Shown: positions 1 through 64,000 of the stretch, piece by piece | How the letters are laid out: every line of letters starts with the position of its first letter | Position numbering within the stretch: the first letter of the stretch is position 1 | Assembly: GCF_008630065.1 (NCBI RefSeq) | Contig: NZ_VWPL01000014.1 | Location: 1 to 64,000, forward strand | DNA: 64,000 nucleotides | Origin: Blastochloris sulfoviridis | GTDB taxonomy: Bacteria; Pseudomonadota; Alphaproteobacteria; Rhizobiales; Xanthobacteraceae | Reading direction: 5' to 3' | Notes under the pieces: generated by a model | Databases searched by the model: none | Seen by the model: the letters and a program-made list of their open reading frames with translations, nothing else | What the model was told of the DNA's origin: nothing | Made by a program: the position numbers and the translations under genes

Positions 1-296
1 AACACGGGGGGGCGCGCCCGCGGGGCTAACGCGGGGCCCCGCCCCCCGCGGCGGGGGGGGCGCCCCCCGCGGCCCCACCCCCCCCCCCGCCCCCCCGGTT
101 GGCCGGGGGGCCGCGGCCCGATCCGAAAGCGGCGGCGGGCCCCCGCCGGCCGGCGTCGAGCCCCGAAGCCCGCGGCGGGCGGTCCGGCCTCCCCGATCAC
201 GGGCGCGCCACTCGGAACCGGCCACACGCAATCGTGCCGGCGCCTCACACCGACGTGACTCCCCCGTGACCGGCCCGGGGTCTATGCAGGCGGACG
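1..296. other. GC-homopolymer-rich sequence, no gene seen
   Basis: The first ~120 bases are almost only G and C, with repeated runs of 6 to 10 identical bases. This is unlike anything else in the window. From about base 120 the composition becomes ordinary high-GC DNA leading to the first gene. I see no supported coding region or RNA. The simplest reading is a low-quality contig end or sequencing artefact. A real GC-rich palindromic region is possible. Confidence 0.6.
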
Positions 297-1031
297 ATGA
301 TAGAGCGCCTCCGCTTCCTCCTCGCTTTGATCGCGGCGACGACAATCTCCGGACCACCGGCCGCCATCGCGGCGGAGGGCCCCCGCGTCGTCGAGCTGTT
401 CACCAGCCAGGGCTGCTCGTCCTGCCCGCCGGCCGACACGTTCATCGGCCAACTCGCCGACCGGCCGGGCGTGATCGCCCTGTCGCTGGCGGTCGACTAC
501 TGGGACTATCTCGGCTGGAAAGACACGCTGGCGCTTCCCGCCCACGCCGCCCGCCAGCGCGCCTATGCCGAGACGCGCGGCGACCGGCGGCTGTTCACCC
601 CGCAGGTGGTGGTCAATGGCCGCGAGTCGGTGCCGGGCCAGGATCGCGCCGCCATCGAGCGCGCTCTCCAGGCCGCCAGGATCCACACGCCGGTGCCGGT
701 GTCGGCGGCGGTGAAGGATGGCCAGATCAAGGTGTCGGTCGGCGGCAGCAACGGGGTGGCCCGCAGCGGCGAGGTGTGGGTGCTTGGCGTGCAGCGGACG
801 GCCGCGGTCGAGATCAGCCGCGGCGAGAACGCCGGTCACACCGTCGCCTATCGCAATGTGGTGCGGCATATCCGCCGTCTCGCCGCCTGGACCGGGCAGC
901 CGATCGAGGTCGCGGCCGACCTGTCCGCCCTCACCGCCAACGAGTGCGACCTTCTGGTGGTGCTGGTGCAGGATGCGGCGGAGGGACGTCTCGGGCCGGT
1001 GTTCGGGGCCGGAATCATGCCGCTGCGCTGA
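297..1031 (+). CDS. DUF1223 thioredoxin-fold secreted protein
   Basis: A 244-residue protein of the DUF1223 family, which adopts a thioredoxin-like fold. Residues 1 to about 25 form a signal peptide ending in an Ala-rich cleavage region, so it is probably periplasmic. A CSSCPPAD motif follows at about residues 40-47. It carries a CxxC pair and sits after the VVELFTSQG segment typical of the family. The FTPQVVVNG segment near residue 100 is also typical. The biochemical role is unproven; a thiol-redox function is inferred from the CxxC pair. The ATG at 297 gives a good signal peptide, so it was chosen. No operon partner is evident; the next gene is 363 bases away. Confidence 0.85.
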   Translation: MIERLRFLLALIAATTISGPPAAIAAEGPRVVELFTSQGCSSCPPADTFIGQLADRPGVIALSLAVDYWDYLGWKDTLALPAHAARQRAYAETRGDRRLFTPQVVVNGRESVPGQDRAAIERALQAARIHTPVPVSAAVKDGQIKVSVGGSNGVARSGEVWVLGVQRTAAVEISRGENAGHTVAYRNVVRHIRRLAAWTGQPIEVAADLSALTANECDLLVVLVQDAAEGRLGPVFGAGIMPLR

Positions 1032-1394
1032 CGCCGCCGCGATTCGTCGGCGACGACCGTGTCACCGACGCCCTGCCTTCATCCGGATTTTTTGGGGATT
1101 GGACGCCGGCGGAGACGCAACGGCGAAAAAAGCGGGGCCGGCCGCACTGCACCCCAGGGGGCTGGGGGGCTGGGGTTTACCGGGGCGCCGCGCTGGCCGG
1201 CCCTCGTGGTGATAAGTCCTGACCCCCATCCTTGTTCCAAGCGTTCGCAAGAAAATGCCCGCGCAAAAGTCGCGCCGGCTGCGACCAAGCTGCGGCCGTG
1301 CACGTAGTTCCGGCCGGGCGGTGCCATTTCTGCTTGAACAAGGCAGGATTCCGGCGATCATGACAGATCGGTAACGATTTTCGAGGAGGCGCGC
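1032..1394. other. Intergenic region, no gene seen
   Basis: 363 bases between the DUF1223 gene and the DUF2794 gene. It contains G-rich runs (around 1155-1180) but no convincing ORF, RNA or intrinsic terminator. The promoter of the downstream gene presumably lies in the less GC-rich 1220-1380 stretch, but no clear -35/-10 pair could be assigned. Confidence 0.5.
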
Positions 1395-1787
1395 TTGAGC
1401 GATATCGAGCCCAGCGGGGACCGCGGAGGCGCTTTGGTCGAATGGACCGCGGCGCCCTCCGCGAACGGATCGGTGGCGGCGCTGGCGCCCTGGGTGACCT
1501 TCGACCGGCGCGAGCTCGACAGCATCCTGAACCTCTATGGCCGCAAGGTCGCCGACGGCGAGTGGCGCGACTACGCCATCGATTTCCTGAAGGACCGGGC
1601 GGTGTTCTCGGTGTTCCGGCGTACCGCCGACGTGGCGCTCTACCGCATCGAGAAGATCCCCCGCTTCGCCCGCAAGCAGGGCGCCTACAGCGTGGTGTCG
1701 GCCACCGGGCTGATCCTGAAGCGCGGCGCCGACCTCGACCGGGTGCTGCGGGTTCTCGACAAGCCGGTGCGGCTGGTGGCGGGGTAA
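1395..1787 (+). CDS. DUF2794 family protein
   Basis: A 130-residue cytoplasmic protein of the DUF2794 family, a small conserved alphaproteobacterial family of unknown function. The conserved core VTFDRRELDSILNLYGR is seen at about residues 36-52, followed by WRDYAIDF and the YRIEKIPRFARKQGAY segment. There is no signal peptide or membrane helix. The start is a TTG with a strong GAGGAGG ribosome-binding site seven bases upstream (1382-1389), which decides the start. It converges with the acetyltransferase gene, leaving only four bases between the stops. Confidence 0.85.
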   Translation: MSDIEPSGDRGGALVEWTAAPSANGSVAALAPWVTFDRRELDSILNLYGRKVADGEWRDYAIDFLKDRAVFSVFRRTADVALYRIEKIPRFARKQGAYSVVSATGLILKRGADLDRVLRVLDKPVRLVAG

Positions 1788-1791
1788 CCGA

Positions 1792-2328
1792 TCACCGCCC
1801 GGGCGGCGGCACGCCGTCGCCCGGGCCGAGCGGGCGCTGCATCAGCACCGTGTCGAGCCAGCGGCCGTGCTTCCAGCCGGTCGACACCAGCGAGCCGACC
1901 ATGCGAAATCCCAGCGCGGCATGCAGGCCGATCGAGGCCGCGTTGGCCTGATCGCCGATCACCGCCACCATCTGGCGGAAGCCGCGCTCGGTGCATGTCG
2001 CGATCAGCCGGCCGAGCAGCGCCCGGCCGAGGCCTCGCCCGCGGGCGCGCGCATCGAGATAGATCGAATCCTCCACCGTGAAGCGATAGGCCGGCCGGGT
2101 GCGGTAGGCGCCGGCATAGGCGTAGCCGAGCACGCCGTCCGCGCCCATCGCCACCAGATACGGCCCGCCGAACGCGGTGACCGCTTCGAAGCGGCGGGCC
2201 ATCTCGGCCACGTCCGGCGGGTCGAGCTCGAACGAGGCGGTGCCGGCGCGCACGGCCTCGGCATAGATGGCGGCGATGGCCGCGAAGTCGTCCGCCGCGG
2301 CGGGGCGGATCTCGAAGGCGATGGACAT
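1792..2328 (-). CDS. GNAT family N-acetyltransferase (phosphinothricin acetyltransferase-like)
   Basis: A 178-residue GNAT acetyltransferase of the phosphinothricin/methionine sulfoximine acetyltransferase group. It would transfer acetyl from acetyl-CoA to an amino group. Near the N-terminus the IRPAAADDFAAIAAIYAEAV segment is family-typical. The central GYAYAGAYRTRPAY segment and the RGRGLGRALLGRLI segment, which forms the acetyl-CoA pyrophosphate loop, are also seen. The C-terminal ALGFRMVGSL strand and the GWKHGRWLDTVLMQ ending match the subgroup. The start at 2328 (MSIAFEIRP) was preferred over an upstream in-frame ATG because family members begin just before the IRPA segment. The substrate cannot be told from sequence. 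Confidence 0.85.
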   Translation of the reverse strand: MSIAFEIRPAAADDFAAIAAIYAEAVRAGTASFELDPPDVAEMARRFEAVTAFGGPYLVAMGADGVLGYAYAGAYRTRPAYRFTVEDSIYLDARARGRGLGRALLGRLIATCTERGFRQMVAVIGDQANAASIGLHAALGFRMVGSLVSTGWKHGRWLDTVLMQRPLGPGDGVPPPGR

Positions 2329-2405
2329 GGTCCGCGTCCATACGCCGATTTTCGCGGCCGCGGGACCCGCATCGTCCCGCAAGCCAAAGGCGCCCCGAAA
2401 ACCAA

Positions 2406-2431
2406 AAGGCCCCGGCGGATGCCGGGGCCTT
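2406..2431 (-). terminator. Intrinsic terminator of the YccA/BI-1 gene
   Basis: A perfect 11-base stem (AAGGCCCCGGC with its complement) around a 4-base loop. On the minus strand it is followed by TTTT and a second T run. It lies about 45 bases beyond the stop of the minus-strand BI-1 gene. Confidence 0.8.
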
Positions 2432-2474
2432 CGGTCTTGTCAGATTTCGGTCGTGCCGGGTCAGGCGGCCGCGA

Positions 2475-3263
2475 TCACTCGCGATTGCCGAACAGGCTGA
2501 GCAGCATGGTGAACAGGTTGATGAAGTTCAGATAGAGCGACAGCGCGCCGAGGATCGCGGTCTTCTCCTGGGTGACGCCGTCCATGCCGCCATAGAGATA
2601 CTCGGTCTTCAGGCGCTGGGTGTCCCAGGCGGTGAGGCCGGCGAACACCAGCACGCCGATCACCGACACGGCGAACTGCAGGGCGGACGAGGCCAGGAAC
2701 AGGTTGACCAGCGAGGCGATCACCAGGCCGAACAGGCCCATGATCAGGAACGAGGCCATGCCCGACAGGTCTTTCTTGGTCGTGTAGCCGTAAAGCGACA
2801 GCGCACCGAACGACGCGGCGGTGATGAAGAACACCCGCACGATCGAGGTGTGCGTGTAGACCAGGAAGATCGAGGCGAGCGACAGGCCCATCAGGCCGGC
2901 GAACACCCAGAAGGTGATCTGGGCCGCCTGCGGGCTCATCGAATTGATGCGGGCGCCGAGCAGGAACACGACGCCGAGCGGCGCGAGCATGATGACGTAC
3001 TTCAGCGGGCTGATGAACACCCACTGGCCGAATGCGGTGAGCATCAGCCCTTCGCGCAGGCGCACAGCCGCACTGGCGGGATCGTCCGTCACCGAGAGCA
3101 TGTAGGTGCCGAGCGCGGCGAAGCCCGTGATTGCGAGCCCGAGCATCATGTAATTGTAGATGCTGAGCATGTAGGCGCGCAGGCCGGCGTCGACCGCAGC
3201 GGCCTCGGCGCGCGGAACCGTTCTGCCGAACGGCGCTGCAGCGTTCCGATCAAACTGTGCCAT
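2475..3263 (-). CDS. Bax inhibitor-1/YccA family membrane protein
   Basis: A 262-residue integral membrane protein of the BI-1/YccA (UPF0005) family. Seven hydrophobic segments follow a soluble N-terminus of about 35 residues that starts MAQFDRNAAAPFGR. The family-typical YNYMMLGLAITG segment opens the first helix, and the AWDTQRLKTEYLYG segment precedes the last helix. The C-terminus has the ALSLYLNFINLFTMLLSLFG signature. Family members act as leak channels or as partners of membrane proteases such as FtsH; which applies here is not known. The start at 3263 was preferred over an upstream in-frame ATG at 3296 because relatives start at this point. It is monocistronic with its own terminator. 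Confidence 0.92.
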   Translation of the reverse strand: MAQFDRNAAAPFGRTVPRAEAAAVDAGLRAYMLSIYNYMMLGLAITGFAALGTYMLSVTDDPASAAVRLREGLMLTAFGQWVFISPLKYVIMLAPLGVVFLLGARINSMSPQAAQITFWVFAGLMGLSLASIFLVYTHTSIVRVFFITAASFGALSLYGYTTKKDLSGMASFLIMGLFGLVIASLVNLFLASSALQFAVSVIGVLVFAGLTAWDTQRLKTEYLYGGMDGVTQEKTAILGALSLYLNFINLFTMLLSLFGNRE

Positions 3264-3571
3264 CGTAATCCTCGTGCTTTCCCTGCCGGAGATCACTCAA
3301 ACCGTGCTCGCCCCCCGGCTTGCCGGGTAGATAGGCGGGCCATCGGTACGGTACAAGGGCAGGCCATCGCGCGCCGCCCCCAATCTGCCCGTGCGGCACC
3401 GGGCCGCTCGAACAGAGTTAAGCATCTTTTGCGCCGCTGCAAGGCCGGACCGGTCCGCGCGCATCCAATTGCCGGCAAGGTACCAACACGAGACCGGCGC
3501 GGAACCGGCCGTCCAATTCGACCGATCGGGCAAACGGTCCATCAAGGATCGGGTTTCACACTGGCGGCGGA
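3264..3571. other. Divergent intergenic region, no further gene seen
   Basis: About 310 bases between the minus-strand BI-1 gene and the plus-strand zinc-ribbon gene. It must hold promoters for both. The only AT-richer patch is around 3415-3430, and no clear promoter or RNA could be assigned. Confidence 0.4.
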
Positions 3572-3823
3572 ATGGGGCCGGAGACCCTCCTCATGCACGA
3601 CCCGATCGACAACCTCATGGTGCGCGTGCGCTGCCCCGAGTGCCGCAACAGTTTCCGGGCGCGGGTTCACCGCCTGCTGTTCGCGGCACGGGTGGCCTGC
3701 CCGCTGTGCCACACCGAGATGTTCTTCCACGTCAGCCGCCACGGCGAGAACGAGGACGTCGCGCACTACATCCGCTATGTCGAGGGCCGCACCCGCCACC
3801 CGCATTTCTTCGCCAGCCGCTGA
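3572..3823 (+). CDS. Small protein with two CxxC zinc-ribbon knuckles
   Basis: An 83-residue protein not recognised as a named family. It has two CPxC knuckles (CPEC at about residues 21-24 and CPLC at about 43-46) separated by a basic segment, RNSFRARVHRLLFAARVA. This is the layout of a zinc ribbon, so nucleic-acid or protein binding is inferred. The C-terminal half is rich in His and aromatic residues. The start may instead be the ATG at 3593 (MHDPIDNL), which gives a 76-residue product. A repeat element follows 22 bases after the stop. Coding seems real because codon third positions are strongly GC-biased, but no homologue was recognised. Confidence 0.6.
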   Translation: MGPETLLMHDPIDNLMVRVRCPECRNSFRARVHRLLFAARVACPLCHTEMFFHVSRHGENEDVAHYIRYVEGRTRHPHFFASR

Positions 3824-3844
3824 GGGGCCGGCGATCGAAATGTC

Positions 3845-3969
3845 ATACGGTTTCCGGTCGATCCCTTCGGGATGCCGGAAACGGTCCCGCCGAAAAATCC
3901 TTGAGCTGGAAGGGATTTCTCGGCGATCGGAAGACGGCTCGAAGGCTTGATCAGCCGGAAACCGTATCA
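3845..3969. repeat. Dispersed palindromic repeat, family 1, copy A
   Basis: A ~125-base element with inverted ends: ATACGGTTTCCGG at the left and its complement at the right. Inside are a smaller hairpin (GATCCCTTCGGGAT) and the segment CGCCGAAAAATCC. The last three bases (3967-3969) are the stop codon of the minus-strand permease gene. Related copies are at 17086, 20337, 49649, 53975 and 56475, with a decayed one near 19350. Confidence 0.85.
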
Positions 3970-6555
3970 CAGATGCCGCAGCACCGGCGCCGGCCGCTCG
4001 CCCAGCGCCCGCCAGGTGCCGATAAGGCCGAACGCCACCGTCAGCACCAGCGCCGCCGCCACCGAGACGAGCGCGCCGGCCCAGTCCCACACGAACGCGA
4101 TCCGCATCGCCTGCGACACGATCGCCCAGCCGGCGAGCGAGCCGGCCAGCACGCCGAAGGTGGCGGTGACGGCGCCGAGCATGGCGTATTCCAGCCCGTA
4201 CGCCTTGAGCAGCCGGCCGCGCGTCGCCCCCAGCGTCTTGAGGATCACCGCGTCATAGACGCGGTGGCGGTGGCCGGCGGCCAGCGCGCCGGCCAGCACC
4301 AGCACGGCGGCGATCAGCGTCACCGTGCTGGCGCCGCGAATGCCGGCGATCAGATTGCCGACGAGGTCGTTGACCGCCGCCAGCGCGTCCTTGACCCGCA
4401 CCGTGGTGACAGTGGGGAATTCCGCGGCGACCCGGGTGAGCACGGCAAGTTCGCCCGCGCCGCCATTGGGCAGGGCGAGGGTGGCGAGGTGGGTGTGCGG
4501 CGCGCCGCGGAAGGCCGACGGGCTGAACACCATGACGAAATTGATGCCGAGCGAGTCCCACTCCAGGGCGCGCAGGTTCGACAGCGTCGCCTCGATGTTG
4601 CGGCCGAGCACATTGACGACGATCCGGTCGCCGACCTTGAGCCCGAACGCGTCGGCGATGCGCTTTTCCATCGACACCAGCGGCGGGCCGGCATAGCCGG
4701 CCGGCCACCAGTCGCCGGCCACCACGCGCGAGCCCTCGGGCGGCGTCTCGGCATAGGTGATGCCGCGGTCGCCCGACAGCACCCAGGCGACGTTCTGCGG
4801 CGCCTCGATGGTCTCCACCGGCCGGCCGCCGAGCGACACCAGCCGGCCGCGCAGCATCGGCACCCGCGTCAGCGTGCCGTCCGGGGCGAGGCCCCGCACG
4901 AAGGCGTCGAACCGGCCGGCCTCGGCATTGGGAATGTCGACGAAGAAGAAGCTCGGCGCCCGCTCGGGCAGCGAGGCGGTGAACTGGCGGCGCAGGTTCG
5001 AATCGATCTGCGCCAGCGTCACCAGCAGCGCCAGCCCGAGCCCCAACGACAGCACCACCGAGGGGGTGACCGCGCCGGGCCGGTGGATGTTGGCGAGCGC
5101 GAGGCGCAGCTCGGTCGAGCGCACGGGCGGCAGGCGGCGCGCCAGCGCCATGATGCCGGAGGCGACGAGGCGCAGCAGCAGGAACACCGCGCCGGCCGCC
5201 CCGACATAGACGGCAGCCAGCGTCGGGTCGCCGGAGGTGAGGATCGCCAGCGCGGCCAGCGCCGCCGCCGCCGCACCGGTCAGCGCGATGTAGCGGCGGC
5301 GCGGCCACCGCCGCTCCGGCGCCACCATGTCGCGGAACAGCGCCGACACCGGCACGTCATGGGCGCGGCCGAGCGGCCACAGCGCGAAGGCCAGCGCGGT
5401 CACGAGGCCGTAGAGCGCGGCGAGCCCCAGCACGCCGGGATAGAGCGCCGGCGCCAGCGGGATCGGGATCAGCGCGCCGAATGCGCCCGAGACGACGAAC
5501 GGCAGGCCGGCGCCGACGCCAAGCCCGATGACGACGCCGAGCCCGCCGAGCAGCAGCACCTGGGCGAGATAGATGGCGAACACCCGCGCGCCGGTGGCGC
5601 CGAGCGTCTTGAAGGTGGCGATGACCTCGCGCTTCTTGTCCATGTAGCTCTTCACCGCGCCGGCCACGCCGACGCCGCCGACGATCAGCGCGGTCAGCCC
5701 GACGAAGGTGAGGAACTGGGTGAAGCGCTCGATCTGGCGCTCAAGCTGCGGCGAAGCGTTGGCGCGGGTGCGCACCTCCCAGCCGGCCTGGGGGAATCGT
5801 TCGGCCGCGGCTGCGGCCACGGCGCGGGCCGCGGCATCGCTCGCCTGCGGCAGCAGCAGCCGGTAGGTCCAGCGCACCAGGCTGCCGGGCTGCACGAGGC
5901 CGGTGGCGCGCAGGCCGTCCTCGCCGATCAGCAGGCGCGGGCCGAAGCCGATGCCGCCGGCCAGCTGGTCGGGCTCCTGCACCACCAGCGCGCGGACCTC
6001 GAAGGTCGCGGCCCCCACCACCAGACGCTCGCCGGGCTTGAGGCCAAGCCGGCTCAGCAGCGCCGGATCGGCGGCGGCGCCGAACGCGCCGTCCCGGCGG
6101 ACAAGCAGGTCGGCGGTGGCGAGCGGCGGGTCGAGCTTGAGCGCCCCGAGCCGCGGATAGGTGGGGCCCACCGCCTTCATCTCGACCAGCGTCGAGGCGC
6201 CGTCGGCACTGTCGGTGGCCTTGCGGGCCATGCCGCGCATGGTGGCGACGAGATCGGCCGTCCCGGTCTCGGCGAAGAACGCCTGCTCGGCGGCGCTGGC
6301 CTCGCGATGGATCAGCGAGAACGACACATCGGCGCCCAGAATGGTACGGCCCTCGCGGGCGATGCCGTCGGTGAGCGCCTTCGACACCGAGCCGACGCCG
6401 GCAATGGCTGTGACGCCGAGCGCGATGCAGGCGAGGAAGATGCGAAAGCCCTTTATGCCGCCGCGCAGCTCGCGCAGCGCCAGCCGGAACGCCAGCCGCA
6501 GGGACTGGAGCGAAGCCTGGAAACCGCCGCCGGCGGCCGGAACGAACGCGCTCAT
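3967..6555 (-). CDS. ybbP: ABC transporter permease, YbbP/FtsX family
   Basis: An 862-residue permease of the FtsX/MacB fold related to E. coli YbbP. It has an N-terminal transmembrane helix (about residues 35-55), a large periplasmic domain, and a block of three to four helices starting near the FLTFVGLTALIVGGVGVAGAVKSYMDKKREVIATFKTLGATG stretch. A second, shorter soluble region and a final helix block (ASTVTLIAAVLVLAGALAAG onward) follow. The second FtsX core is recognisable from VILKTLGATRGRLLKAY. It partners the ATPase whose stop lies ten bases upstream. The pair lies divergent from tesA, as in E. coli ybbAP/tesA. The transported substrate is unknown; an envelope or lipid role is inferred. 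The stop codon coincides with the end of a repeat element. Confidence 0.9.
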   Translation of the reverse strand: MSAFVPAAGGGFQASLQSLRLAFRLALRELRGGIKGFRIFLACIALGVTAIAGVGSVSKALTDGIAREGRTILGADVSFSLIHREASAAEQAFFAETGTADLVATMRGMARKATDSADGASTLVEMKAVGPTYPRLGALKLDPPLATADLLVRRDGAFGAAADPALLSRLGLKPGERLVVGAATFEVRALVVQEPDQLAGGIGFGPRLLIGEDGLRATGLVQPGSLVRWTYRLLLPQASDAAARAVAAAAAERFPQAGWEVRTRANASPQLERQIERFTQFLTFVGLTALIVGGVGVAGAVKSYMDKKREVIATFKTLGATGARVFAIYLAQVLLLGGLGVVIGLGVGAGLPFVVSGAFGALIPIPLAPALYPGVLGLAALYGLVTALAFALWPLGRAHDVPVSALFRDMVAPERRWPRRRYIALTGAAAAALAALAILTSGDPTLAAVYVGAAGAVFLLLRLVASGIMALARRLPPVRSTELRLALANIHRPGAVTPSVVLSLGLGLALLVTLAQIDSNLRRQFTASLPERAPSFFFVDIPNAEAGRFDAFVRGLAPDGTLTRVPMLRGRLVSLGGRPVETIEAPQNVAWVLSGDRGITYAETPPEGSRVVAGDWWPAGYAGPPLVSMEKRIADAFGLKVGDRIVVNVLGRNIEATLSNLRALEWDSLGINFVMVFSPSAFRGAPHTHLATLALPNGGAGELAVLTRVAAEFPTVTTVRVKDALAAVNDLVGNLIAGIRGASTVTLIAAVLVLAGALAAGHRHRVYDAVILKTLGATRGRLLKAYGLEYAMLGAVTATFGVLAGSLAGWAIVSQAMRIAFVWDWAGALVSVAAALVLTVAFGLIGTWRALGERPAPVLRHL

Positions 6556-6565
6556 GCCCTTATGC

Positions 6566-7309
6566 TCATGCCGGCGCCAAGGCGCGGGCCTCGGCGTCGG
6601 CCTCGATGCGGCCGGAGCGGATGCGCACCGTGCGGTCGCAGCGCCGCGCCAAGGCGACGTCGTGGGTGACGACGATCAAGGTGGCGCCGCGCTCGCGCTG
6701 CTGCTCGAACAGCAGCTCGGCGATCGCCGCGCCGGTGGCGTCGTCGAGATTGCCGGTCGGCTCGTCGGCGACCAGGATCGGCGGGTTGGGCGCCAGCGCC
6801 CGCGCCAGCGCGACCCGCTGCTGCTCGCCGCCGGAGAGCTGGGCCGGATAGTGGCCGAGGCGGTCGCTCAGGCCGACGGTGACGAGCTCCTGCCGGGCGC
6901 GGTCGAACGCGTCGGCGATGCCGGCAAGCTCCAGCGGCACCGCGACGTTCTCCAGCGCCGTCATGGTCGGGATGAGGTGGAAGGACTGGAAGACGATGCC
7001 GATGTGGCGGCCGCGGAAGCGGGCGAGCGCGTCCTCGCCAAGCTCCATCAGGTTCTCGCCTGCCACCTCGACCCGGCCCGAATCGGGCTTCTCCAGCCCG
7101 GCCATCACCATCAGCAGGGTTGACTTGCCCGAGCCGGACGGCCCTACCAATCCCACCGCCTCGCCCCGATCTATGGCGAGGTCGACGTCCTTCAGCACGT
7201 GGACCCGGGCTGCCCCCCGGCCCAGCCACAAATCAACCCCCGCCAGGGCGATCGCTGGTGTCGATGCGTGCATTTTCGAGGTCTTGGCCGTTTTCGAGGT
7301 CTTTGTCAT
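6566..7309 (-). CDS. ybbA: ABC transporter ATP-binding protein, YbbA/LolD family
   Basis: A 247-residue ATPase of the LolD/MacB group. Motifs seen are Walker A GPSGSGKST, the Q-loop VFQSFHLIP, signature LSGGEQQRVALARAL, Walker B ILVADEPTGNLD, and the H-loop VVTHD. It would energise the YbbP permease encoded ten bases downstream. The start may be 7309 (MTKTSKTAKTSK) or, nearer the usual family length, 7273 (MHASTPAI). Neither has a strong ribosome-binding site. The 5' end faces tesA, and the two genes share a short divergent promoter region. Confidence 0.9.
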   Translation of the reverse strand: MTKTSKTAKTSKMHASTPAIALAGVDLWLGRGAARVHVLKDVDLAIDRGEAVGLVGPSGSGKSTLLMVMAGLEKPDSGRVEVAGENLMELGEDALARFRGRHIGIVFQSFHLIPTMTALENVAVPLELAGIADAFDRARQELVTVGLSDRLGHYPAQLSGGEQQRVALARALAPNPPILVADEPTGNLDDATGAAIAELLFEQQRERGATLIVVTHDVALARRCDRTVRIRSGRIEADAEARALAPA

Positions 7310-7406
7310 GCCGATCCGGTTCCGAGCGGGCACGCGCCCCGCGCCGGCACAATATGGGGAGCTGGCCGCGCCCCACCAGCGCCGGCCCGGCCTTGCGCGC
7401 CGGGCG

Positions 7407-8081
7407 ATGCTGATCGGGCTGGGAGCCGCCGCCATGGCCGCCCTTGCCTTCACCCCCGCCCCTGCCGGCGCCGAGGACGGCCCGATCCGCCTCGTTGCGC
7501 TGGGCGACAGCCTGACCGCCGGCTACGGCCTGCCGGCGGACGCAGCCCTGCCGGCGCAGCTCCAGGCGCGGCTTGAGGCGCGCGGTCACAAGGTGGTGAT
7601 CGCCAATGCCGGCGTGTCGGGCGACACCGCCTCGGGCGGCCTGGAGCGGCTCGACTGGGCGATCGCGGGCGACACCGAGGGGGTGATCGTCGCGCTCGGC
7701 GCCAATGACGCGCTGCGCGGCATCGACCCGGCGGTGACGCGCAAGGCGCTCGACACGATCCTCGCCCTCCTCGATGCCAAGGGCCTGCCGGTGCTGCTCG
7801 CCGGCATGTACGCGCCACGCAACATGGGCGAGAGCTACACCCGCACCTTCGACGCCATCTATCCCGACCTCGCCCGCCGGCACGGCGCGGTGCTCTATCC
7901 CTTCCTGCTGGAGGGCGTGGCGGGCACGGCCCGGCTCAATCTCGGCGACGGCATCCACCCCACCGCCGAAGGCGTGGGCCTGGTCGCCGAGCGGCTGGTG
8001 CCGTCGGTCGAGGAGCTATTGGCGCGCATCCGCGCCCGGCGCGGCGACGCGAAAGACGCGCCCGCGCCGACGCGCGGTTGA
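7407..8081 (+). CDS. tesA: Arylesterase / lysophospholipase L1-like, SGNH hydrolase
   Basis: A 224-residue SGNH-family hydrolase like E. coli TesA, a periplasmic thioesterase/lysophospholipase/arylesterase. A signal peptide spans residues 1-22 ([15 protein letters not shown] onward, ending in AGA). Block [10 protein letters not shown] carries the nucleophile Ser. Block II has Gly in NAGVSGDT, block III is GANDALRG, and the C-terminal DGIHPT carries the catalytic Asp and His. The start at 7407 was chosen for its signal peptide. An upstream in-frame ATG at 7308 would overlap the start codon of the divergent ATPase gene, so it is less likely. The neighbourhood tesA/ybbA/ybbP is conserved with enterobacteria. 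Confidence 0.9.
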
Positions 8082-8144
8082 CCGGCCCCGCGCGGTCCGG
8101 CAAACGAGGACGTGGCCACCGGCCGCGAGGGCGAGGAGGAAGCG

Positions 8145-8678
8145 ATGCCGCGTCTCTTCACGGGACTGGAGATCCCGGCCGAGATCGGCGCCTCGCTGAT
8201 GCTGCTGCGCGGCGGCCTGCCCGGCGCCCGCTGGGTCGAGCCCGGCGATTTCCACATCACGCTGCGCTTCATCGGCGACGTCGACGAGCGCATCGCCGGC
8301 GAGGTGGCGCTGATGCTGGCCGGCATCACGCGCAAGGCTTTCGAAGTGTCGCTGGTCGGGCTCGATGCCTTCGGCGGCAACAAGCCGCGCGCGGTCTATG
8401 TGCCGGTCGAGGCGCCGCCGGTGCTGATGGAGCTGCAGGCCGAGCACGAGCGGCTGATGCAGCGCATCGGCCTGCCGGCCGAAAGCCGCAACTACCGGCC
8501 GCACGTGACGCTGGCACGGCTGCGCGATACCTCGCCGCGCGTCGTCGCCGACTACCTGGCCACCCGCGGCCTCTATCGCAGTCCGCCGATCCGGGTCGGA
8601 CGCTTCGTGCTGTTCTCGTCGCGGGCCTCGGTCGGCGGCGGCCCCTATGTCGTCGAAGCCGCCTATCCGTTGCTCTGA
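8145..8678 (+). CDS. thpR: RNA 2',3'-cyclic phosphodiesterase
   Basis: A 177-residue 2H phosphoesterase of the ThpR (LigT) family, which opens 2',3'-cyclic phosphates on RNA. It has the two HxTx motifs that define the family: FHITLRF at about residues 36-42 and PHVTLAR near residue 122. It begins with [11 protein letters not shown], the usual family start. A GAGGAGGAAG ribosome-binding site sits just before the ATG, which decides against the earlier in-frame GTG. It lies 63 bases after tesA on the same strand and may be co-transcribed with it and with phhB. Confidence 0.9.
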
Positions 8679-8740
8679 CGTGTCCGACCCCGGACATCCA
8701 ACCCACCCGACACCCGACTGACCCGACCCGAGGAGACATC

Positions 8741-9040
8741 ATGCGTGAAAAGCTGACCGGACCGAAACGCGAGCAGGCGCTGCGGGCGCTGCCCGGCTGG
8801 CGCGAGGCCGACGACCGCGACGCCATCACCAAGCGCTTCGTGTTCCGCGATTTCAGCGAGGCCTTCGGCTGGATGACGCGGGTGGCGCTGGTGGCCGAGC
8901 GGATGGACCACCACCCCGAATGGCTCAACGTCTACAAGACGGTGGAGGTGACGCTGTCGACCCACGACGCCGGCGGCGTCACCGAGCTCGACGCGGCGCT
9001 GGCCAAGATCATGGACGGAATCGCCGCCCAGATCCGCTGA
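8741..9040 (+). CDS. phhB: 4a-hydroxytetrahydrobiopterin dehydratase
   Basis: A 99-residue pterin-4a-carbinolamine dehydratase (PCD/DCoH). It recycles the hydroxylated pterin made by aromatic amino acid hydroxylases. The conserved core is seen: [29 protein letters not shown], followed by the active-site segment [10 protein letters not shown] (His57, His58) and [22 protein letters not shown]. Length is normal. A GAGGAG ribosome-binding site lies six bases before the ATG. No pterin-dependent hydroxylase gene is in the window. Confidence 0.93.
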
Positions 9041-9056
9041 TGCGGGACGCAACCGA

Positions 9057-9086
9057 CAGGCCGGAGCCGAGACTGGCTCCGGCCTG
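9057..9086 (+). terminator. Stable hairpin after phhB
   Basis: A 12-base perfect stem (CAGGCCGGAGCC and its complement) 16 bases after the phhB stop. There is no T run on the plus strand, so it may be an RNA 3'-end stabiliser or a weak terminator rather than a classic intrinsic one. Confidence 0.45.
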
Positions 9087-9110
9087 CAGTGCATTGGGTG
9101 CGTCGCAGCC

Positions 9111-9635
9111 TCAGCGCGGCATGCTGCCAGATCCGGACGGGCTCACCAGCCAGCCGGTGGTGGCCGGGCGCTGGACCCGGAAGTCGGGCGCGCTCTTGAG
9201 CTGGTCCTTGGTGGCGTTCAGCGTGATGCGGTTGCGGGCGTTCCAGCCGGTGCCGCTCGGCCGGATGCCGCTCGATCCGGAGACTTCGGAGACCTGGAGC
9301 GCCGTCAGCGGCACCGCGACGTTCTTCTCGCCGACGCCGAGAAAGCCGCCGACGCCGAACACCACGGCCTGGATCTGACCGGACGTGTCGACCACGACAT
9401 CCTTGATGTCGCCGATCGTGGCGCCGTCCGCGCCATAGATGTTGGCCTCCATCAGCTCGGAGGCCATCAGTTGGCCGGTTTGCGGCATCTGGTGGAAGGT
9501 GAGCGGCCCGGGCCGGCTGTGGCTGGCGCCGGGGGCCAAAGGAGACATCGAGGGTGACATCGACGATTGGGCAAGTGCAGGACCGGTGGCGAGCGCAAGG
9601 GCGGCCACGGCGGCCGCGAAGAGCTTGTTCGTCAT
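9111..9635 (-). CDS. Secreted PRC-barrel domain protein
   Basis: A 174-residue exported protein. A signal peptide spans residues 1-22 (MTNKLFAAAVAALALATGP onward, cleavage after ALAQ). A Ser/Met/Pro-rich linker follows, then a PRC-barrel domain from about residue 55 to 110 (ASELMEANIYGADGATIGD, then IKDVVVDTSGQIQAVVFGVG, then VAVPLTAL). Proteins of this kind are frequent in Hyphomicrobiales and are of unknown role, with stress-related expression in some. The ATG at 9635 has an AGGAGA site at the right distance, so the longer frame is not used. Confidence 0.85.
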   Translation of the reverse strand: MTNKLFAAAVAALALATGPALAQSSMSPSMSPLAPGASHSRPGPLTFHQMPQTGQLMASELMEANIYGADGATIGDIKDVVVDTSGQIQAVVFGVGGFLGVGEKNVAVPLTALQVSEVSGSSGIRPSGTGWNARNRITLNATKDQLKSAPDFRVQRPATTGWLVSPSGSGSMPR

Positions 9636-9968
9636 CTGGTTCTCCTGGGGGTTGAGGTGGACCGCGCAGTTGCGCGTGCCCATCGACGCCCCCCCAACGT
9701 CCCCCGCCGGGGATGGTTCCGGCTTCGACAAGCTCGGCCGCGCCGCCGGCCGGCGAACCGCGGGGCCGGAGCATCGCGGCCGGCGCGGTCGAGGCCGCGC
9801 CGGAAGAGTCTGGTGCCAAACCCGATTTTCCGGGCACGGATGGTGCGGCCGGCTGGGCCGATCCGTCGCGATACGTATAAAACCCTAACTTACATCCGGC
9901 TGGCCAAAGCTCCAGATGAGGCCCTCCGGATGAGGTTCGGCACCCGAGCCTCGAACAAGGCGGCAGCA

Positions 9969-10397
9969 ATGGCGGATCTGGACTCGATCTCCCTGCCCTG
10001 GGCTGCGCGTCAGGCGCCCTCGCTCGACGAGATGACGGCGATGGCGGAAGCCGCGTTCGCCCGCCTGCCGGCCGCCTTCCGCGCATTGTGCGAGGGGCTG
10101 GTGATCCAGGTCGCCGAGTTCCCGACCGACGAGGTGCTGGACGAAATGGAGCTTGAGAGCCCGTTCGACCTGCTCGGCCTGTTCCAGGGCCTGGGCCTCG
10201 CCCAGGACGAGGCGGTGGCCCCGACCGGCCGGCTGCCCAACATGATCTGGCTCTACCGGCGGCCGATCCTCGACTACTGGGCCGAGCACGAGGAGCCGCT
10301 GGGCAGCATCGTCACCCATGTGCTGGTGCACGAGATCGGCCACCATGTCGGGCTGTCGGACGCCGACATGGCCGCGATCGAGCGCGACGCGAGGTGA
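9969..10397 (+). CDS. Zincin-like metallopeptidase family protein (PF06262 type)
   Basis: A 142-residue protein of the small zincin-like metallopeptidase family. Its C-terminal part carries LVHEIGHHVGLSD, containing HExxH and a further His/Asp, the expected zinc ligands. The FPTDEVLDEMELESPFDLLGLFQG stretch in the middle is typical of the family. No protease activity is established for most members. The ATG at 9969 was chosen; an alternative ATG at 9930 adds 13 residues. It is divergent from the PRC-barrel gene. Confidence 0.85.
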   Translation: MADLDSISLPWAARQAPSLDEMTAMAEAAFARLPAAFRALCEGLVIQVAEFPTDEVLDEMELESPFDLLGLFQGLGLAQDEAVAPTGRLPNMIWLYRRPILDYWAEHEEPLGSIVTHVLVHEIGHHVGLSDADMAAIERDAR

Positions 10398-10540
10398 CCG
10401 GCGGCCGTCCCCGAGTGCCGGGAGACCCAGGTAAGTCGGGAAACCCTGGAATGCCTTGAAACGGCACCCCCGTTCTGGCAAACCGCCGGCACGATCTTCG
10501 GCCCCATGGCCGGAACAACCGACGTGGCTCGGAGGGTTCG

Positions 10541-11146
10541 ATGGACAGGTTCACGGTGCTCACGGGCGTCGCCGCGCCGCTCAGGGTGGTCAATGTCGAT
10601 ACCGACATGATCATCCCCAAGCAGTTCCTGAAGACCATCAAGCGCACCGGCCTCGGCAAGGGCCTGTTCTCGGAGGCGCGCTATCGCGACGACGGCAGCG
10701 ACAACCCGGACTTCGTGCTCAACCAGCCGGCCTATCGCAATGCCAGGATTCTGGTGGCCGGCGACAATTTCGGCTGCGGCTCCAGCCGCGAGCACGCACC
10801 CTGGGCGCTGCTCGACTTCGGCATCCGCTGCATCATCTCGACGAGCTTCGCCGACATCTTCTACAACAACTGCTTCAAGAACGGCATTCTGCCGATCAAG
10901 GTGAGCCCCGAGGAGCTGGAGAAGCTGTTCGACGACGCCGAGCGCGGCGCCAATGCGACGCTCACCATCGACCTGGAGAAGCAGGAAATCCGCGGGCCGG
11001 ACGGCGGCGTCATCGCCTTCGACATCGACCCGTTCCGCAAGCACTGCCTGCTCAACGGCCTCGACGACATCGGCCTGACCATGGTCAAGGCCGACCGCAT
11101 CGAGAAATTCGAGACGGACACCGCCGCCAGCCGCCCCTGGCTGTGA
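10541..11146 (+). CDS. leuD: 3-isopropylmalate dehydratase small subunit
   Basis: A 201-residue swivel subunit of isopropylmalate isomerase (leucine synthesis), which works with the iron-sulfur subunit LeuC. Key segments are [15 protein letters not shown] at about residues 18-32, the substrate loop [16 protein letters not shown] near 75-90, and [17 protein letters not shown]. Length matches the family. A GGAGG site lies six bases before the ATG. leuC and leuB are not next to it, a common split arrangement in this group of bacteria. Confidence 0.96.
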
Positions 11147-11165
11147 CGGCCCGATCACCCTGATT

Positions 11166-11277
11166 GTCATCCCGGGCAAGCGGCGAAGCCGCGCGACCCG
11201 GGATCGTCCTCGGGATTGACGCCTACCCGGCAAACGGTCCCGGGTCTCGCTCCCGCTCGCCCGGGACGACGACTTTG
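11166..11277. repeat. Dispersed intergenic palindrome, family 3
   Basis: An imperfect inverted repeat based on GTCATCCCGGGCAAGC and its complement GCTCGCCCGGGACGAC, with an internal GAAGCCGCG hairpin. A related element is at 56325-56463. It lies between leuD and the DUF429 gene and may act as a transcript end. Confidence 0.7.
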
Positions 11278-11293
11278 GCCAACGGAGCGGCCG

Positions 11294-12058
11294 ATGGACG
11301 AGGTCTGGCTCGCCGGCGTCGATGGCTGTCCGGGCGGCTGGATCGCCGCCTTCGTGCGGCCTGAGGGCAACGCGGTGCGGCTCCGGACGGTCGGCACCTT
11401 CGCCGAGGTGATCGCGGCCCCCGAGCGGCCGGCCATCATCGCCGTCGATATTCCGATCGGCCTGCCCGAACGCGGCGGCCGTGGCGGCCGGGCCGCCGAG
11501 AACGCCGTGCGGCCGCTCTTGGGCGCGCGCCAATCCTCGGTGTTCGCCATGCCCTCGCGCGCCGCCGTCTATGCCGAGACGGCGTGGCCGCTCGCGGCGG
11601 CCGACCTTGCCGCCGCCCACCGCCGCGCCTCGGCGGTGGCGCGGGCCACCTCCGACCCGCCGCGCGGCGTCGCCATCCAGGCCTTCTGCGTGTTTGCCAA
11701 GGTCCGCGAACTCGACGCGCTGCTGCACGCCGACCCGGCCTTGGCGCGCCGGGTGTTCGAGACTCATCCCGAAGTGGCGTTCTGGCGGCTGAACGGCGCG
11801 GCGGCGCTCAGCGAACCCAAGAAGGTGAAGGGCCGTCCCTACGGTCCGGGCCTCGACCTGCGCCGCCGGCTGCTCGCCGCGGGCGGCCTGCCGGCCGAGG
11901 CGATGGCGGAGCCGCCGCCCGGTGCCGGCGCCGACGATCTGCTCGACGCGCTGGCCTGCGCGCTCACCGCCCGCCGCCTGCGGGCCGGGCTGGCGGAGCC
12001 CTTCCCCGATCCGCCCGAGCGCGACGCCTTCGGCCTGCCGATGGCGATCTGGGCGTGA
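11294..12058 (+). CDS. DUF429 family predicted RNase H-fold nuclease
   Basis: A 254-residue member of the DUF429 family, predicted to have an RNase H-like fold. Features seen are the opening strand LAGVDGCPGGWIAAF with a candidate acidic residue at about residue 10, IAVDIPIGLPERG near 58, and FETHPEVAFWRLNG near 160. The C-terminal acidic cluster AGADDLLDALACALTARRL is also present. The family is poorly characterised, so nuclease activity is inferred. The start at 11294 lies right before the first conserved strand. It converges with xth. Confidence 0.8.
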   Translation: MDEVWLAGVDGCPGGWIAAFVRPEGNAVRLRTVGTFAEVIAAPERPAIIAVDIPIGLPERGGRGGRAAENAVRPLLGARQSSVFAMPSRAAVYAETAWPLAAADLAAAHRRASAVARATSDPPRGVAIQAFCVFAKVRELDALLHADPALARRVFETHPEVAFWRLNGAAALSEPKKVKGRPYGPGLDLRRRLLAAGGLPAEAMAEPPPGAGADDLLDALACALTARRLRAGLAEPFPDPPERDAFGLPMAIWA

Positions 12059-12103
12059 TCCCGCTCAAGACCAGCAAATCGCGGAAACGACGGCTCGCAG
12101 AGA

Positions 12104-12922
12104 CTACAGATCGAACGTCGCCAGCACCGGCACGTGGTCCGACGGCCGCGGCCAGCTTCGCGCCTCGGTGAGCACCGACATCGCCACGAAGCCCGGCGCC
12201 AGCGGCGCGCTCGCCCACACATGGTCGAGCCGGCGGCCGCGGTTGGACACCGTCCAGTCGGCGGCGCGGTAGCTCCACCACGTATAGAGCTTCTCGTCCG
12301 CCGGCACCTGGCGGCGCATGACGTCGACCCAGCCGCCCGCCGCCTGCCAGGCGGTGAGCTTGTCGACCTCGACCGGGGTGTGGCTGACCACGTTGAGAAG
12401 CTGCTTGTGGCTCCACACGTCATGCTCCAGCGGCGCGACGTTGAGGTCGCCGACCAGGATGGCCCGCCCGCTGCGGCCTTGCGCCGCGAGCCGGTCGCAC
12501 GCCGCAAGCTCGTCGAGGAAATCGAGCTTGTGGGCGAATTTGGGATTCGCGTCCGGGTCGGGCTCGTCGCCGCCGGCCGGAATGTAGAAGCCGTGCAGCT
12601 CGACCGGCGAATCGAGGCCCGCCGCCGCGCCGAGCGTCACCGCGACGTGGCGGCAGTCGTTCTTGTTGCAGAACGCCCGGCGCTCAATGCTCTCGAACGG
12701 CAGCTTCGACAGCATCGCCACGCCGTGCCAGCCCTTCTGGCCGTTCAGCGCGGCGTGCGGATAGCCCATCTCGGCGATCGCCCGCAGCGGGAACTTGTCG
12801 TCCGGGCACTTGGTCTCCTGCAGGCAGACGATGTCCGGAGCCTGCTCGGCGACGAGCCGGCCCAGGAGATCGAGGCGCAGGCGGACGGAGTTGATGTTCC
12901 AGGTGGCAACGCAAAGACGCAT
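12104..12922 (-). CDS. xth: Exodeoxyribonuclease III / AP endonuclease
   Basis: A 272-residue Xth-family nuclease that cuts abasic sites and trims 3' ends in base excision repair. The family signatures are seen in order: TWNINSVRLRL near residue 7, VCLQETKCPDDKFP with the metal-binding Glu, and VELHGFYIPAGGDEPD. GDLNVAPLEHDVW near residue 150 and RRLDHVWAS follow, ending in SDHVPVLATFDL with the catalytic Asp-His pair. Length is normal. Confidence 0.95.
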   Translation of the reverse strand: MRLCVATWNINSVRLRLDLLGRLVAEQAPDIVCLQETKCPDDKFPLRAIAEMGYPHAALNGQKGWHGVAMLSKLPFESIERRAFCNKNDCRHVAVTLGAAAGLDSPVELHGFYIPAGGDEPDPDANPKFAHKLDFLDELAACDRLAAQGRSGRAILVGDLNVAPLEHDVWSHKQLLNVVSHTPVEVDKLTAWQAAGGWVDVMRRQVPADEKLYTWWSYRAADWTVSNRGRRLDHVWASAPLAPGFVAMSVLTEARSWPRPSDHVPVLATFDL

Positions 12923-13161
12923 GACGGCTCACGCGGGCGGAAGCGCAAACGGCTGCCGCGGCATTGCCTGCCGACCGCAGCACATCGATTCGGCAGGGAC
13001 GGGGGACGGCTGGCCTTGGGACGGCGAAACCGGCTGGCCGGGGCTTCCGGCATCGCGCAACCTCGTTGCCGTCGGCGGGCGGGGCGCGAAAGGGTCTAGC
13101 CCAGGGCAATGCGGCTGTCATGCGCAATCGGGCTGACCGCAGCGCCCGGGGCGGAGCCCGC

Positions 13162-13218
13162 AAGACCTGACCTCAAGACCAAGACCTGATCTCAAGACCA
13201 AGGCCAGCCCTCAAGACC
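13162..13218. repeat. Three tandem 19-base repeats
   Basis: Three adjacent 19-base units built on AAGACCTGACCTCAAGACC. The second unit has one change and the third five. They lie in the 548-base non-coding region between xth and lolA. No function is apparent. Confidence 0.85.
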
Positions 13219-13269
13219 TGGAGCGGTCGCAAGATCGAACGGAGATCAGGATCGAGGGGGGCAAAATTA

Positions 13270-13304
13270 AAATGCGCCCGGTCTCGGGGAAGACCGGGCG
13301 CATT
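13270..13304 (-). terminator. Intrinsic terminator of lolA
   Basis: A perfect 14-base stem (ATGCGCCCGGTCT plus flanking A/T) around a 6-base loop. On the minus strand it is followed by TTTTAATTTT. It lies 167 bases beyond the lolA stop. On the plus strand only a weak T run follows. The rest of 12923-13470 holds the tandem repeats and no gene. Confidence 0.8.
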
Positions 13305-13470
13305 TGCTTGGGGCACGCATCGGGAGGGCACCGACGTGGCCGCTGCTGGTGCGTCGGAGGTTCGCACCGCTCGGCGTTGGCCTGTTCACAAGATGGCATA
13401 TCCCACGGCGCAAACAAGTGCGGACTCAGCAAAGCCGCGCGTTTCGGAGCGCGACATTCGGCCGCGTCCC

Positions 13471-14250
13471 CTACTGGAGTACGCGCTCATAGTTGATGCG
13501 GAATAGATCAGCGCTCGGACGTTTGGTTGTGTCGACGTTGTAGATCGCGACTGTGGTGTCAAATCCCTGGGGATCGGTCACGGTCCACTGCTTCAGTTGG
13601 TAGTCCTGAGCGCCGAACATCAGCATCAACCGGTGCGTACCTGCGACCGGATGACGCTCTTCCAGCACCACCGACACGAACAGGTCGTCCTTCTGGACGG
13701 CGATCACCGGCGCATCGCGCAACAGGTCGATCTTCTCGGCGAGCAGGAAGCGCAGCGGCGTCTGCGACAGCGGCGTGATTTCCTGGGTCGCCAGCTTGCG
13801 GTCGCGCACGGCGATGGAGCCGCCGTCGGAGATGAATTCGATCGGGCTCGGCGGCGCGTAGTCGAACCGCACCTTGCCGGGCTTCTGGAGATAGAAATGG
13901 CCCTGGGTGCGCGAGCCGTCCGGCGCCACCTGGACGAATTCGCCGGAGGCGACGGTAAGCGCGTTGAAGACGCCGTTGATCCTCTGCACCAGATCGCGCG
14001 TCGGCGGGTCCAGCGCGGCGATCGATCCCTTGGCCGGGCCGGGCGAGCGCACCGGGACCGGAATCACCGCCCCGCTGCCGGTGGCCGGCACGACGGCGGG
14101 AATGGCCTCGGCGCCGGGCAGCTGGACCGGGCTGACGGCCATCGGCGGAGCGGGCGGCTGCCCGCCGGCCGGCGCCGAAGGCTCGGCCAGTGCGGGCAGA
14201 GCCATCGCCACCACGCCGACCGCCGCCGCAACGACAAGCCCGTAACGCAT
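13471..14250 (-). CDS. lolA: Outer-membrane lipoprotein carrier protein LolA
   Basis: A 259-residue periplasmic LolA-family carrier that ferries lipoproteins to the outer membrane. A signal peptide occupies about residues 1-24 (MRYGLVVAAAVGVVAMALPALA). It is followed by a Pro/Ala-rich linker of about 60 residues not found in the E. coli protein. The LolA domain begins near LVQRINGVFNALTVASGEFVQ and includes GHFYLQKPGKVRFDYAPPSPIEFISDGGS. The long linker is common in Hyphomicrobiales. The ATG at 14250 has a GGAGG site at good spacing. It follows ftsK by 174 bases on the same strand, a linkage often seen in alphaproteobacteria. Confidence 0.9.
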   Translation of the reverse strand: MRYGLVVAAAVGVVAMALPALAEPSAPAGGQPPAPPMAVSPVQLPGAEAIPAVVPATGSGAVIPVPVRSPGPAKGSIAALDPPTRDLVQRINGVFNALTVASGEFVQVAPDGSRTQGHFYLQKPGKVRFDYAPPSPIEFISDGGSIAVRDRKLATQEITPLSQTPLRFLLAEKIDLLRDAPVIAVQKDDLFVSVVLEERHPVAGTHRLMLMFGAQDYQLKQWTVTDPQGFDTTVAIYNVDTTKRPSADLFRINYERVLQ

Positions 14251-14424
14251 CGCAAATCCTCCGAAGGGAAAAACACGTGTCCTGCTAATACCCGGCCATG
14301 GCGAGAATGCGGCCCCTGGCCGCGGCCGAACCGAGCCCACAGGGCGCGGACGAGACGGTCACGGCAGCGCAATCCGCGAGCGGCCGCACCTCTCCCGGAG
14401 CGCACGACTCACGCGCCGCACGAC

Positions 14425-16890
14425 TCAATAGCCGCTGTCGTTGTCGGCTTCGATCAGGATCTCGCGCTTGCCGGCATGGTTGGCCGGGCCGACGATGCCG
14501 TCCTTCTCCATCCGCTCCATCAGCGAGGCGGCGCGATTGTAGCCGATCTGCAGCCGGCGCTGGATGTAGGAGGTCGAGGCCTTGCGGTCGCGCACCACCA
14601 CCTCCACCGCCTGGGAATAGAGGTCGCCGCCGCCTTCGCCGCCCATCGCGGTCTTGTCGAACACCGCGCCGTCCTCGCTTTCCTCGTCGTCCTGGGCGGT
14701 GACGGCGTCGAGATAGTCCGGCGCGCCTTGCGCCTTGAGGTGGGCGACGACGCGCTCGACCTCGGCGTCGGAGACGAAGGGGCCGTGGACGCGCGAGATG
14801 CGCCCGCCGCCGGCCATGTACAGCATGTCGCCCTGGCCGAGCAGCTGCTCGGCGCCCTGCTCGCCGAGGATGGTGCGGCTGTCGATTTTCGAGGTGACCT
14901 GGAAGGAGATGCGGGTCGGGAAGTTGGCCTTGATGGTGCCGGTGATGACGTCGACCGAGGGGCGCTGGGTGGCCATCACCAGATGGATGCCGGCGGCGCG
15001 AGCCATCTGGGCGAGGCGCTGGATCGCGCCTTCGATGTCCTTGCCGGCCACCAGCATCAGGTCGGCCATCTCGTCGACGATGACCACGATGAACGGCAGC
15101 GGCCCGCAATCCATCTCCTCGCGCTCATAGATGGCTTCGCCGGTCTCCTTGTCGAAGCCGGTCTGCACCGTGCGCACGATGCACTGGCCCTTGGCGGCAG
15201 CCTCGGCGACGCGGGCGTTGAAGCCGTCGATGTTGCGCACGCCGAGCTTGGACATCTTCTTGTAGCGGTCCTCCATCTCGCGGACCGCCCATTTCAGCGC
15301 CACCACCGCCTTCTTGGGATCGGTGACCACCGGCGTCAGCAGATGCGGGATGCCGTCATAGACCGACAGTTCCAGCATCTTCGGATCGACCATGATCAGC
15401 CGGCATTCCTTGGGCGGATGCCGGTAGAGCAGGCTGAGAATCATGGTGTTGATCGCCACCGACTTGCCCGAGCCGGTGGTGCCGGCGATCAGAAGATGCG
15501 GCATGCGGGCGAGATCGACCACCACCGGCTCGCCGCCGATGGTCTTGCCCAGGCACAGCGGCAGGCGGTCCTTGGTCTCGGCGAAGGAGGGCGAGGCCAG
15601 AAGCTCGCGCAGCAGCACCTTCTCGCGCTTGGGATTGGGCAGCTCGATGCCGATCACGTTGCGGCCGGGCACCACCGCGACGCGGGCGGAGATCGCGCTC
15701 ATCGAGCGGGCGATGTCCTCGGCGAGACCGATGACGCGGCTCGACTTGATGCCGGGCGCCGGCTCCAGCTCGTAGAGCGTCACCACCGGACCGGGATGGG
15801 CGCCGATGATGCCGCCGCGCACGCCGAAATCGTCGAGCACGCCTTCGAGCAGGCGCGAGGTCTCCTGCAGCGCGCCCTGGCTCAGCGCCGGCTGGCCGGA
15901 GCCCTTGGGCGCGGCGAGCAGACCGACCGCCGGCAGCTCGAATTTCGCCTCGGGTTCGAGCGCCGGCTGCGCCTCCGCCGCCGCGCGGGCGCGGCTGGTC
16001 TTGATGCCGCGCGCCGGCCCGCGGGTCGGCGGCAGCACCTCGGGCGAGCGCGCCGGCGCCGGGGCGGCGGCGGCGGCCGGCTCGCCGTCGTCGGCCCACA
16101 CCGGCGGGCGCGGCGGCTCCGGCTCGCGCCGCTCGTCGGCCGGCGGCAGCCACGGCGCGGGCCGGAGCGCGGGCGGCGGTGGGCGGCGGCGCAGCCGGCG
16201 CATCAGCGCCGCCCGGCCGGCATAGAACCAGTGGGCGAGATAGCCGAGCGAAACGGACGCGGTATCACGCTCCTCGACGACGAAACGCGCCTCGGCCGGC
16301 GCGGCGGCATGATCGGCGGTGCGGCCGAAGCCGAGGCCGGAGGCGGCGAGCACGGCGGCGATGGCGGCGATCGACAGGGGCGTGGCCACCACCGGGCGGC
16401 CCGCCGCGTCGAGCGGCCCGGCGATCCAGGCGAACCCGCGCAGCACCGCGTCGCCGACGATGCCGCCGAGGCCCGAGGGCAGCGGCCAGGTGGCCGGCGC
16501 CGGCAGACAGGCCGCCGCGGCCGCCGCCAGCACCGTGCCGGCGAGCCATAGGACAAGCCGCAACCGCTCCCGTGTCGAGGGCCGGCCCGACACCAGCCGC
16601 CAGCCCAGGACCGCGATGGGAATCAGCAAAGCGAGCGCAGCCACCCCGACGAGCTGCATCACCAGGTCGGCGACGACGGCGCCCGGCGTGCCGAGCAGGT
16701 TCCTGGCCGGGCCGCTGGTGGCGTGGTTGATCGACGGATCGTTGACCGACCAGGTCGCCAAAGCGAGGGTCATCGCCAGCACGGCCGACAGGATCGTCAG
16801 GCCGGCGAGCTGCGACGCGAACCGGCGCAGCGCCGGGATCACCTCCTCGGTCAGGAGATCCACAAGCCACCGGCGCCGGATCAACTGCAT
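14425..16890 (-). CDS. ftsK: DNA translocase FtsK
   Basis: An 821-residue FtsK/SpoIIIE translocase that pumps DNA at the division septum and activates dimer resolution. N-terminal membrane helices span residues 1 to about 190. An Ala/Pro/Arg-rich linker follows to about 290, shorter than in E. coli. The motor domain contains GTTGSGKS (Walker A, near residue 469) and [13 protein letters not shown] (Walker B). The C-terminal winged-helix gamma domain is seen in [27 protein letters not shown], which reads KOPS-type DNA sites. The start at 16890 has a GGAGGTG site and was preferred over 16950. A TTAACCAT octamer lies ~90 bases upstream. Confidence 0.95.
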
Positions 16891-17021
16891 GCCCACCTCC
16901 GTGACGGCCGCACAGCATCGCGCCACGGGAGGCGCGACAGTCCGGATCACGCTAGCGGGCGTGCGGTAAAGACTCGTTTAACCATCGCCGGCCGCCCTCC
17001 GAATGGAAGCCGCCAAACGGA

Positions 17022-17050
17022 AACGGCCCCGGCGCGGGGCCGGGGCCGTT
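17022..17050 (-). terminator. Hairpin terminator downstream of amt
   Basis: A perfect 12-base stem (AACGGCCCCGGC and complement) with a 5-base loop, between amt and ftsK. On the minus strand it is followed by a short T-rich stretch (TTCCGTTT). It is 155 bases past the amt stop, beyond the repeat element. With that repeat it fills the 315-base gap between amt and ftsK. Confidence 0.65.
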
Positions 17051-17085
17051 CCTCTCCGATGCGGCAGGGCCGCGGCGGATTGATC

Positions 17086-17208
17086 ATACGGTTTCCGGCC
17101 TGCAGGGCCGGAGAACCGTATTCCGGTCGCCGGAAATCCAGCTTTTGAGACAGGATTTCCGGCGAGTTTGTTTCCGGGATCCGAAGGGATCATCCGGAAA
17201 CCGCATCA
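17086..17208. repeat. Dispersed palindromic repeat, family 1, copy B
   Basis: A ~123-base copy with ends ATACGGTTTCCGG and CCGGAAACCGCAT, in inverted order relative to copy F. Its right end supplies the TGA stop codon of amt (17206-17208). Confidence 0.85.
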
Positions 17209-18666
17209 CAGATTGTAGGCGCGCTCGCCGTGATCGACGAGGTCGAGGCCCTCGCGCTCCTTGTCGGCGGTGACGCGCAGACCGACGGTCCAGTCGATCA
17301 GCTTGAGCAGGACCAGCGAGCCGAAGCCCGACCAGCCGAGCGACACCAGCACCGCCTTGGTCTGGGCCCAGACCTGGGTGGTCATGTCGTAGGCCGCGGT
17401 CTTGCAGACGCCGTCGGGGTCGCAGGCGGTGTAGTCAACGATGCCGGCGCCGCCGAGGCTGGGGTCGACCAGGATGCCGGTCAGGATGGCGCCGACGATG
17501 CCGCCGATGCAGTGCACGCCGAACACGTCCAGCGCGTCGTCATAGCCCAGCGCGTTCTTCACGCCCGAGCAGAAGATGAAGCAGATCACGCCGGCGATGA
17601 CGCCGAGCACGATCGAGCCCATCGGACCGGCGAAGCCGGCCGCCGGGGTGACGGCGACGAGGCCGGCGACCGCGCCGGTGACGATGCCGAGCAGCGAGGC
17701 CTTACCCTTGACCGCCCACTCGACGAACATCCAGGCCAGCGCCGCCGCCGCGGTGGCGACGAAGGTGTTCATCAGCGCCAGGCCGGCATAGGCGTTCGAT
17801 TCGAGGTTCGAACCGGCGTTGAAGCCGAACCAGCCGACCCACAGCAGCGCGCCGCCGATCATGGTCATCGCCAGCGAGTTCGGGGACATCAGCTCGCGGC
17901 CGTAGCCGATGCGGCGGCCGACCAAGAGGCAGGAGACGAAGCCGGCGATACCGGCGTTGATGTGCACCACGGTGCCGCCAGCGAAGTCGATGGCGCCGAA
18001 CTGGTAGATCAGGCCGGAGTCGGCGAGGACCTCGTCGAGCTTGGCCTGGGCAGCCGCCTTGGCGGTTTCGTCGACGGCGTCATGGACCGCCTGCGCAGCC
18101 GCGGCGACCGCATCCGGGCCGGCCCAGTACCAGACCATGTGGGCGATCGGGAAGTAGATGAAGATCAGCCACAGCGGCACGAACAGTGCCACGGCCGCGA
18201 ACTTCATACGCTCAGCGAAGGCGCCGACGATGAGGGCCACGGTGATGGCGGCGAAGGTCATCTGGAACGCGACATAGACCAGTTCCGGAATCGCCACGCC
18301 GACCGAGAAGGTGCCGGCCAGCGATTCGGTGGTCACGCCCGACAGCAGCACCTTCGAGAACCCGCCGAAGTAGGCGTTGTCGCCGGTGAAGGTCATCGAA
18401 TAGCCGAACAGCGGCCACAGCACGCAGGCGACGCAGACGCAGTAGAAGACCTGCATCAGCACCGACAGCATGTTCTTGGAGCGGACCAGGCCGCCATAGA
18501 ACAGCGCTAGGCCCGGAATGGTCATCAACAGGACGAGGATGGTGGAAATCAGCATCCAGGCGGTATCGCCCTTGTCCACCGTCGGTCCGTCGGCGAGCGC
18601 CGGACCGGCTGTCAGGAGCATCACGGCAAGAGCCGGAAGCGCCCGACGCAGCATGGAGACCGTCAT
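17206..18666 (-). CDS. amt: Ammonium transporter (Amt family)
   Basis: A 486-residue ammonium channel of the inner membrane. A cleavable signal peptide spans about residues 1-25 (MTVSMLRRALPALAVMLL onward). About eleven membrane helices follow, from TAWMLISTILVLLMTIPGLALFYGGLVR. The two pore histidines are found in VVHINAGIAGFVS and GVHCIGGIVGA. A loop of about 30 residues rich in Ala, Lys and Asp (DAVDETAKAAAQAKLDEVLADSG) lies between helices. The start at 18666 has a GGAG site nine bases upstream. It lies 27 bases after glnK in the same operon and is presumably gated by GlnK. Confidence 0.95.
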   Translation of the reverse strand: MTVSMLRRALPALAVMLLTAGPALADGPTVDKGDTAWMLISTILVLLMTIPGLALFYGGLVRSKNMLSVLMQVFYCVCVACVLWPLFGYSMTFTGDNAYFGGFSKVLLSGVTTESLAGTFSVGVAIPELVYVAFQMTFAAITVALIVGAFAERMKFAAVALFVPLWLIFIYFPIAHMVWYWAGPDAVAAAAQAVHDAVDETAKAAAQAKLDEVLADSGLIYQFGAIDFAGGTVVHINAGIAGFVSCLLVGRRIGYGRELMSPNSLAMTMIGGALLWVGWFGFNAGSNLESNAYAGLALMNTFVATAAAALAWMFVEWAVKGKASLLGIVTGAVAGLVAVTPAAGFAGPMGSIVLGVIAGVICFIFCSGVKNALGYDDALDVFGVHCIGGIVGAILTGILVDPSLGGAGIVDYTACDPDGVCKTAAYDMTTQVWAQTKAVLVSLGWSGFGSLVLLKLIDWTVGLRVTADKEREGLDLVDHGERAYNL

Positions 18667-18693
18667 TTCAATCAACTCCTTGCAGGACGAAGC

Positions 18694-20312
<1,619 letters not shown>

Positions 20313-20336
20313 GCCTTCACTCCGGGGGATCGGTGT

Positions 20337-20461
20337 TATCCGGCTTCCGGGCAATCCCTTCGGGAGCCCGGAAGCGGCCTCGCCGAAAAATCCCTGAACA
20401 GGAGGGGGTTTTCGGCAAACAGCATACGGTTCTCCAGCCTTGCGGGACGGAAACCGTATCA
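20337..20461. repeat. Dispersed palindromic repeat, family 1, copy D
   Basis: A ~125-base copy in the divergent region between tesB and the hydroxylase gene, with internal CGCCGAAAAATCCCTGA and GGGGGTTTTCGGC segments and the CCGTATCA right end. Unlike several other copies, neither end here is a stop codon. Confidence 0.8.
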
Positions 20462-20552
20462 TCCGCAACACTGGCGTCAGCATGGCCGGCGAGCAAGCGC
20501 GCAGACGCGGGCCCGCCTTGCGCCGTCCGGGCCGGAGGGCTACGCAGGACGC

Positions 20553-21791
20553 ATGGTGGAGACTGCGAAGACCACGCATCACGCGGACGTCGCCATTGCC
20601 GGCGGCGGCTATGCCGGCCTCGCGCTGGCGCTGGCGCTGCGGCAGGGCCTGGGGCCGCAGGCTTTGATCCTGGTGTGCGACCCGGTGCTGGCCCGTCCCT
20701 CCGCCGGCGACGGGCGGGCCTCGGCCATCGCCGCCGCCGGCCGGCGGCTGCTGGAGGCGCTGGGCGTCTGGGCGCGGCTCGCCGCGAGCGCCCAGCCGAT
20801 CCGCGAGATGACGATCACCGACAGCCGCACCGGCGATGCCGTGCGGCCGGCGCTCTTGACCTTCGCCGGCGAGGTCGAGCCGGGCGAGCCGTCCGCCTAC
20901 ATTATCGAGAACCGGGTGCTGCACGACGCGCTCGCCACAGCGTGCCGGGACGCCGGCCTGACGCTGCTGGCGCGGCCGGTGGCCCGCGCCGAGGACGCCG
21001 GCGAGGCGATCGCCGCGCACCTCAGCGACGCCAGCCACGTCACCGCGCGCCTCCTCGTCGCCGCCGACGGCGGCCGCTCGCATCTGCGCGAGCGGGCGGG
21101 CATCAGCGTCCACAGCCGCGCCTATGGCCAGTCCGGCATCGTCGCGACGCTGGGCTGCGAACGCGACCACGAGGGGCGGGCCGAGGAGCACTTCCTGCCC
21201 TCCGGACCGTTCGCCTTCCTGCCGATGACCGGGCAGCGCGGCTCGATCGTGTGGACCGAGACCAGCGAGGCCGCGGCGCGCTACTGCCGGCTGCCGTCGG
21301 AATTGTTCCTCGACGAGGTGGCGCGCCGGCTCGGCCACCACCTCGGCGCGCTCACGCTGCTGGAGCCGCCGCAGGCCTTTCCGCTGCGGCTGATGATCGC
21401 CCGCGAATTCTACAAGGGCCGGCTCGTCCTGGTCGGCGATGCCGCCCACATCATCCACCCCATCGCCGGCCAGGGCCTCAATCTCGGCCTGCGCGACGTC
21501 GCCGCCTTGGCCGAATCGATCGTCGATGCCGCGCGGCTCGGGCTCGACATCGGCGGGCCGGACGTGCTGGAGCGCTATGCGCGCTGGCGGCGCTTCGACA
21601 CCTTCACCATGGCCGCCGCCACCGACGCGCTCATCCGCCTGTTCTCGAACGATTTCGACCCGCTGCGGCTGGTGCGCGGCTTCGGGCTCGGCGTGGTGGA
21701 CCGCATGCCGGGCCTCAAGCAGGCCTTCGTGCACGAGGCCTCGGGCTTCGGCGGCGAGGTGCCGCGGCTCCTGCGCGGCGAGCGGATCTGA
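20553..21791 (+). CDS. UbiH/UbiF family FAD-dependent hydroxylase
   Basis: A 412-residue flavoprotein monooxygenase of the UbiH/UbiF/VisC family that hydroxylates the ubiquinone ring. The N-terminal dinucleotide-binding motif is seen in VAIAGGGYAGLALALAL (about residues 13-29), followed by the acidic end of strand 2. The middle motif LLVAADGGRSHLRERAGI contains the DG motif. The GDAAHIIHPIAGQGLNLGLRD motif binds FAD. Length is right. Which ring position it modifies cannot be told. The start ATG at 20553 is 16 residues before the first motif, as is usual. Confidence 0.9.
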   Translation: MVETAKTTHHADVAIAGGGYAGLALALALRQGLGPQALILVCDPVLARPSAGDGRASAIAAAGRRLLEALGVWARLAASAQPIREMTITDSRTGDAVRPALLTFAGEVEPGEPSAYIIENRVLHDALATACRDAGLTLLARPVARAEDAGEAIAAHLSDASHVTARLLVAADGGRSHLRERAGISVHSRAYGQSGIVATLGCERDHEGRAEEHFLPSGPFAFLPMTGQRGSIVWTETSEAAARYCRLPSELFLDEVARRLGHHLGALTLLEPPQAFPLRLMIAREFYKGRLVLVGDAAHIIHPIAGQGLNLGLRDVAALAESIVDAARLGLDIGGPDVLERYARWRRFDTFTMAAATDALIRLFSNDFDPLRLVRGFGLGVVDRMPGLKQAFVHEASGFGGEVPRLLRGERI

Positions 21792-21810
21792 CACGAACGG
21801 CAGCAGAATA

Positions 21811-21917
21811 TGACTCGTCATGCCCGCGCTTGTCGCGGGCATCCACGGCTTAAAATGTCTTTGGAAACAAAGACGTGGATGGCCGGGACGACGCCCGGCC
21901 ATGACGACGGCGAGTCA
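21811..21917. repeat. Intergenic inverted repeat
   Basis: A ~107-base stem-loop element. Outer arms are GACTCGTCATG and CATGACGACGGCGAGTC. Inside are GCCCGCGCTTGTCGCGGGC and GGCCGGGACGACGCCCGGCC, two smaller palindromes. It lies between two converging genes and could serve as a two-way transcript end. Confidence 0.75.
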
Positions 21918-21955
21918 TGCTCGACGACAGTTGGTCTAAGCCGCGCCGCGCGCCC

Positions 21956-22453
21956 TCAGGCCGCGCCGCGCTTGGCGAGCAGGGCCTCGATCTCCTGCTC
22001 GGCGGCGTACCAGTCCTCCTGCTCGTAGCCCGGCGCGAAGTGGCGGCGCTGCGCCCGGTAATAGGCGGCGTCGGCGATCATCGCCGCCTTCTGCTCGGGC
22101 GTGATCTCCTCGGGAACGATCGCTTCGGACACGATCTCTCCCGACGCGGCCTCAAGGTGCGTCGCGTCCTCGGCCGCCGGCGCGAGATTGGGCGCGTCGG
22201 CCGCCGCCGTCTCGACGACCTTCTCCTCGATGACCTGCGTCTCGATGGCCTGCGCCTCGACGACGGGCGCGAGCGGCGCGGGTTCCGCCACCGGCGTCTC
22301 GACGGCGGGGGCCTTCTTCGATGCCGGCGTCACCGCCTCCGCCTTCGGCTTCGCCGCCTTGGAGGCCGCCGATACCGCGGCCGCCATCGTCTCGCTGGCC
22401 GCAGGCGCAGCCTTCACCGACTTCCTGGAACCCGACTTCTTGCCTTCCGCCAT
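21956..22453 (-). CDS. Ala/Lys-rich protein with C-terminal DUF2934 domain
   Basis: A 165-residue protein. The first ~110 residues are low-complexity, rich in Ala, Lys, Val and Glu (GKKSGSRKSVKAAPAAS at the start), and basic at first then acidic. The C-terminal ~40 residues (EQKAAMIADAAYYRAQRRHF, then EDWYAAEQEIEALL) match the DUF2934 family, a short domain with conserved aromatic and Glu residues and unknown function. No signal peptide. Three in-frame ATGs exist at 22468, 22459 and 22453; the GGGGAG site best fits 22453. Confidence 0.75.
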   Translation of the reverse strand: MAEGKKSGSRKSVKAAPAASETMAAAVSAASKAAKPKAEAVTPASKKAPAVETPVAEPAPLAPVVEAQAIETQVIEEKVVETAAADAPNLAPAAEDATHLEAASGEIVSEAIVPEEITPEQKAAMIADAAYYRAQRRHFAPGYEQEDWYAAEQEIEALLAKRGAA

Positions 22454-22619
22454 GCTCATGCTCCCCATTCGGGATCCCCTTGCGCATCCGTGCGCCCGGT
22501 GGGATCGTGGATTGAACCCGATATATACAGCCGCGTTCGGCGGCAGAATAACGCCACCCCGATCGCGGCCCGAAACGCCGTCCAAGGATAATCGCCGACG
22601 CGTCCGGTCTGCGACTCCC

Positions 22620-25600
22620 TCACCGGCCCGGCGGCCGCGCACCGTCGCCGGCCGCGGCGCTGCCGGGAGCGAGCCGCCCCTTGAGCGCTGCGACCACCGC
22701 CTGCATGGCGGGCGAAGCTTCCAGCGCCTCGACGCTGAGGCCGATGCGGCGGCGCCAGTTCGGCTGCTCGCGGTCGGTGCCCGGCACGTTGAGCGCGTCG
22801 AGTTCGCCGGCCACGTCGTCGGTCTGCACCAGCACCAGCGCGGAGGCCGCGCTGGCGAGCCCGCCATGCAGCGCCGCCAGCAGGGCCGGCGGCGGCGTGT
22901 CGGCCTCGAACCACGCCGGCTCGGTGGGCCAGCCGGCGGCCACCAGCATGCTGGCGAGGCGCGCGAACTCGGCCCGCCGCTCCTGGCGCCGCCGCTCGGC
23001 GCCGGCCGCATCGATGCGCCCGAGCGCGACATCGACATCGATGTCGCGGCCGCGGAGCCAGCCGCCGAAGGTCGGCAGGTCGTGGGTGCCGAAGCTCGCC
23101 ACCGAGGTGCGCGAATAGCGGGCCGGCAGCCGGAAGTCGGCGCCGTCGCGCTCGAACAGCAGGATGCGCATGCCGAGCATGTCGGCCTCGGTGGTGCGCT
23201 CGCGGAAGCCCCACGGCACGGTGCCGAGATCCTCGCCGACCATCAGGCAATGGGCGGCGCGGCTTTCGTCGGACAGCACGCCCAGCATGTCCTCGAACGG
23301 ATAGCGCACATAGGTGCCCTCCAGCGGCGTCGCGCCGTCCGGCACGAAGAACAGCCGCGTCAGGCTCATGGCGTGGTCGATGCGCAGCGCCCCGGCGTGG
23401 CGCATGTTGGCGGCGACGAGGCCGCGGAAGGCGGCGCAGCCGGTCTCGGCAAGGCGGAACGGGTTGAGCGGCGGCACGCACCAGGTCTGCCCGGCCGCCG
23501 AGAACGGATCGGGCGGCGCGCCGACCGACACGCCCGACACGAAATCGGCGGGCGCCGTCCAGGTCTCGGCCCCGTCAGGGGCCGAGCCGACCGCGAGGTC
23601 GCGATAGAGGCCGATGGTCAGTCCCGCAGCCTTGCCCCGGGCGCTGGCGCGCGCGAGCTGGCGGTCGGCCAGCCACTGCTGGAACAGCGCGTAGCGGATC
23701 TCGCGGGCATGGTCGCGCCGCGCCTGGGCGATGCCCGGGCCGGTGATGGCGCCAAGCCCCGACGGCCAGCGCGCGCGATCGGTGGTGCCGGCGGCGTGGG
23801 CGATCGCCTGGAACAGCGCGAAGCCGGCCAGCGCCTCGCCGCCCTCGGCGACGAAGCGGGCGTATTCGACCGCCAGCGCCTGCGGCAGCCGCCCGGTTTC
23901 GGCGCGCTGATCGAAGGTCTCGAACGCCGCCCGCAGCACCGCGTCCTTGATCGCCGCCACCGCCGGATAGTCGACGAGCCGTCCTTCGGCCAGCATGGCG
24001 ATGGCACCGGCATGCGATTCGAGCGCCGCCTGCGCCGCCTCGGAGTCGAACATCTTCGGCAGGCACGCCACGTCGATATAGAGCGGATCGAGGAAGCGCC
24101 GGTCGCAGGGGTGGTAGGGGCTCGCCCGGCTGCGGTCGGTGGCGAACAGCGCGTGGAACGGATTGACGCCGACCAGCGCCGCGCCCATCCGGCCGGCGCT
24201 CTCGGCCACGCGGGCGAGCGTCTCGAAATCGCCGACGCCGGCGTCGCCGTCGTGGCGCAGCGCGTAGAGGTGGGCGGCGAGGCCGTAGAGCTTGTGGTCC
24301 TCGGCCAATGCCGGCGGCAGGTGGCAGGGCGGCGCGTGCCGCGGCGCCCCCGACGCGCGGGCGTGCAGATAGGCGAGGCTTTCGCGCGCCTGGGCGGTCG
24401 AGCCGACGGCGAAGCCCATGCCGGCCAGAATGGCGCGCAGCGTGTCGGGCGAGGCGCGCCGGCCGATGCCGTCGAGACCCCACCAGTCGCGCTCGACGCC
24501 GGCGGCCTCGGCGAGTTCGCCCAGCACGTTGGGATCGACCCCGGCGCGGCGGCGGGCGCGCACCGGCGCAGCCGCCACATCGCTGACGGCCGCGAACAGG
24601 CGCACCGAGCGCGCGGCGACCGTGGTGGTGGAGAGCCCCTCGACGTCGGGGGCCGGCGCGCCATCGGGCGCGGCGCTGTCGAACAGCTCGCGCCAGACCC
24701 GCTCCTGCTCGGCATCGGGCAGGGCGACGGCGACGTCGCTTGAGCCGCCATTGATCCACAGCACGACGCGGCTCGCCGGCTCCAGCCCGTCGGCGGTGGC
24801 GAGCATCAGGCCGAGCACCCGGTTGTCGGCGGTCTGCCACTCGGGCGTCGTCATGGCGAGGCCCGAGGGCGCGAGCCAGATCACATCCGGCGCACCGCCG
24901 GGCTCGACGGCCCGGCCGCTGACGAACCGGTCCTGGCGCAGCGCCGGGTGGGCGCTGCGCGCCGCCGCCAGCCGGGCGGTGAAGGCGATCAGCTCGCGGT
25001 CGGCACTCTGCCAGTCGAGCCAGGTCGTGGCGTTGTCCTGGGCGTAGGCGTTGTTGTTGCCGCCCTGGGTGCGGCCGAACTCGTCGCCGGCGGTGAGCAT
25101 CGGCGTACCGCGCGACACGAACAGCGTCGCCAGCAGCGCGCGCACGTCGCGCTTGCGCCGGGCGACGATCTCGGGGTCGTCGGTGGGCCCTTCGACGCCG
25201 TGGTTCCAGGAATTGTTGGCGTCGGTGCCGTCGCGGTTGCCCTCGCCATTGGCGAGATTGTGCTTGCGCTCGTAGGCGACGGTGTCGGCCAGCGAGAAGC
25301 CGTCGTGGCAGGCGATGAAGTTGATGCCGGAGGCCGGGCCGCGCCCGCTCGCCTGAAAAATGTCCGACGACCCCGCAAGCCGCGTGGCGAGCAGACCGGT
25401 CAGGCCGGCATCGCCCCGCCAGAAGCGGCGCACGTCGTCGCGGAAGCGGTCGTTCCATTCCTGAAACGGCTTGGGAAACCGGCCGAGCTGGTAGCCGCCG
25501 GGGCCAACGTCCCACGGCTCGGCGATCAGCACGCGCTCGCCCAGCACGTCGTCCGAGGCGATGGCCGCGAGCAGCGGGTGGTGGGGGTCGAACCCGTCGG

Positions 25601-26647
25601 CGCGGCGGCCGAGCGTGGCGGCGAGGTCGAAGCGGAAGCCGTCGACGCCGGCCTGAAGCGCCCAGTGGCGCAGGGCGTCGACCACCAGCCGCAGCGTGGC
25701 CGGCCGGTCGCAGGCCAGCGTGTTGCCGCAGCCGGTGTCGTTGATCAGCTCGCCGTCGGCGGCGTGGCGGAAATAGGTGGGGCCGTCGAGACCGCGCAGC
25801 GACAGGCTGGGGCCCAGGATGTCGCTTTCGCCGGTGTGGTTGAACACCATGTCGAGCAGCACCTCGAAGCCCTCGGCGTGCAGGGCATTGATGGTGTCGC
25901 GGATCTCCGTCAGGCCGCCGGGGGCGAGGCGCGGATCGGGCGCCAGATAAGCGATCGGGCTGTAGCCCCAGGCATTGGTGAGGCCGAGCGGGCCGAGATG
26001 GCGCTCGTCGATCCAGGCGGTGATCGGCATCAGCTCGATGGTGGTGACGCCGAGGGTCTTGAGGTGATCGAGGATGGCGGGCTCGGCCAGCGCGGCGACG
26101 GTGCCGCGCTTGGCCAGCGGCACGCCTGGGTGGCGCTTGGTGAAGCCGCGCACCAGCACCTCGTAGATGACCCGCCGCTCCGGCGCGATGCGGGGCCGCG
26201 GCGTGGCGGACGGTGCGGCCGGCCGGCGCAGCACCGCCTTCGGCACGTCGGGCGCGCTGTCGGCCTCGGACATGGCGCCGATCTCGCCGGCATGCGCGCG
26301 CATCGACGGCGCGAGCACGAACGGCCGGTCGAGCTCGACGGCGTAGGGGTCGACCAGGAGCTTGGCGGGATTGAAGAAGAACCCGCGGTGGGGATCGAAC
26401 GGGCCTTCGGCGCGAAGGCCGTAGCGCGTGCCCTCGTCGAGCCCGGCGACGAACGTGTGATGGATGTCGCCATCGCGCGCCATCGCCACCCGGCGGAGTT
26501 CCTCGCGGCCCTCGGCGTCGAACAGGCAGAGCGTGAGGCGGCTGGCGTGCTGGGACCGGACGGCGAAGTGCACGCCCGCCGCAACGGCGTCGAACGTCGC
26601 CCCGAGACGCCCGGGCGGCATGCCCGGCGATGGGGGACGCGTTGGCG

Positions 26648-26651
<4 letters not shown>
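22620..26651 (-). CDS. glgX-malQ: Fused glycogen debranching enzyme (GlgX) and 4-alpha-glucanotransferase (MalQ)
   Basis: A 1343-residue fusion. Residues 1 to about 690 are a GlgX-type isoamylase: N-terminal CBM48 domain, then a GH13 barrel with VDGFRFDLAATLGR (nucleophile Asp), VLIAEPWDVGPGGY (acid/base Glu) and the GlgX signature NNSWNHGVEGPTDD. From about residue 715 to the end is a GH77 amylomaltase with ALRIDHAMSLTRLFFVPDG, MVGEDLGTVPWG and FGTHDLPTFGGW carrying its catalytic acids. The product would remove branches and then recycle the maltotetraose stubs. Last gene of the glycogen operon, with an ATGA overlap with glgA. The reading frame is continuous through the junction. Confidence 0.93.
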
Positions 26652-28308
<1,657 letters not shown>

Positions 28309-28312
<4 letters not shown>

Positions 28313-29613
28313 TCGGACATCCTGTCGATCATGTTCTGGGTGATCAGCACGATGCCCTTGTCGGTGCGGCGGAAGCGCTTGGCGTCGAGCTCCGGATCCT
28401 CGCCGACGACGAGGCCGGGCGGAATGCGCACGCCGCGGTCGATGATGGTGTTGTGCAGCCTGGCGCGCCGGCCGATGTCGACGTCCGGCAGCACCACCGA
28501 GGACTCGATGCGCGAGAACGAATTGACGCGCACGCCGGCGAACAGCACCGAATTGCTCAGCGCGCCGCCCGACACGATGCAGCCGGCCGACACCAGCGAG
28601 GACACCGCCTGGCCGCGCCGTCCCTCCAGGTCGTGGACGAACTTGGCGGGCGGGGCGATCTCGGCATAGGTCCAGATCGGCCAGTCGCGCTCGAAGATGT
28701 CCAGGCTCGGAATGACCGCCGTAAGGTCGATATTGGCCTCGTGATAGGCGTCGAGCGTGCCGACGTCGCGCCAATAGGCGTCCGGCTCGTTGTGCGAGCG
28801 CACGCACGAGGAGGTGAAGCGGTGGGCGACCGCCTTGCCGTTCTTGACGAGGTACGGAATGATGTTCTTGCCGAAATCGTGCGAGGAGTCCGGATCGGCG
28901 GCGTCGCGGCGCAACTCCTCGAGCATGAAGCGCGTCTCGAACACGTAGATGCCCATGCTGGCCAGCGCGAAATCCGGATTGCCGGGAATGCCCGGCGGAT
29001 CGGCCGGCTTCTCGACGAAGTCGATGATGCGGTCGTTCTCGTCGACATGCATGACGCCGAAGCCGGTGGCCTCCATGCGCGGCACTTCGAGACAACTGAC
29101 GATGACGTCGGCCTTCTGGTCGACGAGTTGGCGCAGCATCGGCTCGCAATCCATCTTGTAGACGTGATCGCCGGCCAGGATGATGGTGTAGCGCGGATCG
29201 TAGCCCTCGATGATGTCGATGTTTTGGTAGACCGCGTCGGCCGTGCCGACGTACCACATGTCCTCCGACACGCGCTGGCTGGCTGGCAGGATGTCGAAGC
29301 CTTCCTTGCGTTCCTGGCGGAAGAAGTTCCAGCCCGACTGCAGATGCCGGATCAGGCTGTGCGCCTTGTACTGGGTGGCGACGCAGATGCGGCGGATGCC
29401 GGAATTGAGCGCGTTCGACAGCGCAAAATCGATGATGCGCCACGTGCCGCCGAAATAGACCGCCGGCTTGGCCCGACGGTCCGTCAGTTCCATCAGGCGC
29501 GAGCCGCGTCCTCCGGCCAGCACGAAGGCCATGGTGTCGCGGGCAAGCGGACCGGAATCGGGCCGGTTGACACGGGCCACGGCGGGCGAAACAGGCAGGC
29601 CGGGAGACGTCAT
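28309..29613 (-). CDS. glgC: Glucose-1-phosphate adenylyltransferase
   Basis: A 434-residue ADP-glucose pyrophosphorylase, the committed step of glycogen synthesis. An N-terminal nucleotidyltransferase domain has [27 protein letters not shown] at about residues 30-56, with the pyrophosphate-binding loop and catalytic Arg/Lys. [17 protein letters not shown] follows near 130. VEKPADPPG marks the sugar-phosphate site, and a C-terminal left-handed beta helix ([20 protein letters not shown]) mediates tetramer formation and allostery. The ATG at 29613 overlaps the glgB stop; two upstream in-frame starts at 29619 and 29625 are less likely. Confidence 0.96.
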
Positions 29614-31880
29614 GGGCATTCCCACTCAAGATACAGGGTGGCCAGGGGAGGCAGCGTCAGGGTCGCCGACACGCCGCCGAACGCATCGCTGGTCGCCTGC
29701 ACGGCGCCGCCATTGCCGACGCCGCAGCCGCCATAGTCGCGCGCATCGGTGTTCAGCCGCTCGGCCCAGCGCCCGGTGCGCGGCATCGGCACGCGATAGC
29801 CGTGGCGCGGCACCGCCGTGAGATTGGCGATCACGGCGACGAGGCCCGAGCCGTCGCCCGACTGGCGCGCCCAGGCGAACACCGAATTCTCGCGGTCGTC
29901 GACGATCAGCCAGCGGAAGCCTTCGGGCTCGCAGTCGCGCTCGTGCAGAGCGGGCTTGGCATGGTGCATCCGGTTGAGATCGCGCACCAGACGCTGCATG
30001 CCGGCGTGCGGGGCGTGCTGGATCACCCCCCAGTCGAGCGCCCGGGATTCGCACCACTCGTCGCGCTGCGCGAACTCCTGTCCCATGAACAGGAGTTTCT
30101 TGCCGGGATAGCCCCACAGCAAGGCGTAATAGGCGCGCAGGGAGGCGAACCGCTGCCAGTCGTCGCCGGACATCTTGTGCAGCAGCGACGCCTTGCCGTG
30201 CACCACCTCGTCATGGGACAGCGGCAGGATGAAGTTCTCGGAGAAGGCGTAGAGCAGGCCGAAGGTGATGTCGTCGTGGTGCCAGCGGCGATAAACGGCC
30301 TCGCGCGACATGTATCGCAGCGTGTCGTTCATGAAGCCCATGTTCCACTTGAAGCCGAACCCGAGGCCGCCCGCAAAGACCGGGTGGGAGACGCCGGCCC
30401 AGGCGGTCGATTCCTCGGCGATCATCAGCACGCCCGGATGCTGGGCGTAGACGATCTCGTTCAGGCGCTTGAGGAAGGCGATCGCCTCGAGGTTCTCCTT
30501 GCCGCCATACTTGTTGGGCAGCCATTCGCCGTTGCGGCGCGAATAGTCGAGATAGAGCATCGAGGCCACCGCATCGACCCTGAGCCCGTCGATATGGAAG
30601 CGCTCCAGCCAGAACAGCGCGTTGTTGATCAGGAAGCTCGCAACCTCGGTGCGCCCGAAATTGTAGATCGCGGTGTTCCAGTCGGGATGGAAGCCACGGC
30701 GCGGATCCTCGTGCTCGTAGAGCGCGGTGCCGTCGAAGTGGCGCAGGCCGTGGGCATCGGTCGGGAAGTGCGCCGGCACCCAGTCGAGGATGATGCCGAT
30801 GCCGGCCTTGTGGGCGGCATCGACGAAGCGCGCGAACCCCGCCGGATCGCCATGGCGGGCGGTCGGCGCGAACAGGCCGGTCGGCTGGTAGCCCCAGGAC
30901 GCATCGAGCGGATGCTCGGAGACCGGCAGGAGCTCGATATGGGTGAAGCCGAGATCGGCGACGTAGGGGATGAGCTGGCGGGCGAGGTCGTCATAGCTCA
31001 GGAACTCGCCGTTCGGCCCGCGCTGCCAGGAGCCGAGATGCGCCTCGTAGATCGACATCGGCGCGCGGCGCGGATCGCGCTTGGCGCGGGCCTCCATGTA
31101 GGCGGCATCCGTCCACGCAATGTCGAGCGGCCCGGCGACCACGGATGCGGTGTTGGGCCGCAGTTCCGACTGGAAGGCCATTGGATCGGCCTTGAGCGGC
31201 TGCAGATTGCCGTCGGGACCGAGGATCTCGAACTTGTAGATCGTCCCGGCGCCAAGGCCGGGGACGAAGATCTCGTAGACGCCGGCGTCGACCCGCCGCC
31301 GCATCAGATGGCGGCGGCCGTCCCACTGGTTGAAGTCGCCGACCACCGAGACGCGCTGGGCGTTGGGCGCCCACACCGCGAAATGCACGCCGGCCACCCC
31401 CTCGTGCACGATGGGATGGGCGCCGAGCTTGTCGAACAGCCGCAGGTGCGATCCCTCGGCGACGTAATAGTCGTCGAGCGGGCCGAGCACCGGGCCGAAG
31501 CCGTAGGGGTCGAAGAACTCCCAGGCGCCGCCGGCATTGCGGGCGCGCAGCCGGTAGCGGATGCGCGGACCGGGCCCGATCGATCCTTCGAACACGTCGT
31601 GCGGCGTGCGCTTCTCCAGCGCGCCCAGCACCGTGCCGGCGTCGTCGATCACCTCGACGGTGTCCGCGCCCGGCACGAACGCCCGCACCACGCGCGTCCG
31701 TCCGGCCTCCTGCAGGCCCAGAACGGCGAACGGGTCATGATGCGTGCCCGCGGCGATGGCGGCGATATCGCCGGTCGAGAGTCGCGCGCCGTTGCCCGCC
31801 GCGACGCCTCCACCCTTGGCCCCCGCGCCGCCCGTGCTTCCTCCGCCCGTGCTTCCTCCGCCCATGAAATCCCCGGCCAT
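29610..31880 (-). CDS. glgB: 1,4-alpha-glucan branching enzyme
   Basis: A 756-residue GH13 branching enzyme that makes alpha-1,6 branches. It opens with a short Gly/Ser/Thr repeat ([14 protein letters not shown]), then an N1 domain (ALVL-like [11 protein letters not shown]), CBM48 ([25 protein letters not shown]), and the barrel. [19 protein letters not shown] carries the nucleophile Asp, [13 protein letters not shown] the Glu, and [16 protein letters not shown] the third acid. The start at 31880 is a best guess; the preceding GGGGGGT is a weak ribosome-binding site and an alternative ATG exists at 31865. It lies 177 bases after glgP on the same strand. Confidence 0.94.
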
Positions 31881-32057
31881 ATACCCCCCGGCTGTGAACT
31901 GTTCGGCCAGAATTGCTGACCCATCGCCCGACGGGCCCGCCGGCGGCCTCGCGGGTGCGTGGCCGTTCGGCTGGAACTGCCGTCCCCTTGATCGTGCCCA
32001 AAGCCGCAGGAACGATCGAGGGACCATACCTCAGTAACGCCGGCCCCGATTTGCGGG

Positions 32058-34568
32058 TCAGCGCGTCGGCACGCCCCAGATCTCCTCAGCGTAGTCCCGG
32101 ATCGCCCGGTCGGAGGAGAACCAGCCCGATCGGGCTGTATTGATCACCGCCTTGCGGGCCCAATCGCTCGAATTGCGCCACAGGGCAGCGATCTTCCGCT
32201 GGGTTTCGGCATAAGCCTGGAAGTCGGCAGTGACAAGAAAATAGTCGTGATTGCGCAGCGCGTCGACGGTGCCGCGATGGCGCGAGGGATCGTCCGGCGA
32301 GTAAACGCCAGCGTATAACGATTCCATGACAGCGACGAGCGCCGGATTGCCGGCGATCGTTTCGTTTGGATTGTATCCCTTGCGGCGAACGACTTCGACC
32401 TCCTCGGCGATCAGCCCGAAGATGAAAATGTTCTCGCCACCGATATGATCGCGAAGCTCGATGTTGGCGCCGTCAAGCGTCCCGATGGTCAACGCGCCGT
32501 TCAGCGCGAACTTCATGTTGCCGGTGCCCGAAGCCTCCATGCCGGCAGTCGAGATCTGCTCGGAGAGATCGGCGGCAGGAATGATCACCTGCGCCAGGCT
32601 GACATTATAGTTGGGCAGGAACGCCACCTTCAGCAGCCCGCGCGTCGCCGGATCGGAATTGATCACCTTGGCGACGTCGTTGATCAGCTTGATGATGTAT
32701 TTGGCGGTCGTGTAGCTCGACGCCGCCTTGCCGGCAAAGATCTTGACCCGCGGCACCCAATCCTCGTTCGGCCGGGCGCGGATCGCGTCATAGAGCGCGA
32801 TGGTCTCAAGAACATTGAGAAGTTGGCGCTTGTATTCATGGATGCGCTTGACATGGACGTCGAACATCGCCGCCGGGTCGACACGCACGCCGATCTGTTC
32901 GAGCATCAGGGCGGCGAGCCGCTCCTTGTTGGCGCGCTTGACCTGCATGAAGCGTTCGCGAAACGCCGCATCCTCGGCATGGGGCGCAAGCTGCGACAGC
33001 TTCTCCAGGTCGTCGAGCGGCCCTTCGCCGATGGTGTCGCGTACCAGCCGGGCGAGGTCGGGATTGGACTGCATCAGCCAGCGGCGCGGCGTGATGCCGT
33101 TGGTCTTGTTGGTGATGCGCTCGGGATAGAGCGTCCCCAGCTCCTTGAAGACCGTCTTCTTCATCAGCTCGCTGTGCAGCGCCGAGACGCCGTTGATCTT
33201 GTGCGAGCCGACGAAGGCGAGGTTGCCCATGCGCACGCCGCGGCCGTGCCATTCGTCGATCAGCGAGATCGCCGACAGCATGCCGTCGGTGCAGTCCGGC
33301 CGCGTGCGGGCGCTGGCGAGCAGCTTGGCATTGATGGCGTAGATGATCTGCATGTGGCGCGGCAGCAGCCGCTCCATCAGCGACACCGGCCACATCTCCA
33401 GCGCTTCCGGCAGGAGCGTGTGGTTGGTGTAGTTGATGGTGCCGCGGGTGATGGCCCAGGCTTCGTCCCAGCCGAGCGCGTGCACGTCGAGCAGAATGCG
33501 CATCAGCTCGGCCACCGCGATCGCCGGGTGGGTGTCGTTGAGTTGGAGGGTGGCCTTGTCGGACAGGCTGCGGATGTCGCCGAACTGCTGGACGTGGCGG
33601 CGCACCAGATCCTGCAGCGAGGCCGAGGTGAAGAAGAACTCCTGGCGCAGCCGCAGCTCCTGGCCGGCCTGCGTCGAATCGGACGGGTAGAGCACGCGCG
33701 AGATGCTCTCGGCGCGGGTGCGGTCGGCGACCGCGCCGACATGGTCGCCGCGGTTGAAGGCTTCGAGGTGGATCGGGTCGGCGGCGCGCGCCCGCCACAG
33801 GCGCAGCGTGTTCACCCGCGCGCCGCGCCAGCCGACGATCGGCGTGTCGTAGGCGATGGCCAGCACCCGGTCGACCGGCTTCCAGGTGTGGCGCACCGCG
33901 CCGTCCCAGCCCTCGGCGGCCTCGACCGTGCCGCCGAAGCCGATCTCGTAGGCGACCTCGCGGCGCTCGAACTCCCAGGGATTGCCGAACGCCAGCCAGT
34001 CCTCCGGCAGCTCGATCTGCCAGCCGTCGGCGATCTTCTGACGGAACAGGCCGTGGTCGTAGCGGATGCCGTAGCCATGCGCGGCGATGGCCAGCGTCGC
34101 CATGCTTTCCATGTAGCAGGCGGCGAGCCGGCCCAGGCCGCCATTGCCGAGCGCGGCGTCGGGCTCAAGCTCGGCCATGGCCTCGTAGTCGACCCCGATC
34201 TCGGCCAGCGCCTCGCGCACCACCGCGTCGAGTTGCAGGTTGCACGACACGTCGCGCAACTGCCGGCCGATCATGAATTCGAGCGACAGGTAGTACACGC
34301 GCTTGCGGCCGGTGCGGTAGGCCTCGCGCACCGAGGCGATCCAGCGGTCGACGACGTGGTCGCGGACGGCGAGGCTGGTGGCGCGCAACCAGTCGTGCAG
34401 CTTGGCCGCGGCCGGATCCTTGCCCACCGCATAGGTGAGCTTGGCCAGGATCGCCTTGCGCATCTGCAGCGCATCGACCTTGGGCGCAAAGGCGACACCG
34501 TCGATCGCCGGGTCATCAAGGCTGGCGGGTTCGCCGGTGGACGCGACGTTCGGCATCAGATAGGGCAT
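32058..34568 (-). CDS. glgP: Glycogen/starch phosphorylase
   Basis: An 836-residue GT35 phosphorylase that releases glucose-1-phosphate from glycogen ends. Diagnostic segments include DAALGNGGLGRLAACYMESMA near residue 135, LQLNDTHPAIAVAEL near 340, and the PLP-lysine segment EASGTGNMKFALNGALTIGT near 660, followed by DGANIELRDHIG. Length is normal. The start at 34568 follows a GAGG site. It is the first gene of a glycogen operon running glgP-glgB-glgC-glgA-glgX/malQ. The long leader in front of it shows no clear promoter. Confidence 0.96.
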   Translation of the reverse strand: MPYLMPNVASTGEPASLDDPAIDGVAFAPKVDALQMRKAILAKLTYAVGKDPAAAKLHDWLRATSLAVRDHVVDRWIASVREAYRTGRKRVYYLSLEFMIGRQLRDVSCNLQLDAVVREALAEIGVDYEAMAELEPDAALGNGGLGRLAACYMESMATLAIAAHGYGIRYDHGLFRQKIADGWQIELPEDWLAFGNPWEFERREVAYEIGFGGTVEAAEGWDGAVRHTWKPVDRVLAIAYDTPIVGWRGARVNTLRLWRARAADPIHLEAFNRGDHVGAVADRTRAESISRVLYPSDSTQAGQELRLRQEFFFTSASLQDLVRRHVQQFGDIRSLSDKATLQLNDTHPAIAVAELMRILLDVHALGWDEAWAITRGTINYTNHTLLPEALEMWPVSLMERLLPRHMQIIYAINAKLLASARTRPDCTDGMLSAISLIDEWHGRGVRMGNLAFVGSHKINGVSALHSELMKKTVFKELGTLYPERITNKTNGITPRRWLMQSNPDLARLVRDTIGEGPLDDLEKLSQLAPHAEDAAFRERFMQVKRANKERLAALMLEQIGVRVDPAAMFDVHVKRIHEYKRQLLNVLETIALYDAIRARPNEDWVPRVKIFAGKAASSYTTAKYIIKLINDVAKVINSDPATRGLLKVAFLPNYNVSLAQVIIPAADLSEQISTAGMEASGTGNMKFALNGALTIGTLDGANIELRDHIGGENIFIFGLIAEEVEVVRRKGYNPNETIAGNPALVAVMESLYAGVYSPDDPSRHRGTVDALRNHDYFLVTADFQAYAETQRKIAALWRNSSDWARKAVINTARSGWFSSDRAIRDYAEEIWGVPTR

Positions 34569-35226
34569 GCGACCTCGATCGGGCACGGACGGGGCTGAAT
34601 TGGTCTTAGCTGCAATGCAACCTGGATTGAAGAGGCGCGATTGTTTGGCCGGCTGCCGACCGCCGCGTGCCGGCCAGCACCGGTTTCCGAGGCGTTCGGT
34701 CGAAGTATAACCTGCAAACGCCTCGCACCCAGCATGGCTGCATCCTGAATCGATCTCGACAATACGGCCTCATCCCCGACTCAGCCAAGGGTTCGGTTAA
34801 AATCGCGACTGAAACTTCTTTTCCGCGCGACAGCTCGGCATGGCAGAGCGATTCCACATGCGCTCAAATGCGGGCGGCCCGCAAGCGAAACCGAAACGGC
34901 GCCGTTGCGCAAAATTGCCGCTCCGCACGACCTGCGGCTGCGTCAGCGGGCGTATTGGCGCCGCCGTTGCCTGCATCTCAACCTTATCGATACGCATATC
35001 AACGAAAGCGTTCACGTTTCGTTAATCTTTACATGTTGTAGTAATCATCGAATCGCGGTATTGGTAAACCAAGCTAGCGGCAGCCTTCGCAACCCTTTGC
35101 GCGCCCGCGATTTATACTTTCGACAAACCCAAAAATATTTGCTGAGTACGGGGGAACCAATCTGTCGTTCCGACGTTAATGTTACTTTTTCTAGTGCGAG
35201 GCCGCCCAGGAAAGTCGAAGCCAGCC
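34569..35226. other. Long divergent intergenic region with a low-GC patch
   Basis: 658 bases between glgP (minus) and the receiver gene (plus), with no supported gene. From about 34790 to 35220 GC content is clearly below the surroundings. It includes AT-rich stretches such as TTTCGTTAATCTTTACATG near 35015-35035. A small inverted repeat TTGGT-AA-ACCAA lies at 35061-35072. Promoters for the glycogen operon and the receiver gene should lie here. No tRNA or known RNA was recognised. Confidence 0.5.
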
Positions 35227-35616
35227 ATGTTGCGAGTTCTGATTGTCGAAGATAATGCGCTGATTGCGTGCGACCTCGACGCCATCGTCGCCGCATCGGG
35301 GCATGAAGTGATGGGCCCGGTCGATACCGTGGCGGACGCACGAAAACTGCTCGGCGACTGTGACGCCGCCCTGCTCGACATCGACGTGCGCGACGGCAAG
35401 ACGTTCGAACTGGCCGCGGCGCTCGGCCAGACGGGACGGCCGTTCATGTTCATCACCGGCGTGGTGCGCCGGGATCTGCCGGGCATGTTCCGCAGCGCCG
35501 CCTTCCTGCAGAAGCCCTACGCGGCGGGCGACATCCGCCGCTGGCTGGGCCGGACCGAGTCGCCGCCCACCGTGCCGGCCGCCCAAAACGCCAGGATGCG
35601 CACCGCCCCGGCCTGA
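35227..35616 (+). CDS. Single-domain response regulator
   Basis: A 129-residue protein made of one receiver domain and a short tail. The acidic pocket is seen in VLIVEDNALIA (about residues 4-14). The phospho-acceptor Asp lies in AALLDIDVRDG near residue 50, a Thr in FMFITGV, and the conserved Lys in FLQKPYAA. There is no output domain, so it probably shuttles phosphate or binds a partner. It starts at the ATG at 35227; an in-frame start at 35179 would add a basic segment. No histidine kinase is nearby. It converges with the ABC1 kinase gene. Confidence 0.88.
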   Translation: MLRVLIVEDNALIACDLDAIVAASGHEVMGPVDTVADARKLLGDCDAALLDIDVRDGKTFELAAALGQTGRPFMFITGVVRRDLPGMFRSAAFLQKPYAAGDIRRWLGRTESPPTVPAAQNARMRTAPA

Positions 35617-35675
35617 TCCGCCGAGCCTGATCCGCCGAGGTCAGCCACGGGCCGATTTCACCCGGCGCCGGGGTC

Positions 35676-37043
35676 TTACCGGCCCGGCACCGGCGATGGC
35701 AGGCCGACCATCGCGAGCGCCGCGCCCTGGCGCGCGGCAACCGTGTCCACCGAAAAATCGGCGAAGGCATCCTCGAACAGCCGGTGGAAATTGACCTCCG
35801 CCCGCAGCCGCAGGAACACGCCGCCCAATCCGATCGCGGCGCGGTCCATGAACACGAACTCGCGCGGCACGGTCACCGGCCCGAGCTCGCGCAGGGCGCG
35901 GTGCACCGAGAACGCCTCCTTGCGGCCGTACTCGCCCGGCGCGACGCCGTCGGCGATGGTGCGCACGCGGTCCTCCAGCACCGGGCCGTAGATGAAGCGC
36001 GCCCAGATGTTGAGCACGTCGATGATCTCGCGCTTCAGGCCCTTGAAGCCCCACTGCTCGTAGGCGTGAACGATGCGCGCGTCGTCGTTGTCCCGCAGGC
36101 CGCGATAGAGATCGACCACACCGCCGACGAAGGCCGGCGGGAAGATGCGGATGCAGCCATAATCGAGCAAGTTGATGCCGCCGGGCACCCCGCCCTCCTC
36201 GAACACCGTGTAGTTGCCGAGGTGCGGGTCGCCATGGATGACGGCGAAGCGGCTGAACGGCATCCACCACGCCCGGTACATGGCGACGGCCAGCCGGTTG
36301 CGGGTCTCCAGGTCGTGGTCGACGAATTCGAGCATGCGCCGGCCGTCGAGCCAGTCGAGGGTGAGCAGCCGCCCGGTCGACAGGTCCGGCCACGCCGCCG
36401 GCACCCGCACGTCGTGGAGGTCGGCCGCCATGTGGCGGTAGAGCCGGACGTGGCGGGCCTCGCGCCGATAGTCGAGCTCCTCGCGCAGCCGCTCGCCCAG
36501 CTCGCGGGCGATCTCGCGGGTATCGACCGCCGGGTCGACGCGGCGCTGGATGGCAAAGGCGATGTCGAGCTGGGAGAGGTCGGCCTCCACCGCCGACTGC
36601 ATGTCGGGATACTGCAGCTTGCACGCCAGCGGCTCGCCGCCGAGCGCGGTGGCCCTATGGACCTGGCCGAGGGAGGCTGCCGCCGCCGGCCGGTGGTCGA
36701 AGCTGCCGAACCGCGTCTGCCAGTCGGGGCCGAGCTCGGCCGCCATGCGCCGCTTGACGAACGGCCAGCCCATCGGCGGCGCCTCGCTCTGCAGCTTCTG
36801 CAGCTCGGCGGCGTATTCCGGCGGCAGCGCGTCCGGAATGGTCGACATGAGCTGGGCGACCTTCATGATCGGGCCCTTGAGCCCGCCCAGCATGGCGGAG
36901 AGGTCCTCGGCATTGACCTGCCGGTCGAACCGGCCGAGCAGTCGCGAGCCCATCATCTTGGCGGCCATGCCGCCGACATTGGCACCGACCCGCGCGTAGC
37001 GCGTGGCGCGGGCGGAAAACCTGTTCTGTTCGCTGTCGGTCAT
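35676..37043 (-). CDS. ABC1/AarF/UbiB family kinase-like protein
   Basis: A 455-residue ABC1 atypical kinase. Seen are KGPIMKVAQLMSTIPDALPPEY (the KxGQ-like motif that inhibits kinase activity, here KVAQ), AAASLGQVHRATALGG as an Ala-rich nucleotide loop, and ACKLQYPDM with the ATP-binding Lys. FAVIHGDPHLGNY carries the catalytic loop and INLLDYG the metal-binding motif. No membrane helix is evident at the C-terminus, unlike UbiB, so it is closer to the soluble ABC1 group. The role is unknown; a link to lipid or quinone metabolism is inferred from the family. It is 76 bases after the PhaC-like gene on the same strand. Confidence 0.88.
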   Translation of the reverse strand: MTDSEQNRFSARATRYARVGANVGGMAAKMMGSRLLGRFDRQVNAEDLSAMLGGLKGPIMKVAQLMSTIPDALPPEYAAELQKLQSEAPPMGWPFVKRRMAAELGPDWQTRFGSFDHRPAAAASLGQVHRATALGGEPLACKLQYPDMQSAVEADLSQLDIAFAIQRRVDPAVDTREIARELGERLREELDYRREARHVRLYRHMAADLHDVRVPAAWPDLSTGRLLTLDWLDGRRMLEFVDHDLETRNRLAVAMYRAWWMPFSRFAVIHGDPHLGNYTVFEEGGVPGGINLLDYGCIRIFPPAFVGGVVDLYRGLRDNDDARIVHAYEQWGFKGLKREIIDVLNIWARFIYGPVLEDRVRTIADGVAPGEYGRKEAFSVHRALRELGPVTVPREFVFMDRAAIGLGGVFLRLRAEVNFHRLFEDAFADFSVDTVAARQGAALAMVGLPSPVPGR

Positions 37044-37119
37044 GGTCTCGGCCAAACGCCCGCTCGCCCCGAACGGCCCGGTCCGCCGGATATAGGCACG
37101 ATCGGCCGGATTTCCACGC

Positions 37120-38307
37120 CTACTCGGCCGCTTCGGGCTCGGCGTGCGCGACCGTGCGCGGCGCGCGAACCCGCGGCGTGCGTGCGCGCGACCTGCCGGC
37201 GGCATGCCGGCGGTCGGTGGCGGCGAGCCAGCGCGCGGCCTCCGGCCAGCCGGTTGCGAGGTTCTGCGCCCCCATGAACAGGCTGAGATGTCCGCCCGGC
37301 CAAAGCCGGCTGGCGATGGCGGATCTGGCCGTGCCGGCCAGCCGCGCCGCCGCGAACACCTGCGCGGGCGGTGCGATGACGTCGTTCTCTCCGGCGACCA
37401 GGAACAGCGGGTGGCGGATGCGCTCGAGTCCCACGGTATGCCCGAGCGCCGGAACAGCGCCTTCGGCCAGCAGATTGCGCTGGAACAGCCATTCCACGGT
37501 TTGGAGGTAGTAGCGGCCGGGCAGGTCGACCAGGATGCGGTCCCAGGCGGCGTAGCGCTCCAGGGCGGCGCGCGCGTGCGGCCGGTCGTCGCCGGGATCG
37601 AGCTGCAGGTCGCGGCGCGCATAGGCGTCGAGTTGGCCGGCGATCCGCGGCCAGACGTTGCGCATGGCCCGCCCGCGCATGCGCCCGCCGCACTGACGCA
37701 CGATCTCCGCGAACGTCGCCAGCGGCGTGGCCTTGGCCCACGCCGCCAGATCGCTCTCGCCGACCGCGGTATCGACGGGTGCGGCGACCGGCACCAGCGC
37801 CCGCACCTTGCCGGGGAAGCGGGCGGCATAGATCAGCGCCAGGCTGCCGCCCTGGCACAGGCCGACCAGATCGACCGGCGGTCCGCACTCGTCGACGGCG
37901 ACATTGAGGTCGGCCAGATAGGTGTCGAGCGTGAAGTCGCTCATCGCCGGCGTCGCCGACTTCCAGTCGGTCAGCGCGAGGCGCGCAATCCCTTCGATCG
38001 CCAGGCGCTCCATCAGGCTGTGGCCGGGGGCGAGGTCGGCGATCGCCGCGGTGTGCAGCGCGAACGGCGCGACCACCAGCACCGGCCGGCCGGCGGCGCC
38101 GGTCGAGAAGTCGCGCAGGCGCAGGGTCGGAAGATCCAGGCGGATGCGATTGGCGGAGGTCCAGGCAGGCTCTTCTTCGCCGGCCACCACGTCGGCGCCC
38201 ATCACCAAGGCCGCGAACCCGCAGGCAACCTCGTTCGCCGCCGCGGCGGCGGCGAAGGCGAAGTCCCAGGGTGTGGCTGGCCAGGGAGTCGGGCGCTCGG
38301 ACGGCAT
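37120..38307 (-). CDS. PhaC-like alpha/beta hydrolase with a catalytic Cys
   Basis: A 395-residue alpha/beta-fold protein. Its nucleophile elbow reads VGLCQGG, with Cys151 where lipases have Ser. This is the lipase-like box of polyhydroxyalkanoate synthases. The rest of the triad is visible as Asp309 (AGENDVIAPP) and His340 (WPGGHLSLFMG). Spacing is close to that of PHA synthases. The LTDWKSATP segment before the box also resembles them. Length is near the class III synthase subunit (about 355) rather than class I (about 590). No phaA, phaB or phaE gene is in the window, so synthase, acyltransferase or depolymerase-type roles all remain possible. A GGGAGGG site precedes the ATG. Confidence 0.75.
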   Translation of the reverse strand: MPSERPTPWPATPWDFAFAAAAAANEVACGFAALVMGADVVAGEEEPAWTSANRIRLDLPTLRLRDFSTGAAGRPVLVVAPFALHTAAIADLAPGHSLMERLAIEGIARLALTDWKSATPAMSDFTLDTYLADLNVAVDECGPPVDLVGLCQGGSLALIYAARFPGKVRALVPVAAPVDTAVGESDLAAWAKATPLATFAEIVRQCGGRMRGRAMRNVWPRIAGQLDAYARRDLQLDPGDDRPHARAALERYAAWDRILVDLPGRYYLQTVEWLFQRNLLAEGAVPALGHTVGLERIRHPLFLVAGENDVIAPPAQVFAAARLAGTARSAIASRLWPGGHLSLFMGAQNLATGWPEAARWLAATDRRHAAGRSRARTPRVRAPRTVAHAEPEAAE

Positions 38308-38378
38308 GGAACCCTCCCGGGACCCTCCCGCGGGGCGCCAGCATCCTCCAGGTTGCGCACCAAATCAACGGTTGGCTG

Positions 38379-38825
38379 TTACCCCCCGCCTGCGACCGGT
38401 GTACGCGGGGGTGCAAGTGTATTCGGGGCTGCAAGTGAACGCGGGGGTGCGAGCCGGTCGCCGATCCAGCGGGCAAGCCCCTCCTCGCCGACCTCGCCCG
38501 CCGCCAGCGCCAGGATGGCGGCCGCCGCCTCGGCGGGGTCGGCCCGCAGATCGCGGTCGTTCAGGCCGAGGAACACGACAATCGCGGCAAACGCCATCCG
38601 CTTGTTGCCGTCGACGAACGGGTGGTTGCGCGCCAAGCCATACCCATAGGCGGCGGCGAGCGCGGCAAGGTCGCTCTCGCCATAGGCGAACTTGTTGAGC
38701 GGCCGCGCCAGCGCCGACTCCAGGAGACCACGGTCGCGCAGCCCCTCGGCACCGCCAAACAGCGCCAGTTGCTCGGCATGAATGTCGAGCACGATCTCGA
38801 CGTCCAGCCATTCCGGCTCGGTCAT
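38379..38825 (-). CDS. doc: Death-on-curing (Doc) family toxin
   Basis: A 148-residue Fic/Doc protein. The Doc motif NHPFVDGNKRMAF lies at residues 67-79, with His68 as the key residue. Doc enzymes phosphorylate elongation factor EF-Tu and stop translation. The upstream LRDRGLLESALARP and FAYGESDLAALAAAYGYGLA segments are typical of the Doc subgroup. The last ~22 residues (PPRSLAAPNTLAPPRTP) are encoded by three 18-base tandem repeats and extend beyond the usual ~126-residue family length. The gene begins 11 bases after the AbrB-type antitoxin gene. Confidence 0.88.
   Translation of the reverse strand: MTEPEWLDVEIVLDIHAEQLALFGGAEGLRDRGLLESALARPLNKFAYGESDLAALAAAYGYGLARNHPFVDGNKRMAFAAIVVFLGLNDRDLRADPAEAAAAILALAAGEVGEEGLARWIGDRLAPPRSLAAPNTLAPPRTPVAGGG
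38401..38454. repeat. Three tandem 18-base repeats in the 3' end of doc
   Basis: Three imperfect 18-base units of the form GTACGCGGGGGTGCAAGT. As 18 is a multiple of three, they encode a repeated six-residue tail (LAPPRx/LAAPNx) at the toxin C-terminus. Confidence 0.8.
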
Positions 38826-38836
38826 GTGGCGGGCCT

Positions 38837-39106
38837 CTATTTGGCGAGCGTCTTGTAGGTGTCGGCGTAGTCGCGGAACGACCGGCGGGCGATCTCCATC
38901 GCCTTGGCGTGCCTGGGGTCGTAGGGGCTGAGCTTCACGCTGCGCTCAGTCTGCTCGATGACGTGCAGCACGTCGCCCTCCTGCAGATGCAGGCGCGCCA
39001 GCATCTCCTTCGGCAGCAGCACGCCGACGGAATTGCCGATCTTCTTGATCTTGAGCACATAGCCGGTGGTGTTGGCCCGTGCCTCGGCCGGATCCTCGCG
39101 CTTCAT
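38837..39106 (-). CDS. AbrB/MazE-type antitoxin
   Basis: An 89-residue protein with a SpoVT/AbrB swapped-hairpin DNA-binding domain: VLKIKKIGNSVGVLLPKEMLARLHLQEGDVLHVIE spans about residues 17-51. The C-terminal ~35 residues (SPYDPRHAKAMEIARRSFRDYADTYKTLAK) would fold into a helix that neutralises the toxin. It pairs with the Doc toxin gene 11 bases downstream. AbrB-type antitoxins with Doc toxins are known but less common than Phd-Doc. A strong palindrome sits just upstream, consistent with autoregulation. Confidence 0.88.
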   Translation of the reverse strand: MKREDPAEARANTTGYVLKIKKIGNSVGVLLPKEMLARLHLQEGDVLHVIEQTERSVKLSPYDPRHAKAMEIARRSFRDYADTYKTLAK

Positions 39107-39114
39107 CTCCGCCT

Positions 39115-39143
39115 CCGCTGTTATACAAAATGTATCACAGCGG
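39115..39143 (-). promoter_or_regulatory. Operator palindrome of the toxin-antitoxin operon
   Basis: A near-perfect 29-base palindrome eight bases upstream of the antitoxin ATG. Outer arms are CCGCTGT and ACAGCGG; inner arms are ATACA and TGTAT around AAA. Only one base pair is mismatched. On the minus strand it contains TATAAC, a likely -10 element, so binding of the antitoxin would block its own promoter. Confidence 0.75.
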
Positions 39144-39160
39144 AAGGACGCTGTCGCGCC

Positions 39161-40996
39161 TTACCCCTCCAGCGCCTCCAGCTCGCCGATCATGCGCTCG
39201 ATCACCGTCAACCCGGTCTGCCAGAACGCCGGCTCGCGGGCATCGAGCCCGAACGGCGCCAGAAGTTCGGAGTGATGCTTGGTGCCGCCGGCGGCGAGCA
39301 GACCGAGATAGCGCTCGGCGAAGCCCTCCGGCGCGCGCTCATAGACGGCATAGAGCGAGTTCACCAGGCAGTCGCCGAACGCATAGGCGTAGACGTAGAA
39401 CGGCGCGTGGACGAAGTGGCCGATATAGGTCCAGAACGTCTCGTAGCCGGGGCCGAGCCGGATCGCCGGACCCAGGCTCTCGCCTTGCACCTCAAGCCAG
39501 AACCGGCCGATCTCGTCCGCCGTCAGCTCGCCCGCTATGCGTGCCTCGTGCACCTTGCGCTCGAAACTGTAGAAGGCGATCTGGCGCACCACGGTGTTGA
39601 GCATGTCCTCGACCTTCGAGGCGATCAGCGCCTTGCGTTGGGCGCGGTCGGGGGTGGCGGCGAGGATCGCCTTGAAGGTCAGCATCTCGCCGAACACCGA
39701 GGCGGTCTCCGCCAGCGTCAGCGGGGTCGGCGCCATCAAGGGGCCGTTGGGCGCGGCCAGCACCTGATGGACGCCGTGGCCGAGTTCGTGGGCGAGCGTC
39801 ATCACGTCGCGCGGCTTATTCTGGTAGTTCATCAGCACATAGGGGTGCACCGAGGGCACGGTGGGGTGCGAGAAGGCGCCCGGCGCCTTGCCCGGCCGCA
39901 CCGGCGCGTCGATCCACCGCCGGTCGAAGAACCGCTGGGCGATCTCGGCCAGCTTCGGCGAGAAGCCGCGATAGGCGTCGAGCACGGTTGAGCGCGCCTC
40001 CGGCCACGCATAGGTGCGCTGCTCGACCTTGGGCAGCGGCGCGTTGCGGTCCCAGTGGTCGAGCGCGTCCTTGCCGAACCAGCGCGCCTTCAGCGCATAG
40101 TAGCGGTGCGACAGCCGCGGATAGGCGTCGCGCACCGCCGACACCAGCGCCTCCACCACCTCGCGCTCGACCCGGTTGGCGAGGTGGCGGCTGTCGGCGA
40201 CGTCCTTGAAGCCGCGCCAGCGGTCGGTGATCTCCTTGTCCTTGGCCAGGACGTTGGTGATCAGGGTGAAGGTGCGCAGGTGCTCGCGGAAGGTGGTGGC
40301 CAGCGCCTCGGCGGCGGCCTTGCGGGCGGGCTCGGCCGGCTCCAGCAGCAGGTTCAGGGTCGGCTCCAGCGTCAGCTCGCGACCCTCGACCTTGAAGCGC
40401 AGCGTCGACACCGTCTCGTTGAACAGCCGGTTCCAGGCGGTGCGGCCGGTGACCGACTTCTCCAGGAACAGCTGCTCCAGCCGGTCGTCGAGCTGGTAGG
40501 GCCGCTCCTTGCGGATGTCGGTGAACCAGGGCCACCAGCGGGCAAGCGCCGGGTCGGCCAGCGCGGCATCGACCAGCGCGTCGTCGAGCCGGTTCATCTC
40601 GAGCTCGAAGAACAGCAGGTGCGACGAGGCGTTGGTCACCCGCTCCTGGACGTCGCCATAGAATTTGGCGCGCGCGGGGTCGGAATTGTCGCCGGCATAG
40701 ACGAGGCCGGCATAGGAGATCAGCCGGCCGAGCAGCTCCTCGATCGCCTCGTACTGGCGCACCGCCTCGGCAAGCCGGGGGCCGGCATCGGCGGCCGCGG
40801 CGATCTCGCCGAGCTTGCCGCGCCAGGTCTCGGCGAAGGCGGCGCAGGCCGATTCGGCCTCCTTGAGATCGGCCGCCACCTCGGGAGACGCCATGCCGGG
40901 ATAGAGGTCCGACAGATCCCATTCCGGCAGCGCGGGGGATGGTGCGGCGGCGCTGCGGGGGGAGGCAGAGGCGGCAGGTGTCGCGGCTGAGGTCAT
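39161..40996 (-). CDS. pepF: M3 family oligoendopeptidase (PepF type)
   Basis: A 611-residue cytoplasmic zinc peptidase of family M3 that cuts oligopeptides. The zinc site TLAHELGHGVHQVLA is near residue 400, with the third ligand Glu in LAETASVFGEMLT. The family-typical N-terminal EWDLSDLYPGMASPEV and the active-site region YVYAYAFGDCLVNSLYAVYE are present. It starts with a ~20-residue Ala/Ser/Pro-rich stretch. The start at 40996 is the first in-frame ATG that fits. It is divergent from the sigma-54 activator gene. Confidence 0.93.
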   Translation of the reverse strand: MTSAATPAASASPRSAAAPSPALPEWDLSDLYPGMASPEVAADLKEAESACAAFAETWRGKLGEIAAAADAGPRLAEAVRQYEAIEELLGRLISYAGLVYAGDNSDPARAKFYGDVQERVTNASSHLLFFELEMNRLDDALVDAALADPALARWWPWFTDIRKERPYQLDDRLEQLFLEKSVTGRTAWNRLFNETVSTLRFKVEGRELTLEPTLNLLLEPAEPARKAAAEALATTFREHLRTFTLITNVLAKDKEITDRWRGFKDVADSRHLANRVEREVVEALVSAVRDAYPRLSHRYYALKARWFGKDALDHWDRNAPLPKVEQRTYAWPEARSTVLDAYRGFSPKLAEIAQRFFDRRWIDAPVRPGKAPGAFSHPTVPSVHPYVLMNYQNKPRDVMTLAHELGHGVHQVLAAPNGPLMAPTPLTLAETASVFGEMLTFKAILAATPDRAQRKALIASKVEDMLNTVVRQIAFYSFERKVHEARIAGELTADEIGRFWLEVQGESLGPAIRLGPGYETFWTYIGHFVHAPFYVYAYAFGDCLVNSLYAVYERAPEGFAERYLGLLAAGGTKHHSELLAPFGLDAREPAFWQTGLTVIERMIGELEALEG

Positions 40997-41314
40997 GAAG
41001 CGGCTCGATCCGATGCAGGGAGGCCCCGACCCGACACGCCGTTCGTGGCGGGGATGGGGCGGGGCCGGACCTGCAGAGATACCGCAGAATGGCGGGCCGC
41101 CAAGCGGGGTTTCGCCGATGGCCCGCCGGGCGCGCGGCCCAGGCTGGCGGACAGGCGCAAAACTTCTGAGAATTTGCAATTCATTCAGCATGTTCGCGCG
41201 TTTCCGCGCGTCAGGGGCGGCGAAAAGTCCTGTCCGACGCGAGATTGTTAGCGTTGCGTTAACATTCCCCGGCCACGGTCGCCCCAAATTGGCACAGATC
41301 GGGTCGGGGACGGC
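40997..41314. other. Divergent region with one CtrA-like motif
   Basis: 318 bases between pepF and the sigma-54 activator gene with no coding region. At 41248-41263 lies TTAG-N7-TTAAC, one base off the CtrA consensus with exact spacing. The site is 52 bases upstream of the activator ATG. Nothing else is evident. Confidence 0.35.
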
Positions 41315-42853
<1,539 letters not shown>

Positions 42854-42966
42854 CACGTCCGGAAAAAAGCCCGGATGACGGCGTGGTGAGTTGCCGCCGT
42901 CAAGCAAATCAGATCAGGTCCGAACGAATTCGGATCGAGATGCGCTGATCTATGGGAGCAGGTGCC

Positions 42967-45318
42967 ATGCGTGGGGGTTCCGCCCGGTTTCTGGCAGGCG
43001 CCGCGCTGGCCGCGCTGCTGGCCTACGAGGCCGCCGCCACAGAAGGGCCGGCACTTGAGGGGCCGGCAACCGCTGCCACCCAGGCCGCGCCAGCCACGGC
43101 CACGGAAACGGCGCCCGGGACCGACGCCGCCCCCGCGGCCACGGCGGCGCCCGATGGCGCGACCGGCGAGGGCGATCCGGACGAGCCTGCGGCCGAAATC
43201 GACCCCGACCCCGAGGATGATCCCGAGGACGAACCGGCGTTGCGCTCCGGCGCCGACGCAGAGGCCGAGCCCGGCACCGCCAAGTCCAGCACCACCAAGT
43301 CGGACGAGGTCGAGGCCGGCGAGAGCAAGCCCGCCGAGATCAAGCCCGAGCTGCGGCCGGCGGCTGTCGAGGTGCCCCTGGCGCCGGCCGCGGCGCCCGC
43401 CGCCGCAACCGCGCCCGAGACGGCCGCGCCCGCCGCACCCTCCATTGACGCGCTGGTGCCGGTGCCCGAGCCGGCCAATGTGCCGCCGCCCGGCCTTGCC
43501 GACATCGGGCCGCCCGCTGGCGCGCCGGTCAAAGACACAGCCAGGGAGACGGTGAAGGACGCGGTGAAGGAGACGGTGAAGGAGACAGCCAAGGACACGG
43601 AAAAGGACGCGTCCCCGGCTGTCGCGCCCGCCGGGCAGGCCGCCAGGGAGGCTGCGCCGCCGGCCCCGCCCCCGGCCGCCGCGGCGGCGGTCGAGGACGC
43701 GGCGGTGACCGCGGCGCTGCGGGCGCTTCTCGCCGAGCGCGGCGGCAGCGCCGAGGAGCGGCGGCTGCGCGAGACGCTGGCGCAGGCCTACGAGGCGCGC
43801 GGCTTCAAGCCGGTGTGGATCGAGCACGGCACGCTTTCGGCGCGCGCCGCGGCGGTGCGCACGGTGCTGGCCGGCGCCGCAACCGAGGGGCTCGACCCCG
43901 CCGACTATCCCCTGCCCGCCGACCCCGGCCAGGCGGCGACGGCGGCGACACTCGCTTCGGCCGAGCTGAAATATTCGAACGCCGCGGTGACCTACGCCCG
44001 CCACGCCATGTCCGGCCGCTTCGATCCCGGCCGCGTGCATCCGCTGGTCACCCCGCGCCGCACGGTCCCCAAGACCGAGGAGGTGATCGCCAAGGTCGCC
44101 CAGGCCGCCGACCCCGGCGCGGCGCTCGCCGCCTACAATCCGCCGCACGACGGCTACCGGGCGCTGAGGACGATTCTCGCCGAGATGCGCAGCGCCACGG
44201 CCGCCGAGGAGACCGCCCGCGTCCCCGGCGGGCCGCTGCTGCGGCCGGGCATGCGCGATGCGCGCGTACCGGCGCTGCGCGCCAAGCTCGGCATTGCCGG
44301 CGAGGCCGCCGACACCCTCTATGGCCCCGACCTGGTCGCGGCGGTCGAGGCGTTCCAGGAGACGCACGACCTCGCCGTCGACGGCGTGGTCGGATCCCGG
44401 ACGCTGGCCGCGCTCAATGGCGGCGGCAAGGCCACCATCAACGACATCATCGCCAATATGGAGCGCTGGCGGTGGCTGCCGCGCGATCTCGGCACCACCC
44501 ACATCATGGTGAACATTCCCGAGTTCACCGTGCGCATCTGGCGCAACGGCCAGATGATCCACCGCACGCGGGTGATCACCGGCAAGCCGTCGACCCCGAC
44601 GCCGGTATTCACCGACGACATGGAATATGTGGTGATCAACCCGGCCTGGAACGTGCCGCCCTCGATCGTGAGGAACGAGATGCTGCCGCTCCTCGCCTCC
44701 GACCCCGAGGCGATCACCCGCCAGGGCCTGGAGGTGCTGGTCAATGGCCGCCCGGTCGACCCCTACGAGATCTATGGCGCCGATCCCAACTCGATCTCGT
44801 TCCGCCAGCCGCCGGGCGAGCGCAACGCGCTCGGCCGCATCAAGTTCATGTTCCCCAACCGGCACCACGTCTATCTGCACGACACGCCGACGCGCCACCT
44901 GTTCGCGCGCGAGGTACGCACGTTCAGCCATGGCTGCATCCGGGTGAACGAGCCGCTGAAGTTCGGAGAAGTGGTGTTCTCCCTCGGCCTGCCGGGCGAG
45001 CACTGGTCGCCGGGGCGCATCGAATCGATGTTCGGCCGCCAAGAGAACATCATCCAGTTCCGCCAGCAGTTCCCGGTCCACGTGGCCTATTTCACCACGA
45101 TGGTCGACGAGACCGGGGCGCTGGTGGTCCGCGACGACGTCTACAGCTACAATGCGCAGGTAAAGGCGCTTCTGGGCCTGGAGGGCGAGGTGCGCCGCTT
45201 CTCGCCGCCGCCCTCGGCGCGGCCGGTGGCGCTGCCACCGCCGGTGGTGCGTCCGGCGGGTCCGCCGCCGACCTTCCTGGAGCAATTGTTCGGCATCCGG
45301 CCGATGCGCGGCGGCTGA
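42967..45318 (+). CDS. L,D-transpeptidase (YcbB/LdtD type) with long low-complexity N-terminus
   Basis: A 783-residue periplasmic enzyme that makes 3-3 peptidoglycan cross-links. After a signal peptide (about residues 1-24), residues 25-235 are Ala/Pro/Glu-rich and include a lysine/aspartate repeat (KETVKETAKDTEKDA, about residues 189-214). An N-terminal scaffold domain with KPVWIEHG follows, then a peptidoglycan-binding repeat (RVPALRAKLGIAGEAAD onward to VDGVVGSRTLAALN). The YkuD catalytic domain has active-site Cys657 in FSHGCIRVNEP. The start at 42967 has a GGAGCAGG site; a start at 42952 is possible. It is followed by a DUF882 wall-related gene. Confidence 0.9.
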   Translation: MRGGSARFLAGAALAALLAYEAAATEGPALEGPATAATQAAPATATETAPGTDAAPAATAAPDGATGEGDPDEPAAEIDPDPEDDPEDEPALRSGADAEAEPGTAKSSTTKSDEVEAGESKPAEIKPELRPAAVEVPLAPAAAPAAATAPETAAPAAPSIDALVPVPEPANVPPPGLADIGPPAGAPVKDTARETVKDAVKETVKETAKDTEKDASPAVAPAGQAAREAAPPAPPPAAAAAVEDAAVTAALRALLAERGGSAEERRLRETLAQAYEARGFKPVWIEHGTLSARAAAVRTVLAGAATEGLDPADYPLPADPGQAATAATLASAELKYSNAAVTYARHAMSGRFDPGRVHPLVTPRRTVPKTEEVIAKVAQAADPGAALAAYNPPHDGYRALRTILAEMRSATAAEETARVPGGPLLRPGMRDARVPALRAKLGIAGEAADTLYGPDLVAAVEAFQETHDLAVDGVVGSRTLAALNGGGKATINDIIANMERWRWLPRDLGTTHIMVNIPEFTVRIWRNGQMIHRTRVITGKPSTPTPVFTDDMEYVVINPAWNVPPSIVRNEMLPLLASDPEAITRQGLEVLVNGRPVDPYEIYGADPNSISFRQPPGERNALGRIKFMFPNRHHVYLHDTPTRHLFAREVRTFSHGCIRVNEPLKFGEVVFSLGLPGEHWSPGRIESMFGRQENIIQFRQQFPVHVAYFTTMVDETGALVVRDDVYSYNAQVKALLGLEGEVRRFSPPPSARPVALPPPVVRPAGPPPTFLEQLFGIRPMRGG

Positions 45319-45556
45319 TCCTCTCGGTGATCGGCTACCTCACCTCCGGTTAACCACTGATATTAACCAGAATTCTGGCGCGGATCGGCGCGCGGCCGAT
45401 TTTTGCCACGTTCAGTCCTTACCCAAGCCTGAGCACATCGGGGGCGGGTGCTAAGTCGCCATTAACCGGACCCGATTAAGACGATGTTCACCCTGGCGAA
45501 CGCGGTAAGGGGACGCGCCCGCCTCACATCCTGTCTACGCATCGGGGACCGGCTCA

Positions 45557-47281
45557 GTGAGTTTAAGGCACACCTCCCGCTTTGACGTCCACGTCGCCTT
45601 CATCCGCCGCGCACGGCACGGTCTCACCGTCGCCGCTCTCGCAGCCACGCTTGTGGCCGGCGGCGTCCGAGGCACCCAAGACGCTGTCGCCAATGGCGAC
45701 ACGCGCACGATCTCATTCCACCACACGCATACGGACGAGTCGCTGACCATCACCTACAAGCGTGACGGCCGCTACGACGAAGGCGCGCTGAAAAAACTCA
45801 ACTGGTTCATGCGCGACTGGCGCCGCAACGAGTCAACGCAGATGGACCCCCATTTGTTCGACGTCGTGTGGGAAGTTTCTCGCGATGTCGGCGCCACCGC
45901 CCCGGTCGAGGTCATCTCCGGCTATCGTTCGCCGGCCACCAACTCCATGCTGCGCTCGCGCAGCCGCGGCGTCGCCCAGTTCTCCCAGCACACCGTGGGC
46001 AAGGCGATCGACCTGTTCATTCCGGGCATCAGCCTGTCGGCCGTCCGCGAAGCCGGCCTGCGCCTGCAGCGCGGCGGCGTCGGCTTCTACCCGACCTCCG
46101 GCTCGCCCTTCGTCCATCTCGATACCGCCAGCGTCCGCCACTGGCCGCGCATGAGCCGCGCGCAACTCGCCCGCGTGTTCCCGGACGGCAAGACCGTCCA
46201 CCTGCCGGCCGATGGCCGGCCGATGGCCCGCTATGAGGTCGCGGCCCGCGAGATCGCGCGGCACGGCGGTGCCGTCCGCGGCCGCACCCTGGTGGCGTCT
46301 CGCGTCGAGGCCGACGAAGACGGCGAGATGACCAATGACGGGCGGGTGATCTACCGCTCGCGCGGCGCGGCCACCGCCTCGGCGGCCGCCGCCCCGCGCC
46401 GCAGCCTGTTCGCCTGGCTCGGCGGCGACCGCGAGGAGACGGGCGCGACGCCGGCCGCCGAAGCGCCGGCCAAATCTCAGGCGGCTCCCGCCTCGACCAC
46501 CGTCGCCCAGGCTCCGGGCGTGCCGCTGCCGCCGGTGCGGCCCGATCGCGCCGGTGCCATCACCGTGGCCCAGACCGAGACGACTGCCGCGCCCGCCGAT
46601 TCGATGCGCTGGGTCGCCGGCCCGAACGGCCGCGAAGCGCCGGCCGCGCAGGTGGCCGCCGCGCCGCGGCCGCGGCCGCGCCCCGGCTCCGGCCAGGCTG
46701 CGGGCAGCTTCGCGCTGGCCTCGGCGGAGACGCGCCCGTCCAGCCCCGAGATCACGGCCAGCATCGCCCGCGGCGGCCTGCCGCCGGAGATCACCGCCGG
46801 CATCGGCGCGACGCAGCAGGCTCAGGACCGGCAGCAGGACCCCGATCGGATGCCGGTGCTGGCCTATGCCGGCGCCGACGACATCGCCCGGCCGCGCGCG
46901 GTTGCCGCTGCCCCGGCTCCGCAGCCGGCGGCCAACCGCCCCGCCGCCCAGCGCTCGGCGGCGCGTGAGCCCATGTTCCGCGAACCCACGCCGCGCCTGA
47001 CGGCGCCGCGCACCGAAGGGCCGGGCCTGCCCCGCCTGATCGTCGCCGCCCGGTTCGACACGGTCCGCGTCGACATGCGCCACCCGGATGCCAGGACGGC
47101 GGCCTCGCTGCTGCGCGGCAGCGGCGGCGCCCTCGACCTCAAATTCTCCCGCAGGTCCGACCCGGACCTGACCCCCGACCGGTTCGCCGGCCCGGCGATC
47201 CGGCCGCTGCCGCTCGCCCGGTTCGACGTCGCCCTGCTGCAGGACGACGCGGCCTCCCAGAGAGGCCGCCGGGTGCGGTAA
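45557..47281 (+). CDS. DUF882 (YcbK-like) peptidase-fold protein with Pro/Ala-rich C-terminus
   Basis: A 574-residue exported protein. The N-terminus has a hydrophobic segment (ALAATLVAGGV) that acts as a signal. The DUF882 domain, related to the zinc D-Ala-D-Ala carboxypeptidase fold (M15), covers about residues 55-200: VISGYRSPATN, then SQHTVGKAIDLFI with a His and Asp pair, then PFVHLDTASVRHW with the third ligand. The remaining ~370 residues are Ala/Pro/Arg-rich linker with a final globular bit (FDTVRVDMRHPDARTAASLL). A role in peptidoglycan trimming is inferred. The start is a GTG. It sits 238 bases after the L,D-transpeptidase gene; three TTAACC hexamers lie in that gap. Confidence 0.85.
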   Translation: MSLRHTSRFDVHVAFIRRARHGLTVAALAATLVAGGVRGTQDAVANGDTRTISFHHTHTDESLTITYKRDGRYDEGALKKLNWFMRDWRRNESTQMDPHLFDVVWEVSRDVGATAPVEVISGYRSPATNSMLRSRSRGVAQFSQHTVGKAIDLFIPGISLSAVREAGLRLQRGGVGFYPTSGSPFVHLDTASVRHWPRMSRAQLARVFPDGKTVHLPADGRPMARYEVAAREIARHGGAVRGRTLVASRVEADEDGEMTNDGRVIYRSRGAATASAAAAPRRSLFAWLGGDREETGATPAAEAPAKSQAAPASTTVAQAPGVPLPPVRPDRAGAITVAQTETTAAPADSMRWVAGPNGREAPAAQVAAAPRPRPRPGSGQAAGSFALASAETRPSSPEITASIARGGLPPEITAGIGATQQAQDRQQDPDRMPVLAYAGADDIARPRAVAAAPAPQPAANRPAAQRSAAREPMFREPTPRLTAPRTEGPGLPRLIVAARFDTVRVDMRHPDARTAASLLRGSGGALDLKFSRRSDPDLTPDRFAGPAIRPLPLARFDVALLQDDAASQRGRRVR

Positions 47282-47303
47282 GCGTCCCAGCCGTCTCTGA
47301 CGC

Positions 47304-47338
47304 AAAAAAGCCTCCGGCCCATGGGCCGGAGGCTTTTT
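47304..47338. terminator. Two-way intrinsic terminator
   Basis: An 11-base stem (GCCTCCGGCCC and complement) flanked by AAAAAA on the left and TTTTT on the right, 23 bases after the DUF882 stop. It works on paper in both directions. Confidence 0.9.
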
Positions 47339-47402
47339 CGTATCGGCAAGAGGCCCCTCACCCGGGCTGACGCGCGCGTCCAGGGATCAACTCGGCTTCA
47401 TT

Positions 47403-47557
47403 CTTCCCTCTCCCCTTGCGGGAGAGGGTGCCGAGCGATCGAAGATCGCGAGGCGGGCGAGGGGTGAACCTTCAAACGCGCGTCTGTATTACCCCTCACC
47501 CGGCTCGACCTCGCTTTGCTCGGTCGCGCCACCCTCTCCCGCAAGGGGAGAGGGAAG
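47403..47557. repeat. Intergenic element with 28-base perfect inverted arms
   Basis: Left arm 47403-47430 and right arm 47530-47557 are perfect 28-base complements built on CCCTCTCCCCTTGCGGGAG. Each arm is itself a small hairpin. The ~100-base centre holds CGCGAGGCGGGCGAGGGGTG and CCCCTCACCCGG. This CCCTCTCCC-CAAGGGGAGAGGG type of element is widespread between alphaproteobacterial genes. It lies between the two converging genes DUF882 and gapR and fills most of that gap. Confidence 0.85.
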
Positions 47558-47647
47558 AAACCGCGGCCTCCGGCCAGCAGTTGTCCGATTCGATCACCCC
47601 GAAGCCCAGCCACCACAACGGCGGGGCCGTGGCAAAGGCCGCGGATA

Positions 47648-47935
47648 TCACTCGCCCTGGATCATGCCGAGCGCGGTCATGTAGAGCTCGACGATCGCCT
47701 CGTGCTCCTGGCGCTCGTCGCGGTCCTGCTTGCGCAGCTTGAGGATGGTCTTCAGCGCCTTGACGTCGAAGCCGTTGGCCTTGGCCTCGGCGAACACGTC
47801 CTTGATGTCGTCGGCGATCGCCTTCTTCTCTTCCTCCAGCCGCTCGATCCGCTCGACGATGGCCTTGAGCTGATCCTTGGCGAAATTGGTGGCGTCGTCT
47901 TCGATATCGGTCTTCTTCATCCTGGATGTGGCCAT
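47648..47935 (-). CDS. gapR: GapR family nucleoid-associated protein (DUF2312/UPF0335)
   Basis: A 95-residue coiled-coil protein of the DUF2312/UPF0335 family. In Caulobacter the family member is GapR, an essential protein that binds overtwisted AT-rich DNA ahead of replication forks. The match is clear: [48 protein letters not shown], then the C-terminal LYMTALG. The start at 47935 ([10 protein letters not shown]) has a GAGGG site; 47920 is an alternative. It is monocistronic and divergent from lemA. Confidence 0.9.
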
Positions 47936-48101
47936 CAATGGTCCCTCTTCTGCGGACAGGCATCGCCCTGCCGCGCCGGCCGGTCAAGCCGTGCTCCCCG
48001 ATGTCCACAGTGGCCGGGCGCGCGAACCTCCTATACTTGAACCGGACGGCGGGATCGCGCGACCGATGGTCCGGACATGACGCAAAGCAACAGGGGAAGC
48101 C

Positions 48102-48662
48102 ATGGAACTGGTGCTGCTCGGCCTCATCGTGCTGGCCGCGGTGGTCGCGGTCGTCATCTACAACCGGCTGGTCGCGCTGCGGCAATCGGTCGCCAGTGCC
48201 GGCGGCGACATCGATGTGCAGCTTCGCCAGCGCTACGACCTGGTGCCGCAGCTCGTCGAGACGGTGAAGGGCTACGCCCAGCACGAATCGACGGTGCTGG
48301 AGACGCTCACCCAGGCGCGCGCCGCGGTGGCGCAGGCCGCGACGCCGGCCGACAAAATGGCGGCCGAGGCCGGGCTCGGCCGCGCCATCGGCGGGCTGAT
48401 CGCCGTGGCCGAGGCCTATCCCGACCTCAAGGCCAGCGCCAATTTCCAGATGCTGCAGACCCAGCTCATGGACATCGAGAACAAGATCGCCGCCGCGCGG
48501 CGCTTCCTCAACAATTCGGTGCGCGAATACAACGCCGCGCTGGAGCAGTTCCCGGCGATCTTCTTCGCCGCCCGGCTCGGCTTCCAGCCGGCGTCGTTCT
48601 ACGACCTGCCGGCCGACCGCGCCGCCGAGTTGACCGAGCCGGTGAAGGTCTCGTTCAAGTGA
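48102..48662 (+). CDS. lemA: LemA family protein
   Basis: A 186-residue LemA-family protein. One N-terminal membrane helix (ELVLLGLIVLAAVVAVVIYN) is followed by a long helical domain facing the outside. Typical segments are LVALRQSVASAGGDIDVQLRQRYDLVPQLVETVKGYA and ENKIAAARRFLNNSVREYN. The family is of uncertain role and is often next to a TPM or M48 protease gene, as here. The next gene starts inside the lemA stop codon (GTGA overlap). Confidence 0.93.
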   Translation: MELVLLGLIVLAAVVAVVIYNRLVALRQSVASAGGDIDVQLRQRYDLVPQLVETVKGYAQHESTVLETLTQARAAVAQAATPADKMAAEAGLGRAIGGLIAVAEAYPDLKASANFQMLQTQLMDIENKIAAARRFLNNSVREYNAALEQFPAIFFAARLGFQPASFYDLPADRAAELTEPVKVSFK

Positions 48663-49651
48663 CCGGATCGCAAGCGACCGGGCAGGCCGCCGCCCCGCCG
48701 CGGGCGGCGCTGCCGCCGGGCGTGCTGGGCCTCCGAACCTGGATCTGGCGCAACAACAGCCGCAGCCTCCTGCTGCTCGCCGCCTTTCCGGCGCTGCTCG
48801 TCGCCGTGACCTACGTGCTGTGCGTCGCCTTCACGCTGATCCTGGGCGACGACGACCCGGTGGCGGCGGTGCGGGCCGGCGGCGCGCTGGCGCAGGCGGC
48901 GATCCCCGGCGTGCTGGTGGCGAGCGCGGCGTGGTTCGCCATCGCCTATCTGATCCAGCGGCCAGCGATCCTGGCGCTGGCCGGCGCCCACCTCGACGAC
49001 ACCTCGCCTGAGGCGCGCCGCGTCCGCCGGCTGATCGAGCCCTTGGCGATCTCGCGCGGCCTGCCGACGCCGCACGTGGCGCTGATCGACACCGACGGCC
49101 TCAACGCCTTCGCCGCCGGCTGGAGCGAGCGCGATGCGGTGGTGGGCGTCACCCGCGGCCTTCTCGCCACGCTCGACGACGCCGAGCTGGAGGCGGTGCT
49201 GGCGCACGAGATGACCCACGTCATCAATCGCGACTCGCGGCTCCTGATCGTCTCGATCGTGTTCGTCGGGGTGTTTGCGCTGGCCTGCGAGCTGGCGATG
49301 CGCGGCCTGCGCTACGCGCCGCGCTCGGACGACCGCGACGGCAACAAGTTCATGATGTTCCTGCTGGTGGCCACCGGCATCCTGTGGCTCGGCCGCATCG
49401 GCGCGCTGGCGCTGCGCTTCGCCCTGTCGCGGCGGCGCGAGTTCATGGCCGACGCCGGCGCCCTGGAACTGACCAAGAACCCCGACGCCCTGGTGTCGGC
49501 GCTGACCAAGATCGCGGGCAAGCCCGGGATCGGCGAGGTCGCCGACGAGGTGCAGCAGATGTTCATCTTCGATCCGCCGGACGGCTGGGAGCTGTTCTCC
49601 ACCCATCCCGACATCGAGGACCGCATCGCCGCCATCCGCGCGGTGGGCTGA
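48659..49651 (+). CDS. M48 family membrane metalloprotease
   Basis: A 330-residue membrane zinc protease of family M48 (HtpX-like). Two hydrophobic segments precede the catalytic domain (SLLLLAAFPALLVAVTYVLCV and AAIPGVLVASAAWFAIAYLI). VNAF-like GLNAFAAGWSERDAVVGVTRG leads into the zinc site VLAHEMTHVINRDSR near residue 180, with further helices after it. The third ligand Glu lies in RRREFMADAGALELT. The start is a GTG that overlaps the lemA stop, so the two are translationally coupled. The stop codon is the first triplet of a repeat element. Confidence 0.92.
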   Translation: MTGSQATGQAAAPPRAALPPGVLGLRTWIWRNNSRSLLLLAAFPALLVAVTYVLCVAFTLILGDDDPVAAVRAGGALAQAAIPGVLVASAAWFAIAYLIQRPAILALAGAHLDDTSPEARRVRRLIEPLAISRGLPTPHVALIDTDGLNAFAAGWSERDAVVGVTRGLLATLDDAELEAVLAHEMTHVINRDSRLLIVSIVFVGVFALACELAMRGLRYAPRSDDRDGNKFMMFLLVATGILWLGRIGALALRFALSRRREFMADAGALELTKNPDALVSALTKIAGKPGIGEVADEVQQMFIFDPPDGWELFSTHPDIEDRIAAIRAVG

Positions 49652-49788
49652 TGCGGTTTCCGGCTGATCAAGCCGGATAACCGCATTCCGATCGCCGAAA
49701 ACCCCGTTATCGAGACTTTCTTTTAGAACTGGGGTTTTCGGCGAGGCCGGTTCCGGTATCCCGAAGGGATCAACCGGAACCCGTATGA
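49649..49788. repeat. Dispersed palindromic repeat, family 1, copy E
   Basis: A ~140-base copy that begins TGATGCGGTTTCCGG and ends CCGGAACCCGTAT, with inner inverted segments CGCCGAAAACCCC and GGGGTTTTCGGCG. Its first three bases are the stop codon of the M48 gene. Confidence 0.85.
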
Positions 49789-49873
49789 CGCGAAAATCCG
49801 GCCGCTCGGGCCGGATTTCGTCGTCCGATTGTCGAAATACCGCCTCCGAACACGCCGCTCCGGCGGATCAGTT

Positions 49874-49900
49874 CCGGGAGACCGCGACGCGGCCTCCCGG
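49874..49900 (-). terminator. Hairpin downstream of prpE
   Basis: Stem CCGGGAG-CTCCCGG, extended by CCGCG-CGCGG inside, seven bases past the prpE stop on the minus strand. No T run follows, so it may be a transcript-end stabiliser. Confidence 0.5.
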
Positions 49901-49907
49901 ACGGGTA

Positions 49908-51854
49908 TCACGCGCCGATGCCGTGGCCCTTCAACTGCTCGGCGATCTCGTCGAGGATGGCGGGATCGTCGATGGTCGCCGGCATGGTCCAGGTGTCGCC
50001 GTCGGCGATCTTCTTCATGGTGCCGCGCAGGATCTTGCCCGAGCGGGTCTTGGGCAGACGGTTGACGCAGATCGCGATCTTGAACGCCGCGACCGGGCCG
50101 ATCTTGTCGCGCACCAGCTTGACGATCTCGGTCTCGATCTCGATCGGCGACTTGGTGACGCCGGCCTTCAGCACCACGAAGCCGCACGGCACCTCGCCCT
50201 TCAGCTCGTCCTTGATGCCGATCACCGCGCACTCGGCCACCGCCTGGTGCGAGGCCAGCACCTCCTCCATGCCGCCGGTCGACAGCCGGTGGCCGGCGAC
50301 GTTGATGATGTCGTCGGTGCGGCCCATGATGTAGACGTAGCCGTCCTCGTCGATGAAGCCGGCGTCCGCGGTCTTGTAGAAGCCGGGGAACTCGTGGAGG
50401 TAGCTCTCCTCGAAGCGCTCGTCCTGCTGCCACAGCGTCGGCAGGCAGCCGGGCGGCAGCGGCAGCTTGACCACGATCGAGCCCATCTTGTTGGCCGGCA
50501 GCTCGTGGCAGGCCTCGTCGACGATGCGCACGTCGTAGCCCGGCATCGGCACGGTCGGCGAGCCCGGCTTGATCGGCAGCAGGCCCAGGCCCACCGGATT
50601 GCCGGCGATCGCCCACGAGGTCTCGGTCTGCCACCAGTGGTCGACCACCGGCACGCCGAGAATGCGTTCCGCCCACAACACGGTGTCGGGGTCGGCGCGC
50701 TCGCCGGCCAGGAACAGCGTGTGCATGCTGGAGATGTCGTATCCCGCCAGCAGCTTGGCCTCGGGGTCTTCCTTCTTGATGGCGCGGAAGGCGGTCGGCG
50801 CGGTGAACAGCACGGTGATCTTGTACTCGTCGACCATGCGCCAGAACGCGCCGGCATCCGGCGTGCCGACCGGCTTGCCCTCATAGATGATGGTGGTGCA
50901 GCCGGCGAGCAGCGGCGCGTAGATGATGTAGGAGTGGCCGACCACCCAGCCGACGTCCGAGGCCGCCCAGTACACCTGGCCCGGATGGACGTCGTAGAGG
51001 TTGGCCATGGTCCAGTGGAGCGCCACCATGTGGCCGCCATTGTCGCGGACCACGCCCTTGGGAATGCCGGTGGTGCCGGAGGTATAGAGAATATAGAGCG
51101 GGTCGGTGGCCTTCAGCGGCACGCAGTCGGCGGTCTTGCCGGCGGCCTCGGCCTTGGCGACGAGGTCCGCCCAGTCGTAGTCGCGGCCCGGGATCAGGGT
51201 GGCTGTGCTCTGCGGCCGGGCGAAGATGATGCAGGCTTCCGGCTTGTGGGCGGCGAGCCCGATGGCGTCGTCGAGCAGCGGCTTGTAGGGCACCACGCGG
51301 TTGGGCTCGATGCCGCAGGAGGCCGCCAGGATCAGCTTGGGCTTGGCGTCATTGATGCGGGTGGCGAGCTCCTTGGAGGCGAAGCCGCCGAACACCACCG
51401 AATGGATGACGCCGAGCCGGGCGCAGGCATACATGGCGATCGCCGCTTCCGGGATCATCGGCATGTAGACGATGACGCGGTCGCCCTTCTCGACGCCGAA
51501 CTCCTTCAGCACCGCGGCGAAGGTCGCCACCTTTTGCTGCAGCTCCGCGTACGAGATGCGGGCCTTGGTGCCGGTGACCGGCGAGTCGTAGATGATCGCG
51601 GTCTGCTCGCCGCGGCCGGCCGCGACGTGGCGGTCGATGGCGTTGTGGCAGGTGTTGCACACGCCGTCGGTGAACCAGCGGCCGTAGACGCCGGCATTGG
51701 GGTCGAACACCGTCTTGGGCGCCTCATACCAGTCGATGGCCTTGGCCGCCTCGCCCCAGAAGGCCTGGGGATCGGATTTCCAGGCGGCATAGACTTCGGC
51801 ATAGCGGCTGGTTGCGGCGGGCGCCCCGATCGGCGCGCTGGTCGTGGCAGTCAT
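49908..51854 (-). CDS. prpE: Propionate-CoA ligase
   Basis: A 648-residue AMP-forming acyl-CoA synthetase. It resembles PrpE more than AcsA, judging by the N-terminal KTVFDPNAGVYGRWFTDGVCNTCHNAIDRH and the overall length. It activates propionate (and acetate less well). Motifs: A3 LYILYTSGTTGIPKGVV, VFGGFASKELATRI, HWWQTETSWAI (A5), TADAGFIDEDGYVYIMGRTDD (A7-A8), and the C-terminal catalytic Lys in KTRSGKILRGTMKKI. The start at 51854 matches relatives. Monocistronic as far as seen. Acetyl-CoA synthetase remains possible. Confidence 0.9.
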   Translation of the reverse strand: MTATTSAPIGAPAATSRYAEVYAAWKSDPQAFWGEAAKAIDWYEAPKTVFDPNAGVYGRWFTDGVCNTCHNAIDRHVAAGRGEQTAIIYDSPVTGTKARISYAELQQKVATFAAVLKEFGVEKGDRVIVYMPMIPEAAIAMYACARLGVIHSVVFGGFASKELATRINDAKPKLILAASCGIEPNRVVPYKPLLDDAIGLAAHKPEACIIFARPQSTATLIPGRDYDWADLVAKAEAAGKTADCVPLKATDPLYILYTSGTTGIPKGVVRDNGGHMVALHWTMANLYDVHPGQVYWAASDVGWVVGHSYIIYAPLLAGCTTIIYEGKPVGTPDAGAFWRMVDEYKITVLFTAPTAFRAIKKEDPEAKLLAGYDISSMHTLFLAGERADPDTVLWAERILGVPVVDHWWQTETSWAIAGNPVGLGLLPIKPGSPTVPMPGYDVRIVDEACHELPANKMGSIVVKLPLPPGCLPTLWQQDERFEESYLHEFPGFYKTADAGFIDEDGYVYIMGRTDDIINVAGHRLSTGGMEEVLASHQAVAECAVIGIKDELKGEVPCGFVVLKAGVTKSPIEIETEIVKLVRDKIGPVAAFKIAICVNRLPKTRSGKILRGTMKKIADGDTWTMPATIDDPAILDEIAEQLKGHGIGA

Positions 51855-52033
51855 GGCGGCTCCCTCTCGCTCGACCCTGTGGACAGGCCTTGCCCCGATT
51901 GTGGCCGGAACCATACAGGGCGCAAGAGCGAGCGCTATCGGACATTGGGTGAAGAGGGCGGTAACGGGCCGCCCGCGTCAAAGTGCCCGGGGCCTGACCC
52001 GGGGAGGCCGGACACGGGGCGGGGCCGCGTCGC

Positions 52034-52843
52034 CTAGGGCTGCCCGGCTGGCGCGCCCAAGGGCTGAGGCGGCAGATTGGGATCGTGCTTGCCCAGGCCG
52101 TGGCGGGCCAGCACCGCCCACGCCTCCTCGGCATCGTCGGCCCATTCGATCAGCGCGACGTCGTCCTCGCCGATCAGCCCGTTCTCGACCAGCACCGGCA
52201 GCTCGATCAGCCGCGTCCAGAACGCCCGGTCGATCAGCACGATCGGCGCCGGCCCCATCTTGCCGGTCTGGCGCAGCGTCAGGATCTCGAACACTTCGTC
52301 GAGCGTGCCGAAGCCGCCGGGAAATGCCACCAGCGCATTGGCGCGCATGGCGAAATGCATCTTGCGCATCGCGAAGTAGTGGAAGCGGAAGGTGAGGTCC
52401 GGCGTGGTGTAGGGGTTGGGATGCTGCTCGTGCGGCAGCAGGATGTTGAAGCCGATCGAGGGTGCGCCGGCCTCGAACGCGCCGCGGTTGGCCGCCTCCA
52501 TCAGGCCGGGGCCGCCGCCGGTGGCGATGACGTTGTCGCGGATGCCATAGCCATGGTCGAGCGCCCCGCCGCGCTCGGAGGCGATGCGGCCGAAATCGCG
52601 CGCCATGGCGTACCAGGCCGCGTGCCGGCCGGGGCCGGTCTCGCGCACGCGGGCGCTGCCGAAGGCGACGATGGTCGAGCGGATGTTCTCGCGCCGCAGC
52701 GTCTCCTCGACCTTGCTGTATTCGAGCAGGAAGCGGGCGCCGCGCATCGAGTCGCCCAGCAGAAACTCGCGGTCGAGCGCGGCGAGCCGGTAGGAGGGCG
52801 ACGACAGGGCCGGGGCCGGCGAATCGGAAGCGGAGTCGGTCAC
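52034..52843 (-). CDS. LOG family protein (TIGR00730 type)
   Basis: A 269-residue Rossmann-fold protein of the LOG family, whose members are cytokinin-activating phosphoribohydrolases or nucleotide 5'-monophosphate nucleosidases. The two hallmark motifs are present: IATGGGPGLMEAANRGA and VAFPGGFGTLDEVFEIL. The N-terminus carries ~70 extra residues before IVAFGSARV. The frame has no ATG close to the domain; a GTG at 52843 was chosen over a TTG at 52906. The physiological substrate is unknown. Confidence 0.88.
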   Translation of the reverse strand: MTDSASDSPAPALSSPSYRLAALDREFLLGDSMRGARFLLEYSKVEETLRRENIRSTIVAFGSARVRETGPGRHAAWYAMARDFGRIASERGGALDHGYGIRDNVIATGGGPGLMEAANRGAFEAGAPSIGFNILLPHEQHPNPYTTPDLTFRFHYFAMRKMHFAMRANALVAFPGGFGTLDEVFEILTLRQTGKMGPAPIVLIDRAFWTRLIELPVLVENGLIGEDDVALIEWADDAEEAWAVLARHGLGKHDPNLPPQPLGAPAGQP

Positions 52844-52912
52844 GTCGAATCCGGCGGGAGGGAAACGGCCGCGCGGGCCGGACTGCCGGCCCGATGACCG
52901 GCCCAAAAACCG

Positions 52913-52936
52913 AACCGCCGGCGCGGGCCGGCGGTT
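52913..52936 (-). terminator. Intrinsic terminator of the first DUF465 gene
   Basis: A perfect 10-base stem AACCGCCGGC with its complement and a 4-base loop. On the minus strand CGGTTTTTGG follows. It is 22 bases past the stop of the minus-strand DUF465 gene. Confidence 0.75.
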
Positions 52937-52958
52937 CTAAACCACGCTGCTGTGCGGG

Positions 52959-53141
52959 TCAGTGTACGCTGAGGGTATCGCCCCTGAGCTTCTCGATCGC
53001 ATCCTTGATGGCCAGCTTGCGTCGCTTCAGTTCGGCGATCTGGAGATCGTCTGAAGCCGGTTGGGCCAGTTTTTCCTCGATCTCGCGCGCAATGCTCTGA
53101 TGGCGCTTCTCGAGTTCCGCAAGGTGAGCCTGAATTGACAT
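52959..53141 (-). CDS. DUF465 family small coiled-coil protein
   Basis: A 60-residue helical protein of the DUF465 family: HLAELEKRHQSIAREIEEKL, then IAELKRRKLAIKDAIEKLRGD. It has two antiparallel helices by prediction. Function is unknown. A second, related DUF465 gene lies 197 bases away in the opposite direction. A GGAG site precedes the ATG. Confidence 0.85.
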   Translation of the reverse strand: MSIQAHLAELEKRHQSIAREIEEKLAQPASDDLQIAELKRRKLAIKDAIEKLRGDTLSVH

Positions 53142-53338
53142 ATGCTCCGTTCTCCCTTGTAGGGGCAAGCAAAAAAAGTCTGCCACGCCGTTTGGAGCAA
53201 GTCGACTACCGATCCGTGCTGCATTGCAGCATAGGGCCGCAAGACGCCCAGCCCTTCCGCCTTGCGGGCCACGCAAGGCGGGGTGATACTGATCTTGATG
53301 CGCGGCCCGCGGGGTGGCCGGCGCAAAGCTGCAGCCTC

Positions 53339-53545
53339 ATGACAAATCAGGAAGAATCAGAACTGCGTGCGCAGCTCTCGCGGCTTAAGCAGGAGCATCG
53401 CGATCTCGATGCCGCGATTGCGGCGCTGGAGGCCATGTCGGGCTTCGACCGGCTGCAGGTTCAGCGGCTGAAGAAGCGCAAGCTTTCGATCAAGGATCGC
53501 ATCATCGAGATCGAGGACCAGTTGTTTCCGGACATCATCGCCTAG
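53339..53545 (+). CDS. DUF465 family small coiled-coil protein, second copy
   Basis: A 68-residue DUF465 protein, similar in layout to its divergent neighbour: LRAQLSRLKQEHRDLDAAI, then VQRLKKRKLSIKDRIIEIED. Function unknown. There is no strong ribosome-binding site before the ATG at 53339, but the family start fits. Its TAG stop is the beginning of the tandem repeat array (CTAGAGC), as seen again at the DUF1192 gene. Confidence 0.85.
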   Translation: MTNQEESELRAQLSRLKQEHRDLDAAIAALEAMSGFDRLQVQRLKKRKLSIKDRIIEIEDQLFPDIIA

Positions 53546-53547
53546 AG

Positions 53548-53819
53548 CAGTCTCCGCAAAAGCGGGCACCGGTTTTGCGAAAGAGACTGCGACAACTCAA
53601 GAACTTGAGACGCGTCCGCTTGGTTCAATCAGACCGGCGGACGCGCTTGCGCAGTCTCCGCAAAAGCGGGTACCGGTTTTGCGAAAGAGACTGCGACAAC
53701 TCAAAGACTTGAGACGCGTCCGCTTGGTTCAATCAGACTGGCGGACGCGCTTGCGCAGTCTCCGCAAAAGCGGGCACCGTTTTGCGAAAGAGACTGCGAC
53801 AACTCAAGAACTTGACGCG
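53548..53819. repeat. Tandem array of a 104-base dispersed repeat, family 2
   Basis: Two full units and a partial third, starting at 53548, 53652 and 53756, with a period of exactly 104 bases and few differences. Each unit holds TCTCCGCAAAAGCGGG and CCGGTTTTGCGAAAGAGA, a stem-loop, then GAGACGCGTCCGCTTGGTTC. A single inverted copy is at 60989-61091. No gene was supported in 53546-54009. Confidence 0.9.
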
Positions 53820-53974
53820 CGTACTGACGCGGTCGGGCCGGACGACGCGCGATCTTCGAGACCGGACCGCCGGATCGCGGCAATCGGCCGGAGCGGACGC
53901 CCCGGTCGGCCATCGTGGGACGATTCGACGCTCCGCGACCGCGCGGCGAATCCCCGTCGAATCCCGTCTCTGCC

Positions 53975-54012
53975 ATGCGGTTTCCGGCCCTGTAGGCCGG
54001 CAACCCGTATCA
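53975..54012. repeat. Short copy of repeat family 1, copy G
   Basis: Only the two ends of the family 1 element are present: ATGCGGTTTCCGG, then CCTGTAGG, then CCGGCAACCCGTATCA. It forms one hairpin. Its last three bases are the stop codon of the peroxiredoxin gene. Confidence 0.75.
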
Positions 54013-54495
54013 CATCTGCCGCAGCAGCGCCTCGGCGCTCGACTGGTTGGCCTGGGAGGGGACGTCCTCGATGAGCAGCGTCTTCACCACGCCGTCCTCG
54101 ACCAGCATGGCGTAGCGCTTGGAGCGGATGCCCAGCCCGAACGCCGACCCGTCCAGATCGAGCCCCGCCGCCTTGGCGAAGTCGGCATTGCCGTCGGCCA
54201 GGAAGACGATCTTTCCCGCCGCCCCGCTCGCCTTCTCCCAGGCGTCCATCACGAACGGATCGTTCACCGCGGTGACCAGGATGGCGTCGATGCCCTTGGC
54301 CTTGAAGTCGGCCGCGTGGGCGAGATAGCCCGGCAGATGGTTCTTGTGGCAGGTGGGCGTGAAGGCGCCGGGCACCGCGAACAGCACGATCCGCTTGCCG
54401 GCGAACAGCTCGCCGGTGGCTTTCGCCACCGGGCCGTCCTCGGTGGGCACGCGGAAGGTAACGTCGGGCAGGCGGTCTCCGACCTGGATGGTCAT
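54010..54495 (-). CDS. Peroxiredoxin (Prx5 type), single cysteine
   Basis: A 161-residue redoxin of the Prx5 group that reduces peroxides. The peroxidatic site is VPGAFTPTCHKNHLPGY with Cys49. No second Cys exists in the chain, so it must use glutathione/glutaredoxin or another thiol as resolving partner. Other family segments are GDRLPDVTFRVPTEDG at the start and SKRYAMLVEDGVVKTLLIED near the C-terminus. The start is the ATG at 54495. The gene stands alone with a short palindrome at its 3' end. Confidence 0.92.
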   Translation of the reverse strand: MTIQVGDRLPDVTFRVPTEDGPVAKATGELFAGKRIVLFAVPGAFTPTCHKNHLPGYLAHAADFKAKGIDAILVTAVNDPFVMDAWEKASGAAGKIVFLADGNADFAKAAGLDLDGSAFGLGIRSKRYAMLVEDGVVKTLLIEDVPSQANQSSAEALLRQM

Positions 54496-54598
54496 GGCCG
54501 TGGCTCCTCGTTGGGCAGGCTTGTCAAAGGGGAAAGCGCAGGGACGGGACGGACGGCACCTGCCGCCCGCTCGTTCCTGATCTAGGAGGGGACGGCCT

Positions 54599-55528
54599 TC
54601 AGTCGAGGGGGGCGGTCGTCTCGACGGCGCCCTCGCCCGACACCAGCGTGAAGGTGAGGCGGGCGCCGGCCGGGTCGGCGCCGGCCGGCACGCCGTCAAG
54701 ATCGAACTCGAATCGGAGGAGTCCCTCGGCGGCCGGAACGCCCGCGCCCGGCACCGGCAGCGCCCAGTCGGCGGTCGGTCCCTCGACGAACAGCTCGGCC
54801 TGCGGCGCCGCGCGGGCATCGACGCGCACCCGCCAGGGTTTCGTGCTGCGGTCGACGGCCACGCGGGCGATGGCGAGGCCGCCGGCCGCGCCGAGCGCGG
54901 CCCGGCGCGGCACGCGGACGTCATGGGCGTGAAGCAGGCCGCCGGCTCCCGCCCCGGCCACCGCCGCCAAATGCACCTGCGGCGACACCGGCAGGCTGAG
55001 CGCCGCCTCGGCGGGGATGCAGAGGGTGCCGCACACGGCGTAGGAGAGGTCGACCGCCAGCACCGCCGGCCGCGCCGGGTCGCGCGGGTGGATGGTGAGC
55101 GGAAACACCACCGCGCCGCCATAGCCGATCGACACGCCGCCGCCCGACTCGAACCGCCGCGGCGCCGGCCAGCCGACCTCCACCGAGCGAACATTGGTCG
55201 AACGCGAAAAATCGAAGCGGGGCGGCATGCCGGCATCGCCCGGGTAGCGCCAGTAGGTCTTCCAGCCGGGATCGAGCCGCAATTCCAGGCCGGCCCGCAG
55301 CGCCGAATCGTCGCCATTGACGCCGCCGGCGATCAGCCGCGCCGCCGAATTCGGACCGGCCACCCACCCCGAGTCGGCCGCACGCGCCTCGGAGGCCGCC
55401 AGATCCGTCCCTGGCAGAACGCCGCAGACGAGGCCCGTCCCCACCAGGGCGGCCATCGCCGCGGCCGCGAGACCCGCGCCGCCCGTCGGCGAACTCCGGC
55501 GATGATGCCCGTCCATACCCGCTGCCAT
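54599..55528 (-). CDS. Secreted DsbD N-terminal-like domain protein
   Basis: A 309-residue exported protein resembling the N-terminal periplasmic domain of DsbD. A hydrophobic signal (GLAAAAMAALVGTGLVCGVLPG) lies near residues 17-38. The domain follows, with AGLELRLDPGWKTYWRYPGDAGMPPRFDFS, the SYAVCGTLCIPAEAALSL segment carrying a CxxxC cysteine pair, and a C-terminal beta-rich part. Full DsbD has membrane and thioredoxin domains, which are missing here. A role in delivering reductant in the periplasm is inferred. Start choice between 55528 and 55516 is uncertain. Confidence 0.8.
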   Translation of the reverse strand: MAAGMDGHHRRSSPTGGAGLAAAAMAALVGTGLVCGVLPGTDLAASEARAADSGWVAGPNSAARLIAGGVNGDDSALRAGLELRLDPGWKTYWRYPGDAGMPPRFDFSRSTNVRSVEVGWPAPRRFESGGGVSIGYGGAVVFPLTIHPRDPARPAVLAVDLSYAVCGTLCIPAEAALSLPVSPQVHLAAVAGAGAGGLLHAHDVRVPRRAALGAAGGLAIARVAVDRSTKPWRVRVDARAAPQAELFVEGPTADWALPVPGAGVPAAEGLLRFEFDLDGVPAGADPAGARLTFTLVSGEGAVETTAPLD

Positions 55529-55694
55529 ACCCGCTGCCCTCACGGATCGGCAGTAGCGCACCGCCGCCGGCGCGCGCCAGCCACGATGTCGTGAGACGCG
55601 GCCGCCTCGGCCGGCAATCACTTCCGCGCTGACGCGAGGTCGCGGCCGGTCTTCGAGCGTTTGCAAAGCAGGCCGAAGCGGCTACCATTTGCCT

Positions 55695-56309
55695 ATGAAG
55701 ATTGTGCGATCCAGCCGCAGCGACCGGCCCGGCGGGTATCTGGATGGCCAGATGCTCATCGCCATGCCGTCGATGCACGACGAGCGGTTCGAGCGCTCGG
55801 TGATCTATATGTGCGCGCATTCGGCCGAAGGGGCGATGGGCATCATCGTCAACCAGCTCGCGCCCGACATCCAGTTTTCCGACCTCCTGGTGCAGCTCGA
55901 GATCGTGCCGAAGGCGGAGCTGATCCAGCTTCCCAAGACGGTCGGCGCCATCCGCGTGCTGCGCGGCGGACCGGTGGAGACCGGGCGCGGCTTCGTGCTG
56001 CACAGCGCCGATTTCTTCATCGAGAACTCGACGCTGCCGATCGACGAGGGCATCTGCCTCACCGCGACGCTGGACATCCTCAAGGCGATCGCCCACGGCG
56101 AGGGGCCGCACAGTGCCGTGCTGGCGCTGGGCTATGCCGGCTGGGCGCCGGGCCAGCTCGAATCCGAGATCCAGGCCAATGGCTGGCTGCACTGCGACGC
56201 CGATCCGGACCTGATCTTCGGCAGCGAGACCGAGGCCAAGTATCAGCAGGCGCTGCGCAAGATCGGCGTCGGCATCGGCAACCTGGCGAGCGAAGCCGGC
56301 CACGCGTGA
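55695..56309 (+). CDS. yqgE: YqgE/AlgH family protein (UPF0301)
   Basis: A 204-residue UPF0301 protein. Conserved stretches are [40 protein letters not shown] and [38 protein letters not shown] near residue 150 is the hallmark of the family. The molecular function is unknown; in Pseudomonas it was linked to alginate regulation. The start ATG at 55695 was preferred over a TTG six bases upstream. Confidence 0.92.
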
Positions 56310-56324
56310 TCTTCACGCATGGCG

Positions 56325-56463
56325 TCGCCGCGTCGTCGTCCCGGGCGAACGGCGAAGCCGTGAGACCCGGGACCGGCATCCGAAAAGATCATATCACCCT
56401 GCAGACGATCCAAGATCCTGCAGACGATCCCAGGTCGCGCGCCTGCGGCGCTTGCCCGGGATG
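56325..56463. repeat. Dispersed intergenic palindrome, family 3, second copy
   Basis: Outer arms GTCGTCCCGGGCGAACGG and GCGCTTGCCCGGGATGAC, with a GAAGCCGTGAGACCCGGG segment as in the copy at 11166. Inside is a short direct repeat of CCTGCAGACGATCC. It lies directly next to repeat family 1 copy F. Confidence 0.7.
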
Positions 56464-56474
56464 ACACGGCTTCT

Positions 56475-56600
56475 CGTATGGTTTCCGGTTGATCCCTTCG
56501 GGACACCGGAAACGGTCTCGCCGAAAAATCCTTGATCGGACGGGGGTTTTTCGGCGATCGGAATACGGTTCTCCGGCCCTGCAGGCCGGAAACCGTATCA
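56475..56600. repeat. Dispersed palindromic repeat, family 1, copy F
   Basis: The best-formed copy: GGTTTCCGGTTGATCCC, GGGACACCGGAAACGG, TCGCCGAAAAATCC, GGGGGTTTTTCGGCGA, then a second hairpin ending CCGGAAACCGTATCA. Its last three bases are the stop codon of the GGDEF/EAL gene. Confidence 0.9.
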
Positions 56601-59492
56601 CCGCCCCGCGGCGGCGCGCTGGCTCTCGGCCGGAATCGGCGAGATCAGGCGGCGCGCGTCCTCGGCGGTGAGTGGCTCGCCGAACGCGAAGCCCTGGGCG
56701 TATTCGCAGCCGAGCTGGGCGAGCTCGACGGCGTCCGACTCGGTCTCCGCGCCTTCCGCCACCACCTCCATGCCGAGGTCGTGGGCCATGGCGACGATCG
56801 AGCGCAGCAGCACCGGCCGCGTGCCGCGATCGGAGGCGCGCACGAACTGCTGGTCGATCTTGACGGTGTCGAAGGGGAAGCGCTGCAGATAGGCCAGCGA
56901 CGAGTGGCCGGTGCCGAAATCGTCGAGCGACAGGCCGGCGCCGAGTTCGCGGATGCGCGACAGCATCTGCGCGGCGTATTCCGGGTTCTCCATCACCAGC
57001 GACTCGGTGAGCTCCAGCTTGAGCGTGTCGGGAATGACCACGTTGCGCGCCAGCACGCCCTTGATGTCCTGGATCAGGTCGTGGCGCAAAAGCTGGCGCG
57101 ACGACACGTTCACCGACACGAACACTGGCGGGTCGAGCCTGAGCACGCGCTGCCAGCTTCCGAGCTGGCGGGCGGCACGGTCCATCACGAACAGGCCGAG
57201 CTCGATGATCAGCCCGGTCTCCTCGGCGATCGGGATGAACTCGGCCGGCGCCAGCTTGCCGAGCTTGGGGTGGTTCCAGCGCGCCAGGGCCTCGAAGCCG
57301 GCCACCGTGCGATCCTCCAGCCGTACGATCGGCTGATAGAGAATGATGATCTCGTCGCGCTCCAGCGCGCGCCGCAGGTCCGATTCGAGGCCGAGCCGGT
57401 CGGTCTTCTGGGTGCGCAGCGCCGGCTTGAACACCTCGATGCGGTCGCCGCCGGTGCGCTTGGCCACCTGCATGGCCAGCTCGGCGTCCTTCAGCACCTC
57501 CTCGCGCCGGCCGTGGTCGGCATCGATCAGCGCCAGCCCGATCGACGCGGTGAGGAAGATCTCGCGATTGGCGAAGGTGATCGGCGTGCGCAGCGTCTTG
57601 CGGATGGTGTCGGCGAAGGCGGTGATGCGCTCGGGCTCGCGCTCGGACAGCAGGATGATGCCGTACTGGTCGCCCGACAGGCGCGCCAGCGTGTCCTGCG
57701 GCTTGAGCAGGCGCGACAGCCGCCGGGCGATGGTGAGCAGGATCGAATCGCCGATCGACACGCCGGCCGACAAATTGATCTGCTTGAAGCGGTCGATGTC
57801 GAGCAGGATCACCGCCGGGCGCATGGTCTCGTCGAGCCGGGCGAAGCCCAGCGCCGCCTCCAGCCGGTCGAGGAACAGCGCGCGGTTGGGCAGGCCGGTC
57901 AGATTGTCGTGCACCGCGTCGTGCAGCAGCCGCTCCTCGGCGGTCTTGTTCTCGGTGATGTCGACCATGGTGCCGATGCAGCGCACCACCTCGCCGTCCG
58001 AGCCGATCACCGGCCGCGCCCTGAGCGCGAACCACAGATAGTGGCCGTCCTGGCTGCGCATCCGCAGCTGCTGGTGGATGCGGCCGCGCCGCTGCTCGAC
58101 CAGGCTGTCGAGCGCGGTGCGGAAACGGTCGCGGTCGGCCGGATGCAGCGTCTCCAGCCAGCCGGCGGCGTCGGTCTCCAGCGTCCCGCGGCGGAGGCCG
58201 AGAAGATGCTCGGCCTCGGGGCTGGTGTAGATGGCGTCGCGGCCGACGTCCCAGTCCCACACCATGTCGCCGGCGCCGGCCAGCGCCAAGGCGCGGCGCT
58301 CGATGTCGCCGACCGGGCCGGCGAGGCCGCCGCCGGAGAAGGCGTGCTGCATCACCGTGAAGCCGATCAGCATCACGATCAGCACCAGGCCGCCGAGCAG
58401 CGCCGGCGCCACCAGCTCATTGGTGAAGATGCCGGTGATGGTGAAGCCGGCGGCGATCACCCACACCAGGAACAGCGCCCAGGTGGGGATCAGCAGCACG
58501 GCGCGGTCGTAGCCGTGGGTCGACAGGTACACGATCAGCAAGAAGCCGAGCACGGCCACGCCGAGCATCGACATGCGGGCGATGCCCGCGCCCATCGGCG
58601 GATCGACGACCGCGAGCGTCACCAGCCCGCCGAGAGTGATCAGCCAGCCCAGCGCGATGTGGCCGTAGCGCACGTGCCAGCGGCTGAGATTGAGATAGGC
58701 GAACAGGAACACCACCAGCGTCGAGGCCAGGATGGCCTCGCCGCTGGCGCGCCACACCTGCTGGACCTCGGTGGAGAGATCGAACACCCGCGCCCAGAAG
58801 CCGAAGGTGGTGCCGATCTGCGCCAGCACCGCCCAGCCGAGCAGCGCCGCCGCCGGGAACATCGCCGAGCCCTTGACCACGAACAGGATGGTCAGGAACA
58901 GCGCCAGCAGGCCGGCGATGCCGATGACGATGCCGTAATAGAGCGTGAAGGAGTTGACCTTGGCCTTGTAGGCCTCCGGCTCCCACAGATAGAGCTGCGG
59001 GATCCGCGGCGTCTTGAGCTCGGCCACCAGCGTCACCGTGGCGCCGGGATCGAGCGTCACCAGGAAGGTGTCGGAGCCGGGATCGCTCTGCTGCTCGGGA
59101 CGGAAACCCTGGCTCGGCGTCAGGCTGGCGATGCGCACCGAGCCGAGGTCGGGCCAGATCAGCCCGGATTCGACCATGCGGAAATGCGGCGCGACGATCA
59201 GCCGGTCGAGCTGCTCGTCGGTGTTGTTGGCCAGCGCGAACACCAGCCAGTGCGAGGCCGGCCCCGGCTCGCGCGCCCGCACCTCGATGCGCCGCACGAT
59301 GCCGTCCGGCCCCGGCGCGGTCGACACCTGGATGCGGTCGCCCTCGACGGTGTGCAGCTCGACTGCCGGCAGAAGGTCGACCGCCGGCAGGTTCTGGCGG
59401 ACCACCACCGCATCGAGGGCCCAGGCGCCGTGGCCGGCGAGCATGGCCCACAGGGCCACGACCGCGACCAGCGCAGCACGTATGACAGACAC
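56598..59492 (-). CDS. Membrane-bound GGDEF/EAL protein with PAS domain
   Basis: A 964-residue inner-membrane c-di-GMP protein. A signal peptide (VSVIRAALVAVVALWAML) is followed by a periplasmic sensory domain of ~160 residues and about seven helices (roughly 190-390). A PAS domain follows (MVWDWDVGRDAIYTSPEAE), then GGDEF and EAL domains. The cyclase motif reads SGDQY instead of GGDEF, so cyclase activity is probably lost. The EAL domain keeps its key residues: FEALARW, VNVSSRQ, KLELTES, DDFGTGHSSL, VKIDQQF, VAEGAET. So c-di-GMP breakdown is likely. The GTG at 59492 with a GGAGG site eight bases upstream decides the start. Confidence 0.92.
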   Translation of the reverse strand: MSVIRAALVAVVALWAMLAGHGAWALDAVVVRQNLPAVDLLPAVELHTVEGDRIQVSTAPGPDGIVRRIEVRAREPGPASHWLVFALANNTDEQLDRLIVAPHFRMVESGLIWPDLGSVRIASLTPSQGFRPEQQSDPGSDTFLVTLDPGATVTLVAELKTPRIPQLYLWEPEAYKAKVNSFTLYYGIVIGIAGLLALFLTILFVVKGSAMFPAAALLGWAVLAQIGTTFGFWARVFDLSTEVQQVWRASGEAILASTLVVFLFAYLNLSRWHVRYGHIALGWLITLGGLVTLAVVDPPMGAGIARMSMLGVAVLGFLLIVYLSTHGYDRAVLLIPTWALFLVWVIAAGFTITGIFTNELVAPALLGGLVLIVMLIGFTVMQHAFSGGGLAGPVGDIERRALALAGAGDMVWDWDVGRDAIYTSPEAEHLLGLRRGTLETDAAGWLETLHPADRDRFRTALDSLVEQRRGRIHQQLRMRSQDGHYLWFALRARPVIGSDGEVVRCIGTMVDITENKTAEERLLHDAVHDNLTGLPNRALFLDRLEAALGFARLDETMRPAVILLDIDRFKQINLSAGVSIGDSILLTIARRLSRLLKPQDTLARLSGDQYGIILLSEREPERITAFADTIRKTLRTPITFANREIFLTASIGLALIDADHGRREEVLKDAELAMQVAKRTGGDRIEVFKPALRTQKTDRLGLESDLRRALERDEIIILYQPIVRLEDRTVAGFEALARWNHPKLGKLAPAEFIPIAEETGLIIELGLFVMDRAARQLGSWQRVLRLDPPVFVSVNVSSRQLLRHDLIQDIKGVLARNVVIPDTLKLELTESLVMENPEYAAQMLSRIRELGAGLSLDDFGTGHSSLAYLQRFPFDTVKIDQQFVRASDRGTRPVLLRSIVAMAHDLGMEVVAEGAETESDAVELAQLGCEYAQGFAFGEPLTAEDARRLISPIPAESQRAAAGR

Positions 59493-59580
59493 GGATCCGA
59501 CCTCCGAACCGGCGGCGGCGCCGCGGCTGGCGGCAGTGGTACAGACGCGCAGGGGCATTCTCAAGGCGAACCCGGTTTCC

Positions 59581-60585
59581 TCACGGCACCAGAACGATCT
59601 TGCCGATGTGGCCGCTTCCCTCCATGCGGGCATGGGCGGCGGCGGCCTCGCACAGCGGGAAACGCGAATCCATCACCGGCCGCAGCTTGCCCGCCGCGAT
59701 CAGCGGCCAGACGTGGCCCGCCACCGCCTGCGCCAGCGCGCTCTTGAAGGTATCGGTGCGCGAGCGCAGCGTCGAGCCGGTATAGGTGAGGCGTTTCAGC
59801 ATCAGGCGGCGGAAGTCGACCGTGGCCTTGAAGCCGTTCTGGAAGGCGATCTGGACGATGCGGCCGTCCGGCGCCGCCGCCTCGAAATTGCGCTCGATAT
59901 AGTCGCCGCCGATCATGTCGAGGATCACGTCGGCCCCGCGCCCGCCGGCGAACGCCTTGGTCTCGGCCACGAAGTCGGCGGTGTTGTAGTTGATCGCCCG
60001 GTCGGCGCCGAGCTTGAGGCAGGCGGCGCACTTGTCGTCGCTGCCGCAGGTGACGATGACGCGGGCGCCCAGCGCCTTGGCGAGCTGGATCGCCGTGGTG
60101 CCGATGCCGCTGGCGCCGCCATGGACGAGCAGGACCTCGCCCGCGGTCAGCCCGCCGCGCTCGAACACATTGTGCCAGACCGTGAACGCCGTCTCCGGCA
60201 GCGCCGCCGCCTCGGCGGCGCTCAGCCCCTCCGGAATGGGCAGCGCGTGGCCGGCCTCGGCCAGGCCGTATTGGGCATAGCCGCCGCCCGAGACCAGGGC
60301 GCACACGGTCTCGCCCACCTTCCATTGACCTGCACCCTCGCCCACCGCCGCGACGGTGCCGGCGATCTCCAGCCCCGGAATGTCCGGCGCGCCGGGCGGC
60401 GGCGGATAGAGGCCCTTGCGCTGCATGATGTCCGGCCGGTTGACGCCGGCGGCCTCGATCTTGACCAGGATCTGGCCCGGCCCCGGTGCGGGCACCGGCC
60501 GCTCGACCGGCACCAGCGCCTCCGGCCTCCCCGGCTCGGGAATGGCGATGGCGGTCATGGTGGTGGGCAGCGCGGGGGCGGTCAT
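59581..60585 (-). CDS. NAD(P)H-quinone oxidoreductase (zinc-free MDR family)
   Basis: A 334-residue medium-chain oxidoreductase of the quinone oxidoreductase/PIG3 type. Seen are AGVNRPDIMQRKGLYPPPPGAPDIPGLE, then VHGGASGIGTTAIQLAKALGARVIVTCGSDDKCAAC with the AxxGxxG NADPH-binding motif, and ADVILDMIGGDYIERN. The zinc ligands of alcohol dehydrogenases are missing. The start at 60585 follows a GAGG site; in-frame ATGs at 60603 and 60558 are alternatives. It is divergent from the DUF1192 gene. Confidence 0.92.
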   Translation of the reverse strand: MTAPALPTTMTAIAIPEPGRPEALVPVERPVPAPGPGQILVKIEAAGVNRPDIMQRKGLYPPPPGAPDIPGLEIAGTVAAVGEGAGQWKVGETVCALVSGGGYAQYGLAEAGHALPIPEGLSAAEAAALPETAFTVWHNVFERGGLTAGEVLLVHGGASGIGTTAIQLAKALGARVIVTCGSDDKCAACLKLGADRAINYNTADFVAETKAFAGGRGADVILDMIGGDYIERNFEAAAPDGRIVQIAFQNGFKATVDFRRLMLKRLTYTGSTLRSRTDTFKSALAQAVAGHVWPLIAAGKLRPVMDSRFPLCEAAAAHARMEGSGHIGKIVLVP

Positions 60586-60790
60586 GGCAAGCCTCGAACT
60601 CATTGCGTCTCGAACTCGTTGCGTCGCATTGGGGTAGCCCTCCGCCGGGGCGCTGGCAACGGCGGCATGCACTCTACGCTCTTCGCCGCCCCCGCTCCCG
60701 CCGGCCGCCAACCGACGCTAATCTGTGGCCCCGGATCGTGCACGCACGCATCCGGGCACGATTGGCCGGCGATCACAGGAGAGTTCGACG

Positions 60791-60988
60791 ATGGCGTTGC
60801 GCGACGATGACGAGCCCAGGCGCAAGGTGGTCCACGACATCGGCCAGCCGCTCGATGCGCTGTCGGTGGGCGAGCTGGAGGAGCGCATCGAGCTTCTGCG
60901 CGCCGAAATCGCCCGACTGGAGGTGGCATTGGCCGCGCGGCGGGCCAGCCGGGACGCCGCCTTCGACGTCTTCAAGCGCCCGGGCTAG
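60791..60988 (+). CDS. DUF1192 family small protein
   Basis: A 65-residue protein: DIGQPLDALSVGELEERIELLRAEIARLE, an amphipathic helix, then a basic tail. The family is of unknown function and is alphaproteobacterial. An AGGAGAG site precedes the ATG. The TAG stop is the start of a family 2 repeat. Confidence 0.88.
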   Translation: MALRDDDEPRRKVVHDIGQPLDALSVGELEERIELLRAEIARLEVALAARRASRDAAFDVFKRPG

Positions 60989-61091
60989 AGCGTCCACCGA
61001 TGCGATCGAACCAAGCGGACGCGTCTCAAGTCTTTGAGTTATCGCATTCTCTTTCGCAAAACCGGTATCCACTTTTGCGGAGAATGCTCTG
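60989..61091. repeat. Dispersed repeat, family 2, single inverted copy
   Basis: The reverse complement of the unit in the 53548 array: GAACCAAGCGGACGCGTCTC, then TCTCTTTCGCAAAACCGG, then CTTTTGCGGAGA. It begins right after the stop codon of the DUF1192 gene. Confidence 0.85.
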
Positions 61092-61146
61092 ACGGCCAGC
61101 GCTGGCGGCGGGACTGGCGCTGAGCGCGAAAATTCAGCGCCTTTGC

Positions 61147-61161
61147 TTAACCCCCTATTAA
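61147..61161 (+). promoter_or_regulatory. CtrA-type binding site and promoter
   Basis: TTAA-CCCCCTA-TTAA, a full match to the CtrA consensus TTAA-N7-TTAA. A -10-like TATGAC follows at 61173-61178, which puts the CtrA box over the -35 region, the usual position for activation. Transcription would start near 61184. The gene downstream is an rcdA homologue, and rcdA is a known CtrA target in Caulobacter. Confidence 0.65.
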
Positions 61162-61182
61162 GTATCCCAGCGTATGACTGTG

Positions 61183-61276
61183 GATGTCCAGATTCTGGAC
61201 GTCGAGTGGCTCCTGTCCACTCTGTTTGACGCCTCCCTGTTAAGACTTCGGAGCCGCCGCTGGCGGCTCTTTTTTT
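61183..61276 (+). ncRNA. Candidate small RNA upstream of rcdA
   Basis: A ~94-nt transcript is inferred from three stem-loops in a row. Hairpin 1 (61183-61203) has 9-base arms GATGTCCAG and CTGGACGTC. Hairpin 2 (61204-61222) has arms GAGTGG and CCACTC with the loop CTCCTGT, which could pair with Shine-Dalgarno sequences. A 28-base linker with GCCTCCCTG comes next, then an intrinsic terminator. A promoter with a CtrA box lies directly upstream and there is no ORF of note. A leader or attenuator of rcdA is an alternative reading. Not matched to a named RNA family. Confidence 0.55.
61250..61276 (+). terminator. Strong intrinsic terminator before rcdA
   Basis: Perfect 8-base stem GAGCCGCC with its complement, a 3-base loop, and seven T's. 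It lies 112 bases before the rcdA start, so it ends an upstream transcript rather than rcdA. The 61277-61387 stretch holds no gene. Confidence 0.9.
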
Positions 61277-61387
61277 GCCGCGTCAGGCGGCAACGCATAC
61301 CATTTTCACCATCGAAGACAGCCGGACTTTACTCCGCGCTCATTGCCGTGCTTCAAGTTCGCGGGCTTGGAAAAAGGGCCGCGATCG

Positions 61388-61906
61388 ATGAGCGAGACCG
61401 AACTTTCGCCGCCGCAACCCGTCGTGCTGGCCGAGCGCCTGCTCGGGACGGAAGCGTTTGCGCTGCTGTTCAAGGAAGGCATGACTCTGGTCGAGTCGAC
61501 GGCGGCCTATCTCGATGGCCCGGGCCGGCAGGATTCGCGCTCGCTCGACCGCGCCGCCTCGCTCGCCTACGCCACCGAGAGCATGCGGCTGACCACCCGC
61601 CTGATGCAGCTCGCCTCCTGGCTGCTGCTGCAGCGCGCGGTCAATGACGGCGAGCTGACCACCGAGCAGGCCAAGAGCGAAAAGAACAAAGTGCGATTCT
61701 CCGGCGCCGCCATGCCGGAGGACGACCTCATGTCCCAGTTGCCGGAGCGGCTGCGCGAGCTGATCGACGCCTCGGTGGCGCTGCAGGACAAGGTGACCCG
61801 GCTCGACGCCCTGCTCTACAGCGACCGCCGCGAGCTTCCCTCCGCCGACAACCCGGTCGAGCGCCAGATCGGCCTGCTCAAGGCCGCCTTCGAGCGGCCG
61901 GAGTGA
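61388..61906 (+). CDS. rcdA: RcdA/DUF1465 family protein
   Basis: A 172-residue helical protein of the DUF1465 family. The family member in Caulobacter is RcdA, an adaptor that delivers the regulator CtrA to ClpXP protease. The family core is seen: SRSLDRAASLAYATESMRLTTRLMQLASWLLLQRAVNDGELTTEQA at about residues 40-85, then LPERLRELIDASVALQDKVTRLD. The start at 61388 fits family length; an in-frame ATG at 61343 would add 15 residues. The gene lies behind a CtrA-type box and a candidate small RNA. The adaptor role is inferred from the family. Confidence 0.85.
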   Translation: MSETELSPPQPVVLAERLLGTEAFALLFKEGMTLVESTAAYLDGPGRQDSRSLDRAASLAYATESMRLTTRLMQLASWLLLQRAVNDGELTTEQAKSEKNKVRFSGAAMPEDDLMSQLPERLRELIDASVALQDKVTRLDALLYSDRRELPSADNPVERQIGLLKAAFERPE

Positions 61907-62018
61907 CCGGCACCGGCGATCCGCGCTTCGTTGCGCTGGGATCCCCGGCCGGAAAAGACCACGAACCTCAGCTCAGATCATCCCGACCCGCGTGGTGCCT
62001 TGCGCCAAGACGCCAAAA

Positions 62019-62044
62019 AGCCCGGCGCCGCAGGGCACCGGGCT
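62019..62044 (-). terminator. Intrinsic terminator of rpmE
   Basis: Stem AGCCCGG/CCGGGCT, with a GC-rich interior, followed on the minus strand by TTTTT. It is 29 bases past the rpmE stop. Confidence 0.8.
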
Positions 62045-62073
62045 GATCGTTCGGTCCGCCGAAGCGGCCCGGC

Positions 62074-62301
62074 TCAGGCCTTGAAGCCGAACCCGGCGAA
62101 CTTCTTCTGGAACCGCGACACGCGGCCGCCGCGGTCGAGCAGCTGCTGCTGGCCGCCGGTCCAGGCCGGGTGGGTGCTGGGATCGATGTCGAGGTTCAGC
62201 GTGTCGCCGGGGTTGCCCCAGGTCGAGCGGGTGTCGTAGGTCGTGCCGTCGGTCATCATGACCTTGATGACGTGATAGTCGGGATGGATGTCGGACTTCA
62301 T
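62074..62301 (-). CDS. rpmE: 50S ribosomal protein L31
   Basis: A 75-residue L31: [19 protein letters not shown], then [22 protein letters not shown], then the conserved [15 protein letters not shown] ending. It has no cysteine at all, so it is the zinc-free form common in alphaproteobacteria. It is monocistronic, with its own terminator, and divergent from the ABC exporter gene. Confidence 0.96.
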
Positions 62302-62533
62302 GGACGCGTCCTCAAAGGTCGGCCGCAGAGGCCGCCGGACCGGGAGCCGGCAGAATTCGGAAGGCGCGGCATTAGCCGAGACTGGCGGCGCTGGCAAGAC
62401 CTTCCGTGGCTGAGGCCGCCCGAACCCCGCGCGCCGCACGTTGCACCGGCGGGCGCATCGCGCCAATGTGCGCCCGCCGGGCCGGACATCGCCGGAACGA
62501 CAGGCCCGGAACGAACAGTGGGAGAGTAGACGC

Positions 62534-64000
62534 GTGAGCCAGCCGAGCCCCGAAGCCGTTCAACGCCGCGGCCGGCTGAAGCCGCTTGGCGCCCTCCTTC
62601 CCTTCGTCGGGCGCTACAAGGGCCGCGTCGCCGCCGCTTTGGCCGCGCTGGTGGTGGCGACGCTGGCGACGCTGGCGGTGCCGATCGCCGTCCGCCGCAT
62701 GATCGACCACGGCTTCGCCTCGGAGAATGCCGGCTTCATCGACCAGTATTTCTCGATGATGCTGGTGGTGGTGGGCGTGCTCGCCGCCGCCTCCGCCGTC
62801 CGCTACTACCTCGTCACCACGCTCGGCGAGCGCATCGTCGCCGACCTGCGCGCCGAGCTGTTCGGCCATCTCGTGGCACTCGACGCCACCTTCTACGACA
62901 CCGCCAAGACCGGCGAGCTGACCTCGCGGCTCACCGCCGACACCACCCAGATGAAGTCGGCCGTCAGCACCGCCGCCTCGATCGCGCTGCGCAACGTCAT
63001 GATGTTCATCGGCGCGGTGGCGATGATGGTGGTCACCAGCCCCGCGCTGTCGGGCCTCGTGCTGGTGGCGATCCCGGTGATCGTGCTGCCTCTGGTGGCG
63101 TTCGGCCGCTCGGTGCGCAAGAAGTCGCGTCTCGCCCAGGACACGCTGGCCGATGCTGCCGCCTTCGCCGCCGAATCGATTTCGGCGGTGCGCACTCTCC
63201 AGGCGTTCACCGGCGAGGACAGGGCGCGCGGCACCTTCAGCAGCGCGGTGGAATCGGCGTTCGGCGCCGCGCGCGGCGCCACCCGCGCCCGCGCCATGCT
63301 CACTTTCGTCGGCATCTTCCTGGTGTTCGCCTCGGTGGTCGCCGTGCTGTGGTCCGGCGCCCAGGAGGTGCTCGACGGCCGCATGACGCCGGGCACGCTC
63401 GGCCAGTTCGTGCTGTTCGCGGTGTTCGCCGCCAGCGCGCTCGGCCAGTTGTCGGAAGTGTGGGGCGAGGTCTCGCAGGCGGCCGGCGCCGCCGAGCGCA
63501 TCACCGAGCTTCTGGAGGTGAAGCCGCGCATCCAGGAGCCCGCCCGGCCGGTGGCGCTGCCCAGGCCGGCGCTCGGCGTGGTGGCGTTCGAGAACGTGCA
63601 CTTCGCCTATCCGACGCGCACCGAGGCCCCGGTGCTCGGCGGCATCTCCTTCACCGTGCGGCCGGGCGAGCGGGTGGCGCTGGTCGGCCCCTCCGGCGCC
63701 GGCAAGAGCACGGTCTTCCACCTGCTGCTGCGCGCCTACGATCCCTTGAGCGGCGTGGTGAAGCTCGACGGCATTCCCCTCACCGACGCCGCCCCCCGCG
63801 ACGTGCGCCGCCACATCGCGCTGGTGCCGCAGGACGTCGACATCTTCGCCGCCACCGTGGCCGAGAACATCCGCATCGGCCGGCCGGACGCCAGCGACGA
63901 CGAGGTGCGCCGCGCCGCCGATCTCGCCGCCGCCGACGAGTTCGTCGCCAAGCTGCCGCAGGGCTACGACACGCTGATCGGCGAGCGCGGCATCACCCTG
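62534..64000 (+). CDS. ABC exporter, fused permease/ATPase (MsbA-like), truncated by window end
   Basis: The first 489 codons of a half-transporter with fused membrane and ATPase domains; the frame is still open at base 64000. Six helices span about residues 30-325 ([20 protein letters not shown] onward). The ATPase domain starts near residue 350 with [20 protein letters not shown]. Walker [10 protein letters not shown] is near 384-392 and the Q-loop [11 protein letters not shown] near 428. The signature and Walker B motifs lie beyond the window. The start is a GTG with a GGAGAG site. The substrate is unknown; lipid export is a guess from the family. Confidence 0.92.

Follow-up and report, generated by a model that had tools for sequence, protein, structure and literature searches.

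A candidate CtrA-controlled small RNA gene of the BjrC1505 family upstream of rcdA in Blastochloris sulfoviridis

The 64-kb stretch of Blastochloris sulfoviridis DNA analysed here (the window) carries, between a DUF1192 protein gene and rcdA, what is probably an independent, CtrA-activated gene for a trans-acting, anti-Shine-Dalgarno small RNA (sRNA) of the BjrC1505 family. Comparison of related loci supports the gene unit, its promoter element, its structure, its conservation, and its persistence in genomes without a detected rcdA. In an Rfam covariance-model search the candidate scored 108 bits against RF02356 (BjrC1505), for which the gathering cut-off is 50, with the entire model covered; RF02356 was the sole Rfam family above its cut-off in the window. 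The first-pass annotation of this DNA had not recognised the RNA as a named family. Judged by comparison, it is an independent sRNA gene of a family that already has a name. The genome, a draft of 91 contigs, contains one RF02356 match, and a DNA-level search of a plasmid collection returned no match to the RNA. BjrC stands for an RNA named after Bradyrhizobium japonicum, and Madhugiri et al. 2012 reportedly verified expression of BjrC1505. The features of the locus are as follows.

60791..60988, + strand: DUF1192 protein gene, upstream neighbour (PF06698, 2.5e-21)
61140..61276, + strand: full RF02356 BjrC1505 match, promoter plus RNA (model 1-140 of 140, 108 bits)
61147..61161, + strand: CtrA box TTAACCCCCTATTAA (TTAA-N7-TTAA), from motif count and comparison of loci
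61162..61178, + strand: promoter stretch 3' of the box, TTTC-like in relatives (conserved columns, 97 sequences)
61173..61178, + strand: -10-like TATGAC (read in the sequence; conserved columns, 97 sequences)
61180..61185, + strand: putative transcription start region (0.0-0.4 bits per column between -10 and hairpin 1)
61184..61202, + strand: hairpin 1, core pairs 61186-61191 with 61195-61200 (fold and covariation)
61204..61222, + strand: hairpin 2, loop CTCCTGT at 61210-61216 (fold and covariation)
61225..61241, + strand: CU-rich linker TTTGACGCCTCCCTGTT, proposed seed complementary to Shine-Dalgarno sequences (column conservation)
61251..61276, + strand: intrinsic terminator, stem 61251-61258/61262-61269 and seven-T run 61270-61276 (fold and covariation)
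61388..61906, + strand: rcdA (DUF1465; PF07323, 1.4e-54; PDB 3ctw RcdA, 2.2e-33), start 112 nt past the T-run
62074..62301, - strand: rpmE (ribosomal protein L31), downstream neighbour (PF01197, 1.7e-24)

Promoter element and RNA structure

The CtrA box and -10-like TATGAC claimed at first pass both hold. No other exact TTAA-N7-TTAA occurs in the 64-kb window (chance mean 0.00), and TATGAC lies just 3' of it at 61173-61178. For comparison across genomes, 80 named loci (L059-L138) were fetched by RcdA protein alone; only these are independent evidence for the box, because the model used to find L001-L058 already contained the promoter. Six of 138 loci were left out, two without the core (L048, L136) and four with too little upstream sequence (L054, L102, L121, L123). 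Among the 76 of 80 RcdA-found loci that were usable, that is, with the core present and enough upstream sequence, 75 carry a CtrA box with at most one mismatch in the same place, exact in 53, against a background in the same loci of 0.047 per kb, or ∼0.002 per locus. Over all 132 loci the box is found in 130, and in 107 of these it stands 76-82 nt before the linker. Information content across 97 non-redundant sequences of the 132 loci is ∼0.1 bit upstream of 61147, rises sharply at the box, stays elevated across the -10 and the RNA, and drops after the T-run; the selected block thus begins with the CtrA box at 61147 and ends with the T-run at 61276, and values outside it are near zero. The poorly conserved gap at 61180-61185 (0.0-0.4 bits) parts the -10 from hairpin 1, and we infer that transcription starts within it. 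The near-universal box, the covariation described below, and the conserved block from box to T-run together uphold the proposal that rcdA is flanked by an sRNA gene with a promoter of the CtrA type, and on this comparison the deeply conserved box probably belongs to the sRNA gene.

The 93-nt RNA from 61184 to 61276 has a predicted fold of -38.3 kcal/mol (z -4.6, 0/200 shuffles as good), and the slightly longer 61180-61276 has a z of -5.1 against shuffles. We examined covariation in 66 aligned sequences, drawn from 78 non-redundant ones, in which 97.2% of cells in the three helices (hairpins 1 and 2 and the terminator) are standard pairs. Two-sided changes occur at 11 of 20 pairs (shuffled mean 5.3) and in 73 cells (shuffled mean 18.2), values that 0/500 shuffles reach in either case, although these shuffles do not preserve the relatedness of the sequences. 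Sliding the helix partners abolishes the signal. Pairs changed on both sides number four of six in helix 1, two of six in helix 2, and five of eight in the terminator; RNAalifold alone recovered the terminator and helix 2 and missed helix 1. Helices 1 and 2 covary, so the failure of the hairpins to be conserved in relatives beyond the terminator, which the first-pass annotation had named as grounds for dropping its proposal, did not occur. Its strong intrinsic terminator with seven T's is likewise borne out, with a covarying stem at 61251-61269 and a T-run to 61276. The claim of three stem-loops before this terminator fares less evenly: all three are in the window RNA fold, but the one in the linker is weakly backed. 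Three of its seven pairs are G-U, it is not predicted in folds of the Sinorhizobium meliloti or Shinella copies, and the linker varies too little for covariation to support it.

Coding by the RNA is unlikely, in line with the earlier remark that it contains no ORF. Across the 132 loci, stops interrupt frame 2 in 131, frame 0 in 50, and frame 1 in 62, and a closed ORF of at least 15 aa lies within the transcript in only 26. We rejected a small protein encoded by the RNA since no frame or short ORF is kept across loci.

Two further elements lie upstream. A second terminator-like hairpin at 61116-61141, immediately 5' of the CtrA box, is possibly the end of the DUF1192 transcript. At 61044-61087 an 8-base inverted pair with partly matching inner arms, GCATTCTC...GAGAATGC, was spotted by eye. 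A repeat search at ≥12 bases listed no such pair, and it is single-copy in the 64-kb window; the opposite strand gives a sub-threshold match to Brucella BASRCI27 (22.1 bits versus a cut-off of 59.8). It is perhaps a dispersed repeat.

Distribution and relationship to rcdA

The neighbourhood is widely shared. On the stretch at hand, the 80 RcdA-found loci include DUF1192 in 73, an oxidoreductase gene in 74, and rpmE in 71. The 30 loci of the order found with Rfam have these genes in 23, 27, and 22 cases, and rcdA in all; 28 class-wide loci have them in 13, 15, and 15, and rcdA in 16, the other 12 being loci where rcdA was not seen on the stretch around the sRNA. Orientation was taken from the 120 of 132 loci with rcdA. 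In every one, rcdA lies downstream of the sRNA on the same strand; a second CtrA box occurs between terminator and rcdA in 15 (2 exact) and is absent in the window. The terminator-to-rcdA distance ranges from ∼111 to 555 nt.

RF02356 matches 245 of 297 genomes of the order (212 above cut-off). In a class-wide sample it matches 40 of 385 (17 above cut-off), or 36 of 380 after removal of the genome studied here and four genomes of the order. None of 14 control genomes has a match, including Caulobacter vibrioides, which has rcdA. By PF07323, rcdA is present in 265 of the 297 genomes, with absence defined as no match at E 0.001. Both genes are found in 238, rcdA only in 27, the sRNA only in seven, and neither in 25, a cross-table that treats genomes as independent and takes unlisted genomes as the complement of the listed ones. 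The 27 of 265 rcdA genomes without an RF02356 match, like Caulobacter, speak against the reading of a CtrA-driven sRNA. The 52 genomes without a match may mix loss with divergence, given stricter filters there and the low scores of Rhizobiaceae copies.

The case for box and RNA being a separate unit rests most strongly on sequence from the seven genomes with the sRNA and no detected rcdA. Their eight loci each have a CtrA box (≤1 mismatch) before the RNA. In one (L265), the oxidoreductase gene, DUF1192, the sRNA, and rpmE follow in succession with rcdA missing; in six others rpmE is still downstream of the sRNA, and L269, the remaining locus, is an additional copy at another place in genome G017. 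The sRNA-rpmE gap of 60-429 nt leaves no room for rcdA. A search for ctrA matched 19 of 20 genomes (G687 was not matched), including all seven of these, where identity to the query was 90-93%. The linker is exact in three of the eight loci (L261, L262, L264) and altered in five, and CCTCC is kept in all eight. Within G017, both L263 and L269 are RF02356 matches with an exact CtrA box, L269 at a sub-cut-off 43.8 bits.

CtrA might repress the promoter through the box, or another regulator with a similar motif might use it, and the position of the box could serve repression too. We consider either unlikely: the -10-like element is conserved along with the box, the spacing between them is that usual for CtrA-activated promoters, and no separate sigma-70 site turned up on the + strand in a simple scan for promoters. 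A different possibility is that CtrA drives rcdA through the terminator, the RNA being a 5' leader or attenuator whose hairpins set read-through. The invariant position of the sRNA upstream of rcdA on its strand is what such a leader would show, as is the scarcity of second CtrA boxes nearer rcdA, and earlier work credits the CtrA motifs here to rcdA (the available portions of PMC3616915, PMC2877005, PMC10469942). We nonetheless regard a leader as quite improbable. The terminator is conserved with covariation, its distance from rcdA varies several-fold, conservation does not continue past the T-run, and a separate box stands closer to rcdA in S. meliloti and Shinella. The first-pass annotation had allowed that transcription might read through as an rcdA leader only. 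We rejected that version by comparison, since the seven genomes without detected rcdA keep the sRNA and its box, with rpmE adjoining and ctrA present.

The activated sRNA gene, our preferred reading, appears to extend to Rhizobiaceae copies that Rfam misses. A record of S. meliloti Ak57 labelled plasmid pSymB (CP090106.1, L190) carries DUF1192, rcdA, and rpmE; its size of 3.7 Mb and its rpmE and rcdA genes suggest a mislabelled chromosome. From DUF1192 to rcdA it contains an exact CtrA box, two hairpins, TTTTTCTCCCTGTTTT, a terminator, and a second exact CtrA box. Neither this copy nor L192 was reported for RF02356 even at E 0.1, and the Shinella copy (L191) and L197 score 31.7 and 32.8 bits. 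The same layout, with two separate exact boxes, is found in S. meliloti, Shinella, and Sinorhizobium sp. K101, and four genomes of the order have in common a 25-base core of the S. meliloti copy, with two exact boxes each. On these likenesses of sequence and layout, S. meliloti has a diverged BjrC1505 copy missed by Rfam. The second exact box, TTAACCCTTTCTTAA or TTAACCTTTCCTTAA, lies between terminator and rcdA in L190, L191, L192, and L196-L199; 105 of 120 other loci have none.

According to the parts of the report available, CtrA ChIP-seq in S. meliloti placed sites in the rcdA promoter, and rcdA was unchanged on CtrA depletion (PMC4433202). A CtrA-driven sRNA would account for binding at rcdA without an effect on it; the second box could as well, and the ChIP peak could belong to this box, which is nearer rcdA. 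In agrobacteria, several rcdA starts are described, with CtrA sites farther upstream than in Caulobacter (available text of PMC10469942), a pattern that would fit an unrecognised sRNA promoter.

The linker and its possible targets

The first-pass annotation singled out the hairpin 2 loop, CTCCTGT, and the linker as sequences that could pair with ribosome-binding sites. The loop is not the key element, because hairpin 2 varies while the CU-rich linker core stays: its sequence differs among Rhizobiaceae as well as at many loci from outside the order, and a Methylobacterium copy has a shorter CCTCTGT. The most conserved part of the RNA is instead the linker, CU-rich and anti-Shine-Dalgarno-like as proposed. 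In 97 sequences, 16 of its 17 columns (61225-61241) reach 1.6-2.0 bits and the last 1.3, conservation that is apparently raised because those loci were located by the linker itself with few mismatches allowed. It is absent in only two of 138 loci, a set that lies outside the Rhizobiaceae copies, and occurs with ≤3 mismatches within 900 nt 5' of rcdA in 79 of the 80 named RcdA-found loci. CCUCCC falls in the loop of the weak helix in the window RNA fold, and the linker is unpaired in the S. meliloti fold. The RNA thus offers an accessible CU-rich motif complementary to Shine-Dalgarno sequences, the kind described for AbcR and MmgR (available text of PMC7143759); for MmgR, the sections available state that direct pairing has not been identified so far (PMC12559287). 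By this analogy and from its sequence, we propose that the linker may pair with Shine-Dalgarno sequences.

Searches for targets came out negative or weak. ACAGGGAGGC precedes an ATG at 28 places in 13 family genomes, one of them in the genome studied here, versus three for the reversed pattern, an excess that strong Shine-Dalgarno sequences would also explain; the places fall in varied genes, none of which recurs clearly. CAGGGAGG precedes an ATG at 23 places in the latter genome versus three for its reverse. By eye, several of the seed-plus-start genes resemble those for substrate-binding or other secreted proteins. Two genes picked by eye were followed in 30 family genomes, with start codons chosen mechanically: GGGAGG precedes the start of dnaE in one of 28 scored starts (two unplaced) and that of hflC in 10 of 23 (seven unplaced). 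In 16 of 17 genomes, the 5' region of ctrA paired with the linker, the only part of the RNA used, no more strongly than with shuffled versions of that linker. No shared mRNA target emerged among the genes tried (the seed-plus-start genes, dnaE, hflC, and ctrA).

This outcome for dnaE, hflC, and ctrA would be expected if the RNA were a sponge or decoy whose linker sequesters a protein or a second RNA instead of pairing with Shine-Dalgarno sites of mRNAs, and a linker that is the most conserved part suits one fixed partner. Yet its CCUCCC is the same kind of motif as the anti-Shine-Dalgarno motifs of AbcR and MmgR (again in the available text of PMC7143759), and we think a sponge a rather poor prospect.

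The mechanism that we favour would run as follows, with the start site, activation over repression by CtrA, action in trans, any chaperone, and the targets all inferred. CtrA would bind the box, placed where the -35 region would be, and activate transcription from ∼61180-61186, yielding an RNA of 91-97 nt that ends at the terminator (61276). Its two covarying hairpins would be followed by the highly conserved CU-rich linker, open in its centre, which may pair in trans with the Shine-Dalgarno region of target mRNAs and lower their translation, by analogy with AbcR and MmgR. The outcome would be a post-transcriptional arm of CtrA.

Significance and comparison with known systems

We conjecture more broadly that Hyphomicrobiales and certain neighbouring orders have in BjrC1505 an old cell-cycle sRNA driven by CtrA, which provides a post-transcriptional arm of CtrA through a CCTCC-bearing seed and has a Rfam-missed homologue in S. 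meliloti, and that CtrA binding at rcdA, which in S. meliloti has no effect on rcdA, largely reflects the promoter of the sRNA. This wider proposal seems to us evenly balanced between right and wrong. BjrC1505 is an old, widely kept candidate cell-cycle sRNA with a CtrA-type promoter. It gives a concrete reading of a published puzzle, CtrA at the rcdA promoter without an rcdA effect (as given in the available parts of PMC4433202), and CtrA sites assigned to rcdA in earlier surveys (PMC3616915, PMC10469942, PMC2877005, in the portions available) may need re-assignment. As far as the literature searches show, the family-wide CtrA link, the persistence without rcdA, and the diverged Rhizobiaceae form are new. 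In the full text searched, BjrC1505 appears only as a table entry in another genus, neither RF02356 nor 'upstream of rcdA' appears, and a CtrA tie to the RNA was not found among the papers listed, supplements and most subscription papers lying outside that scope.

The closest known system is BjrC1505 itself (Madhugiri et al. 2012, doi 10.4161/rna.9.1.18008, as cited in the available text of PMC7143759). The window RNA matches it over its full length and above the gathering score, and no feature was found that excludes membership; the present analysis adds putative CtrA control and the rcdA neighbourhood. The alpha-r8/MmgR/SuhB family (RF00519) resembles the window RNA in having CCTCCCT, then GACTT and a GCCGC terminator. 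We rejected membership, since the window RNA reaches 26.6 bits against a cut-off of 41, and the same genome has a separate RF00519 gene (72 bits). This gene, at 1501-1577 of L139 on the minus strand of contig C44, has a CCTCCCT-GACTT-GCCGC 3' half resembling that of the window RNA. The two families may share a module.

Among cell-cycle sRNAs, CcnA of Caulobacter crescentus is likewise non-coding with a predicted CtrA site in its promoter, and it pairs through a C-rich stretch with G-rich sequence close to start codons, as proposed for the window linker. It differs in being encoded at the replication origin and in its CCCC loop, whereas the window RNA has no CCCC in 61180-61276 and, for its linker, pairing with ctrA 5' regions did not exceed that of shuffled sequence in 16 of 17 genomes. 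A CcnA-like homologue 'was not clearly detected' in S. meliloti, in the words of the same source (PMC8959179, available portions). A 2020 review links two S. meliloti trans-sRNAs to the cell cycle (PMC7143759, in the text available). The rhizobial sRNAs EcpR1 and GspR of S. meliloti resemble the proposed role in acting on cell-cycle mRNAs, but lie at other loci, downstream of divK-pleD and between SMc03844 and SMc03845, respectively (available text of PMC4414408 and PMC5928217).
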